Assembly (NCBI GenBank): GCA_020248865.1 | Contig: JADCGS010000012.1 | Coordinates: forward strand, 1-64,000 | Reading direction: 5' to 3' | DNA length: 64,000 nt | DNA from: Burkholderiales bacterium | GTDB lineage: Bacteria; Pseudomonadota; Gammaproteobacteria; Burkholderiales; Burkholderiaceae_F | Program-made: the position numbers and the translations under genes | Part shown: positions 1 through 64,000 of the stretch, one piece after another | How the letters are laid out: every line of letters starts with the position of its first letter | Position numbering within the stretch: the first letter of the stretch is position 1 | Notes under the pieces: generated by a model | Seen by the model: the letters and a program-made list of their open reading frames with translations, nothing else | The model's database searches: none | What the model was told of the DNA's origin: nothing

Positions 1-123
1 CATGCGTTCCCGCTGTTTGAGAACAAAGCGCTGAAGGCAACGACGCGCGACGAAGCGCAGGCCGAAGTCGTGCAGATGGCGCACGACTGGCTGAGCGCTG
101 CCGTGTATGGACTCGTGGCCTAA
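1..123 (+). CDS. C-terminal end of an unidentified protein (left-truncated)
   Basis: An open frame enters from the left edge and stops at TAA 121-123, giving the last 40 residues of a protein. The tail is mixed and helical-looking (it contains NKALKATTRDEAQAE and ends AVYGLVA) and I cannot assign a family. It points toward intI, which starts 160 bp further on. The stop codon lies inside GCCTAAC (118-124), which matches the integron core-site consensus (see the next entry). It could be the last gene of a cassette or an ordinary chromosomal gene that ends here. The sequence left of the window is needed to decide. Confidence 0.55.
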   Translation, partial: HAFPLFENKALKATTRDEAQAEVVQMAHDWLSAAVYGLVA

Positions 124-124
124 C
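118..124. other. Candidate integron recombination core site (attI/attC-like)
   Basis: The plus strand reads GCCTAAC and the minus strand GTTAGGC. These fit exactly the published integron core consensuses RYYYAAC and GTTRRRY. The site lies 159 bp upstream of the intI start, on the side where attI is found in standard integrons, where cassettes lie upstream of intI. The interval 179-239 also holds short inverted repeats (179-184 with 225-230, 184-189 with 234-239, 191-196 with 204-209). I do not see a second matching core that would complete a folded attC. A 7-bp match can arise by chance, so this is tentative. Confidence 0.35.
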
Positions 125-222
125 TTGATTTCGTGAACGCGTAGGAGCGGCTAACCGAGGCGGATAACCGGGCGGGCGAACGTCTTGCGGTTGGCGGCGA
201 TAACGCCAAGGCACTGTTCTCC

Positions 223-250
223 TTGACGTTTTTCGCAAGGACTGTATATT
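223..250 (+). promoter_or_regulatory. Predicted sigma70 promoter of intI
   Basis: TTGACG at 223-228 and TATATT at 245-250 are separated by 16 bp, each one base from the sigma70 consensus. The expected transcription start is near 257, giving a leader of roughly 25 nt before the ATG at 283. This argues against the in-frame TTG at 223 being the start codon, because that TTG is part of the -35 element. Confidence 0.7.
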
Positions 251-257
251 TATACAG
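242..257. promoter_or_regulatory. LexA (SOS) box overlapping the intI -10 element
   Basis: CTGTATATTTATACAG is a full match to the CTGT-N8-ACAG LexA site used by gamma- and betaproteobacteria, with an all-A/T spacer in an otherwise very GC-rich region. It covers the predicted -10 element (245-250), so bound LexA would block transcription. LexA control of integron integrases is established for class 1 and Vibrio integrons. No second box is visible between intI and dnaE2, so this one may also control dnaE2. Confidence 0.88.
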
Positions 258-282
258 TACTAACCGCCCGCCCAAACCCGCC

Positions 283-1302
283 ATGCCCGACCCCCCGCGT
301 GCCCCTCGCCTGCTGGATCAGCTTCGGCAGCAGATCCGCTACCGTCATTACAGCTTACGAACGGAGCAGTGCTACGTCCAGTGGGTACGGCGTTTCATCC
401 GCTTCCACGGGATGCGCCACCCGCGTGACCTCGGCGGCGCTGACGTCTCTCGGTTTCTCAGCCATCTGGCCAACGAGGGTCGCGTCGCGCCCTCGACGCA
501 CAAGCAGGCACTGTGCGCGGTGCTGTTCCTGTACAAGCAGGTTCTCGGCGTTGATCTGCCCTGGATGCAGGAGATCGGCCGTCCGGCAGTGCGCGTGCGC
601 ATTCCGGTCGTGCTGTCGCGTGACGAGACGGCCCGCCTTCTTGCGGCGCTGGAAGGCCACCATGCCCTCATCGCTCGCTTGCTCTACGGCTCCGGCCTGC
701 GGCTGCTGGAGTGCCTGCGCCTGCGCGTGAAGGATCTCGACTTCGATCGCGGCTTGATCGTGGTGCGCGAGGGCAAGGGTGGCAAGGATCGCGTGGTCAT
801 GCTGCCGCAGTCGCTGCGCGACGATCTGCTCGCGCAACTGGCCGACTCGCGCCGGCTCTGGCAGTTGGATCGTTCGCAACGGGTGGCCGGCGTGTGGTTG
901 CCGGAAGCGCTGGCGCGCAAGTTCCCGCGGGCAGGCGAGAGTTGGGCGTGGCACTGGGTCTGGCCAGCGCCCGCGTTGGCTGTTGATCCCCGCTCGGGCA
1001 TCCGCCGGCGTCACCACCTGTTCGAGCAGACCGTTGGCCGCGCACTGGCGCGTGCCGTGGCTCGCGCCGGCATCGCCAAGAAGGTCACCGCGCACACGCT
1101 GCGCCACTCCTTCGCCACGCATCTGCTCGAAAGCGGAGTCGATATCCGCCGCGTGCAGGAACTGCTCGGCCACAGCGACGTGTCCACCACCATGATCTAC
1201 ACGCACGTGCTGTCTTCCAGCGCAGCCGGCCTGCCCAGCCCGCTCGATCGCCTGCCGCCCGCACCCGCCGGCGCCACCGCTCTGCCCCCGCTGGCGGCCT
1301 GA
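283..1302 (+). CDS. intI: Integron integrase IntI (tyrosine recombinase)
   Basis: Site-specific tyrosine recombinase of 339 residues that would insert and excise gene cassettes at attI/attC sites. The N-terminal SAM-like DNA-binding domain covers about residues 8-95 and the catalytic domain the rest. Visible catalytic residues are R140 (in GSGLR), a lysine in the GKGGKDR turn (165-170), H271 and R274 (HTLRH), H297 (LLGHSDV) and Y306 (MIYTH). The insert that separates IntI from XerC/XerD is present at about residues 205-229 ([20 protein letters not shown]). ATG 283 is chosen because the promoter and LexA box lie at 223-257, although the frame stays open further upstream. dnaE2 follows 39 bp downstream. 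I see no cassette array inside the window. Confidence 0.92.
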
Positions 1303-1341
1303 CCCTCCCGGCCCCTGCCAGCCCCCACCGGCCCATGCCGC

Positions 1342-4300
1342 ATGTCCGCCTACGCCGAGCTGCATTGCGCCAGCAACTTCAGCTTCCTGCGCGGCGCCTC
1401 GCACCCTGAAGAACTGGTGGAGCGCGCGCTGGCGCTGGAGTACGCGGCGCTGGCCATTACCGACGAGTGCTCGTTTGCCGGCAGCGTGCGCGCGCACCTG
1501 GCGCTGGCAGAACTGCGCGCGGACGACGCCGCGGCGCGCGACTTCAGGCTGGTGCACGGCACCGAGATTCAACTGTCCGACGGGCCCCGGCTGGTGCTGC
1601 TGGCGCAGACGCGCGCCGGCTACGGCAATCTGAGCCAGCTCGTCACGCTGGCGCGTCGCCAGGCGCCCAAGGGCGGCTACCGGCTCACGCGCGCCGACAT
1701 CGAGGCGCATCCGCAGTGGCTTGCCGACACGCTCGCGCTGCTGATCCCAACCGCCCGAAAATCGGGGTCAGACCCCGATTCTCCGGGGTCCAGGCAGCCA
1801 AAGCACCCGCGCAGCTCGACGTCGGCGTCCGAAAAATCGGGGTCTGACCCCAATTTCCTGGGGTGGGTGCAGGCGCTGTGGCCGCAGCGCTGCTGGGTTG
1901 CGGTGGAACTGCTGCGTGGCCCGGACGACGCGGCGCACCTGGCGCGCTGCGAGGCGCTGGCGCGGGCGCACGGCGTGCCGCTGCTGGCTTGCGGCGACGT
2001 GCACATGCATTCGCGCGCGCGCAAGCGGCTGCAGGATGTGCTGACGGCCGTGCGGCTCAAGCTGCCGCTGGCGCAGGCGGGCCGGCAACTGCTGCCCAAT
2101 GCGGAGCGCTACCTGCGGCCGCGCTACCGGCTGGAGCGCATCTACCCGCCGGAGCTGCTGGCCCAAACGCTCGCGGTGGCGCAGCGCTGCACGTTCTCGC
2201 TCGACGAACTGCGCTACGAATACCCCGAGGAGATCGTGCCGCCGGGCGAGACACCGGCCACCTGGCTGCGCAAGGCCACCTACCTGGAGGCGCAGCGGCG
2301 CTACCCGCAGGGCATGCCGGAGCGCGTGCGCCGGATCGTCGAGCACGAGCTGGCGCTGATCGCGCAGCTGAAGTACGAGCCGTACTTTCTCACCGTATAC
2401 GACATCGTGCGCTTTGCACGCTCGCAGGGCATCCTGTGCCAGGGGCGCGGCTCGGCGGCCAACTCGGCGGTGTGCTACTGCCTGGGCATCACCGAGGTCG
2501 ACCCGGCGCGCATGAGCGTGCTGTTCGAGCGCTTCATCAGCAAGGAGCGCAACGAGCCGCCGGACATCGACGTGGACTTCGAGCACCAGCGGCGCGAGGA
2601 GGTGATGCAGTACATCTACGCCAAGTACGGCCGTCACCGCGCGGCGCTCACGGCCGCGCTGCACACCTACCGCCCGCGCGGCGCGCTGCGTGACGTCGGC
2701 AAGGCGCTCGGCCTGTCGCTCGACCAGGTGGACAAGCTCGCCAAGACCATGGCGTGGTGGGATGGCCGCCGCATCAGGCCGGAGCGCTTGCAGGAGGCCG
2801 GCTTCGATCCCGACAACCCGCTGATCGCACAGGTGGTGGAACTGGCGCAGCAGCTCGTCGGCTTTCCGCGGCACCTGTCGCAGCACTCGGGCGGCTTTGT
2901 CATCGCACGCGAGCGGCTCGACCGGCTGGTGCCCATCGAGAACGCGGCGATGGCCGACCGCACCGTGATCCAGTGGGACAAGGACGACCTCGACGCACTG
3001 GGCCTGCTGAAGATCGACGTGCTGGCGCTCGGCATGCTCTCCTGCGTGCGGCGGGCGCTGGAGCATGTCAATCGCTTCTACCCCGACCCGGTCGGGCACG
3101 TGGCGGGCAAGGCGCCGCCGGGCGCGGCAGTGCCGCTGCCGCCGGCCGGCGCACCGCGCACGGTCCAGATGCAGCACCTGCCGGCCGAGTGCCCGCGCGT
3201 GTACGACATGCTGTGCAAGGGCGACTCGCTCGGCGTGTTCCAGATCGAGAGCCGGGCGCAGATGAACATGCTGCCGCGGCTGCGCCCGCGCACCTTCTAT
3301 GACCTGGTGATCGAGACGGCCATCGTGCGCCCCGGCCCGATCCAGGGCGGCATGGTGCATCCGTACCTGCGGCGGCGGCAGGGGCTGGAGCCGGTCACCT
3401 ACCCGTCGGAGGCGGTGCGGGGCGTGCTGGAGCGCACGCTCGGGGTGTCGATCTTCCAGGAACAGGTGATGCAACTGGCGGTGGTGGCGGCCGGCTTCAC
3501 GCCGGGCGAGGCCGACAAGCTGCGCCGCGCGATGGCGGCGTGGCGGCGCAAGGGCGGCATCGGGCCGTTTCGCGAGCAGCTCATCGACGGCATGCTGGCG
3601 CGCGGCTACACCGCCGAGTACGCCGAGCAGATCTACCGGCAGATCCAGGGCTTCGGCGAGTACGGCTTTCCGGAGAGTCATGCGGCAAGCTTCGGCCTGC
3701 TGGTCTACGTCTCGTCCTGGCTCAAGTGCCATGAACCTGCGGCCTTCTGCGCCGCGCTGCTGGACTCGCAGCCGCTGGGCTTCTACGCGCCGGCGCAGAT
3801 CGTGCGCGATGCGCTGGGGCATGGTGTGGAGATCCAGCCGATCGACGTCACCGCGAGCGACTGGACCTGCCGGCTCGATCCCTCGACGGCCGACGCCACG
3901 CAGCCGGCGGTGCGCCTGGGGCTTCAACTCGTCAACGGCATGAGCGAGGAAGCGGGCCTGCGCATCGAGTGCGCGCGGCGCGACCGGCCGTTTGCGAGCG
4001 TGGCCGACCTCGCCCGCCGCGCGCGCCTGAACCGCGGCGAGCTGGACGCGCTGGCCGCCGCCGATGCGCTGGCCACGCTGTCGGGGCACCGGCGCCGCGC
4101 GCTGTGGGACACGCTGGGCATCGACGCCAGCGCGCCGCGCGCCGTGCCGCTGACGGCCGAGGCGCCCGGGGCCGAGGCCGCGGTCGAGCTCGTTGCACCG
4201 ACCGAGGGCCAGGACATCGTCGCCGACTACGCGCACACCGCGCTCACGCTGCGGCGCCATCCGCTGGCGCTGCTGCGCGAGCGTTTCAACGCCATGCGGC

Positions 4301-4632
4301 TGCAGCCGGCGCGCGACGTGCTCGCCGCGCGCCCGCGCCAGACCATCCGCACCACCGGCATCGTGACCTGCCGCCAGCGGCCGGGCACCGCCAGTGGGGT
4401 GACCTTCGTGACGCTGGAGGACGAGACCGGCGTGATCAACGTGGTGGTGTGGTCGAGCGTGGCCGAGCAGTACCGGCGCGAGCTGCTCGGCTCCACCCTG
4501 CTTACCGTCTACGGCCACGTGGAGCGCGTGCAGACCCGGGACGCGGCGGTGGTCCATCTGATTGCCAAGCGGCTGGTCGATCACTCGCCGCTGCTGGGCG
4601 GGCTCAGCCTGCCGAGCCGGGACTTCCACTGA
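1342..4632 (+). CDS. dnaE2: Error-prone DNA polymerase III alpha-like subunit DnaE2 (ImuC)
   Basis: Translesion DNA polymerase of the DnaE2/ImuC family, 1,096 residues, acting in SOS mutagenesis. An N-terminal PHP domain (starting near AELHCASNFSFLRGASH) is followed by the C-family polymerase core. Catalytic aspartates sit in PDIDVDF (D410, D412), with the third in LLKIDVLALGM. Helix-hairpin-helix and OB-fold regions follow, the latter near GVTFVTLEDETGVINVVVW. Usual partners are imuA and imuB, but neither is next to it here; intI is directly upstream. There is no obvious ribosome binding site. Residues about 139-173, in the PHP domain, are an extra low-complexity segment made by repeated palindromes. 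The frame stays open, so the enzyme may still work. Confidence 0.95.
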   Translation: MSAYAELHCASNFSFLRGASHPEELVERALALEYAALAITDECSFAGSVRAHLALAELRADDAAARDFRLVHGTEIQLSDGPRLVLLAQTRAGYGNLSQLVTLARRQAPKGGYRLTRADIEAHPQWLADTLALLIPTARKSGSDPDSPGSRQPKHPRSSTSASEKSGSDPNFLGWVQALWPQRCWVAVELLRGPDDAAHLARCEALARAHGVPLLACGDVHMHSRARKRLQDVLTAVRLKLPLAQAGRQLLPNAERYLRPRYRLERIYPPELLAQTLAVAQRCTFSLDELRYEYPEEIVPPGETPATWLRKATYLEAQRRYPQGMPERVRRIVEHELALIAQLKYEPYFLTVYDIVRFARSQGILCQGRGSAANSAVCYCLGITEVDPARMSVLFERFISKERNEPPDIDVDFEHQRREEVMQYIYAKYGRHRAALTAALHTYRPRGALRDVGKALGLSLDQVDKLAKTMAWWDGRRIRPERLQEAGFDPDNPLIAQVVELAQQLVGFPRHLSQHSGGFVIARERLDRLVPIENAAMADRTVIQWDKDDLDALGLLKIDVLALGMLSCVRRALEHVNRFYPDPVGHVAGKAPPGAAVPLPPAGAPRTVQMQHLPAECPRVYDMLCKGDSLGVFQIESRAQMNMLPRLRPRTFYDLVIETAIVRPGPIQGGMVHPYLRRRQGLEPVTYPSEAVRGVLERTLGVSIFQEQVMQLAVVAAGFTPGEADKLRRAMAAWRRKGGIGPFREQLIDGMLARGYTAEYAEQIYRQIQGFGEYGFPESHAASFGLLVYVSSWLKCHEPAAFCAALLDSQPLGFYAPAQIVRDALGHGVEIQPIDVTASDWTCRLDPSTADATQPAVRLGLQLVNGMSEEAGLRIECARRDRPFASVADLARRARLNRGELDALAAADALATLSGHRRRALWDTLGIDASAPRAVPLTAEAPGAEAAVELVAPTEGQDIVADYAHTALTLRRHPLALLRERFNAMRLQPARDVLAARPRQTIRTTGIVTCRQRPGTASGVTFVTLEDETGVINVVVWSSVAEQYRRELLGSTLLTVYGHVERVQTRDAAVVHLIAKRLVDHSPLLGGLSLPSRDFH
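1757..1860. repeat. Two in-frame REP-like GGGGTC/GACCCC palindromes inside dnaE2
   Basis: A perfect 21-bp palindrome (1760-1780; arms AATCGGGGTC and GACCCCGATT around a single A) is repeated 75 bp later, slightly degenerate, at 1835-1855. Flanking bases are also shared (CGAAAA before, CGGGGT or TGGGGT after), so this is a direct duplication of a palindrome-bearing unit. The 75-bp offset is 25 codons, so both copies are read as KSGSDPD/N. Similar GGGGTC-GACCCC palindromes are common dispersed repeats in beta- and gammaproteobacterial genomes, usually outside genes. Confidence 0.85.
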
Positions 4633-4663
4633 CCGGCGGCCCGGCGCCGGTCATCGCCGGCTC

Positions 4664-4788
4664 AGAGCCTGTGAAGAAATCTACTGCGCGGTCCGATCTC
4701 GCGCCTGCGCTGCTCGCCGTACCGCTCTGTACGGGTCCGCTGCTCGGCGCGACCTCGGGCCGCTCGCGACGATTTCTTCACAGGCTCT
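4664..4788. repeat. 125-bp imperfect palindrome between dnaE2 and leuA
   Basis: The ends are perfect 18-bp inverted repeats (4664-4681 and 4771-4788; arm AGAGCCTGTGAAGAAATC). The interior also folds: GGTCCGATCTCGCGCC on the left pairs closely with its counterpart on the right, down to a CCGTAC/GTACGG stem with a 6-nt loop near 4719-4736. The element fills the gap between the convergent genes dnaE2 and leuA, and its right end reaches the leuA stop codon. It looks like a MITE/BIME-type dispersed repeat and could act as a two-way transcription terminator. Confidence 0.85.
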
Positions 4789-6335
4789 CAGGGCGCCAGC
4801 GAGGTCTGCGGGTTCAGCCGCTCCACATCGCTGTACAGCTTGTTGAGCGCGCTCAGATACGCCTTGGCGCTGGCCGCCACGATGTCCGGATCGGCGCCTA
4901 CGCCGTTGACGATGCGCCCGGCCCGCGCCAGCCGCACCGTCACCTCGCCTTGCGACTCGGTGCCGCTGGTGATGGCATTGACGCTGTATAGAAGCAGCTC
5001 CGAACCGCTGCCGACCCGGCTCTCGATGGCCTTGAGGGACGCATCCACCGGGCCGTTGCCGTCGCTCTCGGCCGCAACCTCCTGGTTGCCGATCGACAAC
5101 ACCACCTTGGCGTGCGGCCGCTCGCCGGTTTCCGAGTGCTGCGACAGCGACAGCAGCTTGAAGTGCTCGTCGTGCGGCGTGACCGACTCGTCGGAAAACA
5201 GCGCCTGAATGTCCTCGTCGAAGATCTCGGCCTTGCGGTCGGCCAGGTCCTTGAACTTGGCAAACGCCGCGTTCATCTCGCTCTCGCTGTCCACCGGGAT
5301 GCCGAGTTCCTGCACGCGCTGCTTGAAGGCATTGCGGCCCGACAGCTTGCCCAGCACGATCTTGTTGGCGTGCCAGCCCACGTCCTCGGCGCGCATGATC
5401 TCGTAGGTCTCGCGCGCCTTGAGCACGCCATCCTGATGGATGCCCGAGGCGTGCGCGAAGGCGTTGGCGCCGACCACCGCCTTGTTCGGCTGCACCACGA
5501 AGCCGGTGATGCCGGAGACGAGCTTGGAGGCGGGGATGATCTGCTGCGTCTCGATGCCCACTTCCAGGCCAAAGTAGTCGCGCCGCGTCTTGACCGCCAT
5601 CACCACCTCTTCGAGCGAGGTATTGCCGGCGCGCTCGCCCAGGCCGTTGACGGTGCACTCGACCTGCCGCGCACCGCCGATCTTGACACCCGCCAGCGAG
5701 TTGGCTACCGCCATGCCGAGGTCGTTGTGGCAGTGCACGCTCCAGACGGCCTGGTCCGAGTTGGGGATGCGCTCGCGCAGGCTGCGGATGAACTCGCCAT
5801 ACAGCTCGGGCACCGCGTAGCCCACCGTGTCCGGGATGTTGATGGTGGTCGCCCCCTCCTTGATCACCGCTTCGAGCACCCGGCACAGGAAGTCGGCTTC
5901 GGAGCGATAGCCGTCCTCGGGCGAGAACTCGACGTTGTCGGTGAACTGGCGCGCAAAGCGCACCGCCAGCTTGGCCTGCTCGAACACCTGCTCCGGGCTC
6001 ATCCGCAGCTTCTTTTCCATGTGCAGCGGGCTGGTGGCGATGAAGGTGTGGATGCGCTTGTTGTCGCTGCCGGCCAGCGCCTCGGCCGCACGGCCGATGT
6101 CGCGGTCGTTGGCGCGTGCCAGCGAGCAGACCGTGGAGTCCTTGATGGCGTTGGCAATGGCACGCACGGCCTCGAAGTCGCCGTTGCTGCTGGCCGCGAA
6201 GCCGGCCTCGATCACGTCCACGCGCAGCCGCTCGAGCTGCTTGGCGATGCGCAGCTTTTCTTCCCGGGTCATCGAGGCGCCGGGGCTTTGCTCGCCGTCG
6301 CGCAAGGTGGTGTCGAAGATGATCAGGCGTTCCAT
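4788..6335 (-). CDS. leuA: 2-isopropylmalate synthase
   Basis: First committed step of leucine biosynthesis: condenses acetyl-CoA with 2-ketoisovalerate. The protein is 515 residues, the normal size for the long LeuA form. It starts [20 protein letters not shown], carrying the HMGL-like metal and substrate signature DTTLRDGEQ, and contains the [13 protein letters not shown] motif. The C-terminal third is the regulatory LeuA dimer domain for leucine feedback. Start 6335 is chosen because CAGGG lies about 7 nt upstream; an ATG two codons earlier (6341) is also possible. A leucine-rich leader peptide and a separate promoter lie upstream. The neighbours pssA and psd match a common betaproteobacterial order. 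Confidence 0.97.
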
Positions 6336-6418
6336 GGTCATGCCCTGGCGTGAAGGTGCGGTCTTCCCTGCCTGCCCCATGCAAGCGGGAGGTGGTGCAC
6401 GGATTGTGGGAGGGGGAG

Positions 6419-6508
6419 TCAGCTGCGCGCGGGGCGCAGCAGTAGCAGCGGCAGTCCGGCGAAGGCCGGCGCCGCAGGAGTGAGCGCGATCGAGGATGCG
6501 CGAGTCAT
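6419..6508 (-). CDS. Putative leucine leader peptide of leuA (LeuL-like)
   Basis: A 29-codon frame ends 83 nt before leuA. It starts [11 protein letters not shown] and ends with [13 protein letters not shown]: six leucines in 29 residues, five of them in LPLLLL. The run uses CTG, CTA, CTG and CTG, including the CTA codon that also marks the enterobacterial leuL leader. The end of the frame forms a GCTGCGC/GCGCAGC hairpin. The predicted -10 element lies only 7 nt upstream of the ATG, so the mRNA may be leaderless. The arrangement fits ribosome-mediated attenuation by leucine, but I see no clear U-rich terminator before leuA. Confidence 0.6.
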
Positions 6509-6515
6509 GGCGAAC

Positions 6516-6545
6516 ACTATAGGCGCAAACGCGCGCCGCATGCAA
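6516..6545 (-). promoter_or_regulatory. Predicted promoter of the leader peptide and leuA
   Basis: On the minus strand TTGCAT (6545-6540) and TATAGT (6521-6516) are 18 bp apart. The start of transcription would fall at or within a few bases of the leader ATG at 6508. It lies in the 270-bp gap between pssA and leuA, so leuA can be expressed apart from psd-pssA. Confidence 0.6.
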
Positions 6546-6605
6546 ACGCCCGTTGGCGGCGGCGCTGAGGCTTCCATTCGCCGGCGGCGATTGGGCTGAG
6601 GAGGT

Positions 6606-7454
6606 TCAAGGCAGCGGCGCATCGGCCTTGACCGCCGGCAACGGCTTGGCCGGATTGGGCTCGCCCTTGAACCACCGCCAGATCCAGTAGACGTAGCCCG
6701 ACAGCGCGTAGCAGCAGCCGATGGTGAACAGCGCGATCGGCGGGTCGCTGGAGACGACGAAAATGGCAATCACCGCCACGATCAGTACCCAAAACGGCAC
6801 GCTGCTGCCGATCTGGAACTTCTTGCCGCTGTAGAACGGCGCACTCGACACCATCGACAGCCCGGCATACACGGTGATGGCAAAGGCCACCCACGGCATG
6901 ATGGCGTCCTGGATGTGGAACTTGTTGTCGATGGCCAGCCAGACGAAGCCCGCGATCAGCGCCGCCGCCGCCGGACTCGGCAGGCCCTGGAAGAAGCGCT
7001 TGTCGATCACGCCGAGGTTGGCGTTGAAGCGCGCCAGACGCAGCGCCGCCCCGGCGCAGTAGACGAAGGCGGCAGCCCAGCCCCAGCGGCCCAGCTCGTG
7101 CAGCAGCCATTCGTACATGATCAGCGCCGGCGCGACGCCAAAGCTCGTCATGTCGCTCAGCGAGTCGAACTGCTCGCCGAAGGCGCTCTGGGTGTTGGTC
7201 AGCCGCGCCACGCGGCCGTCCATGCCGTCGAGCACCATGGCGGCAAAGATGGCGATGGCAGCCAGCTCGAAGCGCTGGTTCATTGCCTGGACGATGGCAA
7301 AGAACCCGGCGAACAGCGCCGCCAGCGTGAACAGGTTGGGCAGCAGGTAGATGCCGCGGCGGCGGCGCGTCAGGACCGGCAGCGGCAGCTCATCGCCGGG
7401 CTTGCCGGGGGCGATGAGGCCGAGCGGGCGCGGCTTGCGGCGGCGAAAGCGCAT
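6606..7454 (-). CDS. pssA: CDP-diacylglycerol-serine O-phosphatidyltransferase
   Basis: Integral membrane enzyme making phosphatidylserine from CDP-diacylglycerol and serine, the step before Psd in phosphatidylethanolamine synthesis. It has 282 residues and several hydrophobic segments. The CDP-alcohol phosphotransferase signature DG-x2-AR-x8-G-x3-D-x3-D is complete at residues 79-101 (DG 79-80, AR 83-84, G93, D97, D101). This is the membrane-embedded type II PssA, not the soluble E. coli type. The start MRFRRRKPRP follows the psd stop by 14 nt, so the two genes should be co-transcribed. Confidence 0.95.
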   Translation of the reverse strand: MRFRRRKPRPLGLIAPGKPGDELPLPVLTRRRRGIYLLPNLFTLAALFAGFFAIVQAMNQRFELAAIAIFAAMVLDGMDGRVARLTNTQSAFGEQFDSLSDMTSFGVAPALIMYEWLLHELGRWGWAAAFVYCAGAALRLARFNANLGVIDKRFFQGLPSPAAAALIAGFVWLAIDNKFHIQDAIMPWVAFAITVYAGLSMVSSAPFYSGKKFQIGSSVPFWVLIVAVIAIFVVSSDPPIALFTIGCCYALSGYVYWIWRWFKGEPNPAKPLPAVKADAPLP

Positions 7455-7468
7455 CGGCGCGAGCCGGC

Positions 7469-8107
7469 CTAGAGCTCGGCGATCACGGTGCGCGTGGCGT
7501 ACACCACGTCGCCCACCGCCACCTTGGGCCGCGCCGACAGCGGCAGGTACACGTCCACCCGCGAGCCGAAGCGGATGAAGCCGTAGCGCTGGCCGCGCTG
7601 GAGCACGTCGCCAGGCTTGACGTAGCACAGGATGCGGCGCGCGATCAGGCCCGCGACCTGCACCACCGTGATCCGCTCGCTGCCCAGCGAGATGACCATG
7701 GCGTTGCGCTCGTTCTCGGTGGAGGCCTTGTCGAGGTCGGCATTGATGAACTTGCCGGGCCGGTAGTCGACCTGCTCCACCGTGCCATCCACCGGCGAGC
7801 GGTTGGAGTGAACGTTAAACACGTTCATGAACACCGACACCAGCAGCGTGTCGCGCTCGGTGTAGGGGTCACCGACCCGCTCCACCTTGACGATGCGGCC
7901 GTCGGCCGGCGCCAGCACCGCGTTGGCCTGCGCCGGCACCGCGCGCGGCGGATCGCGGAAGAACTGGATGCAGAACACGGCGACGATCCACAGCGGAGCC
8001 GACCACCAGAACCCGGCCAGTACCCAGACCACGACCGCGGCGAGCAGCGAGCCGCCGATGAACGGCCAGCCTTCGCGCGCCAGCAGGGGATGGGGATAGG
8101 TCGACAC
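7469..8107 (-). CDS. psd: Phosphatidylserine decarboxylase proenzyme (short form)
   Basis: Decarboxylates phosphatidylserine to phosphatidylethanolamine at the inner membrane. The 212-residue length matches the short Psd family. The proenzyme cleaves itself at G181-S182 ([11 protein letters not shown]) to form the pyruvoyl group. A hydrophobic N-terminal pair of segments (about 15-50) anchors it. The start is GTG 8107, with GAGGAG 9 nt upstream; the frame stays open further upstream but that part looks non-coding. In many betaproteobacteria ilvC precedes this gene. Here a lipoprotein gene does. Confidence 0.94.
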
Positions 8108-8294
8108 GTCGCGGGGCTCCTCGGTGAAACGACGGCAGCCAACGGCTGCCGCAGGTTGCTGCCGCGCCGCACGTTGCCGCCGGCTGCCGGGCACCGCTAT
8201 GGTATCCGAGCGCTGCTGCCGGCGCTGCACCCGGGCGCTGCCGTGGGACGCTGCAGCGTGCCGCCACGGCGAATCACGCACCGGGCCACCCGTC

Positions 8295-8310
8295 GAGCCC
8301 GGCCGGGCTC
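8295..8310 (-). terminator. Palindrome just after the lipoprotein gene
   Basis: GAGCCCGGCCGGGCTC is a perfect 16-bp palindrome starting 3 nt past the stop codon of the gene at 8313-9074 on the minus strand. It could end transcription of that gene before psd. It lacks a T-run, so this is uncertain. No other feature is evident in the 205 bp between psd and the lipoprotein gene. Confidence 0.4.
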
Positions 8311-8312
8311 GC

Positions 8313-9074
8313 TCAGCGCAGGAAGACCTTGCCCCACTGCCAGCCGCGGCTGTTGGTGGTGCCGCCGGGAACGGCCGCAGTGACCGAACCGGCAGGAATG
8401 TCGATCACCATGAGACCGAAGGTCAGCGGGCTGACGATCATCGTGTACTCGGTGTCGGACAGGCGCACGAAGTCGCTGATGACGGCATTGGTCAGCAGCA
8501 TCCGGTTCACGCCGAAGCTGTCGCCCACGCTGAGGCTGAACCGGATGGTCACGCGGATTGGCCCGGTGACGAAGCCGCTCGGCGCGTTGTCCTCAAACGA
8601 GACGAACGGCTCGGTCGGCGGACGCACGGTGTCGAATGGACGCGAGACCGTGTAGGTTTCGCGGTTGCCAGCCGTGAAGGTCGCATCGAAGAAACCGTTG
8701 GGCGGCACCGTCAGGGTGAGCACGCCGCGGTCGTTGCCGCGCGGCGCCACGGTCGCAGTGAATTCCGCATCGCTGATGCGAACGAAGCTTCCGGACTTCA
8801 GGGTGCCACCCTGGACCAACACGCGGCTCGCCTCGAAGCCGTTCACCGGGGCACTGAACTTGAAGCTGACCGGCGTGTCGCCGCCGATGGTGCCGTCGCC
8901 GGCCAGCGCGATCTGCAGCGTGGGGGCCACGGCTGGCGGCGGCGGGGCGTCGGAACCGCCGCCGCAGGCCGACAGCGCGATCGCGCCGGCCAGCGCCAGG
9001 CCGAGCACGCGCGCCAGTGCGCCGCGCCGTGATGGTGTTGGGAGTTCGTGGTGCGGGGTGTGGACTGCCTGCAT
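8313..9074 (-). CDS. Predicted lipoprotein with Ig-like repeats
   Basis: A 253-residue exported protein. After a basic N-terminus ([10 protein letters not shown]) and a hydrophobic stretch there is a lipobox, LSAC, with the lipidated cysteine at residue 37, then [10 protein letters not shown] as a typical linker. The rest is beta-rich with two related blocks ([12 protein letters not shown]..., [13 protein letters not shown]...), resembling bacterial Ig-like repeats of the kind found in surface proteins. ATG 9074 has AGGAGG 5 nt upstream. The function is unknown. There is no operon partner, and palindromes on both sides suggest it is transcribed alone. Confidence 0.8.
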
Positions 9075-9204
9075 GAGTGCCTCCTGGGTTGGTCGGACCC
9101 GCGCTGCCCGGGTCGGCGTGGCCGCGGTCGATGGAGGCATTCTGGACAGCGCGACCGCTGCCGTCGTTGGCGTTCTCGTGGTTCGTGTGTGACGGTCGGT
9201 GACA

Positions 9205-9235
9205 GAAGAAGAACGGGCCGTCCAAAGACGGCCCG
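9205..9235 (-). terminator. Rho-independent terminator of the acyl-CoA reductase gene
   Basis: A perfect 8-bp stem, GGGCCGTC (9215-9222) and GACGGCCC (9227-9234), closes a CAAA loop. It is extended by a C-G pair and followed on the minus strand by a TTCTTCTTCT tract. It lies 25 bp beyond the stop codon of the reductase gene. Confidence 0.75.
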
Positions 9236-9259
9236 CGCAGGCTGCGGCCAGCGACCGGC

Positions 9260-11290
9260 TCAGAAATGGATGCCGCGCATCAGGTTGGCGAACGCGATCT
9301 GGTCCGCCGTGGCCTTGGGCTTTTCGCCCTCTCTGGGGGCCTTGGCGGCGTCGGAATCCGGGAACATGCGGAACGTCGTGTTCATCACGATCTGGGCCAC
9401 GCGCGGCGCCAGCGCGTGCAGCACCTGGCCGAAGATGCCCAGGCGGGTGGCGATGCGCACCGGCTTGTAGACGATGGCCTGCACGATCAGATCGGCCGCC
9501 TCGTCGGGCGACAGCGTGGGCACGTTCTGGTAGATCTTGGTGGGCGCGATCATCGGCGTGCGCACCAGCGGCATGTTGATGGTCGTGAAGGTGACGCCCA
9601 CGTCGATGAATTCGCTGGCGGCACAGCGGGTCCAGGCGTCGAGTGCCGCCTTGCTCGCCACGTAGGCCGAAAAGCGCGGCGCGTTGGTCAGCACGCCGAT
9701 CGAGCTGATGTTGACCACATGGCCGCGGCGCTTGGCCGCCATGTGCGGCAGCAGGCCCATGGTGGTGCGCAGGCAGCCAAAGTAATTGAGCTGCATGGTC
9801 CGCTCGAAGTCGTGGAAGCGGTCGTAGCTCGACTCGATGCCGCGGCGGATCGAGCGGCCGGCGTTGTTGATCAGCACGTCCACGCCGCCGAAGCGCTCGA
9901 CCAGTTCGGCCACCAGCCGGTCGCAGCTGGCCATGTCGGCCAGATCGGCCGACAGCGTGACCACCGTGCCGCCGTTGTCGGCGTCCTTCTTCTTGCCGGC
10001 GGCCGCCTCCTTGAGCGCTGCCTCGATCTCGGCGCGGGCGGCGTCGAGCTTGTCCTGCTCACGGCCGACGATCACGGTGATCGCGCCGGCGGCGGCGAGC
10101 TTGTGCGCAGCCGCCAGGCCGATGCCCGAGGAGCCGCCGGTCACCAGCACCACCCTGCCCTGCACCTGGCCCTTGAGCGTGCGGTCGATGAACAGATCGG
10201 GGTCGAGATTGCGCTCCCAGTAGTCCCACAGGCGGTAGGCGTAGTCCTCCAGGCGTGGGCACTCGATGCCGGTGCCCTTGAGCAGGGCGGTGGTGTCGCG
10301 GCAGTCGAAGCGCGTGGGGTAGTTGACGAACTGGAGCATGTCGTCGGGCAGCCCCAGGTCCTTCATCACCGCGTTCTTGATGCGCCGCACCGGCGTGAGC
10401 GCCAGCATGCCCTTCTTGACGCTGTTGGGAATGAAGCCCAGCAGCGCGGCGTTCACGCGCAGCGACATCTGCGGTGCGTGCGCCGCCTTGGCAAAGATGT
10501 TGAGCACGTCGCCCACGCGGTACGGCGTCGGGTCGACCAGGTGAAAGGCCTTGCCGTCCTGGTCCTTGGCATGGGCGATGTGGTCCATCGCGTCGACCAC
10601 GAAGTCCACCGGCACGATGTTGATGCGCCCACCCTCGATGCCAACGGTCGGCATCCAGGGCGGCAGCATGCCGCGCAGGCGCTGGATCAGCTTGAAGAAG
10701 TAGTACGGGCCGTCGATCTTGTCCATCTCGCCGGTCCTGCTGTCGCCCACCACCAGGGCCGGGCGGTACACGCGCCAGGCGCCCTTGACTTCCTGGCGGA
10801 CGATCTTCTCGCTGTCGTGCTTGGTGGCAAAGTAAGGGTGCTCGAGGTTCTCGGCCTCCTCGAACATGTCTTCGCGGAATACCCCTTCGTACAGCCCGGC
10901 GGCGGCAATGCTCGAGCAGTGCTGGAAGATGCCGGCCTTGATCGCGTTGGCCAGCGCCACCGCATTGCGGGTGCCCTCGATGTTGGCGACGATCTGGCTG
11001 TCGGCGTCGGCCTTCAGGTCGTACACCGCCGCCAGGTGGAAGAAGTGATCGACCCGGCCCGTGAGCTCCTTGAGCGCCGCCTTGCCGAGGCCCAGCATCG
11101 GCTTGCCCAGATCGCCGTACACCGGCTTGGCGCGGGCCTCGGACACGCCCCAGGAAGCCAGCAGGTCCGCCACCTTGTCGCGGCTTTCCTCGCGCACCAG
11201 GAAATGCACGGTGCTGCCGCGGCGGGCGAGCAGCTTCCTGACCAGACGTTTGCCGATGAAGCCGGTGGCTCCGGTGACGAAGTACTCCAT
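9260..11290 (-). CDS. Fatty acyl-CoA reductase (alcohol-forming), fused to a C-terminal SDR domain
   Basis: A 676-residue two-domain protein. The N-terminal half is an extended short-chain dehydrogenase/NAD-binding thioester reductase: TGATGFIG at 6-13, and YFATK with the YxxxK catalytic pair. The C-terminal part (from about residue 375) is a second SDR with TGGSSGIG, NNAG and YVASK. This layout, the linker DYWERNLDPDLF and the C-terminus FANLMRGIHF closely resemble the Marinobacter enzyme Maqu_2507 as I recall it, which reduces acyl-CoA to fatty alcohol for wax ester synthesis. GAGGAG lies 4 nt before ATG 11290. It is divergent from the phasin gene. The wax ester synthase and acyl-CoA-binding protein genes 8-10 kb away support a storage-lipid role. 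Confidence 0.9.
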   Translation of the reverse strand: MEYFVTGATGFIGKRLVRKLLARRGSTVHFLVREESRDKVADLLASWGVSEARAKPVYGDLGKPMLGLGKAALKELTGRVDHFFHLAAVYDLKADADSQIVANIEGTRNAVALANAIKAGIFQHCSSIAAAGLYEGVFREDMFEEAENLEHPYFATKHDSEKIVRQEVKGAWRVYRPALVVGDSRTGEMDKIDGPYYFFKLIQRLRGMLPPWMPTVGIEGGRINIVPVDFVVDAMDHIAHAKDQDGKAFHLVDPTPYRVGDVLNIFAKAAHAPQMSLRVNAALLGFIPNSVKKGMLALTPVRRIKNAVMKDLGLPDDMLQFVNYPTRFDCRDTTALLKGTGIECPRLEDYAYRLWDYWERNLDPDLFIDRTLKGQVQGRVVLVTGGSSGIGLAAAHKLAAAGAITVIVGREQDKLDAARAEIEAALKEAAAGKKKDADNGGTVVTLSADLADMASCDRLVAELVERFGGVDVLINNAGRSIRRGIESSYDRFHDFERTMQLNYFGCLRTTMGLLPHMAAKRRGHVVNISSIGVLTNAPRFSAYVASKAALDAWTRCAASEFIDVGVTFTTINMPLVRTPMIAPTKIYQNVPTLSPDEAADLIVQAIVYKPVRIATRLGIFGQVLHALAPRVAQIVMNTTFRMFPDSDAAKAPREGEKPKATADQIAFANLMRGIHF

Positions 11291-11364
11291 GGGTCTCCTC
11301 GCTCTCGGGTCGAGATGGTGTGGTTGTTCTCGCGGCGCCGACGCGCCGGGGCAAAAGATTCTAT

Positions 11365-11396
11365 GACGGCCTCGCTTAGAGACGGCCTCGCATAGA
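11365..11396. repeat. Tandem 16-bp repeat in the reductase/phasin divergent promoter region
   Basis: GACGGCCTCGCTTAGA is followed directly by GACGGCCTCGCATAGA, differing at one base. The pair sits in the 211-bp gap (11291-11501) between two divergent lipid-storage genes, so it is a candidate binding site for a dimeric regulator such as the TetR protein encoded at 13424. No promoter is clear enough to call. Confidence 0.6.
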
Positions 11397-11501
11397 GCCG
11401 CGCCTCTAGCATATTGCTGGAGGGCCGCAGGGGCTGTCCCTACACTTTTGCTAACCGCTCGCCAAGTGCGGGCTCGTCCATTGATCCGACAGGAGATAAG
11501 C

Positions 11502-11993
11502 ATGGTCAAGAAGCTCAAGGCGCTCGCTGCCGAAAAGAACGGCACGCTGGCCGACTCCCAACTGGCCGCGGCCGTCAAGGACTCCGCCCAGCAGATCTGG
11601 CTGGCCGGCCTGGGCGCGTTTTCCAAGGCGCAGGAAGAAGGCGGCAAGGTCTACAAGGCTCTCATCAAGGAGGGCAGCTCCCTGCAGAAGCGCACCATGC
11701 AGCTGACCGAGGATCGCGTGAACGAAGTCACCAGCAAGATGACCAAGCTCGCCGGTGGACTGCAGAAGCAGGCCAACGGCACCTGGGACAAGCTCGAGAC
11801 GGTGTTCGAGCAGCGCGTGGAACGGGCGCTCCAGCGTCTGGGTGTGCCGACCCATACGGAGATCGCCGAGCTGACCCGCCGCGTGGAGGCGCTGACCGCC
11901 AGCGTGCAGAAGCTCTCCGGCAGCCGTCCCGCAGCGAGCCGGCCGGTGGCGCGCAAGCGCAGCACCAAGACCTCGGCCCGCGCAGGCGCCTGA
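11502..11993 (+). CDS. Phasin family / PHA granule-associated protein (PhaF/PhaI-like)
   Basis: A 163-residue protein expected to coat PHA or other storage-lipid inclusions. It shows the phasin pattern: an amphipathic helical start (QIWLAGLGAFSKAQEEGGKVYKALIKEG), a coiled-coil middle (about residues 55-135) and a short basic Ala/Ser/Lys tail (RKRSTKTSARAGA) like the DNA-binding tail of PhaF. AGGAGA precedes ATG 11502 by 5 nt. It lies between the divergent acyl-CoA reductase gene and a patatin-like lipase gene, so it may serve wax ester/triacylglycerol bodies as well as PHA granules. Confidence 0.88.
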   Translation: MVKKLKALAAEKNGTLADSQLAAAVKDSAQQIWLAGLGAFSKAQEEGGKVYKALIKEGSSLQKRTMQLTEDRVNEVTSKMTKLAGGLQKQANGTWDKLETVFEQRVERALQRLGVPTHTEIAELTRRVEALTASVQKLSGSRPAASRPVARKRSTKTSARAGA

Positions 11994-12095
11994 GGTCCGG
12001 GCTGCAGCGCAGCCTGACGCGGCGGCGCAGGCTGCCCATGCGATTGCGCCCGGCGCGGTCGCGTCCTTGGGGTCAGTGCTTGCCGGACTGAGGCG

Positions 12096-13361
12096 ATGAA
12101 CGAACGGAGCACCGCCCGCCGCTCCACGGCACGCCGCCGCAGCGGCACCGCCGGCCGTCCGCGGATCGGCCTTGCCCTGGCCGGCGGCGGTCCGCTGGGA
12201 GCGATCTACGAGATCGGCGCGCTCGCCGCCCTGAGCGAGTCCCTGCGCGGCATCGACCTCAACGACGCCGACGTCTATGTCGGTGTCAGCGCCGGCGGCT
12301 TCATCGCCGCGGGACTGGTCAATGGCTTCACGCCACACCAGATGTCGCGGCTGTTCATCGAAGGCCAGCGCTCGTCCGACCGCTTCGACCCGGCGATCCT
12401 GCTGAGGCCGGCGCTCGACGAATACTGGCGACGCATCGCCTCGCTGCCGCCGCTGGCCCTGCACGCGCTCTGGAACTACCTCACGGGGCCGGGCGGCGCC
12501 ATGGCCTCGCTGGAGCGACTGGGTCGCGCCATTCCCACCGGCATCTTCAGCGGCGCCGAAGTCGAGCGCTACCTCACCCGCATCTTCGGCCAGCCGGGCC
12601 GCACCAACGACTTTCGCCAGCTGCGCCACAAGCTGTACCTGGTCGCCACCGACCTGGACACCGGCGAGTCCGTCTCATTCGGCGACGAGCCCACCCGCCA
12701 CGTGCCGATCTCCCGCGCCGTGCAGGCCTCGGCGGCGCTGCCGGGGCTGTTTCCGCCGGTCGAGATCGACGGCCGCTACTTTGTCGACGGCGCGCTGCGC
12801 AAGACGCTGCATGCCTCGGTCGCGCTCGAGCACGGCATCGACCTGATGATCTGCCTGAATCCGCTCGTGCCGTACGACTCGCGGCCCACGCACCGCGCGC
12901 GCGACCGCGAGCACCGGCTCGGCAAACTGGTCGAGGGCGGCCTGCCGGTGGTGCTGGCGCAGACCTTCCGCTCGATCATCCAGTCGCGGCTGGACACCGG
13001 CATGGAGCGCTACAAGGTCGCCTACCCGGACGCCGACATCGTGCTGTTCCAGCCCAACCGCTCGGACGCCGACATGTTCTTCACCAACCTGTTCTCCTAC
13101 GCCAGCCGGCGGCGCCTGTGCGAACACGCCTACCAGAAGACGCGCCAGGAGCTGTGGGAGCGGCGCCACGAGCTGGGTCCGCGCCTGGCGCGGCACGGCA
13201 TCACCATCGACACGACGGTGCTGCGCGACAGCTCGCTCACGCTGGTGAAGAGCATTCGCCGCAAGCGCGCCGCCTGGCTGGACCTCGACAGCGCCAGCGC
13301 CACGCGCGAGCTGGCCCACACGCTCGATGACCTGGAGCGCTACCTGCGCGCAGTAGCCTGA
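12096..13361 (+). CDS. Patatin-like phospholipase/lipase
   Basis: Serine-aspartate dyad lipid hydrolase of the patatin family, 421 residues. The oxyanion loop GGGPLG is at 30-35, the nucleophile S65 sits in GVSAG (63-67), and the catalytic aspartate D231 is in DGA. A basic N-terminus (about 1-22) precedes the domain and no signal peptide is seen, so it is probably cytoplasmic. It follows the phasin gene by 102 bp on the same strand and may act on the surface of storage granules. The substrate cannot be told from sequence. Confidence 0.9.
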   Translation: MNERSTARRSTARRRSGTAGRPRIGLALAGGGPLGAIYEIGALAALSESLRGIDLNDADVYVGVSAGGFIAAGLVNGFTPHQMSRLFIEGQRSSDRFDPAILLRPALDEYWRRIASLPPLALHALWNYLTGPGGAMASLERLGRAIPTGIFSGAEVERYLTRIFGQPGRTNDFRQLRHKLYLVATDLDTGESVSFGDEPTRHVPISRAVQASAALPGLFPPVEIDGRYFVDGALRKTLHASVALEHGIDLMICLNPLVPYDSRPTHRARDREHRLGKLVEGGLPVVLAQTFRSIIQSRLDTGMERYKVAYPDADIVLFQPNRSDADMFFTNLFSYASRRRLCEHAYQKTRQELWERRHELGPRLARHGITIDTTVLRDSSLTLVKSIRRKRAAWLDLDSASATRELAHTLDDLERYLRAVA

Positions 13362-13423
13362 GCCGTCCGCGCCACGTAACATCGGGGCCAGGACGACACC
13401 GGGCCGCCCGCGACGGCCATCGC

Positions 13424-14101
13424 ATGGAACGCAAACCTCCGCGCCGCACGCGCGAGCGCATCCTCGAGTTGTCGCTGCGCCTGTTCAACGACTTTGGCGA
13501 GCCCAACGTCAACACCACCATCATCGCCGACGAGATGAAGATCTCCCCCGGCAACCTGTACTACCACTTCAAGAACAAGGACGACATCGTCCAGAGCATC
13601 TTCCAGCAGTTCGAGCGCGAGATCGACAAGCTGATCACGGTGCCGCCGCCGGCCACCGCCCGCGACCTGCGCATGCCCGATGTCGAGGACGTGTGGCTGT
13701 TCCTCCATGTGCTGTTCGAGCTGGTGTGGAAGTACCGCTTCTTCTACCGCGACCTGTCGAACCTGCTGATCAACAGCCGCGTGCTGGAACTGCGCTTCAA
13801 GAAGCTGCTGGCCGACAAGGTGGAGATGGCGCGCTGGCTGTGCGAGGGCATGGCGCGCAACGGCCAGCTCAAGGCCAGCCGCGCCGAGATCGACGCGCTC
13901 GCCACCAACATGGTGGTGGTGGCGACCTACTGGCTCAGCTACCAGTACGTACAGAACCCGCGTCACTTTGGCGAGCCTGAATTCGTCAATCAGGCGGTCT
14001 CGCGCGGCTGCTACCAGGTGATGGCGCTGACCGCGCCCTACCTGGAGGGCGATGCGCGCGCGCTGTTCGAGCGCCTGGCCGGCGAGTACCTGGGGGCTTG
14101 A
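13424..14101 (+). CDS. TetR family transcriptional regulator
   Basis: A 225-residue regulator. The N-terminal TetR helix-turn-helix spans about residues 8-55 (RERILELSLRLFNDFG ... ISPGNLYYHFKNKDDIV), followed by a helical ligand and dimer domain rich in aromatic residues. It lies 62 bp after the patatin-like gene. TetR proteins near acyl-CoA genes often sense fatty acyl-CoA, so control of the neighbouring lipid genes is plausible but unproven. Confidence 0.93.
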   Translation: MERKPPRRTRERILELSLRLFNDFGEPNVNTTIIADEMKISPGNLYYHFKNKDDIVQSIFQQFEREIDKLITVPPPATARDLRMPDVEDVWLFLHVLFELVWKYRFFYRDLSNLLINSRVLELRFKKLLADKVEMARWLCEGMARNGQLKASRAEIDALATNMVVVATYWLSYQYVQNPRHFGEPEFVNQAVSRGCYQVMALTAPYLEGDARALFERLAGEYLGA

Positions 14102-14152
14102 GCGCAGAGCGCGCAGGGTCGAAGGCAGGCGGAGGGTAAGGCTCCAGCAAGG

Positions 14153-14218
14153 CACGAGCAAGGCACGAGCACGGCAAGCGCAAATCACAGGCAATTCACG
14201 GACAAGTCACAGACAAGC
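14153..14218. repeat. Six 11-bp iterated direct repeats upstream of a TPR gene
   Basis: Units start at 14153, 14164, 14175, 14186, 14197 and 14208, exactly 11 bp apart, with approximate consensus CACRRRCAAnn (for example CACGAGCAA, CACAGGCAA, CACGGACAA, CACAGACAA; the third unit is the most divergent). The period is one DNA helical turn, so the sites would face the same side. The array ends 21 bp before the ATG at 14240, with the ribosome binding site after it. Confidence 0.75.
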
Positions 14219-14239
14219 CGGAAACATCAGGAGACGACC

Positions 14240-15019
14240 ATGGCAAAGGGCTGGGCAAAGTTCCCTTATGCGGAAAAGCAGTACGTTTACACGGCAGCCA
14301 CGCTCAAGAAGGCCTGGGACCGGCTGCACAAGGGCGACGCCGAGCCTTTTCCCAAGGACGAGGCCGTGGTCGAGGCCTGGATCGCCTTCCACGCCGGCGA
14401 GTTCCAAAAGGCGCATGACCTGGGCCTGAAGGCCGGGGGCGCCGGCGTCACGGTGGCCAACAAGGCGGAGGCGATCCATGCCAACTACCTCGAAGACAGC
14501 GACAGCGCCAAGCTGAAGCACTTTCAGGAGGTGGCCGCCCGCGCCGAGGCGCAGCAGGACGCCGAGCCGAAGAACGCCAACGCCTACTACTGGCAGGCCT
14601 ATGCGCTGGGCCGCTACGCGCAGGGCATCAGCATCGCCAAGGCGCTGTCGCAGGGCATCGGCACCAAGGTCAAGACCGCGCTCGACACGGCGGTGAAGCT
14701 CGCGCCGAAGCACGCCGACGTCAACATCGCCCTGGGCAGCTACCACGCCGAGGTCATCGACAAGGTCGGCGCCATGATCGGCGGGCTCACCTACGGCGCC
14801 AAGAAGGACCTGGGGCTCAAGCACTACGAGACCGCGCTGAAGCTGAACCCCGATTCGGCGATCGCGCGCGTGGAGTACGCCAACGGTCTGGTGATGCTGG
14901 AAGGCAAGAAGGCGCTGGCCAGGGCCGAGAAGCTGTACGCCGAGGCCGCCGAGTGCGAGCCGCTCGATGCGATGGAGCGGCTCGACGTGGAGTTGGCCAA
15001 AGCGGAGCTGGAGGACTAG
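14240..15019 (+). CDS. Tetratricopeptide-repeat-like protein, function unknown
   Basis: A 259-residue soluble helical protein with no signal peptide. TPR-like units are visible around residues 50-75, 95-125, 145-170 (TALDTAVKLAPKHADVNIALGSYHAE) and 190-220 (LKHYETALKLNPDSAIARVEYANGLVML). It begins MAKGWAKFPYAEKQYVYTAATLKKAWDRLH, and GGAG lies 7 nt before the ATG. It is probably an interaction scaffold. Six 11-bp repeats occupy the DNA just upstream. I do not recognise a named family. Confidence 0.8.
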   Translation: MAKGWAKFPYAEKQYVYTAATLKKAWDRLHKGDAEPFPKDEAVVEAWIAFHAGEFQKAHDLGLKAGGAGVTVANKAEAIHANYLEDSDSAKLKHFQEVAARAEAQQDAEPKNANAYYWQAYALGRYAQGISIAKALSQGIGTKVKTALDTAVKLAPKHADVNIALGSYHAEVIDKVGAMIGGLTYGAKKDLGLKHYETALKLNPDSAIARVEYANGLVMLEGKKALARAEKLYAEAAECEPLDAMERLDVELAKAELED

Positions 15020-15109
15020 CGACCGGGCAGCGGGCGGCCAGAACTCATCGAGCCGCGCCGCGCTTCGGAAATCCTCGGCCGATGCCGTGACGACAGCCGA
15101 TCGCGCGTC

Positions 15110-16024
15110 TTGACGTCGACCCACCACGGGCCTCGCCCGAAGCGGGCGCGAGCAAGAAGCCTCGCGCTCTTTCTCGCCTGCGCAGGCCTCGCCCTGTCGG
15201 CACAGGCGGTTGACCTGTCGTCCTTGTGGGACTTCAGTCGACCGGACGTGAGCGAGCAGCGTTTCCGTGCGGCGCTGCGGGCGGCCAACGGGGACGACGC
15301 ACTGATCCTGCGAACCCAGATCGCGAGAAGCCTCGGTCTGCGACGCGACTTCGAGCGGGCGCGCGAAGAACTGCGAGCGGTGGCCAAGGAGCTGGACCGC
15401 GCCGGGGCCGAGGCGCGCACACGGTACTTCCTGGAGCTCGGACGCACTTACGCCTCGGCTGCGCATCCGGCCGAACTGCAAACCCCGCAAGCCCGCGAAC
15501 TGGCCCGGTCGGCCTACCGCCAGGCCATCGAGCGGGCGCGCGCCGCGTCGCGGGACGGGCTGGCCATCGATGCGATTCACATGATGGCCTTTGTGGACAC
15601 GGACGCGGCAGATCAACTCAAGTGGGCGGGAGAGGCGCTACGGATCGTCGAGTCCTCGACGCAGCCGGCGGCCAGGCGCTGGGAGGCGTCGATCCGCAAC
15701 AACCTCGGACATGCCTTGCATCAGCTGGGGCGATACGAAGAAGCGCTCGTGCAGTTGCGCCAGGCCGTTGCGATCCGGCAGCAGGGAACGAACGCGGCAG
15801 CCACGCGCACGGCGCACTGGATGGTCGCCCGCACCCTGCGGGTGATGGGACGGGTCGACGAGGCGCTGCAGATACAGCTGCGCCTGGAGCGGGAGGCCGA
15901 CCTGGCCGGCGCGCCGGACCGCTTCGTCTTCGAGGAGCTGAACCTTCTCTACGCGAGCAAGGGCGAGCTGGATCGAGCCAGGCACTACGAAGAGCGGATC
16001 GCCGCCGCCACCAGGCAGAACTGA
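15110..16024 (+). CDS. Exported TPR protein, function unknown
   Basis: A 304-residue protein starting at TTG 15110, as no ATG or GTG fits better. The N-terminus is basic and then hydrophobic (RSLALFLACAGLALSAQA) with a likely signal peptidase site after SAQA, so it is predicted periplasmic. TPR units follow at about residues 95-150, 185-220 (NNLGHALHQLGRYEEALVQLRQAVAIRQ) and 225-300. A frameshifted copy of its last third lies at 17387-17725. The DNA after its stop codon is also repeated there, showing that this gene's 3' end was duplicated. Confidence 0.75.
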   Translation: MTSTHHGPRPKRARARSLALFLACAGLALSAQAVDLSSLWDFSRPDVSEQRFRAALRAANGDDALILRTQIARSLGLRRDFERAREELRAVAKELDRAGAEARTRYFLELGRTYASAAHPAELQTPQARELARSAYRQAIERARAASRDGLAIDAIHMMAFVDTDAADQLKWAGEALRIVESSTQPAARRWEASIRNNLGHALHQLGRYEEALVQLRQAVAIRQQGTNAAATRTAHWMVARTLRVMGRVDEALQIQLRLEREADLAGAPDRFVFEELNLLYASKGELDRARHYEERIAAATRQN

Positions 16025-16057
16025 AGCCGCAGCAGATGCCGACCGGCGGGGGCAGAC

Positions 16058-16215
16058 ATCGCGATTTCAGCGCGGGGGTCGGCTTCGTCGTACCGGGCCG
16101 CACGAAACCGGATCGAAGGATCGAGGCCGCTGTTGCAAACCGGTCGCCACCACGCCCGCCTCAGGTCGGCGCTACTGCGAACTCCAGCAGCACGCGCCGC
16201 GTGCGAGCGCTCTGT
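16058..16215 (-). pseudogene. Remnant joining a GNAT gene 5' end to an alaX-like gene 3' end (copy A)
   Basis: This stretch is a diverged copy of 18263-18424. On the minus strand it reads first the end of the alaX-type gene, in a shifted context, and then DPSIRFRAARYDEADPRAEIAMSA, matching the start of the acetyltransferase at 17865-18341 (DPSIRFRAARQDEADALTEIVMSA). It then runs into sequence that follows the exported TPR gene. The rest of the acetyltransferase is missing. It is a duplication remnant and not an expressed gene. Confidence 0.75.
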
Positions 16216-16216
16216 T

Positions 16217-16564
16217 TCATTCGCCGACATGCCGGCTCGGCTCCATCCGCTCATGCAGCACGCGCACGACCTCGACGAGGCCCGGTGCTACGGCGCGGTA
16301 GAAGATGACATGCACCGGATCACCGACCGGCGCTTCGCGGCTCTCGGAACGGCTGTGCCGGATGTGGAAGCTGCGGACGCCGGGCCTGAGGTATTCGCGA
16401 TCGACGGTCGATAGACCGTCCGGGTCTCCCGCGACCCGGCGCAATGCCGCCACAAGCAGCGCTTCGTAGCGGGTCCGCGCGTCGCGGCCATGCATCGCCG
16501 CGCTGGTTCGAAGGAGCGAGCCGATATCAGCCTGCGCCGATCTCGTGAGCCGGTAGCGCGCCAC
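16217..16564 (-). CDS. RelE/ParE family toxin
   Basis: A 115-residue small basic protein beginning MARYRLTRSAQADIGSLLRTSA, with the ParE/RelE end pattern VHVIFYRAVAPGLVEVVRVLHERMEPSRHV. ParE toxins poison DNA gyrase and RelE toxins cleave mRNA; the fold alone does not say which. The start is GTG 16564, 6 nt after the antitoxin stop codon, so the two are translated together. The 3' end abuts the duplicated remnant at 16058-16215, suggesting the pair came in with a rearrangement. Confidence 0.88.
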   Translation of the reverse strand: MARYRLTRSAQADIGSLLRTSAAMHGRDARTRYEALLVAALRRVAGDPDGLSTVDREYLRPGVRSFHIRHSRSESREAPVGDPVHVIFYRAVAPGLVEVVRVLHERMEPSRHVGE

Positions 16565-16570
16565 GGACGG

Positions 16571-16843
16571 TCAGGGCCGGACCTGATCGCCGACGCGCGC
16601 CAGCCAGCCTTCCAGCGCCTCGTCGTCGACCTCCTCGTAATTGCCGCGCTCGAAATCGGCGATGCCCTCGTCGATGCTCTTGCGAAGCCGCTCCAGCTTC
16701 AGCGTATCGATCTTGCGCCGCTGCTGCAAAGCGCGGATCGCGTCGCGCATCGCCTCGCTTGCGTTGCGGTATTCGCCCTTGTCGAGAACCTCGTCGATGA
16801 AGGCGTCCTGTTCGGGCGTGAGACTGACGTTGCGGGTGGGCAT
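16571..16843 (-). CDS. ParD-like antitoxin
   Basis: A 90-residue ribbon-helix-helix antitoxin: MPTRNVSLTPEQDAFIDEVL matches the ParD/CopG start, and EYRNASEAMRDAIRALQQRR forms the helices. The acidic C-terminal part (about 60-90) would wrap around the toxin. ATG 16843 has GAGGAGG 6 nt upstream. It is the first gene of the toxin-antitoxin pair, in the usual antitoxin-first order. Autoregulation is likely through the palindrome at 16881-16897. Confidence 0.9.
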   Translation of the reverse strand: MPTRNVSLTPEQDAFIDEVLDKGEYRNASEAMRDAIRALQQRRKIDTLKLERLRKSIDEGIADFERGNYEEVDDEALEGWLARVGDQVRP

Positions 16844-16867
16844 GGCGCGCCTCCTCATTCGCCGGGG

Positions 16868-16897
16868 AGCCTAGCCGACTTTGGCAACAGTTGCCAA
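16868..16897 (-). promoter_or_regulatory. Promoter and operator of the toxin-antitoxin pair
   Basis: On the minus strand TTGGCA (16897-16892) and TAGGCT (16873-16868) are 18 bp apart. The perfect palindrome TTGGCAACAGTTGCCAA (16881-16897) overlaps the -35 element, as expected for autorepression by a ParD-type protein. The promoter lies 25 bp upstream of the antitoxin ATG. Confidence 0.65.
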
Positions 16898-16901
16898 GAT
16901 T

Positions 16902-17340
16902 TCACCGCATCCACCGCGACCGAATCACCTGCGGCAGCTCGGCGGGTGTCGCCCGTGTTGGCAGGCGCTTGGGCGCTGCCGCGCCAGTGGCGTCGGCCTC
17001 GGCGTTGAGGCGCAGGCCCATGGCGATCAGCCCATGGGGCGCCGCCATGGCATCGATGGTGGTGTCGAGCGCCTCGTTGCGTTCGCCCCTCGCGGCGCGG
17101 CTGCCAGAGGCGGATCGGGCGTCCGCGCTGCAAGCCGGTGACGACGCACCCGGCGCTGAGCTGGCGGAAGAACTCGGCGTCGCATGCAACAGGGAAGTGC
17201 AGCGCGCCGGGTCCGGGCTCGGCGGGCTTCGGGCGGGCGAGGAGCGCGTCCTTGCCAGCAACGACGCCGACGATGAATAGCGGCGCCTTGCCCTTGGTGC
17301 GCGACGGGCGGCGCGGCCAGACTGGCACGCCTGGCCCGCC
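16902..17340 (-). pseudogene. Degenerate C-terminal fragment of a phage terminase large subunit (GpA-like)
   Basis: Two minus-strand frames together read like the end of a GpA-family terminase. The first frame gives VWPRRPSRTKGKAPLFIVGV, then DALLARPKP, PGPGALHFP, EFFRQLSAG and GRPIRLW. A shift near 17075-17090 leads to RNEALDTTIDAMAA in the second frame. In intact terminases the pattern GxD-KD-PGPG-HFP-FRQL ... RNEALD is continuous. The N-terminal ATPase part is absent and no other phage gene is nearby. It ends at 16902, 5 bp from the toxin-antitoxin operator. Confidence 0.7.
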
Positions 17341-17386
17341 GCGTCCCTTGATGCCCCCAGATGCGGCGGTGAAGCCGGGTGCAGCA

Positions 17387-17725
17387 GTGTTCGTGAGCGG
17401 CCTTGGTGTGCTGTATCCGCTCGGGCGTTACGAAGAAGCGCTCGTGCAGTTGCGGCAAGCCGCTGCGATCCGGGAGCGGGAAACGAATGCGCGAGCCACG
17501 CACACGGCGCACTGGATGGTCGCCCGTACCCTGCGGGTGATGGGATGGGACGGGTCGACGAGGCGCTGCAGAACCAGCTTCGACTGGAACGTGAGGCCGA
17601 CCTCGCAGGCAAGCCGGACCGCTACGTCTTCGAGGAACTGAACCTTCTCTGCGCGAGCAAGGGCGAGCCGGATCGAACCCGGGCACTACGAAGACCGGAT
17701 CGCTGCCGCCAACAGGAAGAACTGA
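17387..17725 (+). pseudogene. Frameshifted partial copy of the exported TPR gene
   Basis: This matches the last third of the gene at 15110-16024 (YEEALVQLRQAAAIRERE, THTAHWMVARTLRVMG, RVDEALQNQLRLEREADLAGKPDR, FEELNLLCASKGEPDR). A 5-bp duplication (GATGG twice, near 17540-17550) shifts the frame once. An extra base near 17680 shifts it again before HYEDRIAAANRKN. There is no start codon or upstream half. Homology continues past the stop codon, so the duplication included the flanking DNA. Confidence 0.85.
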
Positions 17726-17754
17726 AGCCGCGGGATCTGCCGACTGGATTTGAC

Positions 17755-17830
17755 AGGCATCGCGATTTCAGTGCAAGGGTATCGGCTTCGTCGTGCCGGC
17801 CCGGGCGAAACCGGCGGAAGTCTTTCTTCC
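17755..17830 (-). pseudogene. Second remnant of the acetyltransferase 5' region (copy B)
   Basis: This segment, in the order found after the intact TPR gene, repeats the sequence seen at 16058-16130 (CATCGCGATTTCAG, then GGCTTCGTCGT, then CGAAACCGG). It encodes degraded pieces of the acetyltransferase start on the minus strand (PGRHDEAD). Only about 75 bp can be followed before similarity is lost. The intact gene ends 35 bp further on at 17865. Confidence 0.6.
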
Positions 17831-17864
17831 GCAAGCGCAGCGCCAAGAATCCACTTCGCAAGTC

Positions 17865-18341
17865 TCAGAGTGGCAGCCGCATCTGCGGGCGGCAACGCGA
17901 CGGCAGTCCCGGAATCGGTGCGTGTAGGCGGCCGACAGTGACGGCACCACAGGCCAGATAGAACGGTTCTGCATTCGGATCGGCATCGATCCGGATCGCG
18001 GCAGCCCCGCGCGCTCGCGCGCTGTCGATTGCATGCGCGAGCAGCGCTCGCCCGTAGCCACGCCGCATCTGCCCGGGCACGATCCAGCAGTTGTCCAACT
18101 CACACCCGTCGGCGGTCACGCGCAGGCTGTAGAAGCCGACAATCCGCCGCGCGACTTCCGCGACGAACACCGGCTGCCGTTGTATCTGGCTCCTGGTGAC
18201 GGCCAGCGATGGGCGCCACGCCTCCAGTTGTTCTGGTGCGTAACCCCACGATGCCTTGGCGGACATGACGATTTCCGTGAGGGCATCGGCTTCGTCTTGC
18301 CGGGCCGCGCGAAACCGGATCGAAGGATCGGGACGACGCAT
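17865..18341 (-). CDS. GNAT family N-acetyltransferase
   Basis: A 158-residue acetyl-CoA-dependent acyltransferase. The start MRRPDPSIRFRAARQDEADALTEI is typical of GNAT proteins. The acetyl-CoA binding region is WIVPGQMRRGYGRALLAHAIDSARARG (about 92-118; Q-x-x-GxG/A pattern), followed by a strand that includes DPNAEPFYLACG. The substrate is unknown. The gene lies 26 bp after the alaX-type gene on the same strand. Two broken copies of its 5' end lie at 16058-16215 and 17755-17830. Confidence 0.85.
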   Translation of the reverse strand: MRRPDPSIRFRAARQDEADALTEIVMSAKASWGYAPEQLEAWRPSLAVTRSQIQRQPVFVAEVARRIVGFYSLRVTADGCELDNCWIVPGQMRRGYGRALLAHAIDSARARGAAAIRIDADPNAEPFYLACGAVTVGRLHAPIPGLPSRCRPQMRLPL

Positions 18342-18367
18342 GCCGGCTGGTCGCGACCGCGCCCGCC

Positions 18368-19108
18368 TCAGGTCGGCGCTACTGCGAACTCCAGCACCAC
18401 GCGCCGCGTGCGGGCGCTCTTTTTCTCGATCTTCGCCACCCGCAGCGCGCCGATCTCGCCGGTGTTGGCCACGTGCGTGCCACCGCAGGGCTGCAGGTCG
18501 GTATCGGCCACGCGTACCAGCCGGACGTGGCCGAAGCCGATCGGCGGGCTCACGCTCATCGACTTCACCAGCTGCGGCTGCGCCAGCAGCTCCCCGTCGG
18601 TGATCCACTCGCGCGTCACGGGCTGGGCGGCGGCGATCAGCGCATCGAGGCCCGCCTGCACCGCATCGCGCTCCAGCGGGGCGGTCATCGCAAAGTCCAG
18701 GCGTGCGTAGTCGGCGGTGATGCTGCAGCCGTCCACCCGCTCGCGCACCACCGCGCACAGCAGGTGGGTGGCGGTGTGCAGCCGCATGTGGCGGTGGCGG
18801 CGCGACCAGTCGATCTCGGCCTGCACTACCGTGCCGAGCGCCAGCCGCTCGCGCCAGCCGCTGGCCGGGTCGAGCAGGTGCAGGCTGTCGTCGGGCGTGG
18901 CGCCGTCGCGCTTGCTCTTGCGGGTGTCGAGCACGGCGACCACGCTGCCGTCGGCCAGGCGCAGCGCGCCCGTGTCGCCGGCCTGACCGCCGCCCAGCGG
19001 ATAGAACACGGTGCGGTCGAATTCCACGCCGTCGTCGTGCACGGCCGTCACCACCGCGCTGCAGGCGCGCAGGTAGGGGTCGGTGCGATGCAGTGCGAGT
19101 GTCGTCAT
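18368..19108 (-). CDS. AlaX-type alanyl-tRNA editing protein
   Basis: A freestanding editing domain that would hydrolyse mischarged Ser- or Gly-tRNA(Ala), 246 residues. It contains the two zinc-binding motifs of the AlaRS editing domain: HTATHLL (around residue 110) and CGGTHVANTGEIG (around residue 208). It also has the beta-barrel start with FYPLGGGQAGDTGAL seen in AlaX-M/L forms. ATG 19108 is 13 bp after the wax ester synthase stop codon on the same strand. Its 3' end is duplicated near 16160-16215. Confidence 0.9.
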   Translation of the reverse strand: MTTLALHRTDPYLRACSAVVTAVHDDGVEFDRTVFYPLGGGQAGDTGALRLADGSVVAVLDTRKSKRDGATPDDSLHLLDPASGWRERLALGTVVQAEIDWSRRHRHMRLHTATHLLCAVVRERVDGCSITADYARLDFAMTAPLERDAVQAGLDALIAAAQPVTREWITDGELLAQPQLVKSMSVSPPIGFGHVRLVRVADTDLQPCGGTHVANTGEIGALRVAKIEKKSARTRRVVLEFAVAPT

Positions 19109-19121
19109 CGGGGCGACCCGC

Positions 19122-20927
19122 TCAGCGGCCGCGCGCCGCGGCAAAGGCACTGCGCCGCTTGCGCAGCCCGGCGGGCCGCTCGGGCGGGCTGTCGAGGCGG
19201 GCGCTGGACGCTGCCGCAACATCTGCCGCAACGTCTGCGTCGGCGGCCTGCGCCCGGGCTGCAACGCGCCGCACGCTGGCCTTGCCGGCCGAGCCGCGGC
19301 CCGGCTTGCGCCGCGCGGCAGGCGCCGCCTCCGCGGCCGGCAGCGGCGTTTCGGCCGCGCCGGTCTCGCCCGCGGCAGCCGGACGCGCCAGGTTCCCGGC
19401 CGCGCTGGCCAGCGCCTCGGTGGCCTGCAGCGCACGCTCGGCCATCTGCGGTTGCGCGGACTCGTCCCACGGCATCAGCAGCACGGCATGCACCAGGTTC
19501 TCGAACTCGGGCGCAAAGCGGTCGATGATGGCCTGCGGATCGCGGCACAGCTTCTTGTCGGTGATGAGACCGAACTGCACCGCGCCGCCGTAGCTCAGGA
19601 TCGACACGCCCATGCCGATGTCGCCCGACTGCGGCACCCAGAACATCATCTGCTTCATGCGGCTGCCGGCCATGTACAGCGCCTGCTGCGGCCCCGGCAC
19701 GTTGGTCATGACGGCGGTGGCCTTGCTCGCCAACAGGTCGAGCACCTGCTTCTGCACCATGCGCGGCGCCAGCCCGGTCATGCCGAGGATCGCCATCGCG
19801 ATCACCGGCATGTAGCCCTCCTTGAGCTCATGCATGCGCCGGTGCACTTCGAGCACGCGTTCGACCGGATGCTCGATGCCGACGGGCAGCAGCAGCGGCA
19901 CCAGGCCGAACTTGTTGCCGAGCGACTTGGGCTTGCCGGGCCCGCGCAGGTTGACCGGCACCATGGCGCGCAGCTCGGCGCCTTCGAGATCGTCACCGCG
20001 CGCCAGCAGGTAGCCGCGGATGGCGCCGGCAGCGCAGGCGAGCAGCACGTCGTTGACCGAGCAGCCGAGCGCCTTGCCGACCGCCTTGACGTCGGGCAGC
20101 GGCAGCGGCTCGTTCCAGGCCACCACCTTGGCGCCGCCGGGCCGGCCCTTGAGGCTGGTGGCGGTGTCGGTCTGCATCAGCGCCAGGCCGATGATGTCCT
20201 TGCTGACCTGGGTGGCGACCCTGGCGTACTCGGTGGCGGCCTCGCCGGCGAGATTGGGGTCGCTCAGGACCGCACCATAGGCCTGCAGCACCTTGCTGGC
20301 GATGTCGCCGGTGGCATCGAGTGCCTTGACCGTGCCCTGGGTAAAGGGCTTGAGCCAAGGGTCCCACCAGTCGCCCTCCCCGGCCTCGTGCCGCGCCGGC
20401 CGCGCCAGGTCGGGGTCGGGCGCGTCGGGCCGGTCGGTGGTCATCGACAGCAACACGCCGATCAGTGCAATGCCGTCGGCAATGCAATGGTGAATGCGCA
20501 CGATCAGCGCGTGGCCGCCGTCGAAGTTCTCCACCAGATGGAACTGCCACAGCGGCCGCATCGGGTCGAGCGCCTGGCCGGCGAGCGTGGCGACCAGCTT
20601 CTGCAGTTCGGCCTTGCCGCCCTTGCCGGGCAGGCCAATGCGCACCAGATGATGGTCGAGGTCGAAGTCGGCATCCTCCTCCCACCACGCGCCGCTGGGG
20701 TCCATGACCACCCGGCTGCGAAACTGCGGGTAAGCCAGCAGCGTGTTCTCGAGCAGGCGCTTCAGGCGCGGCGCGTCGCACGGACCCTCCAACAGGTCGA
20801 CGCCGACGATCATCATCAGGTTGCCGGGCGCGTCCATGCGCAGCCAGGCGGTGTCCACGGGCGAAAGCCGCACGCGGGCAGGCAGCAGTGACTTGAGCTT
20901 GCGCACGGCGGCGGCGGTTCGGGCCAT
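19122..20927 (-). CDS. Wax ester synthase / acyl-CoA:diacylglycerol acyltransferase
   Basis: Bifunctional WS/DGAT that joins acyl-CoA to a fatty alcohol or diacylglycerol, making wax esters or triacylglycerols. The active-site motif HHCIADG (HHxxxDG) is at residues 146-152. The family motif PLWQ is at about 125, and the C-terminal domain carries TNVPGPQQALYMAG and IGMGVSILSYGG. At 601 residues it is longer than the usual ~450-480; the extra part is an Ala/Arg-rich tail after about residue 490. GGAAG lies 5 nt before ATG 20927. It is divergent from an acyl-CoA-binding protein gene, and the fatty-alcohol-forming reductase is at 9260-11290. Confidence 0.95.
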   Translation of the reverse strand: MARTAAAVRKLKSLLPARVRLSPVDTAWLRMDAPGNLMMIVGVDLLEGPCDAPRLKRLLENTLLAYPQFRSRVVMDPSGAWWEEDADFDLDHHLVRIGLPGKGGKAELQKLVATLAGQALDPMRPLWQFHLVENFDGGHALIVRIHHCIADGIALIGVLLSMTTDRPDAPDPDLARPARHEAGEGDWWDPWLKPFTQGTVKALDATGDIASKVLQAYGAVLSDPNLAGEAATEYARVATQVSKDIIGLALMQTDTATSLKGRPGGAKVVAWNEPLPLPDVKAVGKALGCSVNDVLLACAAGAIRGYLLARGDDLEGAELRAMVPVNLRGPGKPKSLGNKFGLVPLLLPVGIEHPVERVLEVHRRMHELKEGYMPVIAMAILGMTGLAPRMVQKQVLDLLASKATAVMTNVPGPQQALYMAGSRMKQMMFWVPQSGDIGMGVSILSYGGAVQFGLITDKKLCRDPQAIIDRFAPEFENLVHAVLLMPWDESAQPQMAERALQATEALASAAGNLARPAAAGETGAAETPLPAAEAAPAARRKPGRGSAGKASVRRVAARAQAADADVAADVAAASSARLDSPPERPAGLRKRRSAFAAARGR

Positions 20928-21065
20928 GTTGTCTTCCTCGACGAGGATCGGCGTGATCCTGGGGGCGCGTTCCTCGTGCTCGGTCCGCGGCGCGCTGTGC
21001 GACCTATGATAGCTTTGCGCGCGCGGCAGCAAGGCTGCTCGACAAGAACCCAACGGAGACCTGCG

Positions 21066-21323
21066 ATGAGCGACCTGAAGGCCCAGTTCGAGAAGGCCGT
21101 GGCCGAATCCAAGACGCTGAGCGAGCGCCCCGACAACCAGACGCTGCTCAAGCTCTATGCCCTGTACAAGCAGGCCAGCGCCGGCGACGTGGAAGGCAAG
21201 CGCCCCGGCTTCACCGACATGGTGGGCCGTGCCAAGTGGGATGCCTGGAACGAGCTGAAAGGTACCGACGCCGACGATGCGATGAAGCAGTACATCGCGC
21301 TGATCGAGGACCTGAAGGGTTAG
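21066..21323 (+). CDS. Acyl-CoA-binding protein
   Basis: An 85-residue four-helix ACBP that carries long-chain acyl-CoA. It has the family pattern: AQFEKAVAESKTL, then LLKLYALYKQASAGDVEGKRPGFTDMVGRAKWDAWNELKG, with the conserved Tyr and Lys of the acyl-CoA site (YALYKQA) and the K-W-DAW motif. GGAG lies about 7 nt before ATG 21066. It is divergent from the WS/DGAT gene across a 138-bp gap, so the carrier and the enzyme that uses acyl-CoA may share control. Confidence 0.95.
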   Translation: MSDLKAQFEKAVAESKTLSERPDNQTLLKLYALYKQASAGDVEGKRPGFTDMVGRAKWDAWNELKGTDADDAMKQYIALIEDLKG

Positions 21324-21338
21324 CAGGGGTCGATCCCG

Positions 21339-21358
21339 AGGGCGCCTGCGGGCGCCCT
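21339..21358 (+). terminator. Hairpin terminator after the acyl-CoA-binding protein gene
   Basis: AGGGCGCC (21339-21346) pairs perfectly with GGCGCCCT (21351-21358) around a TGCG loop, 15 nt after the stop codon. The following TTGTCGTTCC is only moderately T-rich. Confidence 0.6.
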
Positions 21359-21359
21359 T

Positions 21360-22146
21360 GTCGTTCCCGGGGGCGTAAGCGTAGGCCTGACTGCGCCGAT
21401 GCAGCGCCCAATGCGGCGCGGCCCCGCTCGGCTCGGCGCAACGCAAGCGCCGATGCGCGGATCCCTTGCTCCACAGTGCCGCTCTTGCGCCCGAGCGTGG
21501 GTTGACACCGTACTGCAGAGGTCGGCGGCAACGACATCGCGTGGGCGCCGTGCGGCATGTTGCCGCGCGAACGGCGCAGTGCGGGGCGGCTCGACTCCGC
21601 GAGGCTACGCGGCGGACAACGCGACCCGCAGGGCTGCCAGCAGGCCCGCCCTGCCACCGCGTTGCCGGACCCCCGCCAGGAGCCCCGCTGCGCGAACCAA
21701 CCCGTACGCCGCCGCGTACCGTGCCGCGTGGCCGCCGGCAAGACAGGGGGTCTTGCGAGGTCGCGCCCGATCCAGCGCTCGCCACGCAGGACGGCGTCCC
21801 GGCCGTGCTGTGGGGTGCCTCGCGCAGCGACCTCAGGCGGCGGGCGTGTCGGTCCGAAGGACGGCGGGCCGGGAAAGCGTGCAATCGGGGCGAGCCGCGC
21901 GCAGACCGGTCATCCTGCAATAGAACGCCGGGCCCGCAGGGAACCCTCGCGGACCAGGAGCGCCCGCCGCCGAGCTGAGCGGAGTCGAGAAACCCCGCAG
22001 CGCGGCCGGGACGCAAGGAACCACGCACCCCACGCCGGCACGACTCCGGTTGGACGCTGAAACGGTCGGCCGCCGAGCGCAGCGGAGTCGAGGCGCCGCG
22101 CAGCGCGGCCGGGACGCAGGCGACCCCGCAGCGACCACCGCAGAAC
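21360..22146. other. 787-bp intergenic region without a supported gene
   Basis: Open frames occur in several directions here, but none has a ribosome binding site, recognisable motifs or sensible composition. The DNA is rich in GC-rich inverted segments and holds two copies of a 50-bp repeat (next entry). It separates two genes whose 3' ends face each other: the acyl-CoA-binding protein gene and the PHA-system gene. Confidence 0.6.
21966..22118. repeat. Two 50-bp direct repeats, 103 bp apart
   Basis: Copies at 21966-22015 and 22069-22118 begin GCCGCCGAGC, share AGCGGAGTCGAG in the middle and end GCAGCGCGGCCGGGACGCA. They differ at only about six positions. A weaker relative lies at 50995-51039 (GCCGCCGAGCCCCGCGGAG, then TCGAG), in another gene-free stretch. 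The motif looks like a dispersed intergenic repeat of this genome. Confidence 0.75.
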
Positions 22147-22545
22147 TCAGCCCTTGCGCTTCACCGCTTTCTTGGCCGCCGTCTTGGCTGCCGTCTTGGC
22201 GACCGACTTGGCAGCCGACTTGGCAGCCGACTTGGCCGCCGTCTTCGCCGTATCGGCGGCTGCCGCCGCGCTACCGAGCCGCTGCTCGAGATGGTTCTCG
22301 ATATGCATCTCGAAGGCGGACTTGAACGGCCTGAGCAGGAAGCCGAGCTTCACCTCCAGCGCAATCTGCCGGCTCGTGACCTGCATCTGGCCTTCGACGC
22401 CGCTGCGGTGAAAGTGCAGCGTGTCGCCGTCCCACTCGCTGACGAGGTTGTACTCCTCGGCCAGGTCGTCGGCGGTCTGCTGCGCGATCTGCCGGGCCTG
22501 GTCGAGCGGCAGGCTGTGGGCACGGACGTACTTGATGTCGGCCAT
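22147..22545 (-). CDS. Polyhydroxyalkanoic acid system family protein
   Basis: A 132-residue protein matching the PHA-system (PHA_gran_rgn) family: MADIKYVRAHSLPLDQAR, WDGDTLHFHRSGVEGQMQV and LGFLLRPFKSAFEMHIENHL. The last ~40 residues are an Ala/Lys repeat (units AAKS, AAKT, ending KKAVKRKG) like the histone-like tails of PhaF and likely to bind nucleic acid. GGAG lies 5 nt before ATG 22545. Members are found near PHA genes. Here it adds to the phasin and the depolymerase at 43177. Confidence 0.9.
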   Translation of the reverse strand: MADIKYVRAHSLPLDQARQIAQQTADDLAEEYNLVSEWDGDTLHFHRSGVEGQMQVTSRQIALEVKLGFLLRPFKSAFEMHIENHLEQRLGSAAAAADTAKTAAKSAAKSAAKSVAKTAAKTAAKKAVKRKG

Positions 22546-22638
22546 CGGGTCTCCTCGTTCTTGTGGGGGCGGGTTTCGGTCGGACCGGTTGCGGGAGGCA
22601 CCGCGGCACCGTGCGGCGCGTCCCCCTGTCACCCTGCT

Positions 22639-23616
22639 CTACCTGCGGCGGCAGTCCCAGACATCGGGATTGAGCAGCGCCGACGGTCGCTTGCCCGCCA
22701 GCACGTCGGCCAGATTGTCGATCGCCAGCCGTGCCATGGCTCTGCGCGTGGCGCGGGTGCTGGAGGCGATGTGCGGGGTCAGCACGACGTTGTCCAGCGT
22801 CAGGAAGCGGGGGTCCAGGCGCGGCTCGTTCTCGAACACGTCGAGGCCGGCGGCGGCCAGTCGGCCCTGCTGCAGGGCCTCGATCAGCGCCGCATCGTCG
22901 ACCACGCCGCCGCGAGCGATGTTGACCAGCACCGCGGTGGGCTTGAGCAAGGCCAGTTGCGCCGCGCCGATCAGGTGATGCGTGGCCTGCGTGTACGGCA
23001 CCACCAGCACCACGTGGTCGGCGCTGCGCAGCACCTCCTCGGTGGCCATCCAGATCGCGCCGTCTTCCTGTACAGCCGGCAGGCGCGAGCGGTTGTGATA
23101 GACCACGCGCATGCCGAAGCCGCGGGCACGCCGCGCGATGGCGCGGCCGATACGGCCCATGCCGACGATGCCCAGCGTGCTGCCGTGCAGCTCCGCCCCC
23201 ATCAGCATCTCGAACTCCCAGCGCTGCCAGCGCCCCGCGCGCACGAATCGGTCGCTCTCGGTCACGCGGCGGGCGGCCGCCAGCAGCAGTGCCCAGGCGT
23301 GGTCGGCGGTGGCCTCGTTGAGCACGTCCGGGGTGTTGGTGGCGGCCACGCCGTGGCGCGTGCAGGCGGCCAGGTCCAGGTTGTTGTAGCCAACGGCGAT
23401 GTTGCTCACCACCTGCAGCCGCGGGCAGGCGGCCAGCAGCGCGTCGTCCACCTGTTCGCCGGCCGTGATGAGCGCGGCGTCGCAGTCGCGCAGCCGCGCG
23501 GCCAGTTCGGCTGCGCCGAGGCCATGATCGGCCTGGTTGTCCACCAGGGTGTAGCGGCGCGCCAGTTCCTCGATCAGCTCGGGGAAGATGCGCTGTGTGA
23601 CGGCCACGCGCTTCAT
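22639..23616 (-). CDS. D-isomer specific 2-hydroxyacid dehydrogenase (glyoxylate/hydroxypyruvate reductase type)
   Basis: A 325-residue NAD(P)-dependent oxidoreductase. The nucleotide-binding fold shows GMGRIGRAIARRARGFGM (about 150-167), and the catalytic Arg (NIARGGVVD), Glu (ENEP) and His (TPHIASST) are present. It probably reduces glyoxylate or hydroxypyruvate, but the substrate is not fixed by sequence. ATG 23616 overlaps the mrpG stop codon by 4 bp (ATGA), so it is the last gene of the Mrp antiporter operon, an unusual companion. Confidence 0.9.
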   Translation of the reverse strand: MKRVAVTQRIFPELIEELARRYTLVDNQADHGLGAAELAARLRDCDAALITAGEQVDDALLAACPRLQVVSNIAVGYNNLDLAACTRHGVAATNTPDVLNEATADHAWALLLAAARRVTESDRFVRAGRWQRWEFEMLMGAELHGSTLGIVGMGRIGRAIARRARGFGMRVVYHNRSRLPAVQEDGAIWMATEEVLRSADHVVLVVPYTQATHHLIGAAQLALLKPTAVLVNIARGGVVDDAALIEALQQGRLAAAGLDVFENEPRLDPRFLTLDNVVLTPHIASSTRATRRAMARLAIDNLADVLAGKRPSALLNPDVWDCRRR

Positions 23617-24005
23617 GCGGGCGGGTCCTGCTCGCCGCGCGCCGCCGCGGCCGCGGCCGCGGCGGGCGCCTGCGGCAGCGGCGGCCGCAGCGCCGGACTG
23701 CCCTTGAGCAAGGCCTTCACCAGCAGGTGCGCCGAGACCGGCGCAGTCAGGAACAGGAACACGCTGATCAGGAACTCGTGCAGGCTCGGCGCGCCGTCCT
23801 GCACGCTGAAGAACAGGCTGGAGGCGATCAGCACGCAGCCCACGCCCAGGGTGGTGGCCTTGGTCGGCCCATGCAGCCGCTTGAGGAAGTCCGACAGCTT
23901 GGCCAGGCCCCAGGAGCCCACCAGCGTGAATCCGGCCCCCACCAGCACCAGGGCGCTGAGGGTCAGGTCGAGCCACAGGGGCAGTGCGAGCAAGCTCTCG
24001 TTCAT
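23613..24005 (-). CDS. mrpG: Na+/H+ antiporter subunit MrpG (PhaG/MnhG)
   Basis: A 130-residue membrane protein with three hydrophobic segments (about 12-35, 45-65, 72-95). It contains the family sequence SWGLAKLSDFLKRLHGPTKATTLGVG, followed by an Ala/Pro-rich C-terminal tail. It is a small subunit of the seven-part Mrp complex, 9 bp after mrpF and overlapping the dehydrogenase gene. Confidence 0.93.
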   Translation of the reverse strand: MNESLLALPLWLDLTLSALVLVGAGFTLVGSWGLAKLSDFLKRLHGPTKATTLGVGCVLIASSLFFSVQDGAPSLHEFLISVFLFLTAPVSAHLLVKALLKGSPALRPPLPQAPAAAAAAAARGEQDPPA

Positions 24006-24014
24006 CGCCGCCCC

Positions 24015-24287
24015 CTACTCCACGATGTCGCCGCGCAGGATGAACTTGGACATCACCACGGTGCCGACGAAGCCCAGCATGCCGATCAGCAGCGCCGCCT
24101 CGAAAAACACCGGCGTGCCGAAACGGATGCCCACCAGCACCAGCAGCGCGCAGGCGTTGATGTAGAGCGTGTCCAGCGCGAGGATGCGGTCGGGCAGGTC
24201 TGGGCCGCGCAGCAGGCGCCAGGCGGTCAGCAGCAGCGAGACGGCGAACGCGCCGATCAGCCAGGGCAGCAGGGTCGCAAGGATCAT
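24015..24287 (-). CDS. mrpF: Na+/H+ antiporter subunit MrpF (PhaF/MnhF)
   Basis: A 90-residue protein with three membrane segments. RLLRGPDLPDRILALDTLYINA is the MrpF signature region, with the conserved acidic residue in the second segment. The ATG at 24287 overlaps the mrpE stop codon (ATGA). Here mrpF means the antiporter subunit, not the granule protein PhaF. Confidence 0.93.
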   Translation of the reverse strand: MILATLLPWLIGAFAVSLLLTAWRLLRGPDLPDRILALDTLYINACALLVLVGIRFGTPVFFEAALLIGMLGFVGTVVMSKFILRGDIVE

Positions 24288-24883
24288 CGCGGGTCCTCCG
24301 GGTTGGCGCCGGGCGCGGGCCGGTACGCCGGTGCGGCCGCCGCGTCGGCTGGGGTATCGGCTGGGGCATCGGCCCGGGCATCGGCCGGTGCGCCGAAGAT
24401 CTCCAGCAGCGGCGCCTCGTAGCGCGCCTTGATGTCGGCTACCAGCGCCGGCTCGTCGTCGACGTTGAAGGCATGCACGAGCAGATGGCGCCGGTCGTCG
24501 GTGAGGTCGGCCGACAGCGTGCCCGGCGTCATGGTGATGATGCCGGCGAGCGCAGCGATGCCATGCGGGTCGGCAATCGTCAGCGGCACCCAGACGAAGC
24601 GCGGCTTGATGGCCGCCTCGGGGCCGAGGATGCGGCGCGCCACCTCGACGTTGGACTTGACGATGTCCCACAAAACGACCAGGCCGAGGCGCAGGATCAG
24701 GCCGGGACGCCGCAGGCGCGGGCGCTCCGGGCGCAGCGGCTCGGTGAACCAGGGCAGCACCACGGCCAGCAGCGCCGCCAGCGCGATGTGGCCCAGCGAA
24801 ACCGACTGGTTGAGCAGCAGCCAGACCGCAAACAGCACGGCCGACAGCAGCGGGGCCGGGAGCAGGCGTGCCGGAAGACTCAT
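24284..24883 (-). CDS. mrpE: Na+/H+ antiporter subunit MrpE (PhaE/MnhE)
   Basis: A 199-residue protein with two N-terminal membrane segments (about 5-45), then a cytoplasmic domain with the family motif MTPGTLSADLTDDRRHLLVHAFNVDD (about 119-144). The C-terminal 40 residues are an Ala/Asp/Pro-rich extension (DARADAPADTPADAAA) not typical of the family. Both ends overlap neighbouring genes by 4 bp. Confidence 0.93.
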   Translation of the reverse strand: MSLPARLLPAPLLSAVLFAVWLLLNQSVSLGHIALAALLAVVLPWFTEPLRPERPRLRRPGLILRLGLVVLWDIVKSNVEVARRILGPEAAIKPRFVWVPLTIADPHGIAALAGIITMTPGTLSADLTDDRRHLLVHAFNVDDEPALVADIKARYEAPLLEIFGAPADARADAPADTPADAAAAPAYRPAPGANPEDPR

Positions 24884-26433
24884 TCCTTGACCATCCCTTC
24901 CCGCACGTTCCAGGCCGGCGCAGCCGGCGCCTTGTGCAGCACGGCGTCCAGATACTGGCGCCGCTCCAGCAGTTGCGCAGCCGCATCGCTGGTGTAGGTG
25001 GCCAGCGGCCCGGCGACCACCGGCAGGGCGACCAGGCCGGCCGCCAGCAGGGCCACGGCAGCGGTCTGCGTGCGCGGCACGGCAGCGGCCGTCTGCGCCC
25101 CGACTTCGGTGCGCCAGAACAGGGAGCTGCCGGCGCGCGCCAGGGCCAGCACCAGGGCCAGGCTCGACAGCAGCACCACGGTGAAGGTGGCTACCGGCAT
25201 GGCGCTCTGCGCCGCACCCTGCAGCAACTGGGCCTTGCCGAGAAAGCCGGCTAATGGCGGCATGCCGGCGGCGCTGACCGCGCAGATGAAGAACAGGACG
25301 CCGAGCCGCTCACGCGGGCCGTGCCACTGGCCGCCGAGCAGGCTGTCGCCGGCGTCGTTGCGCCGCAGATGCACCAGATGCCCGAGCAGGAACAGGGCGG
25401 CAGCCATCAGCGTGCTCGGCACCATGTAGAACAGCGCCGCGGCGAGGGTCTGCTCGGTGCCCAGGCCGAGCGCCAGCAGCAGCGTGCCGGCCGAGGCCAC
25501 CACGAGGTAGGCGATCAGCCCGCGCAACTGCACGGCGGCCAGCACACCGATGGCCGCCAGCAGCAGCGTGCCCAGCGCCAGCCAGGGCAGCCAGGGCTGC
25601 GCGAGGTCGGCGGCCACGCCGCCGCTGTCGCCGAAGATCAGCGTGTAGATGCGCGCAATGGCATACACGCCGACCTTGGTCATGATGGCAAACAGCGCCG
25701 CCACCGGCGCCGTGGCCGCCGCGTAGGTGTCGGGCAGCCAGAAGTACAGCGGCAGCAGCGCCGCCTTGACGCAGAACACCACCAGCAGCAGCAGGCCAGC
25801 GGCCTGGATCAGCGCCGCGCTCTGCGGGCCGGCCCATTCGATGCGCTCGGCCAGGTCGGCCATGTTCAGCGTGCCCGTCACGCCGTACAGCAGCGCCACG
25901 GCGATCAGGAACAGCGCTGAGCCCGTCAGGTTGAAGGTCACATAGTGCACCGAGGCACGCAGCCGCGCAGCACCCGCGCCGTGCAGCAACAGCCCGTACG
26001 AGGCGATCAGCAGCACCTCGAAGAAGACGAACAGGTTGAACAGGTCGGCGGTCAGAAAAGCGCCGTTCAGGCCCATGAGCTGGATCTGGAACAGCGCATG
26101 GAAGTGCGGGCCGCGCGCATCGGTGCCGCCGCGGGCGTACAGCAGCGCCGCCAGCGCCACCAGGGCCGTGAGCACCAGCATCAGCGCGCTCAGCCGGTCC
26201 AGCGCCAGCGCGATGCCGAACGGCGCCTGCCAGTTGCCGAGCAGATAGGCCTCGATGCGACCGCCGGCCGCATGCGCCATCAGACCCGCGGCCACCGCCA
26301 GCAGCGCCAGCGTGCTCAGCAGCGAGACCGCTCGCGCCAGCGCCAGCGAGCGCTGCTCGATCAACAGCAGCAGGCCGCCGGCCAGCAGCGGCAGCACGAT
26401 CGGCACGATGATCCAGTGCGGCCAGGACATCAT
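24880..26433 (-). CDS. mrpD: Na+/H+ antiporter subunit MrpD (PhaD/MnhD)
   Basis: A 517-residue proton-channel-like subunit related to NuoN and NuoM, with about 14 membrane segments. Conserved family sequences include NLFVFFEVLLIASYGLLLHG and KAALLPLYFWLPDTYAAATAPVAALFAIMTKVGVYAIARIY, with the lysine and acidic residues of the proton path. The start overlaps mrpC and the stop overlaps mrpE. Confidence 0.95.
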   Translation of the reverse strand: MMSWPHWIIVPIVLPLLAGGLLLLIEQRSLALARAVSLLSTLALLAVAAGLMAHAAGGRIEAYLLGNWQAPFGIALALDRLSALMLVLTALVALAALLYARGGTDARGPHFHALFQIQLMGLNGAFLTADLFNLFVFFEVLLIASYGLLLHGAGAARLRASVHYVTFNLTGSALFLIAVALLYGVTGTLNMADLAERIEWAGPQSAALIQAAGLLLLVVFCVKAALLPLYFWLPDTYAAATAPVAALFAIMTKVGVYAIARIYTLIFGDSGGVAADLAQPWLPWLALGTLLLAAIGVLAAVQLRGLIAYLVVASAGTLLLALGLGTEQTLAAALFYMVPSTLMAAALFLLGHLVHLRRNDAGDSLLGGQWHGPRERLGVLFFICAVSAAGMPPLAGFLGKAQLLQGAAQSAMPVATFTVVLLSSLALVLALARAGSSLFWRTEVGAQTAAAVPRTQTAAVALLAAGLVALPVVAGPLATYTSDAAAQLLERRQYLDAVLHKAPAAPAWNVREGMVKE

Positions 26434-26861
26434 CGCGATGCCTCGGTGGCGGGTGACTGCGCATCGGCGCAGGTCGCGGCCGGCGCCGGGGTGGCCACTG
26501 CAGCGGGCGGGGCCGGCGTACTCGCCGGCTCGGCGCCGTCAACGTGATCGGAGCCCGTCTCGGCGTGGGTGCGCAGCGCGATCACCAGCATGAGGGCGGT
26601 CATCGCAAAGCTGATGACGATGGCGGTGAGCACCAGCGCCTGCGGCAGCGGGTCCGCGTAGTTGGCCAGCGTCGGCGCCAGCGCCGGGTCGATGATCGGC
26701 GGCTTGCCGATGGCGATGCGGCCCATCAGGAAGATGAACACGTTGACCGCGTAGGAGACCAGCGTCAGCCCGAGGATGACGTCGAAGCTGCGCGGACGCA
26801 GCATCAGATAGACGCCGGTGCCCATCAGCACGCCCACCAGCAGGGCCAGCAGCAGCGCCAT
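26430..26861 (-). CDS. mrpC: Na+/H+ antiporter subunit MrpC (PhaC/MnhC)
   Basis: A 143-residue NuoK-like subunit with three membrane segments: MALLLALLVGVLMGTGVYLML, then GLTLVSYAVNVFIFLMG, then the segment with QALVLTAIVISFAMTALML. The C-terminal ~35 residues are an Ala/Pro/Thr-rich tail. Its ATG overlaps the mrpAB stop codon. The symbol does not refer to PHA synthase phaC. Confidence 0.94.
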   Translation of the reverse strand: MALLLALLVGVLMGTGVYLMLRPRSFDVILGLTLVSYAVNVFIFLMGRIAIGKPPIIDPALAPTLANYADPLPQALVLTAIVISFAMTALMLVIALRTHAETGSDHVDGAEPASTPAPPAAVATPAPAATCADAQSPATEASR

Positions 26862-29755
26862 CAGGTCTTCTCCCCGTCGGCGCCGGGCGCCGGCGACGTG
26901 CCGGGCGCGTCGGCGCGCGCCGGCCCGGCGCGGCTGATGCGCCCGAGCTCGGCCAGCGCGATGACGGTGGCGCCGACCACGGTCAGATACACGCCCAGGT
27001 CGAACAACGACGCACTGGCCAGCGGCACCGGACCGAACGGCCAGATGTCGGGATAGTCGTAGGTGCTGGTGAGGAAAGGGCTGCCCAGGAACCAACTGCC
27101 CACGCCGGTCAGGCCGGCCACCAGCAGGCCCCAGCCGACCCAGCCGCGGAAGTCGGTGCCCATGCGCTGCTCCACCCAGCGACGGCCATTGGCCACGAAC
27201 AGCATGATGAGCGCGGTCGCCAGCACCAGGCCGGCGATGAAGCCGCCGCCCGGCTGGTTGTGGCCGCGCAGGAACAGGTAGATCGACACCAGCGCCGCCA
27301 GTGGCAGCAGCAGGCGCGACACCAGCGCCAGCAGCAGCGGATGGCGATCCGACTCGCCGCCGGGCGGCAGCGCGGCCGCAGCCGCCGCGCCACGCACCGG
27401 CCCGAAGCCCGCCAGCAGCGCATAGACGATGATGCCGGCCACGCCGAGCACCGTGATCTCGCCCAGCGTGTCGAAGCCGCGGTAGTCGACGATGATGACG
27501 TTGACCGCGTTCGACCCGCCGCCCTCGGGCACAGTTGTTTCGAGGAAGTACGGCGAGATCGAATCGAACGGCCGCGTGAGCACCAGGTAGGCCAGCGCGG
27601 CCGTGCCGAGGCCCGCCGCTGCGGCGAGCGCCGCATCGCGCAGCTTGCGCGGGTTGCGCAGGAAAGGTGCCCCTTCGACCGCACCCTGCTGCGGCAGCCA
27701 CTTGAGCGCCAGCATCATCAGGATGATGCTCACCACCTCGACCAGCAACTGGGTCAGGGCCAGATCCGGTGCCGACAGGTAGACGAACAAGAGACTCACC
27801 ACCAGGCCGGCCGCGCCGAGCAGGATCAAGGCGAGCAGTCGCTGCCGATGCGCGACCACCGTACCGAAGGCAGCCGCCACGCCGATCAGCGCCACGGCCA
27901 CCACCGGCAGGGCGGGCAGCGCAACGTCGGCCATGTGCCATTCCAGGGGAACCCCGCGCAGGAACGGCAGGACACCGGCAGCCAGCGCCATCAGCAGCAG
28001 CAGGGCGAGGTAGCGCTGCAGCCGCCCGTTCTGCAGCGCCCGGGTCAGCGCCACGGCACCAGCCTGCAAGCGCGCAAGCCCGGCCAGGAAGAAATCGCGC
28101 CCGCCGCGCTCGATCCACAGCGGCAGGCGCACCAGGGTGTGCAGGTTGATGAAGCGCTGCAGCCCGAAGTAAAGCAGCACGCCGGCCACCAGCGCGACCG
28201 CCGACATGGCCAGCGGCAGGTTCAGCCCGTGCCAGATGGCCAGCTTGTACTCGGGCAGTGTGCCGCCCAGCCCGCCGAACAGCGCGCCCTGCGCCGCCAC
28301 CGCCAGCGTCGGCCCCACCACCAGGCCCGGCAGCAGGCCGACCAGTAGGCAAACGGCCACCAGCACCTCCACCGGCACGCGCATGAACGCCGGCGGCTCG
28401 TGCGGCGTCTTGGTCAGGCCGCGCGGCTCGCCGTTGAAGAACACGTCGTGAATGAAGCGCACGCTGTAGGCCACCGAGAAGATGGCCGCCAGCACCGCCC
28501 CCAGCGGCAGCAGATATTCCATCGGCCCGCGCCCCTGCAGAGCCACCGCTTCGGCGAAGAACATCTCTTTCGACAGGAAGCCGTTGGCCAGCGGCACGCC
28601 GGCCATGGCCGCGGCCGCCACCAAGGCCAGGGTGGCCGTCCAGGGCATGAACTTCCACAGGCCATTCAACTGCCGCATGTCGCGGCTGCCGGTCTCGTGG
28701 TCGATGATGCCGGCGGCCATGAACAGCGAAGCCTTGAAGGTGGCGTGGTTGATGATGTGGAACACGCCCGCCACCACCGCCAGGGGCGCATCGAGGCCGA
28801 ACAGCAGCGTGATCAGGCCCAGGTGACTGATGGTGGAGTAGGCCAGCAGGCCCTTCAGGTCATGCTTGAAGATCGCGATGTAGGCGCCGATCAGGAGCGT
28901 CGCGAGCCCCGTCGGCGCGACGATCCAGAACCACAGGTCGGACGAGCCGAGCGCCGGGTACAGCCGGGCCAGCAGGAACACGCCCGCCTTCACCATGGTG
29001 GCCGAGTGCAGGTAGGCCGACACCGGTGTCGGTGCGGCCATCGCGTGCGGCAGCCAGAAGTGGAACGGGAACTGCGCGCTCTTGGTGAAGCAGCCGGCCA
29101 GCACCAGCACCAGGGCCAGCGGATAGCGCGGATCGGCGCGGATCAGGTCGCCGGAGGCCAGCACCACGTCGAGGTCGTAACTGCCGACGATCTGCCCGAG
29201 CAGCAGCACGCCGGCGAGCAGGGCCAGGCCGCCGCCGCCGGTGATGGCCAGCGCCATGCGCGCGCCCTCGCGCGCCTCGCGCTCGCTGCGCCAGTAGCCG
29301 ATCAGCAGGAACGAGGCGAGGCTGGTCAGTTCCCAGAACACCACCAGCAGGATCAGGTTGTCCGCCAGCACGATGCCCAGCATCGCGCCCATGAACAGCA
29401 GCAGGTACAGGAAGAAGCGGCGCGCCGGGTCCTCGTGGTGCAGGTAGTAGGCCGCGTACAGCACGATCAGCGCGCCGATGCCGGTGATCAGCGTGGCAAA
29501 CAGCCAGGCCAGCCCGTCCATGCGGAAACCGAAGGCCAGGTTGAGCGCCGGCACCCAGTCCACTCGCCACCGCAGCACCTCGCCGGCGAAAACCGCCGGT
29601 GCGGCGGCCAGCGCCAGCGCCAGCCCCGCCAGCGCCACCGCGCCCGCCAGCGCCGCGCTGGCGCGGCGCGCCTGCGGCGGGACGACAGCCATCAGCAGCG
29701 CACCGGCAAAGGGCAGCAGAGCGAGGACGGCGGTCAGGGCGGGCGGGAAGTTCAC
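26861..29755 (-). CDS. mrpA: Fused Na+/H+ antiporter subunits MrpA and MrpB (PhaAB type)
   Basis: A protein of about 964 residues with roughly 20 membrane segments. The N-terminal part is the NuoL-like MrpA ion-path domain (GCFTKSAQFPFHFWLPHAMAAPTPVSAYLHSATMVKAG, with the conserved lysines). The middle is the MrpA C-terminal domain. The last ~140 residues are MrpB (PGGGFIAGLVLATALIMLFVANGRRW, FDLGVYLTVVGATVIALAELGR). The fusion matches group 2 Mrp systems such as Sinorhizobium PhaAB. GTG 29755 is the most likely start because the hydrophobic N-terminus begins there, but its ribosome binding site is weak. The frame continues upstream through Cys/Arg-rich, non-coding-looking sequence. Confidence 0.93.
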   Translation of the reverse strand: MNFPPALTAVLALLPFAGALLMAVVPPQARRASAALAGAVALAGLALALAAAPAVFAGEVLRWRVDWVPALNLAFGFRMDGLAWLFATLITGIGALIVLYAAYYLHHEDPARRFFLYLLLFMGAMLGIVLADNLILLVVFWELTSLASFLLIGYWRSEREAREGARMALAITGGGGLALLAGVLLLGQIVGSYDLDVVLASGDLIRADPRYPLALVLVLAGCFTKSAQFPFHFWLPHAMAAPTPVSAYLHSATMVKAGVFLLARLYPALGSSDLWFWIVAPTGLATLLIGAYIAIFKHDLKGLLAYSTISHLGLITLLFGLDAPLAVVAGVFHIINHATFKASLFMAAGIIDHETGSRDMRQLNGLWKFMPWTATLALVAAAAMAGVPLANGFLSKEMFFAEAVALQGRGPMEYLLPLGAVLAAIFSVAYSVRFIHDVFFNGEPRGLTKTPHEPPAFMRVPVEVLVAVCLLVGLLPGLVVGPTLAVAAQGALFGGLGGTLPEYKLAIWHGLNLPLAMSAVALVAGVLLYFGLQRFINLHTLVRLPLWIERGGRDFFLAGLARLQAGAVALTRALQNGRLQRYLALLLLMALAAGVLPFLRGVPLEWHMADVALPALPVVAVALIGVAAAFGTVVAHRQRLLALILLGAAGLVVSLLFVYLSAPDLALTQLLVEVVSIILMMLALKWLPQQGAVEGAPFLRNPRKLRDAALAAAAGLGTAALAYLVLTRPFDSISPYFLETTVPEGGGSNAVNVIIVDYRGFDTLGEITVLGVAGIIVYALLAGFGPVRGAAAAAALPPGGESDRHPLLLALVSRLLLPLAALVSIYLFLRGHNQPGGGFIAGLVLATALIMLFVANGRRWVEQRMGTDFRGWVGWGLLVAGLTGVGSWFLGSPFLTSTYDYPDIWPFGPVPLASASLFDLGVYLTVVGATVIALAELGRISRAGPARADAPGTSPAPGADGEKT

Positions 29756-29974
29756 GGCGAAGGCAGGCGGCAGGCGGGTGATGCGGCGAGTACTGCGGCA
29801 GGCGTAGAGGCAAGCATCCAGGCAAGCATCGAAGCAAACATCGGGGCAGAGCGCGCCTCTCGAACATCCGCTCCGGCACTCGCCCCGCCCTGCCGGCGCG
29901 GCGCAGCCGAAGCGCTGCACGCGGCGGGCGTCGAAGCTTAATCGCCCGCGGCCCCCGTACAAGCCGCAACCGGC

Positions 29975-31036
29975 TCAACCCCTCTTGCGCACCAGGACGG
30001 CAATGAGCGTCGCCAGCGTCAGCGGGATCACGAACACCAGCATGACGTTGGAGAACGCCGGCAGGGCATCGTGCTGTTGCGCCGCCAGGATCAGGTAGGC
30101 GACGTAGGCCGCGTAGTAGCCCAGGAACACCGCTCCCTCCCAGCGCGCGATCTCGCGGCCGGTGAAGAACACCGGCAGGCAGGCGACCGCCACCGCCAGC
30201 ATGACCCAGAGGTCGAAGGTCAGCACCGACGGCGCCAGCGGCAGGCCGGCGGGTGCCACCAGACCCGCCAGCCCCAGGCAGCCGAGGATGTTGAAGGTAT
30301 TGCTGCCGACCACGTTGCCGACCGCGATGTCGCGCTCGCCCTTGATGGCGGCGGTGATCGAGGTGGCGACCTCGGGCATCGAGGTGCCGGCGGCCACGAT
30401 GGTCAGGCCGATCACCAGGTCGCTGACGCCAAGCGCCTTGGCGAAGGTGACGGCGGCGGTAACCAGCCAGTCGGAGCCCAGCACCAGCAGCACCAGGCCG
30501 GCGACCACCAGCGCCACCTGCACGGCCCAGTGGCGGTCCCAGGCGGCCGACCGCGGCAGTTCGGCGGTCAGCTCGGCCACCGCCTCCTGGGTCTGGCGGC
30601 GCGACTGCACGATGAGGAACACGGTGTAGACGACCAGCAGGCCGAACAGCAGGGCTGCGTCCAGGCGCGTCAGCCGGCCATCGAAGCCGAGCGCGATCAG
30701 CAGCAGCGAGGCGCCGATCATGATCGGCACCTCCTGCCGGATCAGTTGCACATGCACCACCAGCGGCACGATCAGCGCGCTGGCGCCGAGAATGAACAGC
30801 ACGTTGAAGATGTTGCTGCCGACCACGTTGCCCACGGCGATGTCGGTCTGGCCTTCAAGGGCCGCGCCCACCGAGACCGCCACCTCGGGCGAGGACGTGC
30901 CGAAGGCCACGATGGTCAGGCCCACCACCAGCGGCGAGACGCCGAAGGACAGCGCCAGCGCCGAGGCCCCGCGCACCAGCAGGGAAGCACCGGCGACGAG
31001 GGCCGTCAGGCCGGCAAGAAAGAGCAGCAGGTTCAT
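29975..31036 (-). CDS. CaCA family Ca2+/Na+ : H+ antiporter (YrbG-like)
   Basis: A 353-residue membrane exchanger with about ten hydrophobic segments in two inverted halves. Each half carries the alpha-repeat: VVGLTIVAFGTSSPEVAVS with GNVVGSNIFNVLFILG in the first half, and VIGLTIVAAGTSMPEVATS with GNVVGSNTFNILGCLG in the second. ATG 31036 starts MNLLLFLAGLTALVAG. It lies between the NhaD-type gene (79 bp upstream) and mrpAB (219 bp downstream), so three ion-exchange systems stand in a row. Confidence 0.94.
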   Translation of the reverse strand: MNLLLFLAGLTALVAGASLLVRGASALALSFGVSPLVVGLTIVAFGTSSPEVAVSVGAALEGQTDIAVGNVVGSNIFNVLFILGASALIVPLVVHVQLIRQEVPIMIGASLLLIALGFDGRLTRLDAALLFGLLVVYTVFLIVQSRRQTQEAVAELTAELPRSAAWDRHWAVQVALVVAGLVLLVLGSDWLVTAAVTFAKALGVSDLVIGLTIVAAGTSMPEVATSITAAIKGERDIAVGNVVGSNTFNILGCLGLAGLVAPAGLPLAPSVLTFDLWVMLAVAVACLPVFFTGREIARWEGAVFLGYYAAYVAYLILAAQQHDALPAFSNVMLVFVIPLTLATLIAVLVRKRG

Positions 31037-31115
31037 GACCGCGAAGATACCGCGAAGCCGCAAGGCCCGCGGGCTGCGGCCCGGGCGGTGAAAACCCGGC
31101 TTGCGCGCCCCGCCG

Positions 31116-32546
31116 CTACCGGAAAAACACGAAGGTCAGCAGCACGAACAGCGGCAGCAGGATGCCTCCGGACCACAGCATGTAGCCGAAGAAACTGGGC
31201 ATCTGCACACCGCGCGATTCGGCCACCGCCTTGACCATGAAGTTGGGCGCGTTGCCGATGTAGGTGTTGGCCCCCATGAACACCGCGCCTGCCGACACCG
31301 CCACCAGGGTGGTGGTCAGCGAATGCATCAACAGCTGGGCATCACCGCCGGCCAGGTTGAAGAACACGAGGTAGGTAGGCGCGTTGTCGAGGAAACTCGA
31401 GAGCGCGCCGGTCAGCCAGAAGTACATCACGTTGTCCGGCCGGCCGGCGTCATCGCTGACCAGCGCGACCAGGGGCGCCAGCGCGCCCTGGCTGCCGGCG
31501 TTCAGGATCGCCAGCACCGGCACGATGGTCACGAAGATGCCGGCAAACAGCTTGGCCACCTCCTTCATCGGCCCCCAGTCGAAATGGTTGGCGGCGCGGA
31601 TGGGGCGCGGCGTCAGGCCCAGCGACAGCACGATCAGCAGCACCAGCGCGGCATCGCGCAGCAGGCTCTGCAGGCCCACCGCGGTGCCGAGCAGGTTGAA
31701 CTCGATGCCGGGCTTCCAGGCACCCGACACCAGTACCGCCAGCAGGATCAGCGGCCCGAACACGAGCAGGTTGATCCAGCCCTCGATGCGCAGCGGCGAG
31801 TCGGGCGTGGGGTCGTAGGCGAGCCGCTCTTCCTTGCGCCGGAAGTACCACGAGTCGATGAGGAAGAACAGCAGCAGCAGGACGAGGCTCGACAGCAGCA
31901 TCGGCGCCAGCATGTGGCGCGTGGTCCAGAAGAAGTCCACGCCCTTCAGAAAGCCGAGAAACAGCGGCGGGTCTCCCAGCGGCGTCAGCGAGCCGCCGAT
32001 GTTGGCCACCAGGAAGATGAAGAACACCACGACGTGGACCTTGTGCCGGCGCGCGTCGTTGGCGCGCAGCAGCGGGCGGATCAGCAGCATCGAGGCGCCG
32101 GTGGTGCCCATCACGCTGGCCAGGCCGGTCCCCGCCGCCAGGATGCCGGTGTTCACCAGCGGCGTGCCGTGCAGGTTGCCCCGAATGTGGATGCCGCCGG
32201 TGACGGTGAACAAGGCCGTCAGCAGGATGATGAACGGCAGGTACTCGGCAATCAGGGTGTGCAGCACCACCGACAGCGCCTGCGTCGGCCCGTACAGCGC
32301 CGCGAAGGGCAGCAGGAACGCCAGCGCACAGGCCGCCGACACTTTGCCGAAGTGGTGGTGCCAGAAACCCGGCGTCAGCAGCGGGCACAGCGCGATGGCC
32401 AGCAGGATTGCCGCGAACGGCAGCGCCCAGACGAGGCCGAGCGCCGTGGCGTCGAACCCGGCCGCCAGCACCTCGCCGCTGGCCAGGCCTGCGGACGCCG
32501 CGAGCGCCGATTGACGCCACCGTGACGCCCGTCGTGATGCCTTCAT
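31116..32546 (-). CDS. nhaD: NhaD-type Na+/H+ antiporter
   Basis: A 476-residue member of the ion transporter superfamily close to NhaD. It has an N-terminal signal-like region (SALAASAGLASGEVLAAG) and about 12-13 membrane segments. Motifs include GGSLTPLGDPPLFLGFLKGVDFFWT, TTGASMLLIRPLLRAN and FLDNAPTYLVFFNLAGG, the last two facing the ion site. GGAGG lies 5 nt before ATG 32546. NhaD is documented in halotolerant and vibrio-type bacteria. With Mrp and CaCA genes next door it suggests sodium or alkali stress handling. Confidence 0.9.
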   Translation of the reverse strand: MKASRRASRWRQSALAASAGLASGEVLAAGFDATALGLVWALPFAAILLAIALCPLLTPGFWHHHFGKVSAACALAFLLPFAALYGPTQALSVVLHTLIAEYLPFIILLTALFTVTGGIHIRGNLHGTPLVNTGILAAGTGLASVMGTTGASMLLIRPLLRANDARRHKVHVVVFFIFLVANIGGSLTPLGDPPLFLGFLKGVDFFWTTRHMLAPMLLSSLVLLLLFFLIDSWYFRRKEERLAYDPTPDSPLRIEGWINLLVFGPLILLAVLVSGAWKPGIEFNLLGTAVGLQSLLRDAALVLLIVLSLGLTPRPIRAANHFDWGPMKEVAKLFAGIFVTIVPVLAILNAGSQGALAPLVALVSDDAGRPDNVMYFWLTGALSSFLDNAPTYLVFFNLAGGDAQLLMHSLTTTLVAVSAGAVFMGANTYIGNAPNFMVKAVAESRGVQMPSFFGYMLWSGGILLPLFVLLTFVFFR

Positions 32547-32659
32547 GTTCCCTCCCCGCCCTGAATGGCGCGACCGCGCGGTTCTACTGGGCGTGGTTGA
32601 CGGCCGGCTGACGGCGGCGCGCCGGAGCGGTGACGCTGCGGAGGATCGGCGGCGCGCGG

Positions 32660-33349
32660 TTACTCGTCGCCGAGGACGATCAGGTGTACGCGGAACGGCC
32701 CGTGCGCCCCCAGCACGATGGTCTGCTCGATGTCGCCGGTGCGCGAGGGTCCGGAGACCATGTTCACGGCGCGCGGCATCATGGCCTCGACGCCGCCGCG
32801 TTCGGTCCGCATCAGCGCAAACGCGTCTTCCATGGTGGCCACGATGCGTGAGGCCGGCACCAGGGCGACGTGGGTATCGGGCAGCAGGTGCGTGGAGGCG
32901 TGTTCCTGCGGGCCGGACAGCAGCACCAGAGTGCCAGTCTCGGCCAGCGCGCAGAAGCAGCCGGTGATGCCCACCGGGTCGGCGCCCTGCGACTCGTCGC
33001 GCCGTGGCCGCCGCGCCTCGGCGCGGATGCCGGCACCGGCCCAGTCGAGGTCGGCCAGGGCGGGCCAGACGACCGCCTCGCGCGCAAGCCCCTTGTCGGC
33101 GAGGTAACGCGCCAGAGCCGCCGGCGCATCGGCGCGGTGCGCCACCTCGTCGACGGTGCTCGACATGCGCTCGGCGGCGGCGCGGAAGCGGATCCTGAGG
33201 TCGCCGCCGATGTCGGGTTGGGGGCCGCGAGGGTGCTCGGCGAGGTAGCGCTGCACGGCCGACTGCTCGTCGGGCGTGGGACCGGGCCCGCGCTTCTGGT
33301 GCTGGCGGATACGCTCGAATATGGCGGTGCGGGCGCGGCGGGTTTCCAT
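32660..33349 (-). CDS. lutC: LutC/YkgG family protein
   Basis: A 229-residue LUD-domain protein similar to LutC, part of the LutABC L-lactate oxidation complex. Recognisable features are GITGCFCALAETGTLVLLSGPQEHASTHLLPDTHVALV and PRAVNMVSGPSRTGDIEQTIVLGAHGP. lutA and lutB are not in this window. ATG 33349 is chosen over GTG 33361 because GAGGA lies 5 nt before it. The aminotransferase gene ends only 8 bp upstream. Confidence 0.9.
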   Translation of the reverse strand: METRRARTAIFERIRQHQKRGPGPTPDEQSAVQRYLAEHPRGPQPDIGGDLRIRFRAAAERMSSTVDEVAHRADAPAALARYLADKGLAREAVVWPALADLDWAGAGIRAEARRPRRDESQGADPVGITGCFCALAETGTLVLLSGPQEHASTHLLPDTHVALVPASRIVATMEDAFALMRTERGGVEAMMPRAVNMVSGPSRTGDIEQTIVLGAHGPFRVHLIVLGDE

Positions 33350-33357
33350 CGTGATCC

Positions 33358-34572
33358 TCACTGGCGCGGCGGGCGCGTGTTGTTGCGCATGAACTCGGCG
33401 ATGCGCGCCACGCCCTGCTCGATGGAACCCTCGTCGGTGGCGTACGAGAAGCGGATGTGCTGGCCGTCCCCGGCCACGCGCGGGCCGAAGTGGATGTCGG
33501 CCAGCACCGCCACGCCGGCCTCGTGCAGCAGTCGGCGGCGCAGCTCCTCCGAGTCGGCCGCGCCGATCAGCGCGCAGGCTTCGGTCACGTTAGGCCAGGC
33601 GTAGAAGGCGCCGCCGGGGCTGGCGCAGGAAAACCCCGGCACCTGGTTGAGCAGCCGCGCGATGAGGTCGCGCCTCGCAGCAAAGCGCGCGCGCATTGCC
33701 TCGGCCTCGTCCTGCGGGCCGTCGAGCGCCTGCACCGCTGCCCACTGGCTGACCTGGGCGGCACAGCTCTCCGTGTTGGTGATCCAGCGCGTGAAAACCG
33801 GTGCCAGCGTCCGGTTGGCGGCAAAGCCGATGCGCCAGCCGGTCATCGCGTAGGTCTTTGAGACGCCGTCGGCGATGATGGTGCGCTCCTGCATGTCCGG
33901 CAGCGCCGCGATCGACGTGAACTGGCCGTCGTAGACCAGCCGGCTGTAGATCTCGTCGGCGTAGACCCAGACCTGCGGATGCCGCCGCAGCACCTGGGCG
34001 ATGGCCTCCAGGTCCGCCCGCGTCAGCAGCCCGCCGGTGGGGTTGTGCGGGGTGTTGAGGATGAGCAGCCGGGTCTTGGGCGAGATGCGCGCGGCCAGTT
34101 CGTCGGGATCGAAGGCAAACCGCCGGCTCTCGCGCAGCGGCAGGCCCACCGGGACGGCACCGAGCGCCATGCACTGCGACTCGTAGATCGGAAAGCCCGG
34201 CACCGGGAAGATGACCTCGTCGCCGGCGCCGTGGTCGGTGACGGAGGCGATGGCGTAGGCGATGAACGGCTTGGCGCCCGCCCCCACCACCACCTCGTCG
34301 GGGCCGATGGGGATGCCGCGCAGCCGGCTCATGGATGCCGCCGCCGCGGCACGCAGCTCGTCGATGCCGGCCGAGGGCGTGTAGCCGTGCTTGCCGCCGC
34401 GCACGGCCGCCACCGCGGCGTCCTGGATGAGCGTGGGCGTGGGAAAGTCGGGCTGGCCGATGCAGAACGAAACGATGTCGCGACCGGCCCGCAGCAGGGC
34501 GTTGACCTCCGCCAGCACGACGAAGGCATTCTCGGTGCCGAGGCTGGCGGCGCGGCGGGACAGGGCAAGCAT
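33358..34572 (-). CDS. PLP-dependent class I/II aminotransferase
   Basis: A 404-residue fold-type I aminotransferase of the aspartate-aminotransferase Ib kind. PLP lysine K239 is in SKTYAMTGWRIGF, with N177 in NPTG, D206 and Y209 in YADEIYSRL, R247, and a C-terminal arginine in HIRFSYA. It probably acts on aspartate, alanine or aromatic amino acids; the exact substrate is uncertain. It is followed directly by lutC and preceded by an unidentified gene. Confidence 0.92.
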   Translation of the reverse strand: MLALSRRAASLGTENAFVVLAEVNALLRAGRDIVSFCIGQPDFPTPTLIQDAAVAAVRGGKHGYTPSAGIDELRAAAAASMSRLRGIPIGPDEVVVGAGAKPFIAYAIASVTDHGAGDEVIFPVPGFPIYESQCMALGAVPVGLPLRESRRFAFDPDELAARISPKTRLLILNTPHNPTGGLLTRADLEAIAQVLRRHPQVWVYADEIYSRLVYDGQFTSIAALPDMQERTIIADGVSKTYAMTGWRIGFAANRTLAPVFTRWITNTESCAAQVSQWAAVQALDGPQDEAEAMRARFAARRDLIARLLNQVPGFSCASPGGAFYAWPNVTEACALIGAADSEELRRRLLHEAGVAVLADIHFGPRVAGDGQHIRFSYATDEGSIEQGVARIAEFMRNNTRPPRQ

Positions 34573-34645
34573 GGACAGGCCTTTCGGCGTGCTGCGCGGG
34601 AAACACCCTGGATTCTAGTCGGCCGACCCGAGCCCGGTGCCGCGC

Positions 34646-35326
34646 CTACCAGCGCACGCGCAGCGTCGACTCGCTGATCTCGACCCCGAAGCCGCGCGTG
34701 CGAAGCATGTCGGCCAGGCGCACCATCTTCTCCGGCGCCATGGGGTCGTCGCGCGTCAGCTCCTTCCACGACACCAGGCAACGACTGGCGCCCTGCTCGG
34801 CATGCTCGGCGATGCGCGCCAGCGCGCGCGCCTCGTGCTGCTTGATGGCGTGCGCGCTCTCGGCGCGGGCGCGCCAATGGTGCGCCGCGGGTAGTGCGAC
34901 TCCATTGGCCTGGATGGTGGCGGACCCCAGCTCGCGCGTGGCCGGCGCCGCGGCGCGCGAGTAGTCGAGCACCAGGTGCGACAGGATCACGTAGGGGGAG
35001 TTGGAATAGAGGTTATCGGTTCGGCCCGCGCTTTCGTCCTGCAACACCGAGCTGACGGAAAAGCCCAGTGCCATGAAGCGGCGGCAGCCCTGCGCCAGAA
35101 CGTCGAACTTCTCCGCTTCGAGAAGGTCCACCAGCGCCTGGTCGTACAGCCGGCCGCGCGCCGCACCGCGGGCCGGCACCTGGATCGGCTCGAAGTCGAT
35201 GCGCGCCGACGTCTCACCGGCATCGCTCGCCTTGACCAGCGGCGCGGCCGGGGCCTCGTTGACCAGCCGCAGCAGTGCGGCTGCCTTGGCGGCGCGCTGG
35301 CGCGCTTCGTCGGCGCTCGTCACCAT
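34646..35326 (-). CDS. Conserved-looking hypothetical protein
   Basis: A 226-residue soluble protein I cannot assign. Readable stretches are PVQ-like IQVPARGAARGRLYDQALVD, then CRRFMALGFSVSSVLQDES, SPYVILSHLVLDYSRAA and CLVSWKELTRDDPMAPEKM. No signal peptide or membrane segment is present and no motif is diagnostic. Coding-like composition and a 13-bp gap after pncB indicate a real gene in the pncB transcript. Confidence 0.65.
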   Translation of the reverse strand: MVTSADEARQRAAKAAALLRLVNEAPAAPLVKASDAGETSARIDFEPIQVPARGAARGRLYDQALVDLLEAEKFDVLAQGCRRFMALGFSVSSVLQDESAGRTDNLYSNSPYVILSHLVLDYSRAAAPATRELGSATIQANGVALPAAHHWRARAESAHAIKQHEARALARIAEHAEQGASRCLVSWKELTRDDPMAPEKMVRLADMLRTRGFGVEISESTLRVRW

Positions 35327-35339
35327 GGGGGGCCCGACC

Positions 35340-36536
35340 TCAGTGTTTTAGTTCGAAGACCTGGCGAAGATATGCCAGGTAGGCCACGTCGTCGCACATG
35401 TTCTTATCCGGAGAGTCCGACAGCTTGGCCACCGGCTGCCCGTTACAGCGGACCATCTTGATGACGATCTGCAGCGGCGTGTAACCCAGGTCATTGGTGA
35501 GGTTGGTGCCAACACCGAACGCCAGCCGGGCCCGGCCGCGGAAGCGCGCGTAGAGCTCGATCACGCGCGGAAAGGTCAGCGCGTCCGACCATACCAGCGT
35601 CTTGGTGCGCGGGTCCACGCGGTTCTTCTCGTAGTGCGCAATCAGCCGCTCGCCCCATTCGATGGGGTCGCCCGAGTCGTGCCGCGCGCCGTCGAACAGC
35701 TTGCAAAAGTACATGTCGAAGTCGCGCAGAAAGGCCTCGAGCCCATACACGTCGGACAGCGCGATGCCGAGGTCGCCGCGGTACTCACGCGCCCAGGTCT
35801 CGAAGCCGAACACCTGCGAATCGCGCAGCCGCGGTCCCAGGGCCTGGCAGGCCTGCAGGTACTCGTGCGCCATGGTGCCCAGCGGAATCAGGCCATGCCT
35901 CATGGCGAACATCACGTTGCTGGTGCCGGCGAGGTTGTCGCCCAGATGCTCCTTGAGCACCTGGACCACTTCGTCGTGCCACTGGCACGAGAAACGCCGC
36001 CGCGTGCCGTAGTCGGCGATCTTCAGCGCCTCCACGCCGTCGCGCGCCAGCGACAGCTGCGGATCGCTGCGGATCAACGCGATCTTGGCGGCCAGACGAC
36101 GTCGGCCCTCGGCCAGATCGGGGGCCCGCTGGGTGTTGCGGAAAAAAACCTCGTTGACGATGGCCAGCACCGGCACCTCGAACAGGATGGTGTGCAGCCA
36201 GGGCCCGCGGATCACGATCTCGATCTCGCCGGGGCGACCGCAGGCCGGCTCAACCGTGATGTACTTGGTGTTGAGCTGGAACAGGCCGAGAAAGTCGACG
36301 AAGTCGCTCTTTATGAAGCGCAGCCCGCGCAGGTAGTCCAGCTCGCGCTCGCCGAAGCGCAGCGTGCACAGCCGATCGATCTGCGCGCGGATCTCGTCGA
36401 CGTGCGGCGTCAGATCGACGCCGGCGTTGCGGCACTTGAACCGGTACTCGACCTGCGCCCCAGGAAAGTGATGCAGCACCACCTGCATCATCGTGAACTT
36501 GTACAGGTCGGTATCGAGCAGGCTGGTGATGATCAT
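35340..36536 (-). CDS. pncB: Nicotinate phosphoribosyltransferase
   Basis: Salvage enzyme of the Preiss-Handler pathway, making nicotinate mononucleotide from nicotinate and PRPP, 398 residues. Motifs: [20 protein letters not shown] at the start, [31 protein letters not shown], the phosphoribosyl-binding region with [16 protein letters not shown], and [12 protein letters not shown]. The length matches bacterial PncB. It heads a run with the unidentified gene, the aminotransferase gene and lutC, while the livF gene ends 96 bp upstream. Confidence 0.96.
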
Positions 36537-36561
36537 GAATCGGCTTCAGATTTCGGGCGCC

Positions 36562-36605
36562 GGGATTCAGGGAGCCGGGCGCCTCGACCCTGGCTCCTGA
36601 AACCC
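36562..36605. terminator. Hairpin between livF and pncB
   Basis: GGGATTCAGGGAGCC (36562-36576) and GGCTCCTGAAACCC (36592-36605) pair with one bulge and one mismatch around a 15-nt GC-rich loop. It lies after the livF stop codon on the minus strand and could end the liv transcript or sit in the pncB leader. There is no T-run. Confidence 0.45.
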
Positions 36606-36632
36606 GTTGGCCGAATCCTAACCAGCTATCGG

Positions 36633-37352
36633 TCAGAGCCCCAGCACCGACCGCACCGCGGCGGTCGGGTGCAGCAGGTCGCGCGGTGCCGCCTCGCCCA
36701 CCACTTCCCCGCGCTCGATGAGCAGCGCCCGGTCGGCCGTCTGCGCCACGAAGCGCGCGTTCTGCTCCGACAGCAGCACCGCCACGCCCTGCGCCTTCAG
36801 CGCCTGCACCGCGAGCGCCAGCCGCGCCACCACCAGGGGCGCGATCCCCTCCGACGGCTCGTCCAGCAGCACCACCCGCGGTCCGGCCGCCAGGGTGCGC
36901 GCCACCGCCAGCATCTGCTGCTCGCCGCCGCTCATCTGCGCAGCCGGCCGGTCGAGCAGGTCGGCCAGATTGGGGAAGAGCTCGAGCAGTCCGTCGAGGT
37001 CGTATGGTCGGCCCTGCGCGCCAACCGTGAGATTCTGCTGCACCGTCAGGTCGGTGAAGATGCGCCGCTCCTGCGGCACGTAGCCCAGCCCCAGACGCGC
37101 CCGCTGGTGGGTCGGTAGACCGGCCAGCGACTGGCCCGCCAGTTCAACCGCGCCCTGCGCGCGCACCAGGCCCATCAGCGCGGCCAGCGTGGTCGACTTG
37201 CCGGCGCCATTGCGGCCGACCAATGCCAGGACCTCGCCCGGGGCGAGCGCCAGCGAGACGGCAAAGAGCGCCTGCGCGCGGCCGTACCACGCATCGAGCG
37301 CACCCACGCGCAGCGCCGGCCCGGCGTCCTGCGTGCTGGCCACGGAACTCAT
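36633..37352 (-). CDS. livF: Branched-chain amino acid ABC transporter ATP-binding protein LivF
   Basis: A 239-residue ATPase. Walker A is GRNGAGKST (about 47-55), the signature is MSGGEQQMLAVARTL and Walker B is VVLLDEPSEGIAPL. The LivF-type order and the C-terminus RDLLHPTAAVRSVLGL fit the family. Its ATG overlaps the livG stop codon by 4 bp. The substrate may be branched-chain amino acids, or an amide or urea, because the HAAT family is broad. Confidence 0.95.
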   Translation of the reverse strand: MSSVASTQDAGPALRVGALDAWYGRAQALFAVSLALAPGEVLALVGRNGAGKSTTLAALMGLVRAQGAVELAGQSLAGLPTHQRARLGLGYVPQERRIFTDLTVQQNLTVGAQGRPYDLDGLLELFPNLADLLDRPAAQMSGGEQQMLAVARTLAAGPRVVLLDEPSEGIAPLVVARLALAVQALKAQGVAVLLSEQNARFVAQTADRALLIERGEVVGEAAPRDLLHPTAAVRSVLGL

Positions 37353-38164
37353 GGTGCAGCCGCCGCGTCGGCGCCGAAGTAGGCGGCCTGTGCGGCGGGG
37401 TCGGCGCGCACCTCGTCCGGCGTGCCGTCGGCGATCAGCCGTCCGCGCGACAGCACCAGCAGGCGCTGCGCGTAGCCGAACACCACGTCCATGCTGTGCT
37501 CGGTGAACAGCACCGTGAGACCGAGCTGCTCGACCTGGCCGCGCACCAGGTCCATCAGCGCAAAGCGCTCCGCCGCGGCCATGCCGGCCGTCGGCTCGTC
37601 CATCAGCAGCAGGCGCGGTGCGCCGGCCAGCGCGATGGCCAACTCCAGTCGCTTGAGGTCGGCGTAAGGCAGATCGGCCGCGGCGCGACGCGCCTGCTCG
37701 GCCAGGCCCACGCGCGCCAGCAGCGCGTCGGCCGGCGCGGCATCGAACGACGGCAGCGGCCGCCAGGGGTCGAGCTCGCGCCCGCCGTGAGCCGCCAGCG
37801 CCAGTTGCACGTTCTCGCGCACCGTAAGGGTTGCAAACGCCTGCGCGGTCTGAAAGGTGCGTGCAATGCCGATCGAGGCCCGGCGCGCCACCGGCACGCG
37901 GGCGAGGTCGCGGTCCTCGAACCGCACGGCGCCGGCATCGGCCGCATGCTGCCCGGCAATGACGCCGAACAAGGTGGTCTTGCCGGCCCCGTTGGGGCCG
38001 ATCAGCGCGGTCATGCGCCCGGCTTCGAGACTGAAGCTCACGTGATCGACGGCGCGCACGCCGCCAAAAGTCTTCACCACGTCGGCCACTTCCAGCAGGC
38101 GCGAGGAACCGGCTTCGCGCGCCGCGCTCGGGGATTCGCCCTTGGGGCGGCCCGGCGGGCTCAT
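37349..38164 (-). CDS. livG: Branched-chain amino acid ABC transporter ATP-binding protein LivG
   Basis: A 271-residue ATPase. Walker A is GPNGAGKTT, then RTFQTAQAFATLTVRENVQLA, then the LivG-style signature LPYADLKRLELAIALA and Walker B RLLLMDEPTAGM. The family often has YGxQRRLE in the signature; here it is YADLKRLE. An N-terminal extension of about 22 residues precedes the domain. Both ends overlap neighbouring genes (ATGA). Confidence 0.94.
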   Translation of the reverse strand: MSPPGRPKGESPSAAREAGSSRLLEVADVVKTFGGVRAVDHVSFSLEAGRMTALIGPNGAGKTTLFGVIAGQHAADAGAVRFEDRDLARVPVARRASIGIARTFQTAQAFATLTVRENVQLALAAHGGRELDPWRPLPSFDAAPADALLARVGLAEQARRAAADLPYADLKRLELAIALAGAPRLLLMDEPTAGMAAAERFALMDLVRGQVEQLGLTVLFTEHSMDVVFGYAQRLLVLSRGRLIADGTPDEVRADPAAQAAYFGADAAAAP

Positions 38165-40014
38165 GCCGCCCTCCTGCGTTCCAGCCGGGTGCGCAGGAAG
38201 CCGGTGATGCCCTGCGGAAACAGCAGCACCAACAGTACGATGGTCAGCCCGAGCACCAGCCGCCAGTGGTCGCTCGCGCGGGTGAGCTCCACGGCGAGCG
38301 TGTGGTAGGCCACCGCGCCGACCACCGGTCCGGCCAGCGTCTGCAGGCCACCCAGCAGCACCATCACCAGCGCATCGAGCGATTGCGCGATCGAAAGGGA
38401 GTTGGGGAACACCGAGCCCTTGTGGTGCGCGTTGAGCACACCGGCCAGCCCGGCGAACAGGCCGCCGGCAGCAAAGGCGGTCCACTGCACGCGCATGGCG
38501 CCGATCCCGCTGGCCTCGGCGCGCGCCGGCGCATCGCGCAGCGCGCGCAGCGCATAGCCGAACGGGGCCATCGCCGCCCGCCGCAGCAGCGCCAGGCTGA
38601 GCGTGGCCAGACCCAGGGTGAGCAGGAAGTAGGCCTCGCGGGTGGCCAGCCAGGCGGGCATGGCGGTGTCCCAGATGCCGAGGATGCCGTTGTCGCCGCC
38701 GGTGAACTCGATCCACTGGGTCGCGGCCGACCACAGGATCTGCGCGAAGGCGAGCGTCAGCATGGCCGCGTACACGCCGCTGGCGCGCAGCACGAACCAG
38801 CCCGACACGATGGCGCCGGCCAGCGCCAGAAGCGGCCCCAGAACCAGGTTGGCCAGCAGGGGCGTCTCCAGATACTTCACCCCGAGCGCAGCCCCGTAGG
38901 CCCCCAGGCCGAAGTAGGCAGCGTGGCCGAAGGAGGTGATGCCGCCCAGCCCCATGAAGAAGTGCAGGCTCGCCGCGAACACCGCCAGGATCGCGATCTC
39001 GGTCAGGATGACGAGCCAGTAGTCGCTGGCCCACAGGGGCGCGCAGGCCGCCGCGGCCAGGGCGATGGCGGCAACCGCCTTCAGCCGGGCGTCGGCCGCG
39101 ATGAACGGCGCGTGCGCCTGGCTGCGCGCGGGCTGCGCCACCTCCGGCCGTCCGAGCAGGCCGTGCGGCCGCGCAATCAGCACCAGCGCCATCGCCACGA
39201 AGGCCAGCACCAGCGACGACTGCGGCAGCAGCCAGATGCCGAAGGCGTGCAGCAGGCCGATCAGTACCGCCGCCAGGGCGGCGCCGCTGATCGAACCCAG
39301 GCCGCCCACCACCACCACGACAAAGGCTTCGACGATCACCGCCAGATCCATCTGCAGGTTGACCGACTCGCGCGGGATCTGCAGCGCGCCCGCCAGCCCG
39401 GCGAGGAAGCTGCCCAGCGCGAACACCGCCGTGAACAGAAGCCGCCGGTTCACGCCGAGCGCGGCGGCCATGTCGCCGTCCTGCGTGGCGGCGCGCACGT
39501 TCAGTCCCCAGCGGGTGCGGTTGAACACCCACCACAGCACGCCGTACACCAGCGGCCCGGCCGCCAGCACCACCAGCGACCACTGCGGCACGAAGGCGCC
39601 GGCCAGCTCCACCGCCCCGCCCAGTCCGGGCGCGCGCGGCGCAAACAGCTCCTCCGGCCCCCAGATCCACAGGGCGAGGTCCTGCACCACCAGCACCACC
39701 CCGAACGTGGCCAGCAGCTGGAAGATCTCGGGCGCGGCGTAGATTCGCCGCAACACCAGCACCTCGATCAGCACCCCGATCAGCGCCACCACCAGCGCCG
39801 CCAGCAGCAGCCCGCCGAAGAAGGCCGCCGGCGTGCGAGGCAACTCGCTGGTGATGGAGTAGGCGAGATAGGCGCCCAGCATGAACAGTGAACCGTGCGC
39901 GAAGTTCACCACCCGCGTGACGCCGAAGATGATGGTCAGCCCCGCAGCGACCAGAAAGAGGGTCGAGGCGTAGGCCAGGCCGGTCAGCAGTTGCGCAAGG
40001 ACGATCTCGAACAT
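38161..40014 (-). CDS. livHM: Fused branched-chain amino acid permease LivH-LivM
   Basis: A 617-residue protein joining the two permease subunits that are usually separate. Residues 1 to about 290 are LivH-like (GLTIIFGVTRVVNFAHGSLFMLGAY, VVVVGGLGSISGAALAAVLIGLLHAFG). Residues from about 310 are LivM-like (GLGGITSFGHAAYFGLGAYGAAL, ALRDAPARAEASGIG, VLLGGLQTLAGPVVGA). ATG 40014 is followed directly by MFEIVLAQLLTGLAYAST. The livG start overlaps its stop codon. The substrate-binding protein gene lies 400 bp upstream. Confidence 0.94.
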   Translation of the reverse strand: MFEIVLAQLLTGLAYASTLFLVAAGLTIIFGVTRVVNFAHGSLFMLGAYLAYSITSELPRTPAAFFGGLLLAALVVALIGVLIEVLVLRRIYAAPEIFQLLATFGVVLVVQDLALWIWGPEELFAPRAPGLGGAVELAGAFVPQWSLVVLAAGPLVYGVLWWVFNRTRWGLNVRAATQDGDMAAALGVNRRLLFTAVFALGSFLAGLAGALQIPRESVNLQMDLAVIVEAFVVVVVGGLGSISGAALAAVLIGLLHAFGIWLLPQSSLVLAFVAMALVLIARPHGLLGRPEVAQPARSQAHAPFIAADARLKAVAAIALAAAACAPLWASDYWLVILTEIAILAVFAASLHFFMGLGGITSFGHAAYFGLGAYGAALGVKYLETPLLANLVLGPLLALAGAIVSGWFVLRASGVYAAMLTLAFAQILWSAATQWIEFTGGDNGILGIWDTAMPAWLATREAYFLLTLGLATLSLALLRRAAMAPFGYALRALRDAPARAEASGIGAMRVQWTAFAAGGLFAGLAGVLNAHHKGSVFPNSLSIAQSLDALVMVLLGGLQTLAGPVVGAVAYHTLAVELTRASDHWRLVLGLTIVLLVLLFPQGITGFLRTRLERRRAA

Positions 40015-40415
40015 CGAGTCAACACTATCAGGCCCGGACCGGGGCGGCCGGCGGTAGCGCGCGCTGGCGCGGCCCGGGCGGGCCTGTGCGACGCGATGCC
40101 GAGCCGGCGGGACGGGCAGAAGCGGGGGCGGCGACACACGTTGCAGGCCGCGGTTCAGGCTGCCTTCTTGCCGTGGTTCGGACGCGGTTCAGACGCCGCC
40201 CAGGCCGCGCCTCGCAGCTCAGTCGCGGCCGAGGCCGCGGTTTGCCGCAGTCCAGCCACGTTCAGCCCGCGCCTGAAGCCGCGCTTCAGTGCGCGCGGCC
40301 CGTACCTCGGGGATGGTCCCACCCCACCTGGTGCGCCCATCCACGGTCGCTACCGTGGCGTGGGCACTGCGGCGCCATGGCCGCGCCAACGCCGCAGGGT
40401 CGGCGCCATCGCCGC
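40015..40415. other. 401-bp gene-free gap between livK and livHM
   Basis: GC-rich DNA with repeated GGCCGCGGTT and CGCGGTTCAG-like words but no convincing gene. A 61-codon minus-strand frame at 40155-40340 has no ribosome binding site and an Ala/Arg-rich composition. The spacing suggests that livHM-G-F may have a separate promoter or processed transcript, but I cannot place one. Confidence 0.5.
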
Positions 40416-41663
40416 TCAGCTCATCGCCTCCGGCGGCCGGCGCTTGCGCACCTCGGCGTCCGTTGGCAGGTACCGGGCGCCGTCGGCATAGCGCCACTGC
40501 ACCATGGTGCCCCGGCCGTCGCGCAGGTCGAGCTTGCCGACGTAGGCGCCCATGGTGGACTGGTGATCGACCGCGCGGAACACCGCCGGGCCGAACGGCG
40601 TCGAGAAACTGAGCCCGCGCAGCGTGCCGATCAGCCTCTCGGTCTCCACCGACCTGGCGCGCGTGATGGCGGCCGCGAGCGCCTGCATCATCGCGTAGCC
40701 GACCACCGAGCCGAGCCGCGGGTAATCGTTGTTCTTCTTGAAGTAGGCATTGAAGAACTGCGCGTGCTCCGGCGTCTTGATCTGGTCCCACGGATAGCCG
40801 GTGACGATCCAGCCGCGGGGCGTCTCCTCGCGCAGCACGTCGAGGTACTCCGGTTCGCCCGACAGCAGGCTTACTACCGGCACGCGCGGGAACACCCCGC
40901 GCAGGTTGCCCTCGCGCACCAGCCGCGCCAGATCGGCACCGAAGGTGACGTTGAAAATGGCCTCGGGTCGCGCCGCCAGGACGGCCTGCAGCGTGCTGGC
41001 GGCCTCGAGCCGATTCAGCGCTGGCCACTGCTCGGCCACGAACTGCACGTCCGGCCGCGCCGCCTGCAGCAGCGCCTTGAAGCTCGCCACAGCGCTTTGG
41101 CCATACTCGTAGTTGGGCGCGATCGTGACCCAGCGCTTGGCCGGCAGCCTGGCCGCCTCCTCCACCAGCATCGCGCTCTGCATGTAGGTGCTGGCGCGCA
41201 GGCGGAAGGTGTAGCGGTTGCCCTTGTCCCAGACCAGTGCGTCGCTCAGGGGCTCGCTCGCCAGGAACAGCACCTTGCTGCGCAGCGCATAGTCGGCCAC
41301 CGCCAGCCCCACGTTGGACAGGAAGGTGCCGGCCAGCAGATCCACCTTCTCGCTGGTCACCAGCTCGGTGGCATGACGGATCGCGTCGTCGGGGCGGCCC
41401 GCGTCGTCGCGCGCCACCACCTCCACCGGCCGGCCGAGCAGGCCGCCGGCTTCGTTGATCTGCTCGGTCGCCAGCTCCCAGGCCTTGCGGTAGGGCACCA
41501 GGAACTGCGGGATCGTCGAGTAGCTGTTGATCTCGCCGATGCGAATCGGCCGGCCGCTCGGCTTGCCGGCCTGCGGGCGCGCCGCACCGGGCAGCAGCGC
41601 GGCGGCACCCGCGGCGGCAGTGGCGACGGCCAGGTGTCGGCGACGCGGCGATACGCTCATCAT
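40416..41663 (-). CDS. livK: ABC transporter substrate-binding protein (LivK/HAAT type)
   Basis: A periplasmic binding protein of about 415 residues. The N-terminus has a twin-arginine-like motif (SPRRRHLAVATAAAGAAALLPGAARPQA) and a predicted cleavage near AARPQA. The mature part begins PIRIGEINSYSTIP and shows the type I binding fold (IAPNYEYGQSAVASFKALL, GWIVTGYPWDQI). Two consecutive ATGs (41663, 41660) are possible; GAGGA lies only 1 nt before the first and 4 nt before the second. It pairs with livHM-G-F downstream. The ligand is not certain. Confidence 0.9.
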   Translation of the reverse strand: MMSVSPRRRHLAVATAAAGAAALLPGAARPQAGKPSGRPIRIGEINSYSTIPQFLVPYRKAWELATEQINEAGGLLGRPVEVVARDDAGRPDDAIRHATELVTSEKVDLLAGTFLSNVGLAVADYALRSKVLFLASEPLSDALVWDKGNRYTFRLRASTYMQSAMLVEEAARLPAKRWVTIAPNYEYGQSAVASFKALLQAARPDVQFVAEQWPALNRLEAASTLQAVLAARPEAIFNVTFGADLARLVREGNLRGVFPRVPVVSLLSGEPEYLDVLREETPRGWIVTGYPWDQIKTPEHAQFFNAYFKKNNDYPRLGSVVGYAMMQALAAAITRARSVETERLIGTLRGLSFSTPFGPAVFRAVDHQSTMGAYVGKLDLRDGRGTMVQWRYADGARYLPTDAEVRKRRPPEAMS

Positions 41664-41775
41664 GTCCTCGCTGGCGGTGCGGCTGCACGCAGGATGGCGT
41701 GACGCACCGCGATAGAATACCGGTTGTCGATCACCTGCCTTTCGCCGGGCCTTGCGGGCTCTGCGACCTCCGACC

Positions 41776-42099
41776 ATGACCCATGTCGTCACCGAGTCGT
41801 GCATCAAGTGCAAGTACACCGACTGCGTCGATGTCTGTCCGGTCGACTGCTTTCGCGAGGGGCCCAACATGCTGGCGATCGACCCCGACGAGTGCATCGA
41901 CTGCGCCGTGTGCATTCCCGAGTGCCCGGTCAATGCCATATACGCCGAGGAAGACGTGCCCGAAGACCAGCGCCGGTTCATTCCGCTGAACGTGGAGCTC
42001 GCCAGGGGCTGGCCTTCCATCACACGCATGAAGCCGCACCCAACCGATGCGGACGAGTGGAAGGACGTGCGCGACAAGCTGCAGTACCTGGAGCGTTAG
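41776..42099 (+). CDS. fdxA: Seven-iron ferredoxin FdxA
   Basis: A 107-residue ferredoxin with one [3Fe-4S] and one [4Fe-4S] cluster. The first motif [17 protein letters not shown] (from C9) and the second [16 protein letters not shown] match FdxA, with the usual extension ending [13 protein letters not shown]. The start MTHVVTESC at 41776 is standard, and an upstream ATG at 41752 is ignored. It is divergent from livK and precedes a ferredoxin-NADP reductase gene by 141 bp, so the two may work together. Confidence 0.96.
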
Positions 42100-42240
42100 G
42101 GCTGCCGCCGGGCTGCGCGCCACGCGCCGCGTGCCCCGCCCCGGCGCCGCGGCCGCCGGTCCGCAGGTCAGGTTGCGACTTCGGCGCTACGCGAGAGCGG
42201 TGTGCACGCATGCCACCGATCGCGTGACGCCCACAACACA

Positions 42241-43035
42241 ATGACCGACAAGTTCACCGCCGAACGGATCCTCTGGATCCACCCCTGGGCGCCCAACCTC
42301 TTTTCCTTCCGCATCTCCCGCCACGCGGGCTTTCGCTTCCTGCCGGGACAGTTCGCGCGCCTGGGCGTGGCCAAGCCGGACCCCGACAACCCGAAGAACC
42401 CGACGGGCGAGCGCATCGTCTGGCGCGCCTACTCGGTGGCCTCGGCCGACTACGACGAGCACCTCGAGTTCTATTCCATCGTGGTGCCCGGCGGCGAGTT
42501 CACCTCGGAGCTGGCGCGCCTGAAGGTTGGCGACACGGTGTACTGCGAGAAGACGAGCTACGGCTTCCTCACCACCGACCGCTTCGAGTGCGGCCGCGAC
42601 CTGTGGCTGCTGTCCACCGGCACGGGACTGGCGCCCTTCCTCTCGATCCTCTGGGACCCGCGCGTCTGGGACAGCTACGAAAACCTGCTTGTCGTGCACA
42701 GCGTCCGCTGGCCCAACGAGCTCGCCTATGCCGACACCATCGCCGCGTTCCGCCGCCACGAGCACTTCGTGGCCATGGGCCACAAGCTGCACTACCTGCC
42801 GGTGGTGACTCGGGCAGCGTGGCCGGGGGCCCTGCAAGGCCGCATCCCGGCTCTGATCGAGTCCGGCGCGCTGGAACGCGCCGCCGGCATCGGGCTGGAT
42901 CACGACCGCTCCCGGATCATGATCTGCGGCAACCCGGACATGGTCGACGACACGCGCAAGCGCCTGACGGCCATGGGTTTCGCGATGTCCCGGCGCGGCC
43001 GGCCCGGCCACATGGCGGTGGAGAACTACTGGTAG
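42241..43035 (+). CDS. fpr: Ferredoxin-NADP(+) reductase
   Basis: A 264-residue flavoprotein moving electrons between NADPH and ferredoxin or flavodoxin. The FAD site is RAYSVASADYDEHLEFYSIVVPGGEFTS (RxYS motif) and the NADP site LLSTGTGLAPFLSILWDPRVW. The C-terminus ends RPGHMAVENYW, the aromatic FAD-stacking end of bacterial Fpr. ATG 42241 begins MTDKFTAERILWIHPWAPNLFSF. Confidence 0.95.
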   Translation: MTDKFTAERILWIHPWAPNLFSFRISRHAGFRFLPGQFARLGVAKPDPDNPKNPTGERIVWRAYSVASADYDEHLEFYSIVVPGGEFTSELARLKVGDTVYCEKTSYGFLTTDRFECGRDLWLLSTGTGLAPFLSILWDPRVWDSYENLLVVHSVRWPNELAYADTIAAFRRHEHFVAMGHKLHYLPVVTRAAWPGALQGRIPALIESGALERAAGIGLDHDRSRIMICGNPDMVDDTRKRLTAMGFAMSRRGRPGHMAVENYW

Positions 43036-43176
43036 CCGGCCCGAAGCGGTCCGCCGCCACCCCAAAGGCACGGTTTATTTTCGTAAGGCCACCGTGCGCG
43101 GCGGGTCAAGATACACTCTCGGCGGCGGAACGCGCCGCCTTGATCATCACGGGCGACCGGCGCCGGAGAGGACCGA

Positions 43177-44412
43177 GTGCTCTACCACCTGCACGAATGG
43201 CAGCGGAAGTTCCTGAATCCGCTTTCCGTCTGGGCCAACGCCACGTCCGAGCTGTTCTCGTCGCCGTACAGCCCGCTGTCGTACACCCCGTTCTCGCGCC
43301 GTCTGGCGGCCGGCTACGACCTGCTGCACCGGCTCGGCAAGGAGTACGACAAGCCGGCCTTCGGCCTGGACACCACCACCGTCGGCACGCGCGAGGTGGC
43401 GGTGATCGAGGAAGTGGTCCTGGACAAACCATTCTGCAAGCTGCTGCACTTCAAGCGCATGCTGCCCGCGGGGCTGGCGGCGCACGGCAAGGACCCCCGG
43501 GTGCTGATCGTGGCGCCGCTGTCGGGCCACCACGCGACCCTGCTGCGCGACACCGTGCGCGCCATGCTGCCCGACCACGACGTGTACATCTCCGACTGGG
43601 TCGATGCCCGGCTGGTGCCGCTGTCGCATGGGCCGTTCCACCTCGACGACTACGTTGCCTACGTGACCGAGTTCATCCAGTTGCTCGGGCCCGACGTGCA
43701 CGTGATCTCCGTGTGCCAGCCCACCGTGCCGGTGCTGGCCGCGATCTCGCTGATGGCTACGCACGCCGACCCGTGCCTGCCGCGCAGCATGACCATGATG
43801 GGCGGGCCGATCGACAGCCGGCGCAATCCCACGCAGGTCAACGCGCTGGCCCAGCGCAAGGACTTCGCCTGGTTCGAGAACAACGTGATCTTCAAGGTGC
43901 CCTCGCAGTACCCGGGCTACCTGCGCAGCGTCTACCCGGGCTTCCTGCAGCACGCCGGCTTCGTGGCCATGAATCCCGACCGCCACATGAATTCGCACTG
44001 GGACTACTACCTCGACCTCGTCAAGGGCGACCAGGACGACGTCGATGCGCACCGCCGCTTCTACGACGAGTACAACGCGGTGCTGGACCTGCCGGCGGAT
44101 TACTACCTGGACACCATCCGCATCGTGTTCCAGGAGCACCGTCTGCCCAACGGTACCTGGGTGGTCAAGGGCACCCGGGTGGCGCCGGAGGACATCCGCT
44201 CGGTCGCCCTGTTTACCATCGAAGGCGAACTGGACGACATCTCGGGCAGCGGCCAGACGCAGGCGGCGCACGACCTGTGCGTCAACGTCCCGCCGGCCAA
44301 GCAGAAGCACCTGACGGCCATCGGGGTGGGCCACTATGGAATCTTCTCCGGTCGCCGCTGGCGCGAGATGATCTACCCGCAGATCCGCGAGTTCATCCGC
44401 GCGCACGCGTAG
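43177..44412 (+). CDS. phaZ: Intracellular polyhydroxyalkanoate depolymerase
   Basis: A 411-residue alpha/beta-hydrolase-like enzyme that mobilises intracellular PHB. The catalytic nucleophile is C180 in VISVCQPTVPVL, the cysteine typical of PhaZa1-type intracellular depolymerases. A late histidine is in GVGHYGIFSGRRWREMIYPQIREFI. It has no signal peptide. GTG 43177 is preceded by AGAGGA at 4-5 nt. With the phasin and PHA-system genes it supports PHA storage. The synthase genes phaC, phaA and phaB are not in this window. Confidence 0.95.
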   Translation: MLYHLHEWQRKFLNPLSVWANATSELFSSPYSPLSYTPFSRRLAAGYDLLHRLGKEYDKPAFGLDTTTVGTREVAVIEEVVLDKPFCKLLHFKRMLPAGLAAHGKDPRVLIVAPLSGHHATLLRDTVRAMLPDHDVYISDWVDARLVPLSHGPFHLDDYVAYVTEFIQLLGPDVHVISVCQPTVPVLAAISLMATHADPCLPRSMTMMGGPIDSRRNPTQVNALAQRKDFAWFENNVIFKVPSQYPGYLRSVYPGFLQHAGFVAMNPDRHMNSHWDYYLDLVKGDQDDVDAHRRFYDEYNAVLDLPADYYLDTIRIVFQEHRLPNGTWVVKGTRVAPEDIRSVALFTIEGELDDISGSGQTQAAHDLCVNVPPAKQKHLTAIGVGHYGIFSGRRWREMIYPQIREFIRAHA

Positions 44413-44583
44413 GCGTCCGGATCTGGCTCGACTTCACGCGGCCGACCGCCGCGTGGCAACCCCGATCGCCGTATCGCTCTGCTCGTCACCGGCTTACGCC
44501 CGGGCGTTGCGGGCAGCGCCGGTGCGCCCGGAGCGGCCCGCGATCTGCCCGCGATCTGCGCGCGGCCCGCGATAATCGCCGCC

Positions 44584-45270
44584 GTGACTGCCCCTGCCCC
44601 GCCCCCGGCCGGTTCTCTGGCCGACCGCATCGACGCCCTGCTGCCCCAGACCCAGTGCACCCAGTGCGGGTTTGCCGGCTGCCGCCCCTACGCCGAGGCC
44701 ATCGCGGCCGGCGCGGCCGCGATCAACCAGTGCCCGCCCGGCGGCGCGGCCGGCATCGTGCGGCTGGCCGATTTACTGGGCTGCGACGTGCTGCCGCTGA
44801 ACCCCGCCCACGGCACCGAGAAGGCCCTCACGGTGGCAGTGATCGACGAGTCGTTGTGCATCGGCTGCACCTTGTGCATCCAGGCCTGCCCGGTCGATGC
44901 CATCGTCGGCGCCGCCAAACGGATGCACACCGTGCTGTCGGCCCACTGCACCGGTTGCGACCTGTGCGCGGCCCCCTGCCCGATGGACTGCATCGCGATG
45001 GTGCCGGTGCAGCCGGAGCGCAGCTGGACCCCCGCCGACGCGGATGCCGCGCGCGCGCGCTTCGAGGCGCGCCGGCGGCGCCTGGCGTGCGCCGCCCGCG
45101 AGCGCGACGAGCGGCTGGAGGCCCGGGCGCTCGCCAAGCTCGACGAGATCGAGTCGCGCGACGATCGGGCGCAGCAGGAGATCGAGCGCAAGAAGTCCGC
45201 GGTGCGGGCGGCCATCGAGCGGGCGCGGGCGCGGCGCCAGGCGGCCGCCCAAGGAGGACAACCCCAATGA
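44584..45270 (+). CDS. rnfB: RnfB/RsxB-like electron transport iron-sulfur protein
   Basis: A 228-residue protein. The N-terminal 4Fe-4S domain ([19 protein letters not shown] ... NQCPPGG) is followed by a two-cluster ferredoxin domain ([16 protein letters not shown] and [18 protein letters not shown]). The C-terminal third is a charged, Ala/Arg-rich coiled-coil-like tail. The N-terminal membrane segment of classical RnfB is missing and no other rnf gene is here; this solo form next to nth is common in betaproteobacteria. The start is GTG 44584. Confidence 0.92.
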
Positions 45271-45284
45271 GCTCCGACGCATGA
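45267..45284 (+). other. Five-codon ORF bridging rnfB and nth
   Basis: ATGAGCTCCGACGCATGA (MSSDA) overlaps the rnfB stop codon at its start and the nth start codon at its end. AAGGAGG, the best ribosome binding site in the area, lies 9 nt before its ATG. It may couple translation of nth to rnfB, or be an accident of sequence. Confidence 0.4.
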
Positions 45285-45955
45285 ACCCCGCCAAACGCCG
45301 CGCCATCTTCGAGACCTTGCGCGCCGCCAATCCCGAGCCCACGACCGAGCTCGAGTACCGCACGCCCTTCGAGTTGCTGGTTGCCGTCGTGCTGTCTGCG
45401 CAGGCCACCGACAAGAGCGTGAACCTGGCCACGCGCAAGCTGTTTGCCCACGCCAATACGCCGGCGGCCGTCGCCGCGCTCGGCGAGGATGGGTTGATTC
45501 CATATATCCAGACCATCGGCCTGTTCCGCACCAAGGCCAGGAACGTGGCCCGGCTGTGCCAGCTCCTCGTCGAACGGCACGGCGGCCGGGTGCCGCAGGA
45601 TCGAGAGGCACTCGAGGCGCTGCCCGGCGTCGGCCGCAAGACCGCCAATGTGGTGCTGAACACCGCCTTCGGTGAGCCGACGATTGCCGTCGACACCCAC
45701 ATCTTCCGCGTCTCCAACCGCACCAAGATCGCCCCCGGCAAGGACGTCGACGCGGTGGAGCACAAGCTCATGAAGTTCGTCCCCGAGGAGTTCCGCCAGG
45801 ACGCACACCACTGGCTGATCCTGCACGGACGCTACGTCTGCAAGGCACGCACGCCCGAATGCTGGCGCTGCACGATTGCGCCCTGGTGCGAGTACCGGCC
45901 CAAGACCAGGTCGCCCGGGTCGCGCGCGGCCAAGCGGCAGCAAGCGCTCGTCTGA
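45281..45955 (+). CDS. nth: Endonuclease III (DNA glycosylase/AP lyase)
   Basis: Base-excision repair enzyme removing oxidised pyrimidines, 224 residues. The helix-hairpin-helix LPGVGRKTANVV holds the catalytic lysine K120, and D138 is in VDTHIFRV. The [4Fe-4S] cysteines are C187, C194, C197 and C203. These numbers equal those of E. coli Nth, which supports ATG 45281 as the start. It is linked to rnfB by a five-codon ORF and its stop codon overlaps the next gene (TGATG). Confidence 0.97.
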   Translation: MNPAKRRAIFETLRAANPEPTTELEYRTPFELLVAVVLSAQATDKSVNLATRKLFAHANTPAAVAALGEDGLIPYIQTIGLFRTKARNVARLCQLLVERHGGRVPQDREALEALPGVGRKTANVVLNTAFGEPTIAVDTHIFRVSNRTKIAPGKDVDAVEHKLMKFVPEEFRQDAHHWLILHGRYVCKARTPECWRCTIAPWCEYRPKTRSPGSRAAKRQQALV

Positions 45956-46407
45956 TGTTCAACCCGAGCCGCGACGACGTGCGCCGCTTCTTCTGCGAAG
46001 CCTGGCGCAAGCGCCGGGCGGGCGAGGTCGTCACGCCGCTGGAAGGCCAGGCGCTCAAGTGGGTCGATCGCCACCCCGAGTACCACGCCCTGCTCGGCGA
46101 TCCGGAGGCCGCCATCGGTGCCGACTTTGCCATCGACCGCGGCCAGAGCAACCCCTTCCTGCACCTGTCCATGCACCTGGCGATCGAAGAGCAGCTCGCC
46201 ATCGACCAGCCGCCGGGCATCCGCGCCCTGTTCCAGCAGCTGGCCGCGCAGGCCGACGAGCACGCGGCCCAGCACCAGACCATGGAATGCCTGGGTCGGG
46301 TGCTGTGGGAGACGCAGCGCGGCACCCTGCCCGCCGACGCAGGGAGCATCAACGACGCCTACCTGGGCTGCCTGCAGCGGCAGCTCGGGCTCGCCCGATC
46401 CGCGTGA
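45955..46407 (+). CDS. DUF1841 family protein
   Basis: A 150-residue soluble protein with the DUF1841 pattern: MFNPSRDDVRRFFCEAWRKRR, EYHALLGDPEAAIGADF, NPFLHLSMHLAIEEQLAIDQPPGIR, and HQTMECLGRVLWETQR with a conserved His and Glu. The function is not known. Family members commonly follow nth in betaproteobacteria, as here, with overlapping start and stop codons. Confidence 0.9.
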   Translation: MFNPSRDDVRRFFCEAWRKRRAGEVVTPLEGQALKWVDRHPEYHALLGDPEAAIGADFAIDRGQSNPFLHLSMHLAIEEQLAIDQPPGIRALFQQLAAQADEHAAQHQTMECLGRVLWETQRGTLPADAGSINDAYLGCLQRQLGLARSA

Positions 46408-46464
46408 TCCCCTGCGCGCAGTCCGCACCGCGATGCCCGGCGAACGCCGGGCGGGAGTCGTTCG

Positions 46465-46791
46465 ATGAGCAAGCATCGCCGTGAACCGCGCTCGCTCGGC
46501 CCCTGCCCGATGTGCGGGCGCGAGATGATCGACGACGGTGCCTCGGTCAACGAGCACCATCTGGTGCCCAGAAGCCGCGGCGGCAAGGAAACCACCCACC
46601 TGCACCGCATCTGCCACGCCAAGCTGCACAGCCGCTGGACCGAAAGGGAACTGGCCGAGCGCTACAGCAGCATCGAGGCGATCCTGGTCGACGAGGAGAT
46701 CGCCCGCTTCGTGGCCTGGGTGCGCAAGAAGCACCCGCAGTACTACGACCGTACGCGCCGCTCGGCCAGCAAGGGCCTGCGCCAGGCGTGA
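46465..46791 (+). CDS. Small HNH endonuclease-like protein
   Basis: A 108-residue protein with a zinc pair CPMCG (14-18), the HNH core EHHLVPRSRGGKETTHLHRICHAKLHSRW (about 30-58), and a C-terminal helix pair. It resembles solo HNH proteins found on bacterial chromosomes whose role is unclear. ATG 46465 is 58 bp after the DUF1841 gene. There is no sign of a mobile intron or intein around it. Confidence 0.85.
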   Translation: MSKHRREPRSLGPCPMCGREMIDDGASVNEHHLVPRSRGGKETTHLHRICHAKLHSRWTERELAERYSSIEAILVDEEIARFVAWVRKKHPQYYDRTRRSASKGLRQA

Positions 46792-46824
46792 GGGGAAGGC
46801 AGGCCGCCGCGCTTGCCAGCAAAA

Positions 46825-46844
46825 CGGGGCGCCGCGGCGCCCCG
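46825..46844. terminator. Bidirectional terminator between HNH and cytochrome c genes
   Basis: A perfect 20-bp palindrome (arms CGGGGCGCCG and CGGCGCCCCG) lies between two convergent genes. On the minus strand it is followed by TTTT and on the plus strand preceded by AAAA, the expected form for a terminator serving the cytochrome gene in particular. Confidence 0.72.
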
Positions 46845-46868
46845 ATCTTGCCGCGTGCAGCGTGCCGC

Positions 46869-47216
46869 CTAGCGACGATGCGACAGCGGGCCGTCCAGGG
46901 ACTGCAGGTAGGCCGAGATATTCTGGATGTCACGCCGCGACAGCGGCTTGGCCAGCGCGGCCATGATCGCGTTTCTGCGCTCGCCGGACTGGTACTTGAC
47001 CAGCGCGATGGCGAGGTAGTCGGCGTACTGGCCGGCGAGGATCGGATAGCTCGGGTCGGTGGGCGACTTGGCGTCGGCACCGTGACAGGATGCGCACTGG
47101 GCGGAGTAGATCTTGGCGCCGGCGTCGCGGTCGGCCGCCTGCACGTTGACGGCGGCCAGCGCCAGGCCGATGGCGGCTGTGAACTTCGGCAGGGGCTGCA
47201 GCAGGGATTTGCGCAT
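46869..47216 (-). CDS. Small c-type cytochrome (second of a pair)
   Basis: A 115-residue periplasmic class I cytochrome. A signal peptide (KFTAAIGLALAAVNVQA) ends near residue 30, the haem motif is CASCHG, and the axial methionine is probably in the NAIMAALAKPLSRRDI segment. Start 47216 is chosen because GAGGA precedes it at a suitable distance; two in-frame starts lie up to 12 nt upstream. It is 8 bp after another cytochrome c gene, so they are co-transcribed. Confidence 0.9.
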   Translation of the reverse strand: MRKSLLQPLPKFTAAIGLALAAVNVQAADRDAGAKIYSAQCASCHGADAKSPTDPSYPILAGQYADYLAIALVKYQSGERRNAIMAALAKPLSRRDIQNISAYLQSLDGPLSHRR

Positions 47217-47224
47217 CGTCATCC

Positions 47225-47578
47225 TCACTTGGCCGCCACGGTGGCGCCAGCGCCGCGGGCGGCGTAGTAGGCGGCGACCTCGGCGATCTCCTTGTCGGAC
47301 AGGCCGCCAGCGATTGCGCGCATGGTCGGATGACTGCGCTCACCTTTCTTGTAGGCCTGCAACGCAGCCTCGATGTACTTGGCGCTCTGGCCGGAGATCA
47401 TCGGGACGCGGTAGACGCGCGGGAAGGAGGCCTGGTAGCCGGGGATGCCGTGGCAGCCGGTGCACGTGGAGATGTTGTCCCTGACCGAACGGTCCGGCGC
47501 GGGAGAGGCCGGCTGTGCCAGCGCGGCCAGCGGCAGCGCCAGCAACACTGCAGCCGAGGTGAGCCCAAGACGCTTCAT
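47225..47578 (-). CDS. Small c-type cytochrome (first of a pair)
   Basis: A 117-residue periplasmic cytochrome. The signal peptide is MKRLGLTSAAVLLALPLAALA with cleavage near ALAQP. The haem motif is CTGCHG (about 39-44), and the axial methionine is in HPTMRAIAGGLSDKEIAEVAAYYA. It is a cytochrome c553/c4-like single domain. With the following gene it makes a two-cytochrome unit that may act as a split c4-type electron carrier for a terminal oxidase. Confidence 0.9.
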   Translation of the reverse strand: MKRLGLTSAAVLLALPLAALAQPASPAPDRSVRDNISTCTGCHGIPGYQASFPRVYRVPMISGQSAKYIEAALQAYKKGERSHPTMRAIAGGLSDKEIAEVAAYYAARGAGATVAAK

Positions 47579-47833
47579 CGAGATTCCAGGGGAAGGAGCG
47601 AACTGCGTTGCGCGGCGCCGGCTGCAGCGGGGGCCCTCACTCACCGGGGGCCGAAGTGTGTTCCCGGCATCGCACGATTGAAGCGGATTCTATCTCAGGC
47701 GCGCTCGGCCACCATGCGGGAAAAGCCTTGGCGCCGGCAGGGCGCCTGCGCATCCACGGGCATCCGACAGCGCGCCGCTGCGACCGATCGCCGCCCTTAT
47801 ATACTGGCTTGACGATCTTCCCTGCGGCCCGCC

Positions 47834-48676
47834 ATGCGCTTTGCCGGCTCCGAGTCCTACGTCGCCACCGACGACCTCAAACTCGCTGTCAACGCGGCGC
47901 TGACCCTGCAACGTCCCCTGCTCATCAAGGGCGAGCCGGGCACCGGAAAGACCATGCTGGCCGAGGAGGTCGCGCGGGCGCTGAACCTGCCGCTGCTGGC
48001 CTGGCACGTCAAGAGCACCACCAAAGCCCAGCAGGGGCTGTACGAGTACGACGCGGTCAGCCGGCTGCGCGACTCGCAGTTGGGCGACGAGCGCGTCAGG
48101 GACATCCACAACTACATCGTCCAGGGCGTGCTGTGGCAGGCATTCACCAGCGACTCGCCCACGGTGCTGCTGATCGACGAGATCGACAAGGCCGACATCG
48201 AGTTTCCCAACGACCTGCTGCGCGAACTCGACCGCATGGAGTTCTACGTCTACGAGACGCGCCAAACCATCCGCGCGCGTCACAAGCCGTTGGTGGTCAT
48301 CACCAGCAACAACGAGAAGGAGCTGCCTGACGCCTTCCTGCGCCGCTGCTTCTTCCACTACATCCGCTTTCCGGACAAAGAGACGATGCAGGCCATCGTC
48401 GACGTGCACTTTCCGGGGCTGCGCAAGGAGCTGCTGGCCCACGCGATGGCGGTGTTCTTCCAGGTACGCGAGCTGCCGGGCCTGAAAAAGAAGCCGTCCA
48501 CCTCGGAGCTGCTCGACTGGCTCAAGCTGCTGGTGGCCGAGCAGATCCCGGCGGCAGCCCTGCAGTCCGGGGACGACAAGCTGTTCGTCCCGCCGCTGGC
48601 CGGCGCGCTGCTGAAGAACGAGCAGGACATGCACCTGTTCGAGCGGCTGGTGTTCATGGCGCGGCACAACCGTTAG
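47834..48676 (+). CDS. MoxR-family AAA+ ATPase
   Basis: A 280-residue ATPase. Walker A is GEPGTGKT (33-40), Walker B VLLIDEIDKAD, sensor 1 VVITSNNEKELPDAFLRRCF with the arginine finger region. MoxR ATPases work with VWA-domain proteins in metal insertion or complex assembly, and the VWA partner is encoded 665 bp downstream. It is most similar in layout to CoxD-type proteins. It is divergent from the cytochrome c genes. Confidence 0.93.
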   Translation: MRFAGSESYVATDDLKLAVNAALTLQRPLLIKGEPGTGKTMLAEEVARALNLPLLAWHVKSTTKAQQGLYEYDAVSRLRDSQLGDERVRDIHNYIVQGVLWQAFTSDSPTVLLIDEIDKADIEFPNDLLRELDRMEFYVYETRQTIRARHKPLVVITSNNEKELPDAFLRRCFFHYIRFPDKETMQAIVDVHFPGLRKELLAHAMAVFFQVRELPGLKKKPSTSELLDWLKLLVAEQIPAAALQSGDDKLFVPPLAGALLKNEQDMHLFERLVFMARHNR

Positions 48677-48750
48677 GGCGAACCGCGACCACCCGCTCCA
48701 CGGCACTCCGCCGACCGCCCCGCTCCGCTCCCCCCGCCTGCGACGAACCC

Positions 48751-49347
48751 ATGCGAACGCCCGAGCCCGTCACCCTGTTTGGCCGTCAGGTGCGGCTGGA
48801 GCCGATGCACGCCGACCACGAGCCCGGACTGCAGGAGGCGGCCGCCGACGGCGAACTTTGGCGGTTGCGCGTCACCTCGGTGCCCGAGCCGGAACAGACC
48901 GCCATGTATATCGCCAACGCCCTGATGGGCCAGCAGGACGGCATCATGCTGCCCTTCGTGGTGCGGCTGACTTCGACCGGCAAGCTGATCGGCAGCACCC
49001 GGTATCACGACATCCTGCCGGACGTGGACCGCGTGGAGATCGGCTACACGTGGTACGCACAGAGCCTGCAGCGCACCGCCGTCAACACCGAGTGCAAGCT
49101 GCTGCTCATGACCCACGCCTTCGAGGCGCTGGGCTGCGCGGTGGTGGGTCTGCGCACCGACAACTTCAACTTCGCCAGCCAGCGCGCCATCGAGCGCCTG
49201 GGTGCCCGCAAGGACGGCGTGGTCCGCCACAACGCCCGCCGCCGCGACGGCACCGTGCGCGACACGGTGATGTACAGCATCGTGGCCGGCGAGTGGCCCG
49301 AGGTGAAGGCGCAGCTGCAGTGGCAGCTCGAGCGGCCCCGGTGCTGA
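48751..49347 (+). CDS. GNAT acetyltransferase (RimJ/RimL-like)
   Basis: A 198-residue protein of the Acetyltransf_3 type: VTLFGRQVRLEPMHADHEPGL at the start, RVEIGYTWYAQSLQRTAVNTECKLLLMTHAFEALG in the acetyl-CoA region, and RTDNFNFASQRAIERLGARKDGVVR, a family signature. It usually acts on protein N-termini or small amines. It sits between moxR and the VWA gene and its stop codon overlaps the VWA start (GTGCTGA), so it belongs to the same transcript. Confidence 0.9.
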   Translation: MRTPEPVTLFGRQVRLEPMHADHEPGLQEAAADGELWRLRVTSVPEPEQTAMYIANALMGQQDGIMLPFVVRLTSTGKLIGSTRYHDILPDVDRVEIGYTWYAQSLQRTAVNTECKLLLMTHAFEALGCAVVGLRTDNFNFASQRAIERLGARKDGVVRHNARRRDGTVRDTVMYSIVAGEWPEVKAQLQWQLERPRC

Positions 49348-50513
49348 TCGGCTTCTTTTTCCACCTGCGCGCGGCCCGGCTGCCCGTCAGCATCAAGGAG
49401 CTGCTCACGCTGCTCGAGGCGCTCAAGCAGGACGTGATCGCGCCTTCGCTCGACGAGTTCTACTTCCTGGCGCGCACCACCCTGATCAAGGACGAGACGC
49501 AGTTCGACAAGTTCGACCGCGCCTTTGGCGAGTTCTTCAAGGGGCTGCCACCGACGACCGGTCTGTTCAAGGACATTCCGGACGAGTGGTTCCGCAAGGC
49601 GCTGGAGCGCGAGTTCAGCGCCGCGGAACTGGCCCGGCTGGAGAAGCTCGGCTTCGACCGGCTGATGGAGGAGTTCCGCAAGCGCCTGCAGGAGCAGGAC
49701 GGCGCCCACCACGGCGGCAACAAGTGGATCGGCACGGGCGGCACCTCGCCCTTCGGCGCCGGCGGCCGTCATCCGGAAGGCATTCGCGTCGGCGGGGAGT
49801 CGGCCGGCGGCAAGAGCGCCATCAAGGTGTGGGAGGCGCGCGCCTACCGCGACTACGACGACGAGGTGGAACTGGGCACGCGCAACATCAAGGTCGCCCT
49901 GCGCCGCCTGCGCCGCTTTGCGCGCGAAGGCGCCGAGCTCGAGCTCGACCTGCCCGACACGATCGAAAGCACCGCCCGCAATGCCGGCTGGCTCGACATC
50001 AAGATGGTGCCGCAGCGGCACAACACCGTGAAGGTGCTGATGCTGCTGGACGTCGGCGGCACGATGGACGAGCACATCCAGCGCGTGGAGGAACTGTTCT
50101 CGGCTGCCAAGAGCGAGTTCAAGCACCTGGAGTTCTACTACTTCCACAACTGCCTGTACGAGCGGCTGTGGCGCAACAACCGGCGCCGCCACGCGGAGAA
50201 GTTCGACAGCTGGGACGTGCTGCGCAAGTACAACGCCGACTGGCGGCTGATCTTCGTCGGCGACGCCACCATGAGCCCCTACGAGATCCTGCAGCCGGGC
50301 GGCAGTGTGGAACACAACAACGCCGAGGCCGGCGCCATCTGGCTGCAGCGCTTCGCGCAGCACTTCCCCAGGCACGTCTGGATCAACCCCGAGCCCGAAG
50401 GACTGTGGCAGTACCGCCAGTCGATCGGCGTGATCCAGCAGATCCTCGGCGGGCGCATGTTCCCGCTGACGCTGGATGGGCTGACGCGCGGCATGCGCCA
50501 GTTGACCAAGTGA
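49341..50513 (+). CDS. VWA domain-containing protein (CoxE-like)
   Basis: A 390-residue protein. The start (GTG 49341) gives MLIGFFFHLRAARLPVSIKELLTLLEAL, typical of this family. The middle holds a Gly-rich linker (about 128-155). The VWA-like domain is around residues 230-390 (VKVLMLLDVGGTMDEHIQRVEELFSAA). The MIDAS motif is DVGGTMD in place of the classical DxSxS, so metal binding may be altered. It is the presumed partner of the MoxR ATPase; the target of the pair is unknown. Confidence 0.9.
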   Translation: MLIGFFFHLRAARLPVSIKELLTLLEALKQDVIAPSLDEFYFLARTTLIKDETQFDKFDRAFGEFFKGLPPTTGLFKDIPDEWFRKALEREFSAAELARLEKLGFDRLMEEFRKRLQEQDGAHHGGNKWIGTGGTSPFGAGGRHPEGIRVGGESAGGKSAIKVWEARAYRDYDDEVELGTRNIKVALRRLRRFAREGAELELDLPDTIESTARNAGWLDIKMVPQRHNTVKVLMLLDVGGTMDEHIQRVEELFSAAKSEFKHLEFYYFHNCLYERLWRNNRRRHAEKFDSWDVLRKYNADWRLIFVGDATMSPYEILQPGGSVEHNNAEAGAIWLQRFAQHFPRHVWINPEPEGLWQYRQSIGVIQQILGGRMFPLTLDGLTRGMRQLTK

Positions 50514-51054
50514 CGCGGTCGTCAAAGAGCAAGAGGCGCAGCCTCGCAGCGACTGGGACCGAACGCGTCAGCCCCGCGCAGGGGGGGATCCTCAGCCGCG
50601 CCGGCGGCGACCTCAGCGGCGCGCAGCGCCCCTCATTTCGCCTCTGCCCAACTGCAACGGCCCTTGCCGCGTTGCGGACGACGGACGCCTTTACGCTCCG
50701 TACGGCCTTTGCACCCGCACCGCAGCCGCGCTGCGGCTTACCTCGACTCCGCTCTCACCGGCGGCGGGCACTCGTGATCGAAGCGAGTCCCACCGCCCGG
50801 TCGGGCCGGCGCAGCGCATGCGGCGCGAGCGACGCAGCGTGGGGCGGCTCGCGCAGCGGTGCTCTTGGCGGCGGTCCCGCACCTTGATCGGCTGGCGGGC
50901 CAGGGACGCCGCGCCGAGCGGCGCTTCCTCCACCGAACCGTCGGCCCCGATCGAAACTGCAGGCCCGCAAGGCGGGCGGCCTGCCGGGACGATCGCCGCC
51001 GAGCCCCGCGGAGTCGAGCTGCCCCGCGCTGCGGCGCGGATTCGGAGTGCCCGG
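50514..51054. other. 541-bp gene-free region between the VWA gene and nudF
   Basis: Open frames here are short or Arg/Ala-rich without motifs. The DNA is GC-rich and contains a relative (50995-51039) of the 50-bp repeat at 21966-22118 and the phrase GGGGCGGCTCG that also occurs near 21590. It separates convergent genes. I see no terminator with a T-run. Confidence 0.55.
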
Positions 51055-51645
51055 TCAGCGCGGCGGCAACCGCGCCGGCCACTGTCCTGCCAGGTGAAGC
51101 TGCAGCCAGTGAATGCCAACGATGGTCTTCACATCGGTAATGCGGCCATCGACGATGGCCGCCAGCAGGTCGGGCACGCTGGCGCTGAACACCTCGATCA
51201 CCTCGCCCGCATCGGTGCGCGCGCCTTGCTGGCTCAGGCCGCGCGCCACGAACACCTCGATCTTCTCGTCGCAGTAGCCGATGGCGTTGTGAAAGCCGCC
51301 GAGATAGGCCCAGTCGCTCGCCACGTAGCCGGTTTCCTCGAGCAGCTCGCGCTGCGCGCAGGCGAGCAAGCCCTCGCCCGGATCGATCTTGCCCGCCGGC
51401 AACTCGATGAAGCTGCGCCGTAGCGGGTAGCGGTACTGGCGCTCGATCACCACGGCGCCGTCGTCGAGCAGCGGCACCATCATCACCGCGCCGGGGTGGC
51501 GCAGGTACTCGCGCGTCGCTTCGTGCCCGTCCGGACAGCGCACGCGATCCTGATACACGTGAAGGAAGCTGCCCTGCCAGGCACGCCGCGCGTCGAGTGT
51601 CTGCTCCGCGAGCGGGTCGGGGTCGGGAGCGGACGGCAGGCCCAC
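51055..51645 (-). CDS. nudF: Nudix hydrolase, ADP-ribose pyrophosphatase type
   Basis: A 196-residue Nudix enzyme. The Nudix box is complete: G85-x5-E91-x7-RELLEE (99-104)-T-G106-Y. The upstream strand RQYRYPLRRSFIELPAGKIDPGE is typical of ADP-ribose pyrophosphatases. It starts at GTG 51645, 9 bp after nuoN, so it is likely the last gene of the complex I transcript, giving a link between NADH oxidation and NAD-derived metabolites. Confidence 0.92.
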   Translation of the reverse strand: MGLPSAPDPDPLAEQTLDARRAWQGSFLHVYQDRVRCPDGHEATREYLRHPGAVMMVPLLDDGAVVIERQYRYPLRRSFIELPAGKIDPGEGLLACAQRELLEETGYVASDWAYLGGFHNAIGYCDEKIEVFVARGLSQQGARTDAGEVIEVFSASVPDLLAAIVDGRITDVKTIVGIHWLQLHLAGQWPARLPPR

Positions 51646-51654
51646 GCGACCGCC

Positions 51655-53142
51655 CTAGCCGCCGAGCGTCTTGATCATCGCATTGGCGCACAGCGCCAGC
51701 AGGTACTGCGGCACGATGCCCAGCACGATCACGGCCAGGCCGTTGGCCGACAGCGCGATCCGCATGTCGGGGGCGGCCACCAGCGGACGCAGGTCCGACG
51801 GTTCCTCGAAGTACATCGTCTTGACCACCCGCAGGTAGTAGTACGCGCCGATCAGCGAGAACCCGATCGCGATGATCGCCAGCCACAGCATCCCGGTGGT
51901 GATGCCGTTGCCGAGCAGCGCCTGCAGCACGACCAGCTTGGCATAGAAGCCCATGGTGGGCGGTATGCCCGCCAGCGAAAACATCATCAGCAGCATGACG
52001 AAGGCAAACCACGGGCTGCGCTTGTTCAGGCCGCGCAGGTCGGCGATCTGCTCGGCCTCGAAGCCCTGCCGCGCCAGCAGCAGGATGATGCCGAAGGTGC
52101 CGAGCGTGGTCAGCGCATAGGTGATCACGTAGAACATGGCCGCGCTGTAGGCATTGACCGTGCTCATGGTGCTGCCCCCGACCACGCCGGAGAGCATGGC
52201 CAGCAGCATGAAGCCCATCTGCGCGATGGTCGAGTACGCGAGCATGCGCTTCAGGTTGGTCTGCGCCACCGCGGTCAGGTTGCCGATCACCAGCGAGCCC
52301 ACCGCCAGCACGATCAGCATCTTCTGCCAGTCGACCGCGATGTTGAGCAGGCCCTCGACCAACAGACGGAAGGCGATCGCAAAGGCCGCCAGCTTGGGGG
52401 CGGAGCCGATGAACAGCGTTACCGGCGTCGGCGCGCCGTGATAGACGTCCGGCACCCACATGTGGAACGGCACCACGCCGAGCTTGAAGGCCAGGCCGGC
52501 GACCACGAACACCGTGCCCAGAACCAGCGCGGCGCGGCTGGCCACCTGCCCGCTGGCGATGTTGCGCGCCAGCTCGTTGATGTCGAGCGTGCCGGTGGCC
52601 CCGTAGAGCATCGACATGCCGTACAGCAGGAAACCCGAGGCGAGCGCGCCGAGGACAAAGTACTTCATCGCCGCCTCGGTGGCGCGCGCGTCGTCGCGCC
52701 GTAACGCGATCAGCGAGTACAACGACAGCGCCTGCAGCTCCAGCCCGAGGTAGATGACGAGCAGATTGTTGGCGGAGATCATGACGAAGATGCCGAGCAG
52801 GCAGAACAGCGCCAGCGCGAACAATTCGCCCTTCCAGATGCCACGGTCGCGTGCGTAGCCCTGCGCGTAGACCAGCATGGTGGCCACGCACAGTGCGCTG
52901 AAGATCTTCAGCACGCTGGCCATCGGATCGGTGACGTACATGCCGCCAAAGGCGTACTGCACGAGATCGTTGGCAAAGAAGAACCAGCAGATGGCCGCCA
53001 CCAGCACCAGCGCGGCCAGGGTCAGGCCGTAGGTCAGGTTGCGCCGCTCGTCAGGGATGAAAAGATCCGCCAGCAGGATGAAGCAGGCGCAGGCCAGCAG
53101 CGCAATCTCGGGCGCGGCGGCAAAGAGGTTAAGCGATTCCAT
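51655..53142 (-). CDS. nuoN: NADH-quinone oxidoreductase subunit N
   Basis: Membrane proton-pumping subunit of complex I, 495 residues and about 14 membrane helices. Family features: [60 protein letters not shown] with the conserved lysines, and [18 protein letters not shown]. The start overlaps no gene, and the nuoM stop codon lies 19 bp upstream. Confidence 0.97.
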
Positions 53143-53161
53143 GGGCGTCCCGGCCTCGACT

Positions 53162-54667
53162 TCACTGCTGCGCTGCGACCGCGGCCGGCAGCTTGGATTG
53201 CGCCACGTGCTGCAGCAGCTCGGCCACCGACACGTGCATCAGGTCGGTGAAGGGCTTCGGATACAGCCCCATGGCCAGCACGCAGGCCGCCAGCAGGCAG
53301 AGCGCCAGCGCCTCGCGGCCGTTGATGTCGGTGAGCTCGCGCACCCGCTCGTTGGCGATGTCGCCGAAGATCACGCGCTTGTACATCCACAGCGAATAGG
53401 CCGCCCCGAGAATCAGGGTGGTGGCGGCGATGGCGCCGATCCAGAAGTTGTACTTGACCGCGCCGAGGATGACGTAGAACTCGCCGACGAAGCCGCTGGT
53501 GGCCGGCAGACCGCAGTTGGCCATTGCGAACAGCATCATGAAGGCGGCGAACTTCGGCATCGTGTTGACCACGCCGCCGTAGTCGGCGATGTCGCGGCTG
53601 TGCATGCGGTCGTACATCACGCCGATGCACAGGAACATGGCGCCCGAGATGAAGCCGTGGCTCACCATCTGCACGATCGCGCCCTCGACGCCGATCTGGT
53701 TGAAGATGAAGAAACCGAGCGTGACGAAGCCCATGTGGGCGATCGAACTGTAGGCCACCAGCTTCTTCATGTCGGTCTGCACCAGCGCCACGAAGCCGAT
53801 GTAGACCACCGCAATCAGCGACAGGGCGATGATGAACCAGGCCAGCTCCTGCGCCGCGTCGGGCGTGATCGGCAGGGAGAAGCGCAGGAAGCCGTAGGCG
53901 CCGAGTTTCAGCATGATCGCCGCCAGCACGATCGAGCCGCCGGTGGGCGCCTCGACGTGCGCGTCCGGCAGCCAGGTGTGGACCGGCCACATCGGCACCT
54001 TGACCGCAAAGGCGGCAAAGAAGGCGAGGAAAAGCAGCACCTGCGCCGTGAGCCCGATCTTCACGTGGTGCCAGGCAAACAGGTCGAAGCTGCCGCCGCT
54101 CACGTAGTACAGGTAGATGAGCGCAATCAGCATCAGCAGCGAGCCGGCCAGCGTGTACAGGAAAAACTTGAACGCCGCGTAGACCCGGTTCGGACCGCCC
54201 CAGACGCCGATGATCACGTACATCGGGATCAGGGTGGCCTCGAAGAAAACGTAGAAAAGCAGCGCGTCGGCAGCCGAGAACACGCCGATCATCAGCCCCG
54301 ACAGGATCAGGAAGGCGGCCATGTACTGCGCCACCTTGTCGGTGATCACCTGCCAGCCGGCAATCACCACGATGACCGTGATGAATGCGGTCAGCAGCAC
54401 GAACCACACCGAAATGCCGTCCACGCCGAGGTGATAGTGGGCGTTCAGGCGCTCGATCCAGACCGCCTTCTCGACGAACTGCAGATCGGCGGTGCCCGGA
54501 TCGAAGCCGGTGTACAGCGGCAGAGTGACGAGCAGGCCAAGCAGGCTGCCGGCCAGGGCCACGGTGCGTACGACGTCGGCGCTGCGGTCGCGGCCGACCG
54601 CGAGGATCAGGGCGCCGGTGGCAATTGGAATCCAGATCGCCAGACTGAGCCAGGGTGTTGCGTTCAT
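53162..54667 (-). CDS. nuoM: NADH-quinone oxidoreductase subunit M
   Basis: Proton-pumping subunit, 501 residues. Conserved regions: [27 protein letters not shown] with the key glutamate, [47 protein letters not shown], and [19 protein letters not shown]. It lies 25 bp after nuoL. Confidence 0.97.
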
Positions 54668-54692
54668 TATCTTTGTCTGCCCGCGGCGTCGT

Positions 54693-56726
54693 TCAGCGCG
54701 TCAGGGTTGGCCACACGTAGGGCAGGGTCAGGAAGAAGAACAGCACGACCGCAACGCCGGCGAGCATGGCAAATGCGTAGTGATAGATGTAGCCGGACTG
54801 GATCAGGCGCGATACGCCGGCAATCCAGCCCACCAGCCGCGCCGACCCGTTGACGGCCAGGCCGTCGATCAGCGCCTGGTCGCCGCCCCTCCACAGGCCC
54901 CAGCCGATCTTGCGCGCGCCGCCGGCGAACACCACCTCGTTGATGCGGTCCATGTAGTACTTGTTGTCGAGCAGGCGATACAGCCCGCCAAAACGGCTCT
55001 TGATGGCCGCAGGGATGTCGGGCCGCCGCATGTAGAAGAACCACGCCAGCCCGACTCCGGCGAGCATCAGCAGGAACGGTGCACTGACGACGCCGTGCAG
55101 CCCCATGGCCACCGGCCCGTGGAAGAACTCGCGCAGGTGGGCCATCGCCGGGTGCGCGGCGGCGTCCACGAAGATGACGTTCTCGAAGTACTTGCCGAAC
55201 AGCATCGCGTCGATCGCCACGAAGCCGATCACCAGCGACGGAATCGCCAGCAGGACCAGCGGGATCGTGACCACCGCGGGGGACTCGTGCGGCCTCTCAC
55301 CCCGCCCCAGACCGTGATGGTGCCCGTCGTGCCCGTGGTCATCGTCCGCATGGGCGTCGTGGTGCGGCTGCTCGCGCCCCCAGCGCTGCGCTCCATGGAA
55401 CACCAGGAAGTACATGCGGAACGAGTAAAACGCGGTGACGAACACGCCCAGCAGCACCGCGACGTAGGCGAAGCCCGCACCCGGCACGTTGGCCGCCGCG
55501 GTGGCGATGATGATGCTGTCCTTCGAGTAGAAGCCCGACAGGAACGGCGTGCCGATCAGCGCCAGCGAACCGACGAGCGAGGTAATCCAGGTGACCGGCA
55601 TGTACTTGCGCAGCCCCCCCATGTTGCGGATGTCCTGGTCGTGGTGCATGCCCATGATGACCGAGCCTGCGGCCAGGAACAGCAGCGCCTTGAAGAAAGC
55701 GTGCGTCATCAGGTGGAAGATCGCCACCGAGTAGGCCGAGGCGCCCAGCGCCACCGTCATGTAGCCCAGTTGCGACAGCGTGGAGTAAGCCACCACGCGC
55801 TTGATGTCGTTCTGGATGATGCCCAGAAAGCCCATGAACAGCGCGGTGATCGCCCCCACCACGATCACGAACCCGAGCGCCGCCGTCGACAGCTCGAACA
55901 GCGGCGACATGCGTGCGACCATGAAGATCCCGGCCGTCACCATCGTGGCCGCATGAATCAGCGCCGAGATCGGCGTGGGCCCCTCCATCGAGTCCGGCAG
56001 CCAGACGTGCAGCGGGAACTGCGCGCTCTTGCCCATGGCGCCGATGAACAGGCAGATGCAGATGACGGTGATCAGCAGCCAGTCGGTGCCGGGCAGCGTC
56101 TGCGCGGCCAGTTGCTGCGCCGCCTTGAACACGGTGGCGTAGTCGAGCGAGCCGACGTAGGCGTAGACCAGGCCGATGCCGAGGATGAAGCCGAAGTCGC
56201 CCACCCGGTTGACCAGGAAGGCCTTCAGGTTGGCGTAAATGGCCGTCGGCCGCTTGTACCAGAAGCCGATCAGCAGGTACGACACCAGGCCCACCGCTTC
56301 CCAGCCGAAGAACAGCTGCAGGAAGTTGTTGCTCATCACCAGCATCAGCATGCTGAAGGTGAACAGCGAGATGTAGGCGAAGAACCGCTGGTAGCCCGGA
56401 TCGTCCTTCATGTAGCCGATGGTGTAGACGTGCACCATCAGCGAGACGAAGGTCACCACCAGCATCATGGTGGCGGTCAGCGAGTCGATCAGGAAACCGA
56501 CCGCCAGCGTCATGTCGCCGACCGTGGCCCAGGTGTATACGTTGCCGTTGAAGGTGTTGCCGGCCATCACGTCCTGCCACACCACCGCCGAGGCAATGGT
56601 CGACACCAGCACGCCGAAAATGGTCACGGTGTGCGCCCCGGCACGGCCGAGCAGCTTGCCGAACAGGCCGGCGAGGATCGCGCCGACCAGCGGGGCCAGC
56701 GGAACCAGCAGGTAGATCTTCTGCAT
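54693..56726 (-). CDS. nuoL: NADH-quinone oxidoreductase subunit L
   Basis: The largest proton-pumping subunit, about 677 residues, with the long lateral helix at the C-terminal end. Motifs: NNFLQLFFGWEAVGLVSYLLIGFW, GKSAQFPLHVWLPDSMEGPTPISALIHAATMVTAG, and KRVVAYSTLSQLGYMTVALG. Around residues 435-465 is an inserted loop rich in His and Asp (HHDAHADDDHGHDGHHHG). ATG 56726 (MQKIYLLVPLAPLVGAI) is chosen; GTG 56735 is also open. Confidence 0.97.
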   Translation of the reverse strand: MQKIYLLVPLAPLVGAILAGLFGKLLGRAGAHTVTIFGVLVSTIASAVVWQDVMAGNTFNGNVYTWATVGDMTLAVGFLIDSLTATMMLVVTFVSLMVHVYTIGYMKDDPGYQRFFAYISLFTFSMLMLVMSNNFLQLFFGWEAVGLVSYLLIGFWYKRPTAIYANLKAFLVNRVGDFGFILGIGLVYAYVGSLDYATVFKAAQQLAAQTLPGTDWLLITVICICLFIGAMGKSAQFPLHVWLPDSMEGPTPISALIHAATMVTAGIFMVARMSPLFELSTAALGFVIVVGAITALFMGFLGIIQNDIKRVVAYSTLSQLGYMTVALGASAYSVAIFHLMTHAFFKALLFLAAGSVIMGMHHDQDIRNMGGLRKYMPVTWITSLVGSLALIGTPFLSGFYSKDSIIIATAAANVPGAGFAYVAVLLGVFVTAFYSFRMYFLVFHGAQRWGREQPHHDAHADDDHGHDGHHHGLGRGERPHESPAVVTIPLVLLAIPSLVIGFVAIDAMLFGKYFENVIFVDAAAHPAMAHLREFFHGPVAMGLHGVVSAPFLLMLAGVGLAWFFYMRRPDIPAAIKSRFGGLYRLLDNKYYMDRINEVVFAGGARKIGWGLWRGGDQALIDGLAVNGSARLVGWIAGVSRLIQSGYIYHYAFAMLAGVAVVLFFFLTLPYVWPTLTR

Positions 56727-56739
56727 CGCGGTCACGCCA

Positions 56740-57045
56740 CTACCCCTTCAGCGCATCGAGCTCGTCGACATTGATCGTCGACAGGTTGCGGAACAGCACC
56801 ACCAGGATGGCCAGGCCGATTGCCGCCTCCGCCGCCGCCACCGTCAGGATGAAGAACACGAAGACCTGTCCGTGGTAGTCGCCCAGGTAGTGCGAAAAGG
56901 CGATGAAGTTGATGTTGACCGCCAGCAGCATCAGTTCGATGGCCATCAGCAGCACGATCAGGTTGCGGCGGTTCAGGAAGATGCCGATCACGCTGATCGC
57001 AAAGAGCAGCGCGCCTACACCCAGGTACCACGACAGCGGAATCAC
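56740..57045 (-). CDS. nuoK: NADH-quinone oxidoreductase subunit K
   Basis: A 101-residue subunit with three membrane helices. The second carries the conserved glutamate in [23 protein letters not shown] and the third in [25 protein letters not shown]. The start is GTG 57045, overlapping the nuoJ stop codon (GTGA). Confidence 0.97.
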
Positions 57046-57701
57046 TTCGTCCCACTCCCTGCGTCACTTTCCGGAGCCGGCGCCACGCCGCCCCGGTCCT
57101 GGCGCGCGTCGGCCTCGGCCGCCATGCTGACCAGGCGCACCCGGTCCTCGCGCCGCACCTGCACCTGCTTGGACGGGCTCTGGTACTTACTGTCCTTGCG
57201 CTGGCGCAGGGTCAGCGCGATGGCGCTGACGATGGCCACCAGCAGCAGGCAGCCCGCGATCTGCAGCGGGTAAACGTACTCGCTGAAGGTCAGCAGGCCC
57301 AGTTGCTCGATGTTGTTGTGCTGGGCGATGCCCGGGCCCGGTTCGCGCATGGCCTGCCACTCGCCCTGCGACAGCACCAGCCACAGTTGCAGCACGATCA
57401 CCGCCGCGACGATGACGGCCAGCGGCAGGCTCTTCCAGAATCCCTGCCGCAGGCGGTCGACGTTGATGTCGAGCATCATCACCACGAACAGGAACAGCAC
57501 CATCACCGCGCCCACGTACACCAGCACCAGCGCGATGGCGAGAAACTCCGCCTTCAGCAGCATCCAAAGGCAGGCAGCGGTAAAGAAGGCCAGCACGAGA
57601 TAGAGCACCGCGTGCACCGGGTTGCGCGCCGTGATCACCCGCACGGCCGCAAACAGCAGCACCGAGGAGAAGGCGAAGAACAGTAGGGTCTTGGCGTCCA
57701 T
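57042..57701 (-). CDS. nuoJ: NADH-quinone oxidoreductase subunit J
   Basis: A 219-residue subunit with five membrane helices. The third includes [21 protein letters not shown], the family signature. The C-terminal ~50 residues form a charged cytoplasmic tail. The gap to nuoI (57702-57855, 154 bp) is the widest inside this operon and includes a perfect CGGCGGC/GCCGCCG hairpin at 57806-57822. Confidence 0.96.
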
Positions 57702-57855
57702 TTGCTTAGCAGGTCCGCGGCGCGGGATTCAGGTCTGCGGGCAGCGCTCGATCCGCCCCTGCCGAACCCACTGTCCTCGCCGTCCCTCGGTTGTTTCCAA
57801 TCGTTCGGCGGCTGCGCCGCCGGGGTTCACCATCTCCCGGATGCCTGATCCGGCC

Positions 57856-58344
57856 CTACCGGTACTTCGCATCGGCCGTGCGTGCGACCGCGATCTCTTT
57901 CTCGTAGCGGTCACCGACCGCCAGCAGCATGTCCTTGGTGAAATACAGGTCGCCGCGCTTTTCGCCGTGGTACTCCAGGATCCCGGTCTCGACGATCGAG
58001 TCCACCGGGCAGCTCTCCTCGCAGAAGCCGCAGTAGATGCACTTGGTCAGGTCGATGTCGTAGCGCGAGGTGCGGCGCGTGCCGTCTTCGCGCACCGTGC
58101 TCTCGATGGTGATGGCCAGCGCCGGGCAGACCGCCTCGCACAGCTTGCAGGCAATGCAGCGTTCCTCGCCGTTGTCGTAGCGGCGCAGGGCGTGCAGCCC
58201 GCGGAAGCGCGGCGAAAGAGGCGTCTTCTCCTCCGGGTACTGCACCGTGATCTTGCGGGCGAAGAAATAGCGGCCCGTCAGGGCCATCCCCTTCACCAGC
58301 TCCTTCAGCAGCAGCGAGCCGAAGAACTCGTTGATCGCACCCAT
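57856..58344 (-). CDS. nuoI: NADH-quinone oxidoreductase subunit I
   Basis: A 162-residue peripheral subunit holding two [4Fe-4S] clusters (N6a, N6b). Motifs are [12 protein letters not shown] (about 73-84) and [12 protein letters not shown] (about 112-123), with the N-terminal amphipathic helix [22 protein letters not shown]. It lies 21 bp after nuoH. Confidence 0.97.
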
Positions 58345-58365
58345 TTTTCGTCCAGCGTCCTGCGT

Positions 58366-59523
58366 CTAGCGTCCAGCGTTCACCGTCGGGCCAGCCGGGG
58401 TCGCACCCGACGCCTGACGCTCGACGCTCGACGATTTCCAGATGTTCCACGGCGTCTGCATCCAAACCGCCACCACGACCAGCCACACGAGCGTGATCGG
58501 GATGAAGACCTTCCAGCCGAGCCGCATGATCTGGTCGTAGCGATAGCGCGGAAAGCTGGCGCGGAACCAGATGAACAGAGAGACGACGATGAAGGTCTTG
58601 AAGACCAGCCAGAACCAGTTGGAGGCGCTGTCGATCCAGCCGGGGAAGTCCACCCCAAGCAGCAGCTCCAGGTTGAGCGGCGCCTGCCAGCCGCCGAGAA
58701 ACAGCACCACCGCCAGCGCCGACAGCAGGATCATGTTGGCGTACTCGGCGAGAAAGAAGATGGCGAAGCTCATGCCCGAGTACTCGACCATGTGGCCGGC
58801 CACGATCTCGCTCTCGCCTTCGACCACGTCGAACGGATGGCGGTTGGTCTCGGCTACCGAGCTGATCACGTAGATCACGAACAAGGGCAGCAGCGGCAGC
58901 CAGTTCCACGAGAACATGTTCCAGCCGCGGTCGGCAAACCACCCGCGCATCTGGCCTTCGACGATGCCGGTCATGTTGAGCGTGCCAGCCACCAGCAGCA
59001 CGGTCACCAGCACGAAGCCGACCGCCAGCTCGTAACTGACCATCTGCGCCGAGGCGCGCATGGCGCCGAGGAAGGAATACTTCGAGTTCGACGCCCAGCC
59101 GGCGATGATCACGCCGTAGACACCGACCGAGGTGATGGCCAGCACGAACAGCAGGCCGGCGTTGATGTCCGCCAGGACGATGCCGGGGCCGAAGGGCATC
59201 ACCGCCCAGGCGGCCAGCGCCGGCATCATGATGACCACGGGCGCGAGGAAGAACAGCGCCTTGTCCGCCTGCGACGGCGTGATCACTTCCTTGAAGATGA
59301 GTTTGACCGCATCGGCGATCGGCTGCAGCAGGCCGAAAGGCCCCACCCGGTTCGGACCGACGCGGATATGCATCCAGCCGATCATCTTGCGTTCCCAGTA
59401 GGTCAGATAGGCCACGCTGAGCAGGATCGGCAGCGTGATGGCCACAATGCCCACGAGTGCGGCCACCACCGGGTACGCCGGCCCCAGCGCCTGCTGCCAG
59501 TAGGCGAGCGTCAGGGCCTCCAT
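58366..59523 (-). CDS. nuoH: NADH-quinone oxidoreductase subunit H
   Basis: A 385-residue membrane subunit forming part of the quinone site. Conserved regions: [63 protein letters not shown] and [27 protein letters not shown]. Start ATG 59523 overlaps the nuoG stop codon. The last ~20 residues ([21 protein letters not shown]) are an unusual tail. Confidence 0.97.
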
Positions 59524-61835
59524 CAGGCGCGCTCCAGGCGGATGGCGCCGAACATCGCACCCAGCGTGCTGGTGGCGGCGTGCCCGGCGGGCACGCGCAC
59601 CACGCCATCGGGCAGGCGGTCGTCGAGCGCGGCCTCCAGCAGCGCGCTGCCACCGGCCTGCAGGGCGCGCACCTTGTCGCCGGGGTTGACGCCGAACTGC
59701 GCCAGCGTGCGCGCATTGGCGCTGGCCGCCGGCGCGCGCGCGTCCACGGTCTGCTGCAGGGGCGCCGAACGGCGTACCACCGCGTCGCTGAAGTAGACCG
59801 GCACGTCGGCCAGCCGCTGTATCCCCTCGGGGGCGCGCGGCGCGGCGATTTCGACTGCGGTGCCGTTGTCCAGCCGCCCCGCCGCGGCCGGCAGCTCGGC
59901 GCGTACCGCCTCCGGAGTCTCGTAGTCGAAGCCGGCGAGATCGAGCTGCGAGCCGAGCACCCGCAGGACCTTCCAGCCCGGGCGGGCCTCGCCAAGCGGC
60001 CGCACGGCGCCATTGAAGGTCTGCACCCGGCCTTCGCAATTGACGAAGGTGCCGGAAGTCTCCAGCGACGGCGCGATCGGCAGGATGGCGTCGGCGTACT
60101 CCATCGCGCCATTGCGATACGGCGAGAACGCGATGACGGTCTGCGCCGCCGCCAGCGCCTTCATGGTGGCCGCCGGATCGGCCGTGTCGTACTCCGGCTC
60201 GAGGTTCCAGAGCAGCATTGCCTGGCGCGGCGAATCGAGCATGGCGCGGGCATTCAGTCCGCCCTGAACCGGCAGCGCATCGACCAGATGGGCGCCCACA
60301 CTGTTGGCCGCCTCGCCCAGCACACCCAGCACCGCCCCGGTGGCCTGCGCGATCCACTGCGCCAGCGCGTGAACCTGCGAGGCCTGCGGCGCCTGCACCG
60401 CGGCGTTGCCCAGCCACACGGCCTTGCGCTGTCCCGACAGCAGGCTGCTCGCAACGGCCTGCGCCGCCGAGCTGGCCGCCACCCCCAACACCGGTGCCGC
60501 CAGGCCGCGGGCGGTCGCGATCGCCGTTGCGATCTGCGCCAACGCCTGCGGCCAGGCATCGGGGGCGGCCAGCAGTTCGGCCGCCAGCGGCATCAGCAGC
60601 GGGTCGCCCGCGCCCTGCACCACGCTGACCTGGCAGCCGCGCTTGGCCGCCGCACGAACGCGCGCAGCCACCAGCGGATGGTCCTTGCGCAGGAACGAGC
60701 CGATCACGAGCAGCCGGTCGAGCTGGTTGATTTCGGCAACCTTCATCCCCAGCCAGGGCGCACCTTGCCGCTTGCCGTCGGCGGAAAAGTCGCTGTGCCG
60801 CAGGCGGTGATCGATGTTGTCGCTGCCCAGGCCGCGCAGCAGGCGCGCGAGCAGGTGCAGTTCCTCGAGCGGGCTGCCCGCCGAAGCGAGCGCGCCGATC
60901 GCGGCAGCGCCGCTGTCGCGCCGGATGCTGCCGAGCGCGTGGACCACGTAGTCGAGGGCATCGCTCCAGTCGACTTCCTTCCACACGCCGCCCTGCTTGA
61001 GCATCGGCCGGGTGAGGCGGTCCGGCGCGTACAGGCCCTCGTAGCCGAACCGGTCGCGGTCCGACAGCCAGCACTCGTTGAGCTCTTCGTTCTCCAGCGG
61101 CAGCACGCGCAGCACCCGGTGGTTCTTCACCTGCACGATGAGATTGCTGCCGAGCGAGTCGTGCGGGCTCACGCTCTTGCGGCGCGACAGCTCCCAGGTA
61201 CGCGCCTCGTAGCGGAACGGCTTGCTCGTGAGCGCGCCGACCGGGCACAGGTCGATCATGTTGCCGCTCAACTCGTGGTCGACCGTCTTGTCGACGAACG
61301 ACAGGATCTGCGAGTGCTCGCCGCGCCCGGCCATGCCCAGTTCCATCTGGCCGGCGATCTCCTGGCCAAAGCGCACGCAGCGCGTGCAGTGGATGCAGCG
61401 AGTCATCTCCTCGGCCGAGATCAGCGGGCCCAGGCTCTTGTGAAAGACGACGCGCTTGGGCAGGTCGTAGCGGCTGCTGGAGCCGCCGTAGCCCACGGCA
61501 AGGTCCTGCAACTGGCACTCGCCGCCCTGATCGCAGATCGGGCAATCGAGCGGGTGGTTGATGAGAAGGAACTCCATCACCGACTTCTGCGCCTGCTTGG
61601 CGCGGGCCGAGGCGGTGCGCACGATCATCCCCTGCGTCACCGGCGTGGCGCAGGCGGGCAGCGGCTTGGGCGCCTTCTCCACTTCCACCAGGCACATGCG
61701 GCAGTTGGCCGCGATGCTCAGTTTCTTGTGGTAGCAGAAGTGCGGCACGTAGATGTCGAGCTTGGCGGCAGCATCCATCACCATGCTGCCCTCCAGCACC
61801 TCCACCTTCCTGCCGTCGATTTCTACTTCGACCAT
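59523..61835 (-). CDS. nuoG: NADH-quinone oxidoreductase subunit G
   Basis: The 770-residue iron-sulfur subunit. It has an N-terminal [2Fe-2S] site ([21 protein letters not shown]), then the [4Fe-4S] sites in [18 protein letters not shown] and [16 protein letters not shown], then a molybdopterin-oxidoreductase-like C-terminal domain without cofactor. The C-terminal half is Ala-rich and more divergent. It begins directly after the nuoF stop codon. Confidence 0.97.
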
Positions 61836-63140
61836 CTAGACGTACTCCGGCACCAGGCAGCGCCCGTGCTCGATGTGGTGTTCGAATTCCTTGCGGAAGT
61901 GCTTGACGAAGGCGCGCACCGGCATGGCGGCGGCATCGCCGAGCGCGCAGATGGTGCGGCCCTGGATGTTATCGGCCACCGAGTTCAGCAGATCGATGTC
62001 CTCGGGCTTGCCCTTGCCGGTCTCGATCCGGTGCACCACGCGATAAAGCCAGCCGGTGCCTTCACGGCACGGCGTGCACTGCCCGCAGCTTTCCTCGTAA
62101 TAGAAGTAGGACAGGCGCTCCAGGCACTTGACCATGCAGCGCGTCTCGTCCATCACGATCACGGCACCGGAGCCCAGCATGGAGCCGGCTTTGGCGATCG
62201 AGTCGTAGTCCATGTCGGTGGCCATCATCAGGTCGCCCGGCAGCACCGGCATCGACGAGCCGCCGGGAATCACGGCCTTGATCTTCCTGCCCCCGCGCAT
62301 GCCGCCGGCGAGCTCCAGCAGCTTGGCGAACGGCGTGCCCAGCGGCACCTCGAAGTTGCCGGGCCGCTCGACGTCGCCCGAGACCGAGAAGATCTTGGTG
62401 CCGCCGTTGTTGGGCCGCCCCAGCGCGAGGAAGGCCTCGCCACCGTGGTTGATGATCCACGGCACGGCGGCAAAAGTCTCGGTGTTGTTGATCGTGGTCG
62501 GCTTGCCGTACAGGCCATAGCTGGCCGGAAACGGCGGCTTGAAGCGCGGCTGGCCCTTCTTGCCCTCCAGCGACTCCAGCAGCGCCGTCTCCTCGCCGCA
62601 GATGTAGGCGCCGTAGCCATGCGCGGCGTAGAGGCTAAACGTGAAGTCCGACCCCATGATGTTCTTGCCCAGGTAGCCGGCGGCGAAGGCCTCGTCGAGC
62701 GCCTCCTGGAAGCGCTCGTACTCGGCCCAGATCTCGCCGTGGATGTAGTTGTAGCCGGCGGAAATGCCCATCGCGTAGGCGGCAATCGCCATGCCCTCGA
62801 TCACGATGTGCGGGTTGTAGCGCAGGATGTCGCGGTCCTTGAACGTTCCGGGCTCGCCCTCGTCCGAATTGCAGACCAGGTACTTCTGCCCCGGAAACTG
62901 GCGCGGCATGAAGCTCCACTTCAGGCCGGTCGGAAAGCCGGCGCCGCCGCGGCCGCGCAGCGCCGACTTCTTGACCTCGGCGATCACCACGTCCTGCGGG
63001 ATCTTCTCGCTCAGGATTTTGCGCAGCGCGCTGTAGCCGCCGCGCGCCTCGTAGTCCTTCAGCCGCCAGTTGGCGCCGTCCAGGCCGGCGAGGATCACCG
63101 GGCTCAAGTGGCGGCCGTGGAAGCAGGTCTGGGCGCTCAT
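61836..63140 (-). CDS. nuoF: NADH-quinone oxidoreductase subunit F
   Basis: The NADH-binding FMN subunit, 434 residues. The NADH/FMN site is [19 protein letters not shown], the FMN region [17 protein letters not shown], and the cluster N3 site [15 protein letters not shown]. The start overlaps the nuoE stop codon (ATGA). Confidence 0.98.
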
Positions 63141-63652
63141 GACGACCCCGCCGGCCTGAGTTCGTCGATCAGCGCGTCGAGCTTGTCGTTGCTCATGAAA
63201 CTGCACATGCGGTGGTTGTCGACCAGCAGCACCGGCGCGTCGCCGCAGGCGCCCAGGCACTCGCCTTCCTTCAGGGTGAAGGCGCCGTCGGCGGTGGTCT
63301 CGTTGAAGCCCACCCCGAGCTTGTCCTGCAGGTGCCTGGCGGCGCGGTTCGCGCCCGACAGCGCGCACGGCAGGTTGGTGCAAAGAGTGATCTTGTGGCG
63401 GCCGGTAGGCGCCAGGTTGTACATCGTGTAGAAGCTCGCGACCTCGTACACCGCGATCGCCGGCATCTGCAGGACGTCGGCGATCTCCTGCATCAGCTCC
63501 TTGCTGAGCCAGCCGCGCTCGGACTGGGCGATCCGCAGCGCCGCCATGACCGCCGATTGCTTCTGGTCCGCCGGGTACTTGGCGACCTCTCGGTCGATCT
63601 GGCGCAGCGCCGCTTCGGACAGCAGCGAGCCGGGCTTCAGGACTGCACTCAT
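63137..63652 (-). CDS. nuoE: NADH-quinone oxidoreductase subunit E
   Basis: A 171-residue thioredoxin-like [2Fe-2S] subunit (cluster N1a). The four cysteines lie in [11 protein letters not shown] and [12 protein letters not shown], with the helical N-terminal domain before them ([27 protein letters not shown]). ATG 63652 follows the DUF4019-like gene by 10 bp. nuoA to nuoD are not in the window. Confidence 0.97.
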
Positions 63653-63662
63653 GATGTGCTTC

Positions 63663-64000
63663 TCAACGGATGAAGTACCCGATGACGCGCCAGTTGCCGT
63701 CGGGCTCCCTGATCGTCGAAACGGTCTCCCTGCGGCGCAGCGCAGAGTCGGCGAAGTCGGTTTCGAACGCGACGATCACGTAGTCGCCGGGGGGCGCGCC
63801 CGGAGGATTTTTCTGGGTCGTGACCTCGACGGCCTTGCGTGCGTTGACCTTGCCCAGCGGGCCGCGCACCGCAGCTGCCTGCTTGGCCCAGGCGTCCCGG
63901 CCGACCGCGCCGCGGAACCCGGCGCTGGCGCCGTCCCAGGTCTCGGCAAAGCGCCCGGAGTCCATCAGAAGAACCCACGCCTGCGCGGCGGCGGCGGCGC
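63663..64000 (-). CDS. DUF4019-like protein (5' end beyond the window)
   Basis: The frame is open to the right edge, giving at least 111 residues. The reading AQAWVLLMDSGRFAETWDGASAGFRGAV continues across the ATG at 63965, so that ATG is internal. Features are a Trp-rich N-terminal helix, WAKQAAAVRGPLGKVNARK, then GDYVIVAFETDFADSALRRRETVSTI and GNWRVIGYFIR, the pattern of the small DUF4019 domain. It is probably exported. It lies 10 bp before nuoE and thus appears to be part of the complex I operon. Confidence 0.75.
   Translation of the reverse strand, partial: AAAAAQAWVLLMDSGRFAETWDGASAGFRGAVGRDAWAKQAAAVRGPLGKVNARKAVEVTTQKNPPGAPPGDYVIVAFETDFADSALRRRETVSTIREPDGNWRVIGYFIR

Follow-up and report, generated by a model that had tools for sequence, protein, structure and literature searches.

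A conserved leucine-rich leader upstream of leuA in the Burkholderiales, predicted to be translated from a leaderless mRNA

In a genome of the Burkholderiales, a short leucine-rich open reading frame (ORF) lies between a promoter and leuA, so close to the promoter that two questions arise: is it a leucine-sensing leader peptide translated from a leaderless mRNA, and by which step would it then control leuA? Leucine attenuators are textbook examples of gene control, and the first-pass annotation of this DNA had described a single instance of such a leader. Comparison with related loci places it in one family that extends across the order and occurs in two architectures, termed class R (which includes the locus considered here) and class T.

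The leader ORF and predicted promoter of leuA

The stretch of DNA analyzed (64,000 nucleotides; hereafter, the window) carries leuA at 4788 to 6335 on the minus strand. This putative regulated gene encodes a 2-isopropylmalate synthase of the leuA_bact type, as typed by NCBIfam. Its start is most likely the ATG at 6335; a second in-frame ATG lies at 6341, and a putative Shine-Dalgarno (SD) sequence, AGGG, is found at 6346 to 6343. Elsewhere in the window, by eye only, an ORF on the plus strand (223 to 1302) resembles an integron-type tyrosine recombinase, and an adjoining ORF on the same strand (1342 to 4632) is DnaE2-like polymerase in appearance.

The leader ORF (leuL; 6419 to 6508, minus strand) is unannotated and leucine-rich. 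It comprises 29 codons, from the ATG at 6508 to 6506 to the stop codon TGA at 6421 to 6419, is predicted to be leaderless, and ends 83 nt before leuA. Its putative control codons, LPLLLL (CTG CCG CTG CTA CTG CTG; 6437 to 6454, minus strand), form a conserved Leu run. The −35 element TTGCAT (6540 to 6545, minus strand), as read from the sequence, is followed after an 18-nt spacer by the −10 element TATAGT (6516 to 6521, minus strand), which lies 7 nt from the leader ATG. The sequence therefore agrees with the initial description of a 29-codon ORF containing LPLLLL and a CTA codon, placed between a promoter and leuA with its ATG 7 nt from the −10 element. A generic sigma-70 scan did not return this promoter because its −35 element fits TTGACA at only three of six positions; the support for the predicted promoter is its conservation across class-R loci, 69 of 71 of which have a TTG −35 element at 16 to 18 nt from the −10 element.

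Conservation, specificity and geometry of the leader

Loci were collected via LeuA from 61 genomes of the window's family and order and as 80 named Burkholderiales loci, supplemented by a family sample and by 80 upstream regions spread over the order. A Leu-run ORF, taken as any short ORF in which three or more of five residues near the C terminus are Leu, precedes leuA at 139 of the 200 betaproteobacterial loci, so the conservation of the Leu run among relatives, on which the first-pass annotation had staked its proposal, held up. In the closest relatives (LeuA 85 to 95% identical), the leader C terminus is ...LLRPARS or a near variant, and the N-terminal part varies freely in both sequence and length. 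Across class R, the leader is 22 to 38 codons long with its frame kept, and R-x-A-R is conserved directly behind the Leu run.

Some genera of the window's family have leuA without a leader (L016, L017, L021, L022, L027, L028, and others); at some of these loci it is missing because leuA follows the upstream gene almost directly. In Pandoraea (L040, L042, and L050), ORFs lie 7 nt from TATATT with the Leu run mostly lost, which looks like decay of the leader. At L039, L089, L092, L102, and L106, another coding frame ends ahead of leuA; by eye, it resembles the C-terminal portion of a long-form isopropylmalate synthase, which would make these tandem leuA genes.

The specificity of the leader was assessed with a covariance model trained on 50 class-R loci, none of them from the window or its genus, and covering 51 positions around the leader end. 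In the window's 3.5-Mb genome, the model had one significant match, at the window site (E value, 9e-7; next E value, 3.2). Because the Leu-run ORF recurs at 139 of 200 loci and is the sole significant match in the genome to a genus-excluded model, its presence in the window is not attributable to chance. Across 150 genomes of the order, the model gave 61 matches in 60 genomes. When their positions were compared with those of the collected leuA genes, and the 15 that remained were read individually, the next gene proved in every case to encode a 2-isopropylmalate synthase: of the leuA_bact type at 47 sites and of the leuA_yeast type at 14, three of which were typed by NCBIfam and the other eleven by shared N-terminal sequence. 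The leuA_yeast-type protein is only about 30 to 33% identical to the LeuA of the window, and the 14 cases are independent of locus choice because the model was trained only on leuA_bact upstream regions. Since the leader precedes both synthase types, it appears to track enzyme function rather than one gene lineage, and its association with isopropylmalate synthase is strong evidence for leucine-related control. Among 249 genomes drawn from the phylum, matches occurred only in the window's genome and in one other of the same order, and no similar leaderless leader was found near ilvB of the window's genome. The leuA_yeast-type genes behind this leader type are long forms (L231 to L244, in 14 genomes), and one genome, G060, has the leader before both types.

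The choice of Leu codons differs between leaders and the genes behind them. CTA accounts for 133 of 414 Leu codons (32%) in 73 leaders, compared with 15 of 2,740 (0.5%) in their leuA genes (Fisher P = 1e-107), and the bias persists in class R alone (14 of 152 versus 10 of 822; P = 1e-6). The rare CTA codon that had been noted within the Leu run of the window is thus part of a general enrichment. A sensor of charged tRNA-Leu would favor a rare Leu codon, and leuL of Escherichia coli likewise uses rare Leu codons.

The promoter geometry was examined in 110 leader ORFs selected by peptide only, each with a single in-frame ATG and with no promoter criterion; −10-like hexamers with at least five of six matches were counted within 60 nt upstream of the ATG. 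The leaders gave 70 such matches, 62 of them at 6 to 8 nt before the ATG. At 377 other ATGs in the same regions, 26 matches were scattered and the 7- and 8-nt positions were empty; because the loci share ancestry, the counts do not amount to independent trials. An SD-like word 4 to 16 nt before the leader ATG was present at 0 of 71 class-R and 1 of 52 class-T loci, compared with 68 of 71 and 49 of 52 before leuA, in a locus list that was partly ranked by the −10 element and carries a mild bias against SD words. With −10 elements peaking at 6 to 8 nt and SD words nearly absent, the leaderless geometry is conserved; it strongly supports a leaderless mRNA with a predicted transcription start at about 6508, on or beside the first base of the leader ATG. 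The leaderless status first suggested for this ORF accordingly stands, as a prediction with which both promoter spacing and SD absence agree. The occurrence of leaderless mRNAs as such has been documented for Cupriavidus metallidurans (PMC7563307) and for Burkholderia cenocepacia (PMC4603805).

Two architectures behind one leader

In class R, the leader ends in LLLRxAR(S). In the window, this end coincides with hairpin 1 (6422 to 6440, minus strand), which spans the last Leu codon and RPARS; its arms, GCTGCGC (6440 to 6434) and GCGCAGC (6428 to 6422), form a perfect 7-bp inverted repeat around CCCGC. In 33 distinct class-R sequences, a median of 1.3% of synonymous recodings were as stable as hairpin 1 (2.7% for the window). 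Third codon positions at the leader end are conserved too, and the Arg and Ala codons there are almost always CGC and GCG, AT-rich genomes included. Covariation in 50 aligned loci gave a helix score not above that of shuffles and is uninformative because the core pairs never vary. At six loci (L024, L026, L129, L130, L162, and L192), a hairpin of other sequence replaces hairpin 1, and in four of these the stop codon lies in or beside the loop, all as judged by eye. Burkholderia leaders (L081 and others) have a weak hairpin only and were left unclassed. By analogy, hairpin 1 is probably a synchronizing transcription pause hairpin. In E. coli leuL, a transcription pause is known at a hairpin close to the leader end (PMC9291695).

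The leader stop codon is followed in the window by a C-rich, G-poor tract (6387 to 6418, minus strand), and the class-R tract contains 42% C and 11% G, a composition that fits the C-rich, G-poor region by the leader stop of a tna-like Rho-dependent leader-peptide attenuator. The tract holds a conserved motif, CCCACAAYYCG (CCCACAATCCG in the window; 6410 to 6400, minus strand), variants of which occur at 20 to 26 of 71 class-R loci, against about one or fewer expected, and at 0 of 52 class-T loci. In a subset, the motif is followed by G[CT][AT]GTACC; loci with the motif include L018, L138, L139, and L239. The tract is a possible candidate for a Rho-loading site. Farther on lies hairpin 2 (TCCC GCTTGC / GCAGGC A GGGA; 6365 to 6390, minus strand), a weak folded structure without a U-tract and with little distinction from shuffles (z, +0.4 in the window; mean z, −1.2 in class R). 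A terminator scan called no intrinsic terminator with a U-tract in the window or its nearest relatives and did not call hairpin 2.

Class T comprises Comamonadaceae (leader end, ...LLLPPHGRRR), Rubrivivax and relatives (...LLLLGVPRAR), Cupriavidus and Ralstonia (...GLLGHQVGTRAR), and Polynucleobacter, in which strong terminators with a U-rich tail lie ahead of leuA. The last codons of the class-T leader can pair with the 5′ arm of the terminator, in most cases as ACGGGC/GCCCGT, and the two sides show matched changes (TCGGGC/GCCCGA in L038 and CACGGGC/GCCCGTG in L055). Such complementarity exceeds that of dinucleotide shuffles in a longest-exact-complement test (mean z, 0.76 ± 0.10). A 9-bp match in Cupriavidus (CAGGTCGGG/CCCGGCCTG) contains G-U pairs and was missed in the grouped complement run because only Watson-Crick pairs were counted. 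On this anatomy, class T is a classical attenuator carried by a predicted leaderless leader. In L085, L096, L107, and other Comamonadaceae, a segment 15 to 30 nt behind the terminator (e.g., TGCGGGT or CTGCAGGT) is the complement of the loop and 3′ arm of the terminator (ACCCGCA or ACCTGCAG); the two seem to vary together and could form an additional alternative structure.

The same longest-exact-complement test placed complementarity between the class-R leader end and downstream RNA at chance (z, −0.02 ± 0.14). It was used in place of duplex energies because the latter miss the class-T antiterminators: in GC-rich sequence, these could not be told apart from mononucleotide shuffles. Subject to this insensitivity to class-T antiterminators, duplex energies of class R were at chance for leader and SD, leader and hairpin 2, and C-rich tract and SD, and pairing of the Leu run with the leuA SD gave a mean z of −0.21 ± 0.12. 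Class R therefore has no output structure identifiable by terminator scan or complement test. Of the two roles that the first-pass annotation had offered for the hairpin at the end of the ORF, a pause stem remains plausible, and an antiterminator stem is unsupported, given the chance level of complementarity.

Proposed control of leuA, alternatives and known systems

It is quite probable that a leaderless, leucine-sensing leader controls leuA in cis, whatever the output step. Transcription would begin on the A of the leader ATG or on a neighboring base, so that the leaderless mRNA is translated from its 5′ end, and hairpin 1 would pause RNA polymerase long enough for the first ribosome to close up. 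Under a shortage of charged tRNA-Leu, that ribosome would stall in the LPLLLL run and occupy hairpin 1; when leucine is plentiful, it would reach the leader stop and leave, and these two ribosome positions would decide leuA expression. We infer the pausing, the stalling, and the direction of control; stalling on Leu codons would follow from the leader anatomy and from established leu attenuators. For the output in class R, we tentatively propose, as the leading candidate, Rho-dependent termination, with Rho loading on the C-rich tract once it is exposed by the departure of the ribosome. The sign of such control needs an extra assumption, because a ribosome stalled upstream would not cover this tract: either coupling between RNA polymerase and the stalled ribosome would persist, or the effect would come from the presence of that ribosome on hairpin 1.

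The main rival to a Rho-dependent output is translational control, by which leader translation would govern access to the leuA start or the supply of ribosomes there, whether through altered structure, coupling, or reinitiation, and transcription would not terminate prematurely. It would suit a class that lacks a terminator and has the leuA start only 83 nt past the leader stop, and it has a precedent in the Actinobacterial LEU element, a terminator-less leuA leader for which pairing between Leu codons and SD was proposed (PMC1262725). However, pairing of the class-R leader or C-rich tract with the leuA SD does not exceed chance in what is a low-power test, and sister lineages use termination; we regard translational control as possible but rather unlikely. 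Hairpin 2 could also act as a U-less terminator in classical attenuation, as class-T relatives have the classical mechanism and many class-R loci have a second hairpin between the stop codon and leuA. That reading is improbable given that there is no U-tract in the window or close relatives, that the leader end is not complementary to downstream RNA, and that hairpin 2 of the window is no more stable than shuffles. Classical attenuation by a terminator, the precedent from which the first-pass annotation had argued, is thus not borne out in this lineage, and Rho-dependent or translational control is the more likely output of class R.

Two further explanations would dispense with sensing through tRNA-Leu. 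The conservation of R-x-A-R right after the Leu run across the class might reflect nascent-peptide arrest, with the LLLRxAR C terminus itself stalling the ribosome on leucine or another ligand rather than through a shortage of tRNA-Leu. We consider this very improbable: conserved third codon positions and a hairpin more stable than synonymous recodings point to RNA, L024, L026, L129, and L130 lose the residues but keep a hairpin, and the CTA bias points to tRNA. Even less credible is a chance, untranslated frame over a conserved promoter or RNA element, for although the stop-proximal part is conserved as DNA, the frame is kept over 22 to 38 codons, Leu and CTA are enriched, and the ATG stays at a fixed distance from the −10 element.

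Returning to a leucine-sensing leader with Rho as its possible output, we postulate, with less than even confidence, an order-wide module in which a leaderless leader, a hairpin, and the CCCACAAYYCG segment would control isopropylmalate synthase without an intrinsic terminator, before two distant leuA families, via ribosome-governed Rho access or a mechanism undescribed for leuA; elsewhere in the order, leaders of this kind come with a classical terminator as the output.

Leucine attenuators and leader peptides on leaderless RNA are known; what appears to be new, within the literature searched, is a predicted leaderless leucine leader in betaproteobacteria. Rfam gave no relevant match in the window at E values up to 10, and 20 relatives representing both classes yielded none that reached the gathering score; the leader peptide matches neither a Pfam nor an NCBIfam model. 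The literature searched contained no betaproteobacterial leuL, leaderless or otherwise; the proteobacterial attenuation survey of Vitreschak et al. (2004) lay outside that search and may list class-T cases. Like the enterobacterial leuL of leuABCD (Rfam Leu_leader), the leader described here is a Leu-run leader with rare Leu codons and a hairpin near its end, located before leuA, and class T adds a terminator and antiterminator. Unlike enterobacterial leuL, it is predicted to be leaderless, lacks an SD and an Rfam match, precedes leuA alone or leuA_yeast-type genes, and, in class R, shows neither an intrinsic terminator nor an antiterminator. The LEU element of Actinobacteria is likewise a Leu-run leader before leuA with no obvious terminator, for which a pseudoknot and Leu codon/SD pairing were proposed, but it belongs to another phylum, and such pairing is near chance here in a low-power test (PMC1262725). 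In Sinorhizobium meliloti trpL (rnTrpL), the leader mRNA starts at the ATG of the leader ORF, as is predicted here; that system, however, concerns tryptophan and trpE(G) in alphaproteobacteria, and its termination product was shown experimentally (PMC7298713). The 28-amino-acid LeuL before leuABCD of Campylobacter jejuni likewise has rare Leu codons near its C terminus but was found via a ribosome binding site, its RNA ends shortly past the stop codon, and the organism is an epsilonproteobacterium (PMC3847290).

Leaderless mRNAs have few well-defined roles, and an order-wide leader peptide dependent on one would provide a measurable case, in which a ribosome must load at the 5′ end for leucine to be sensed. 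That one sensing leader is found with two outputs, one with a terminator and one without, opens a way to study the evolution of attenuation from intrinsic termination to Rho-dependent or translational control, or in the reverse direction. For a clade in which environmental and industrial strains are numerous, the leader would also represent a so far uncatalogued means of controlling leucine synthesis.
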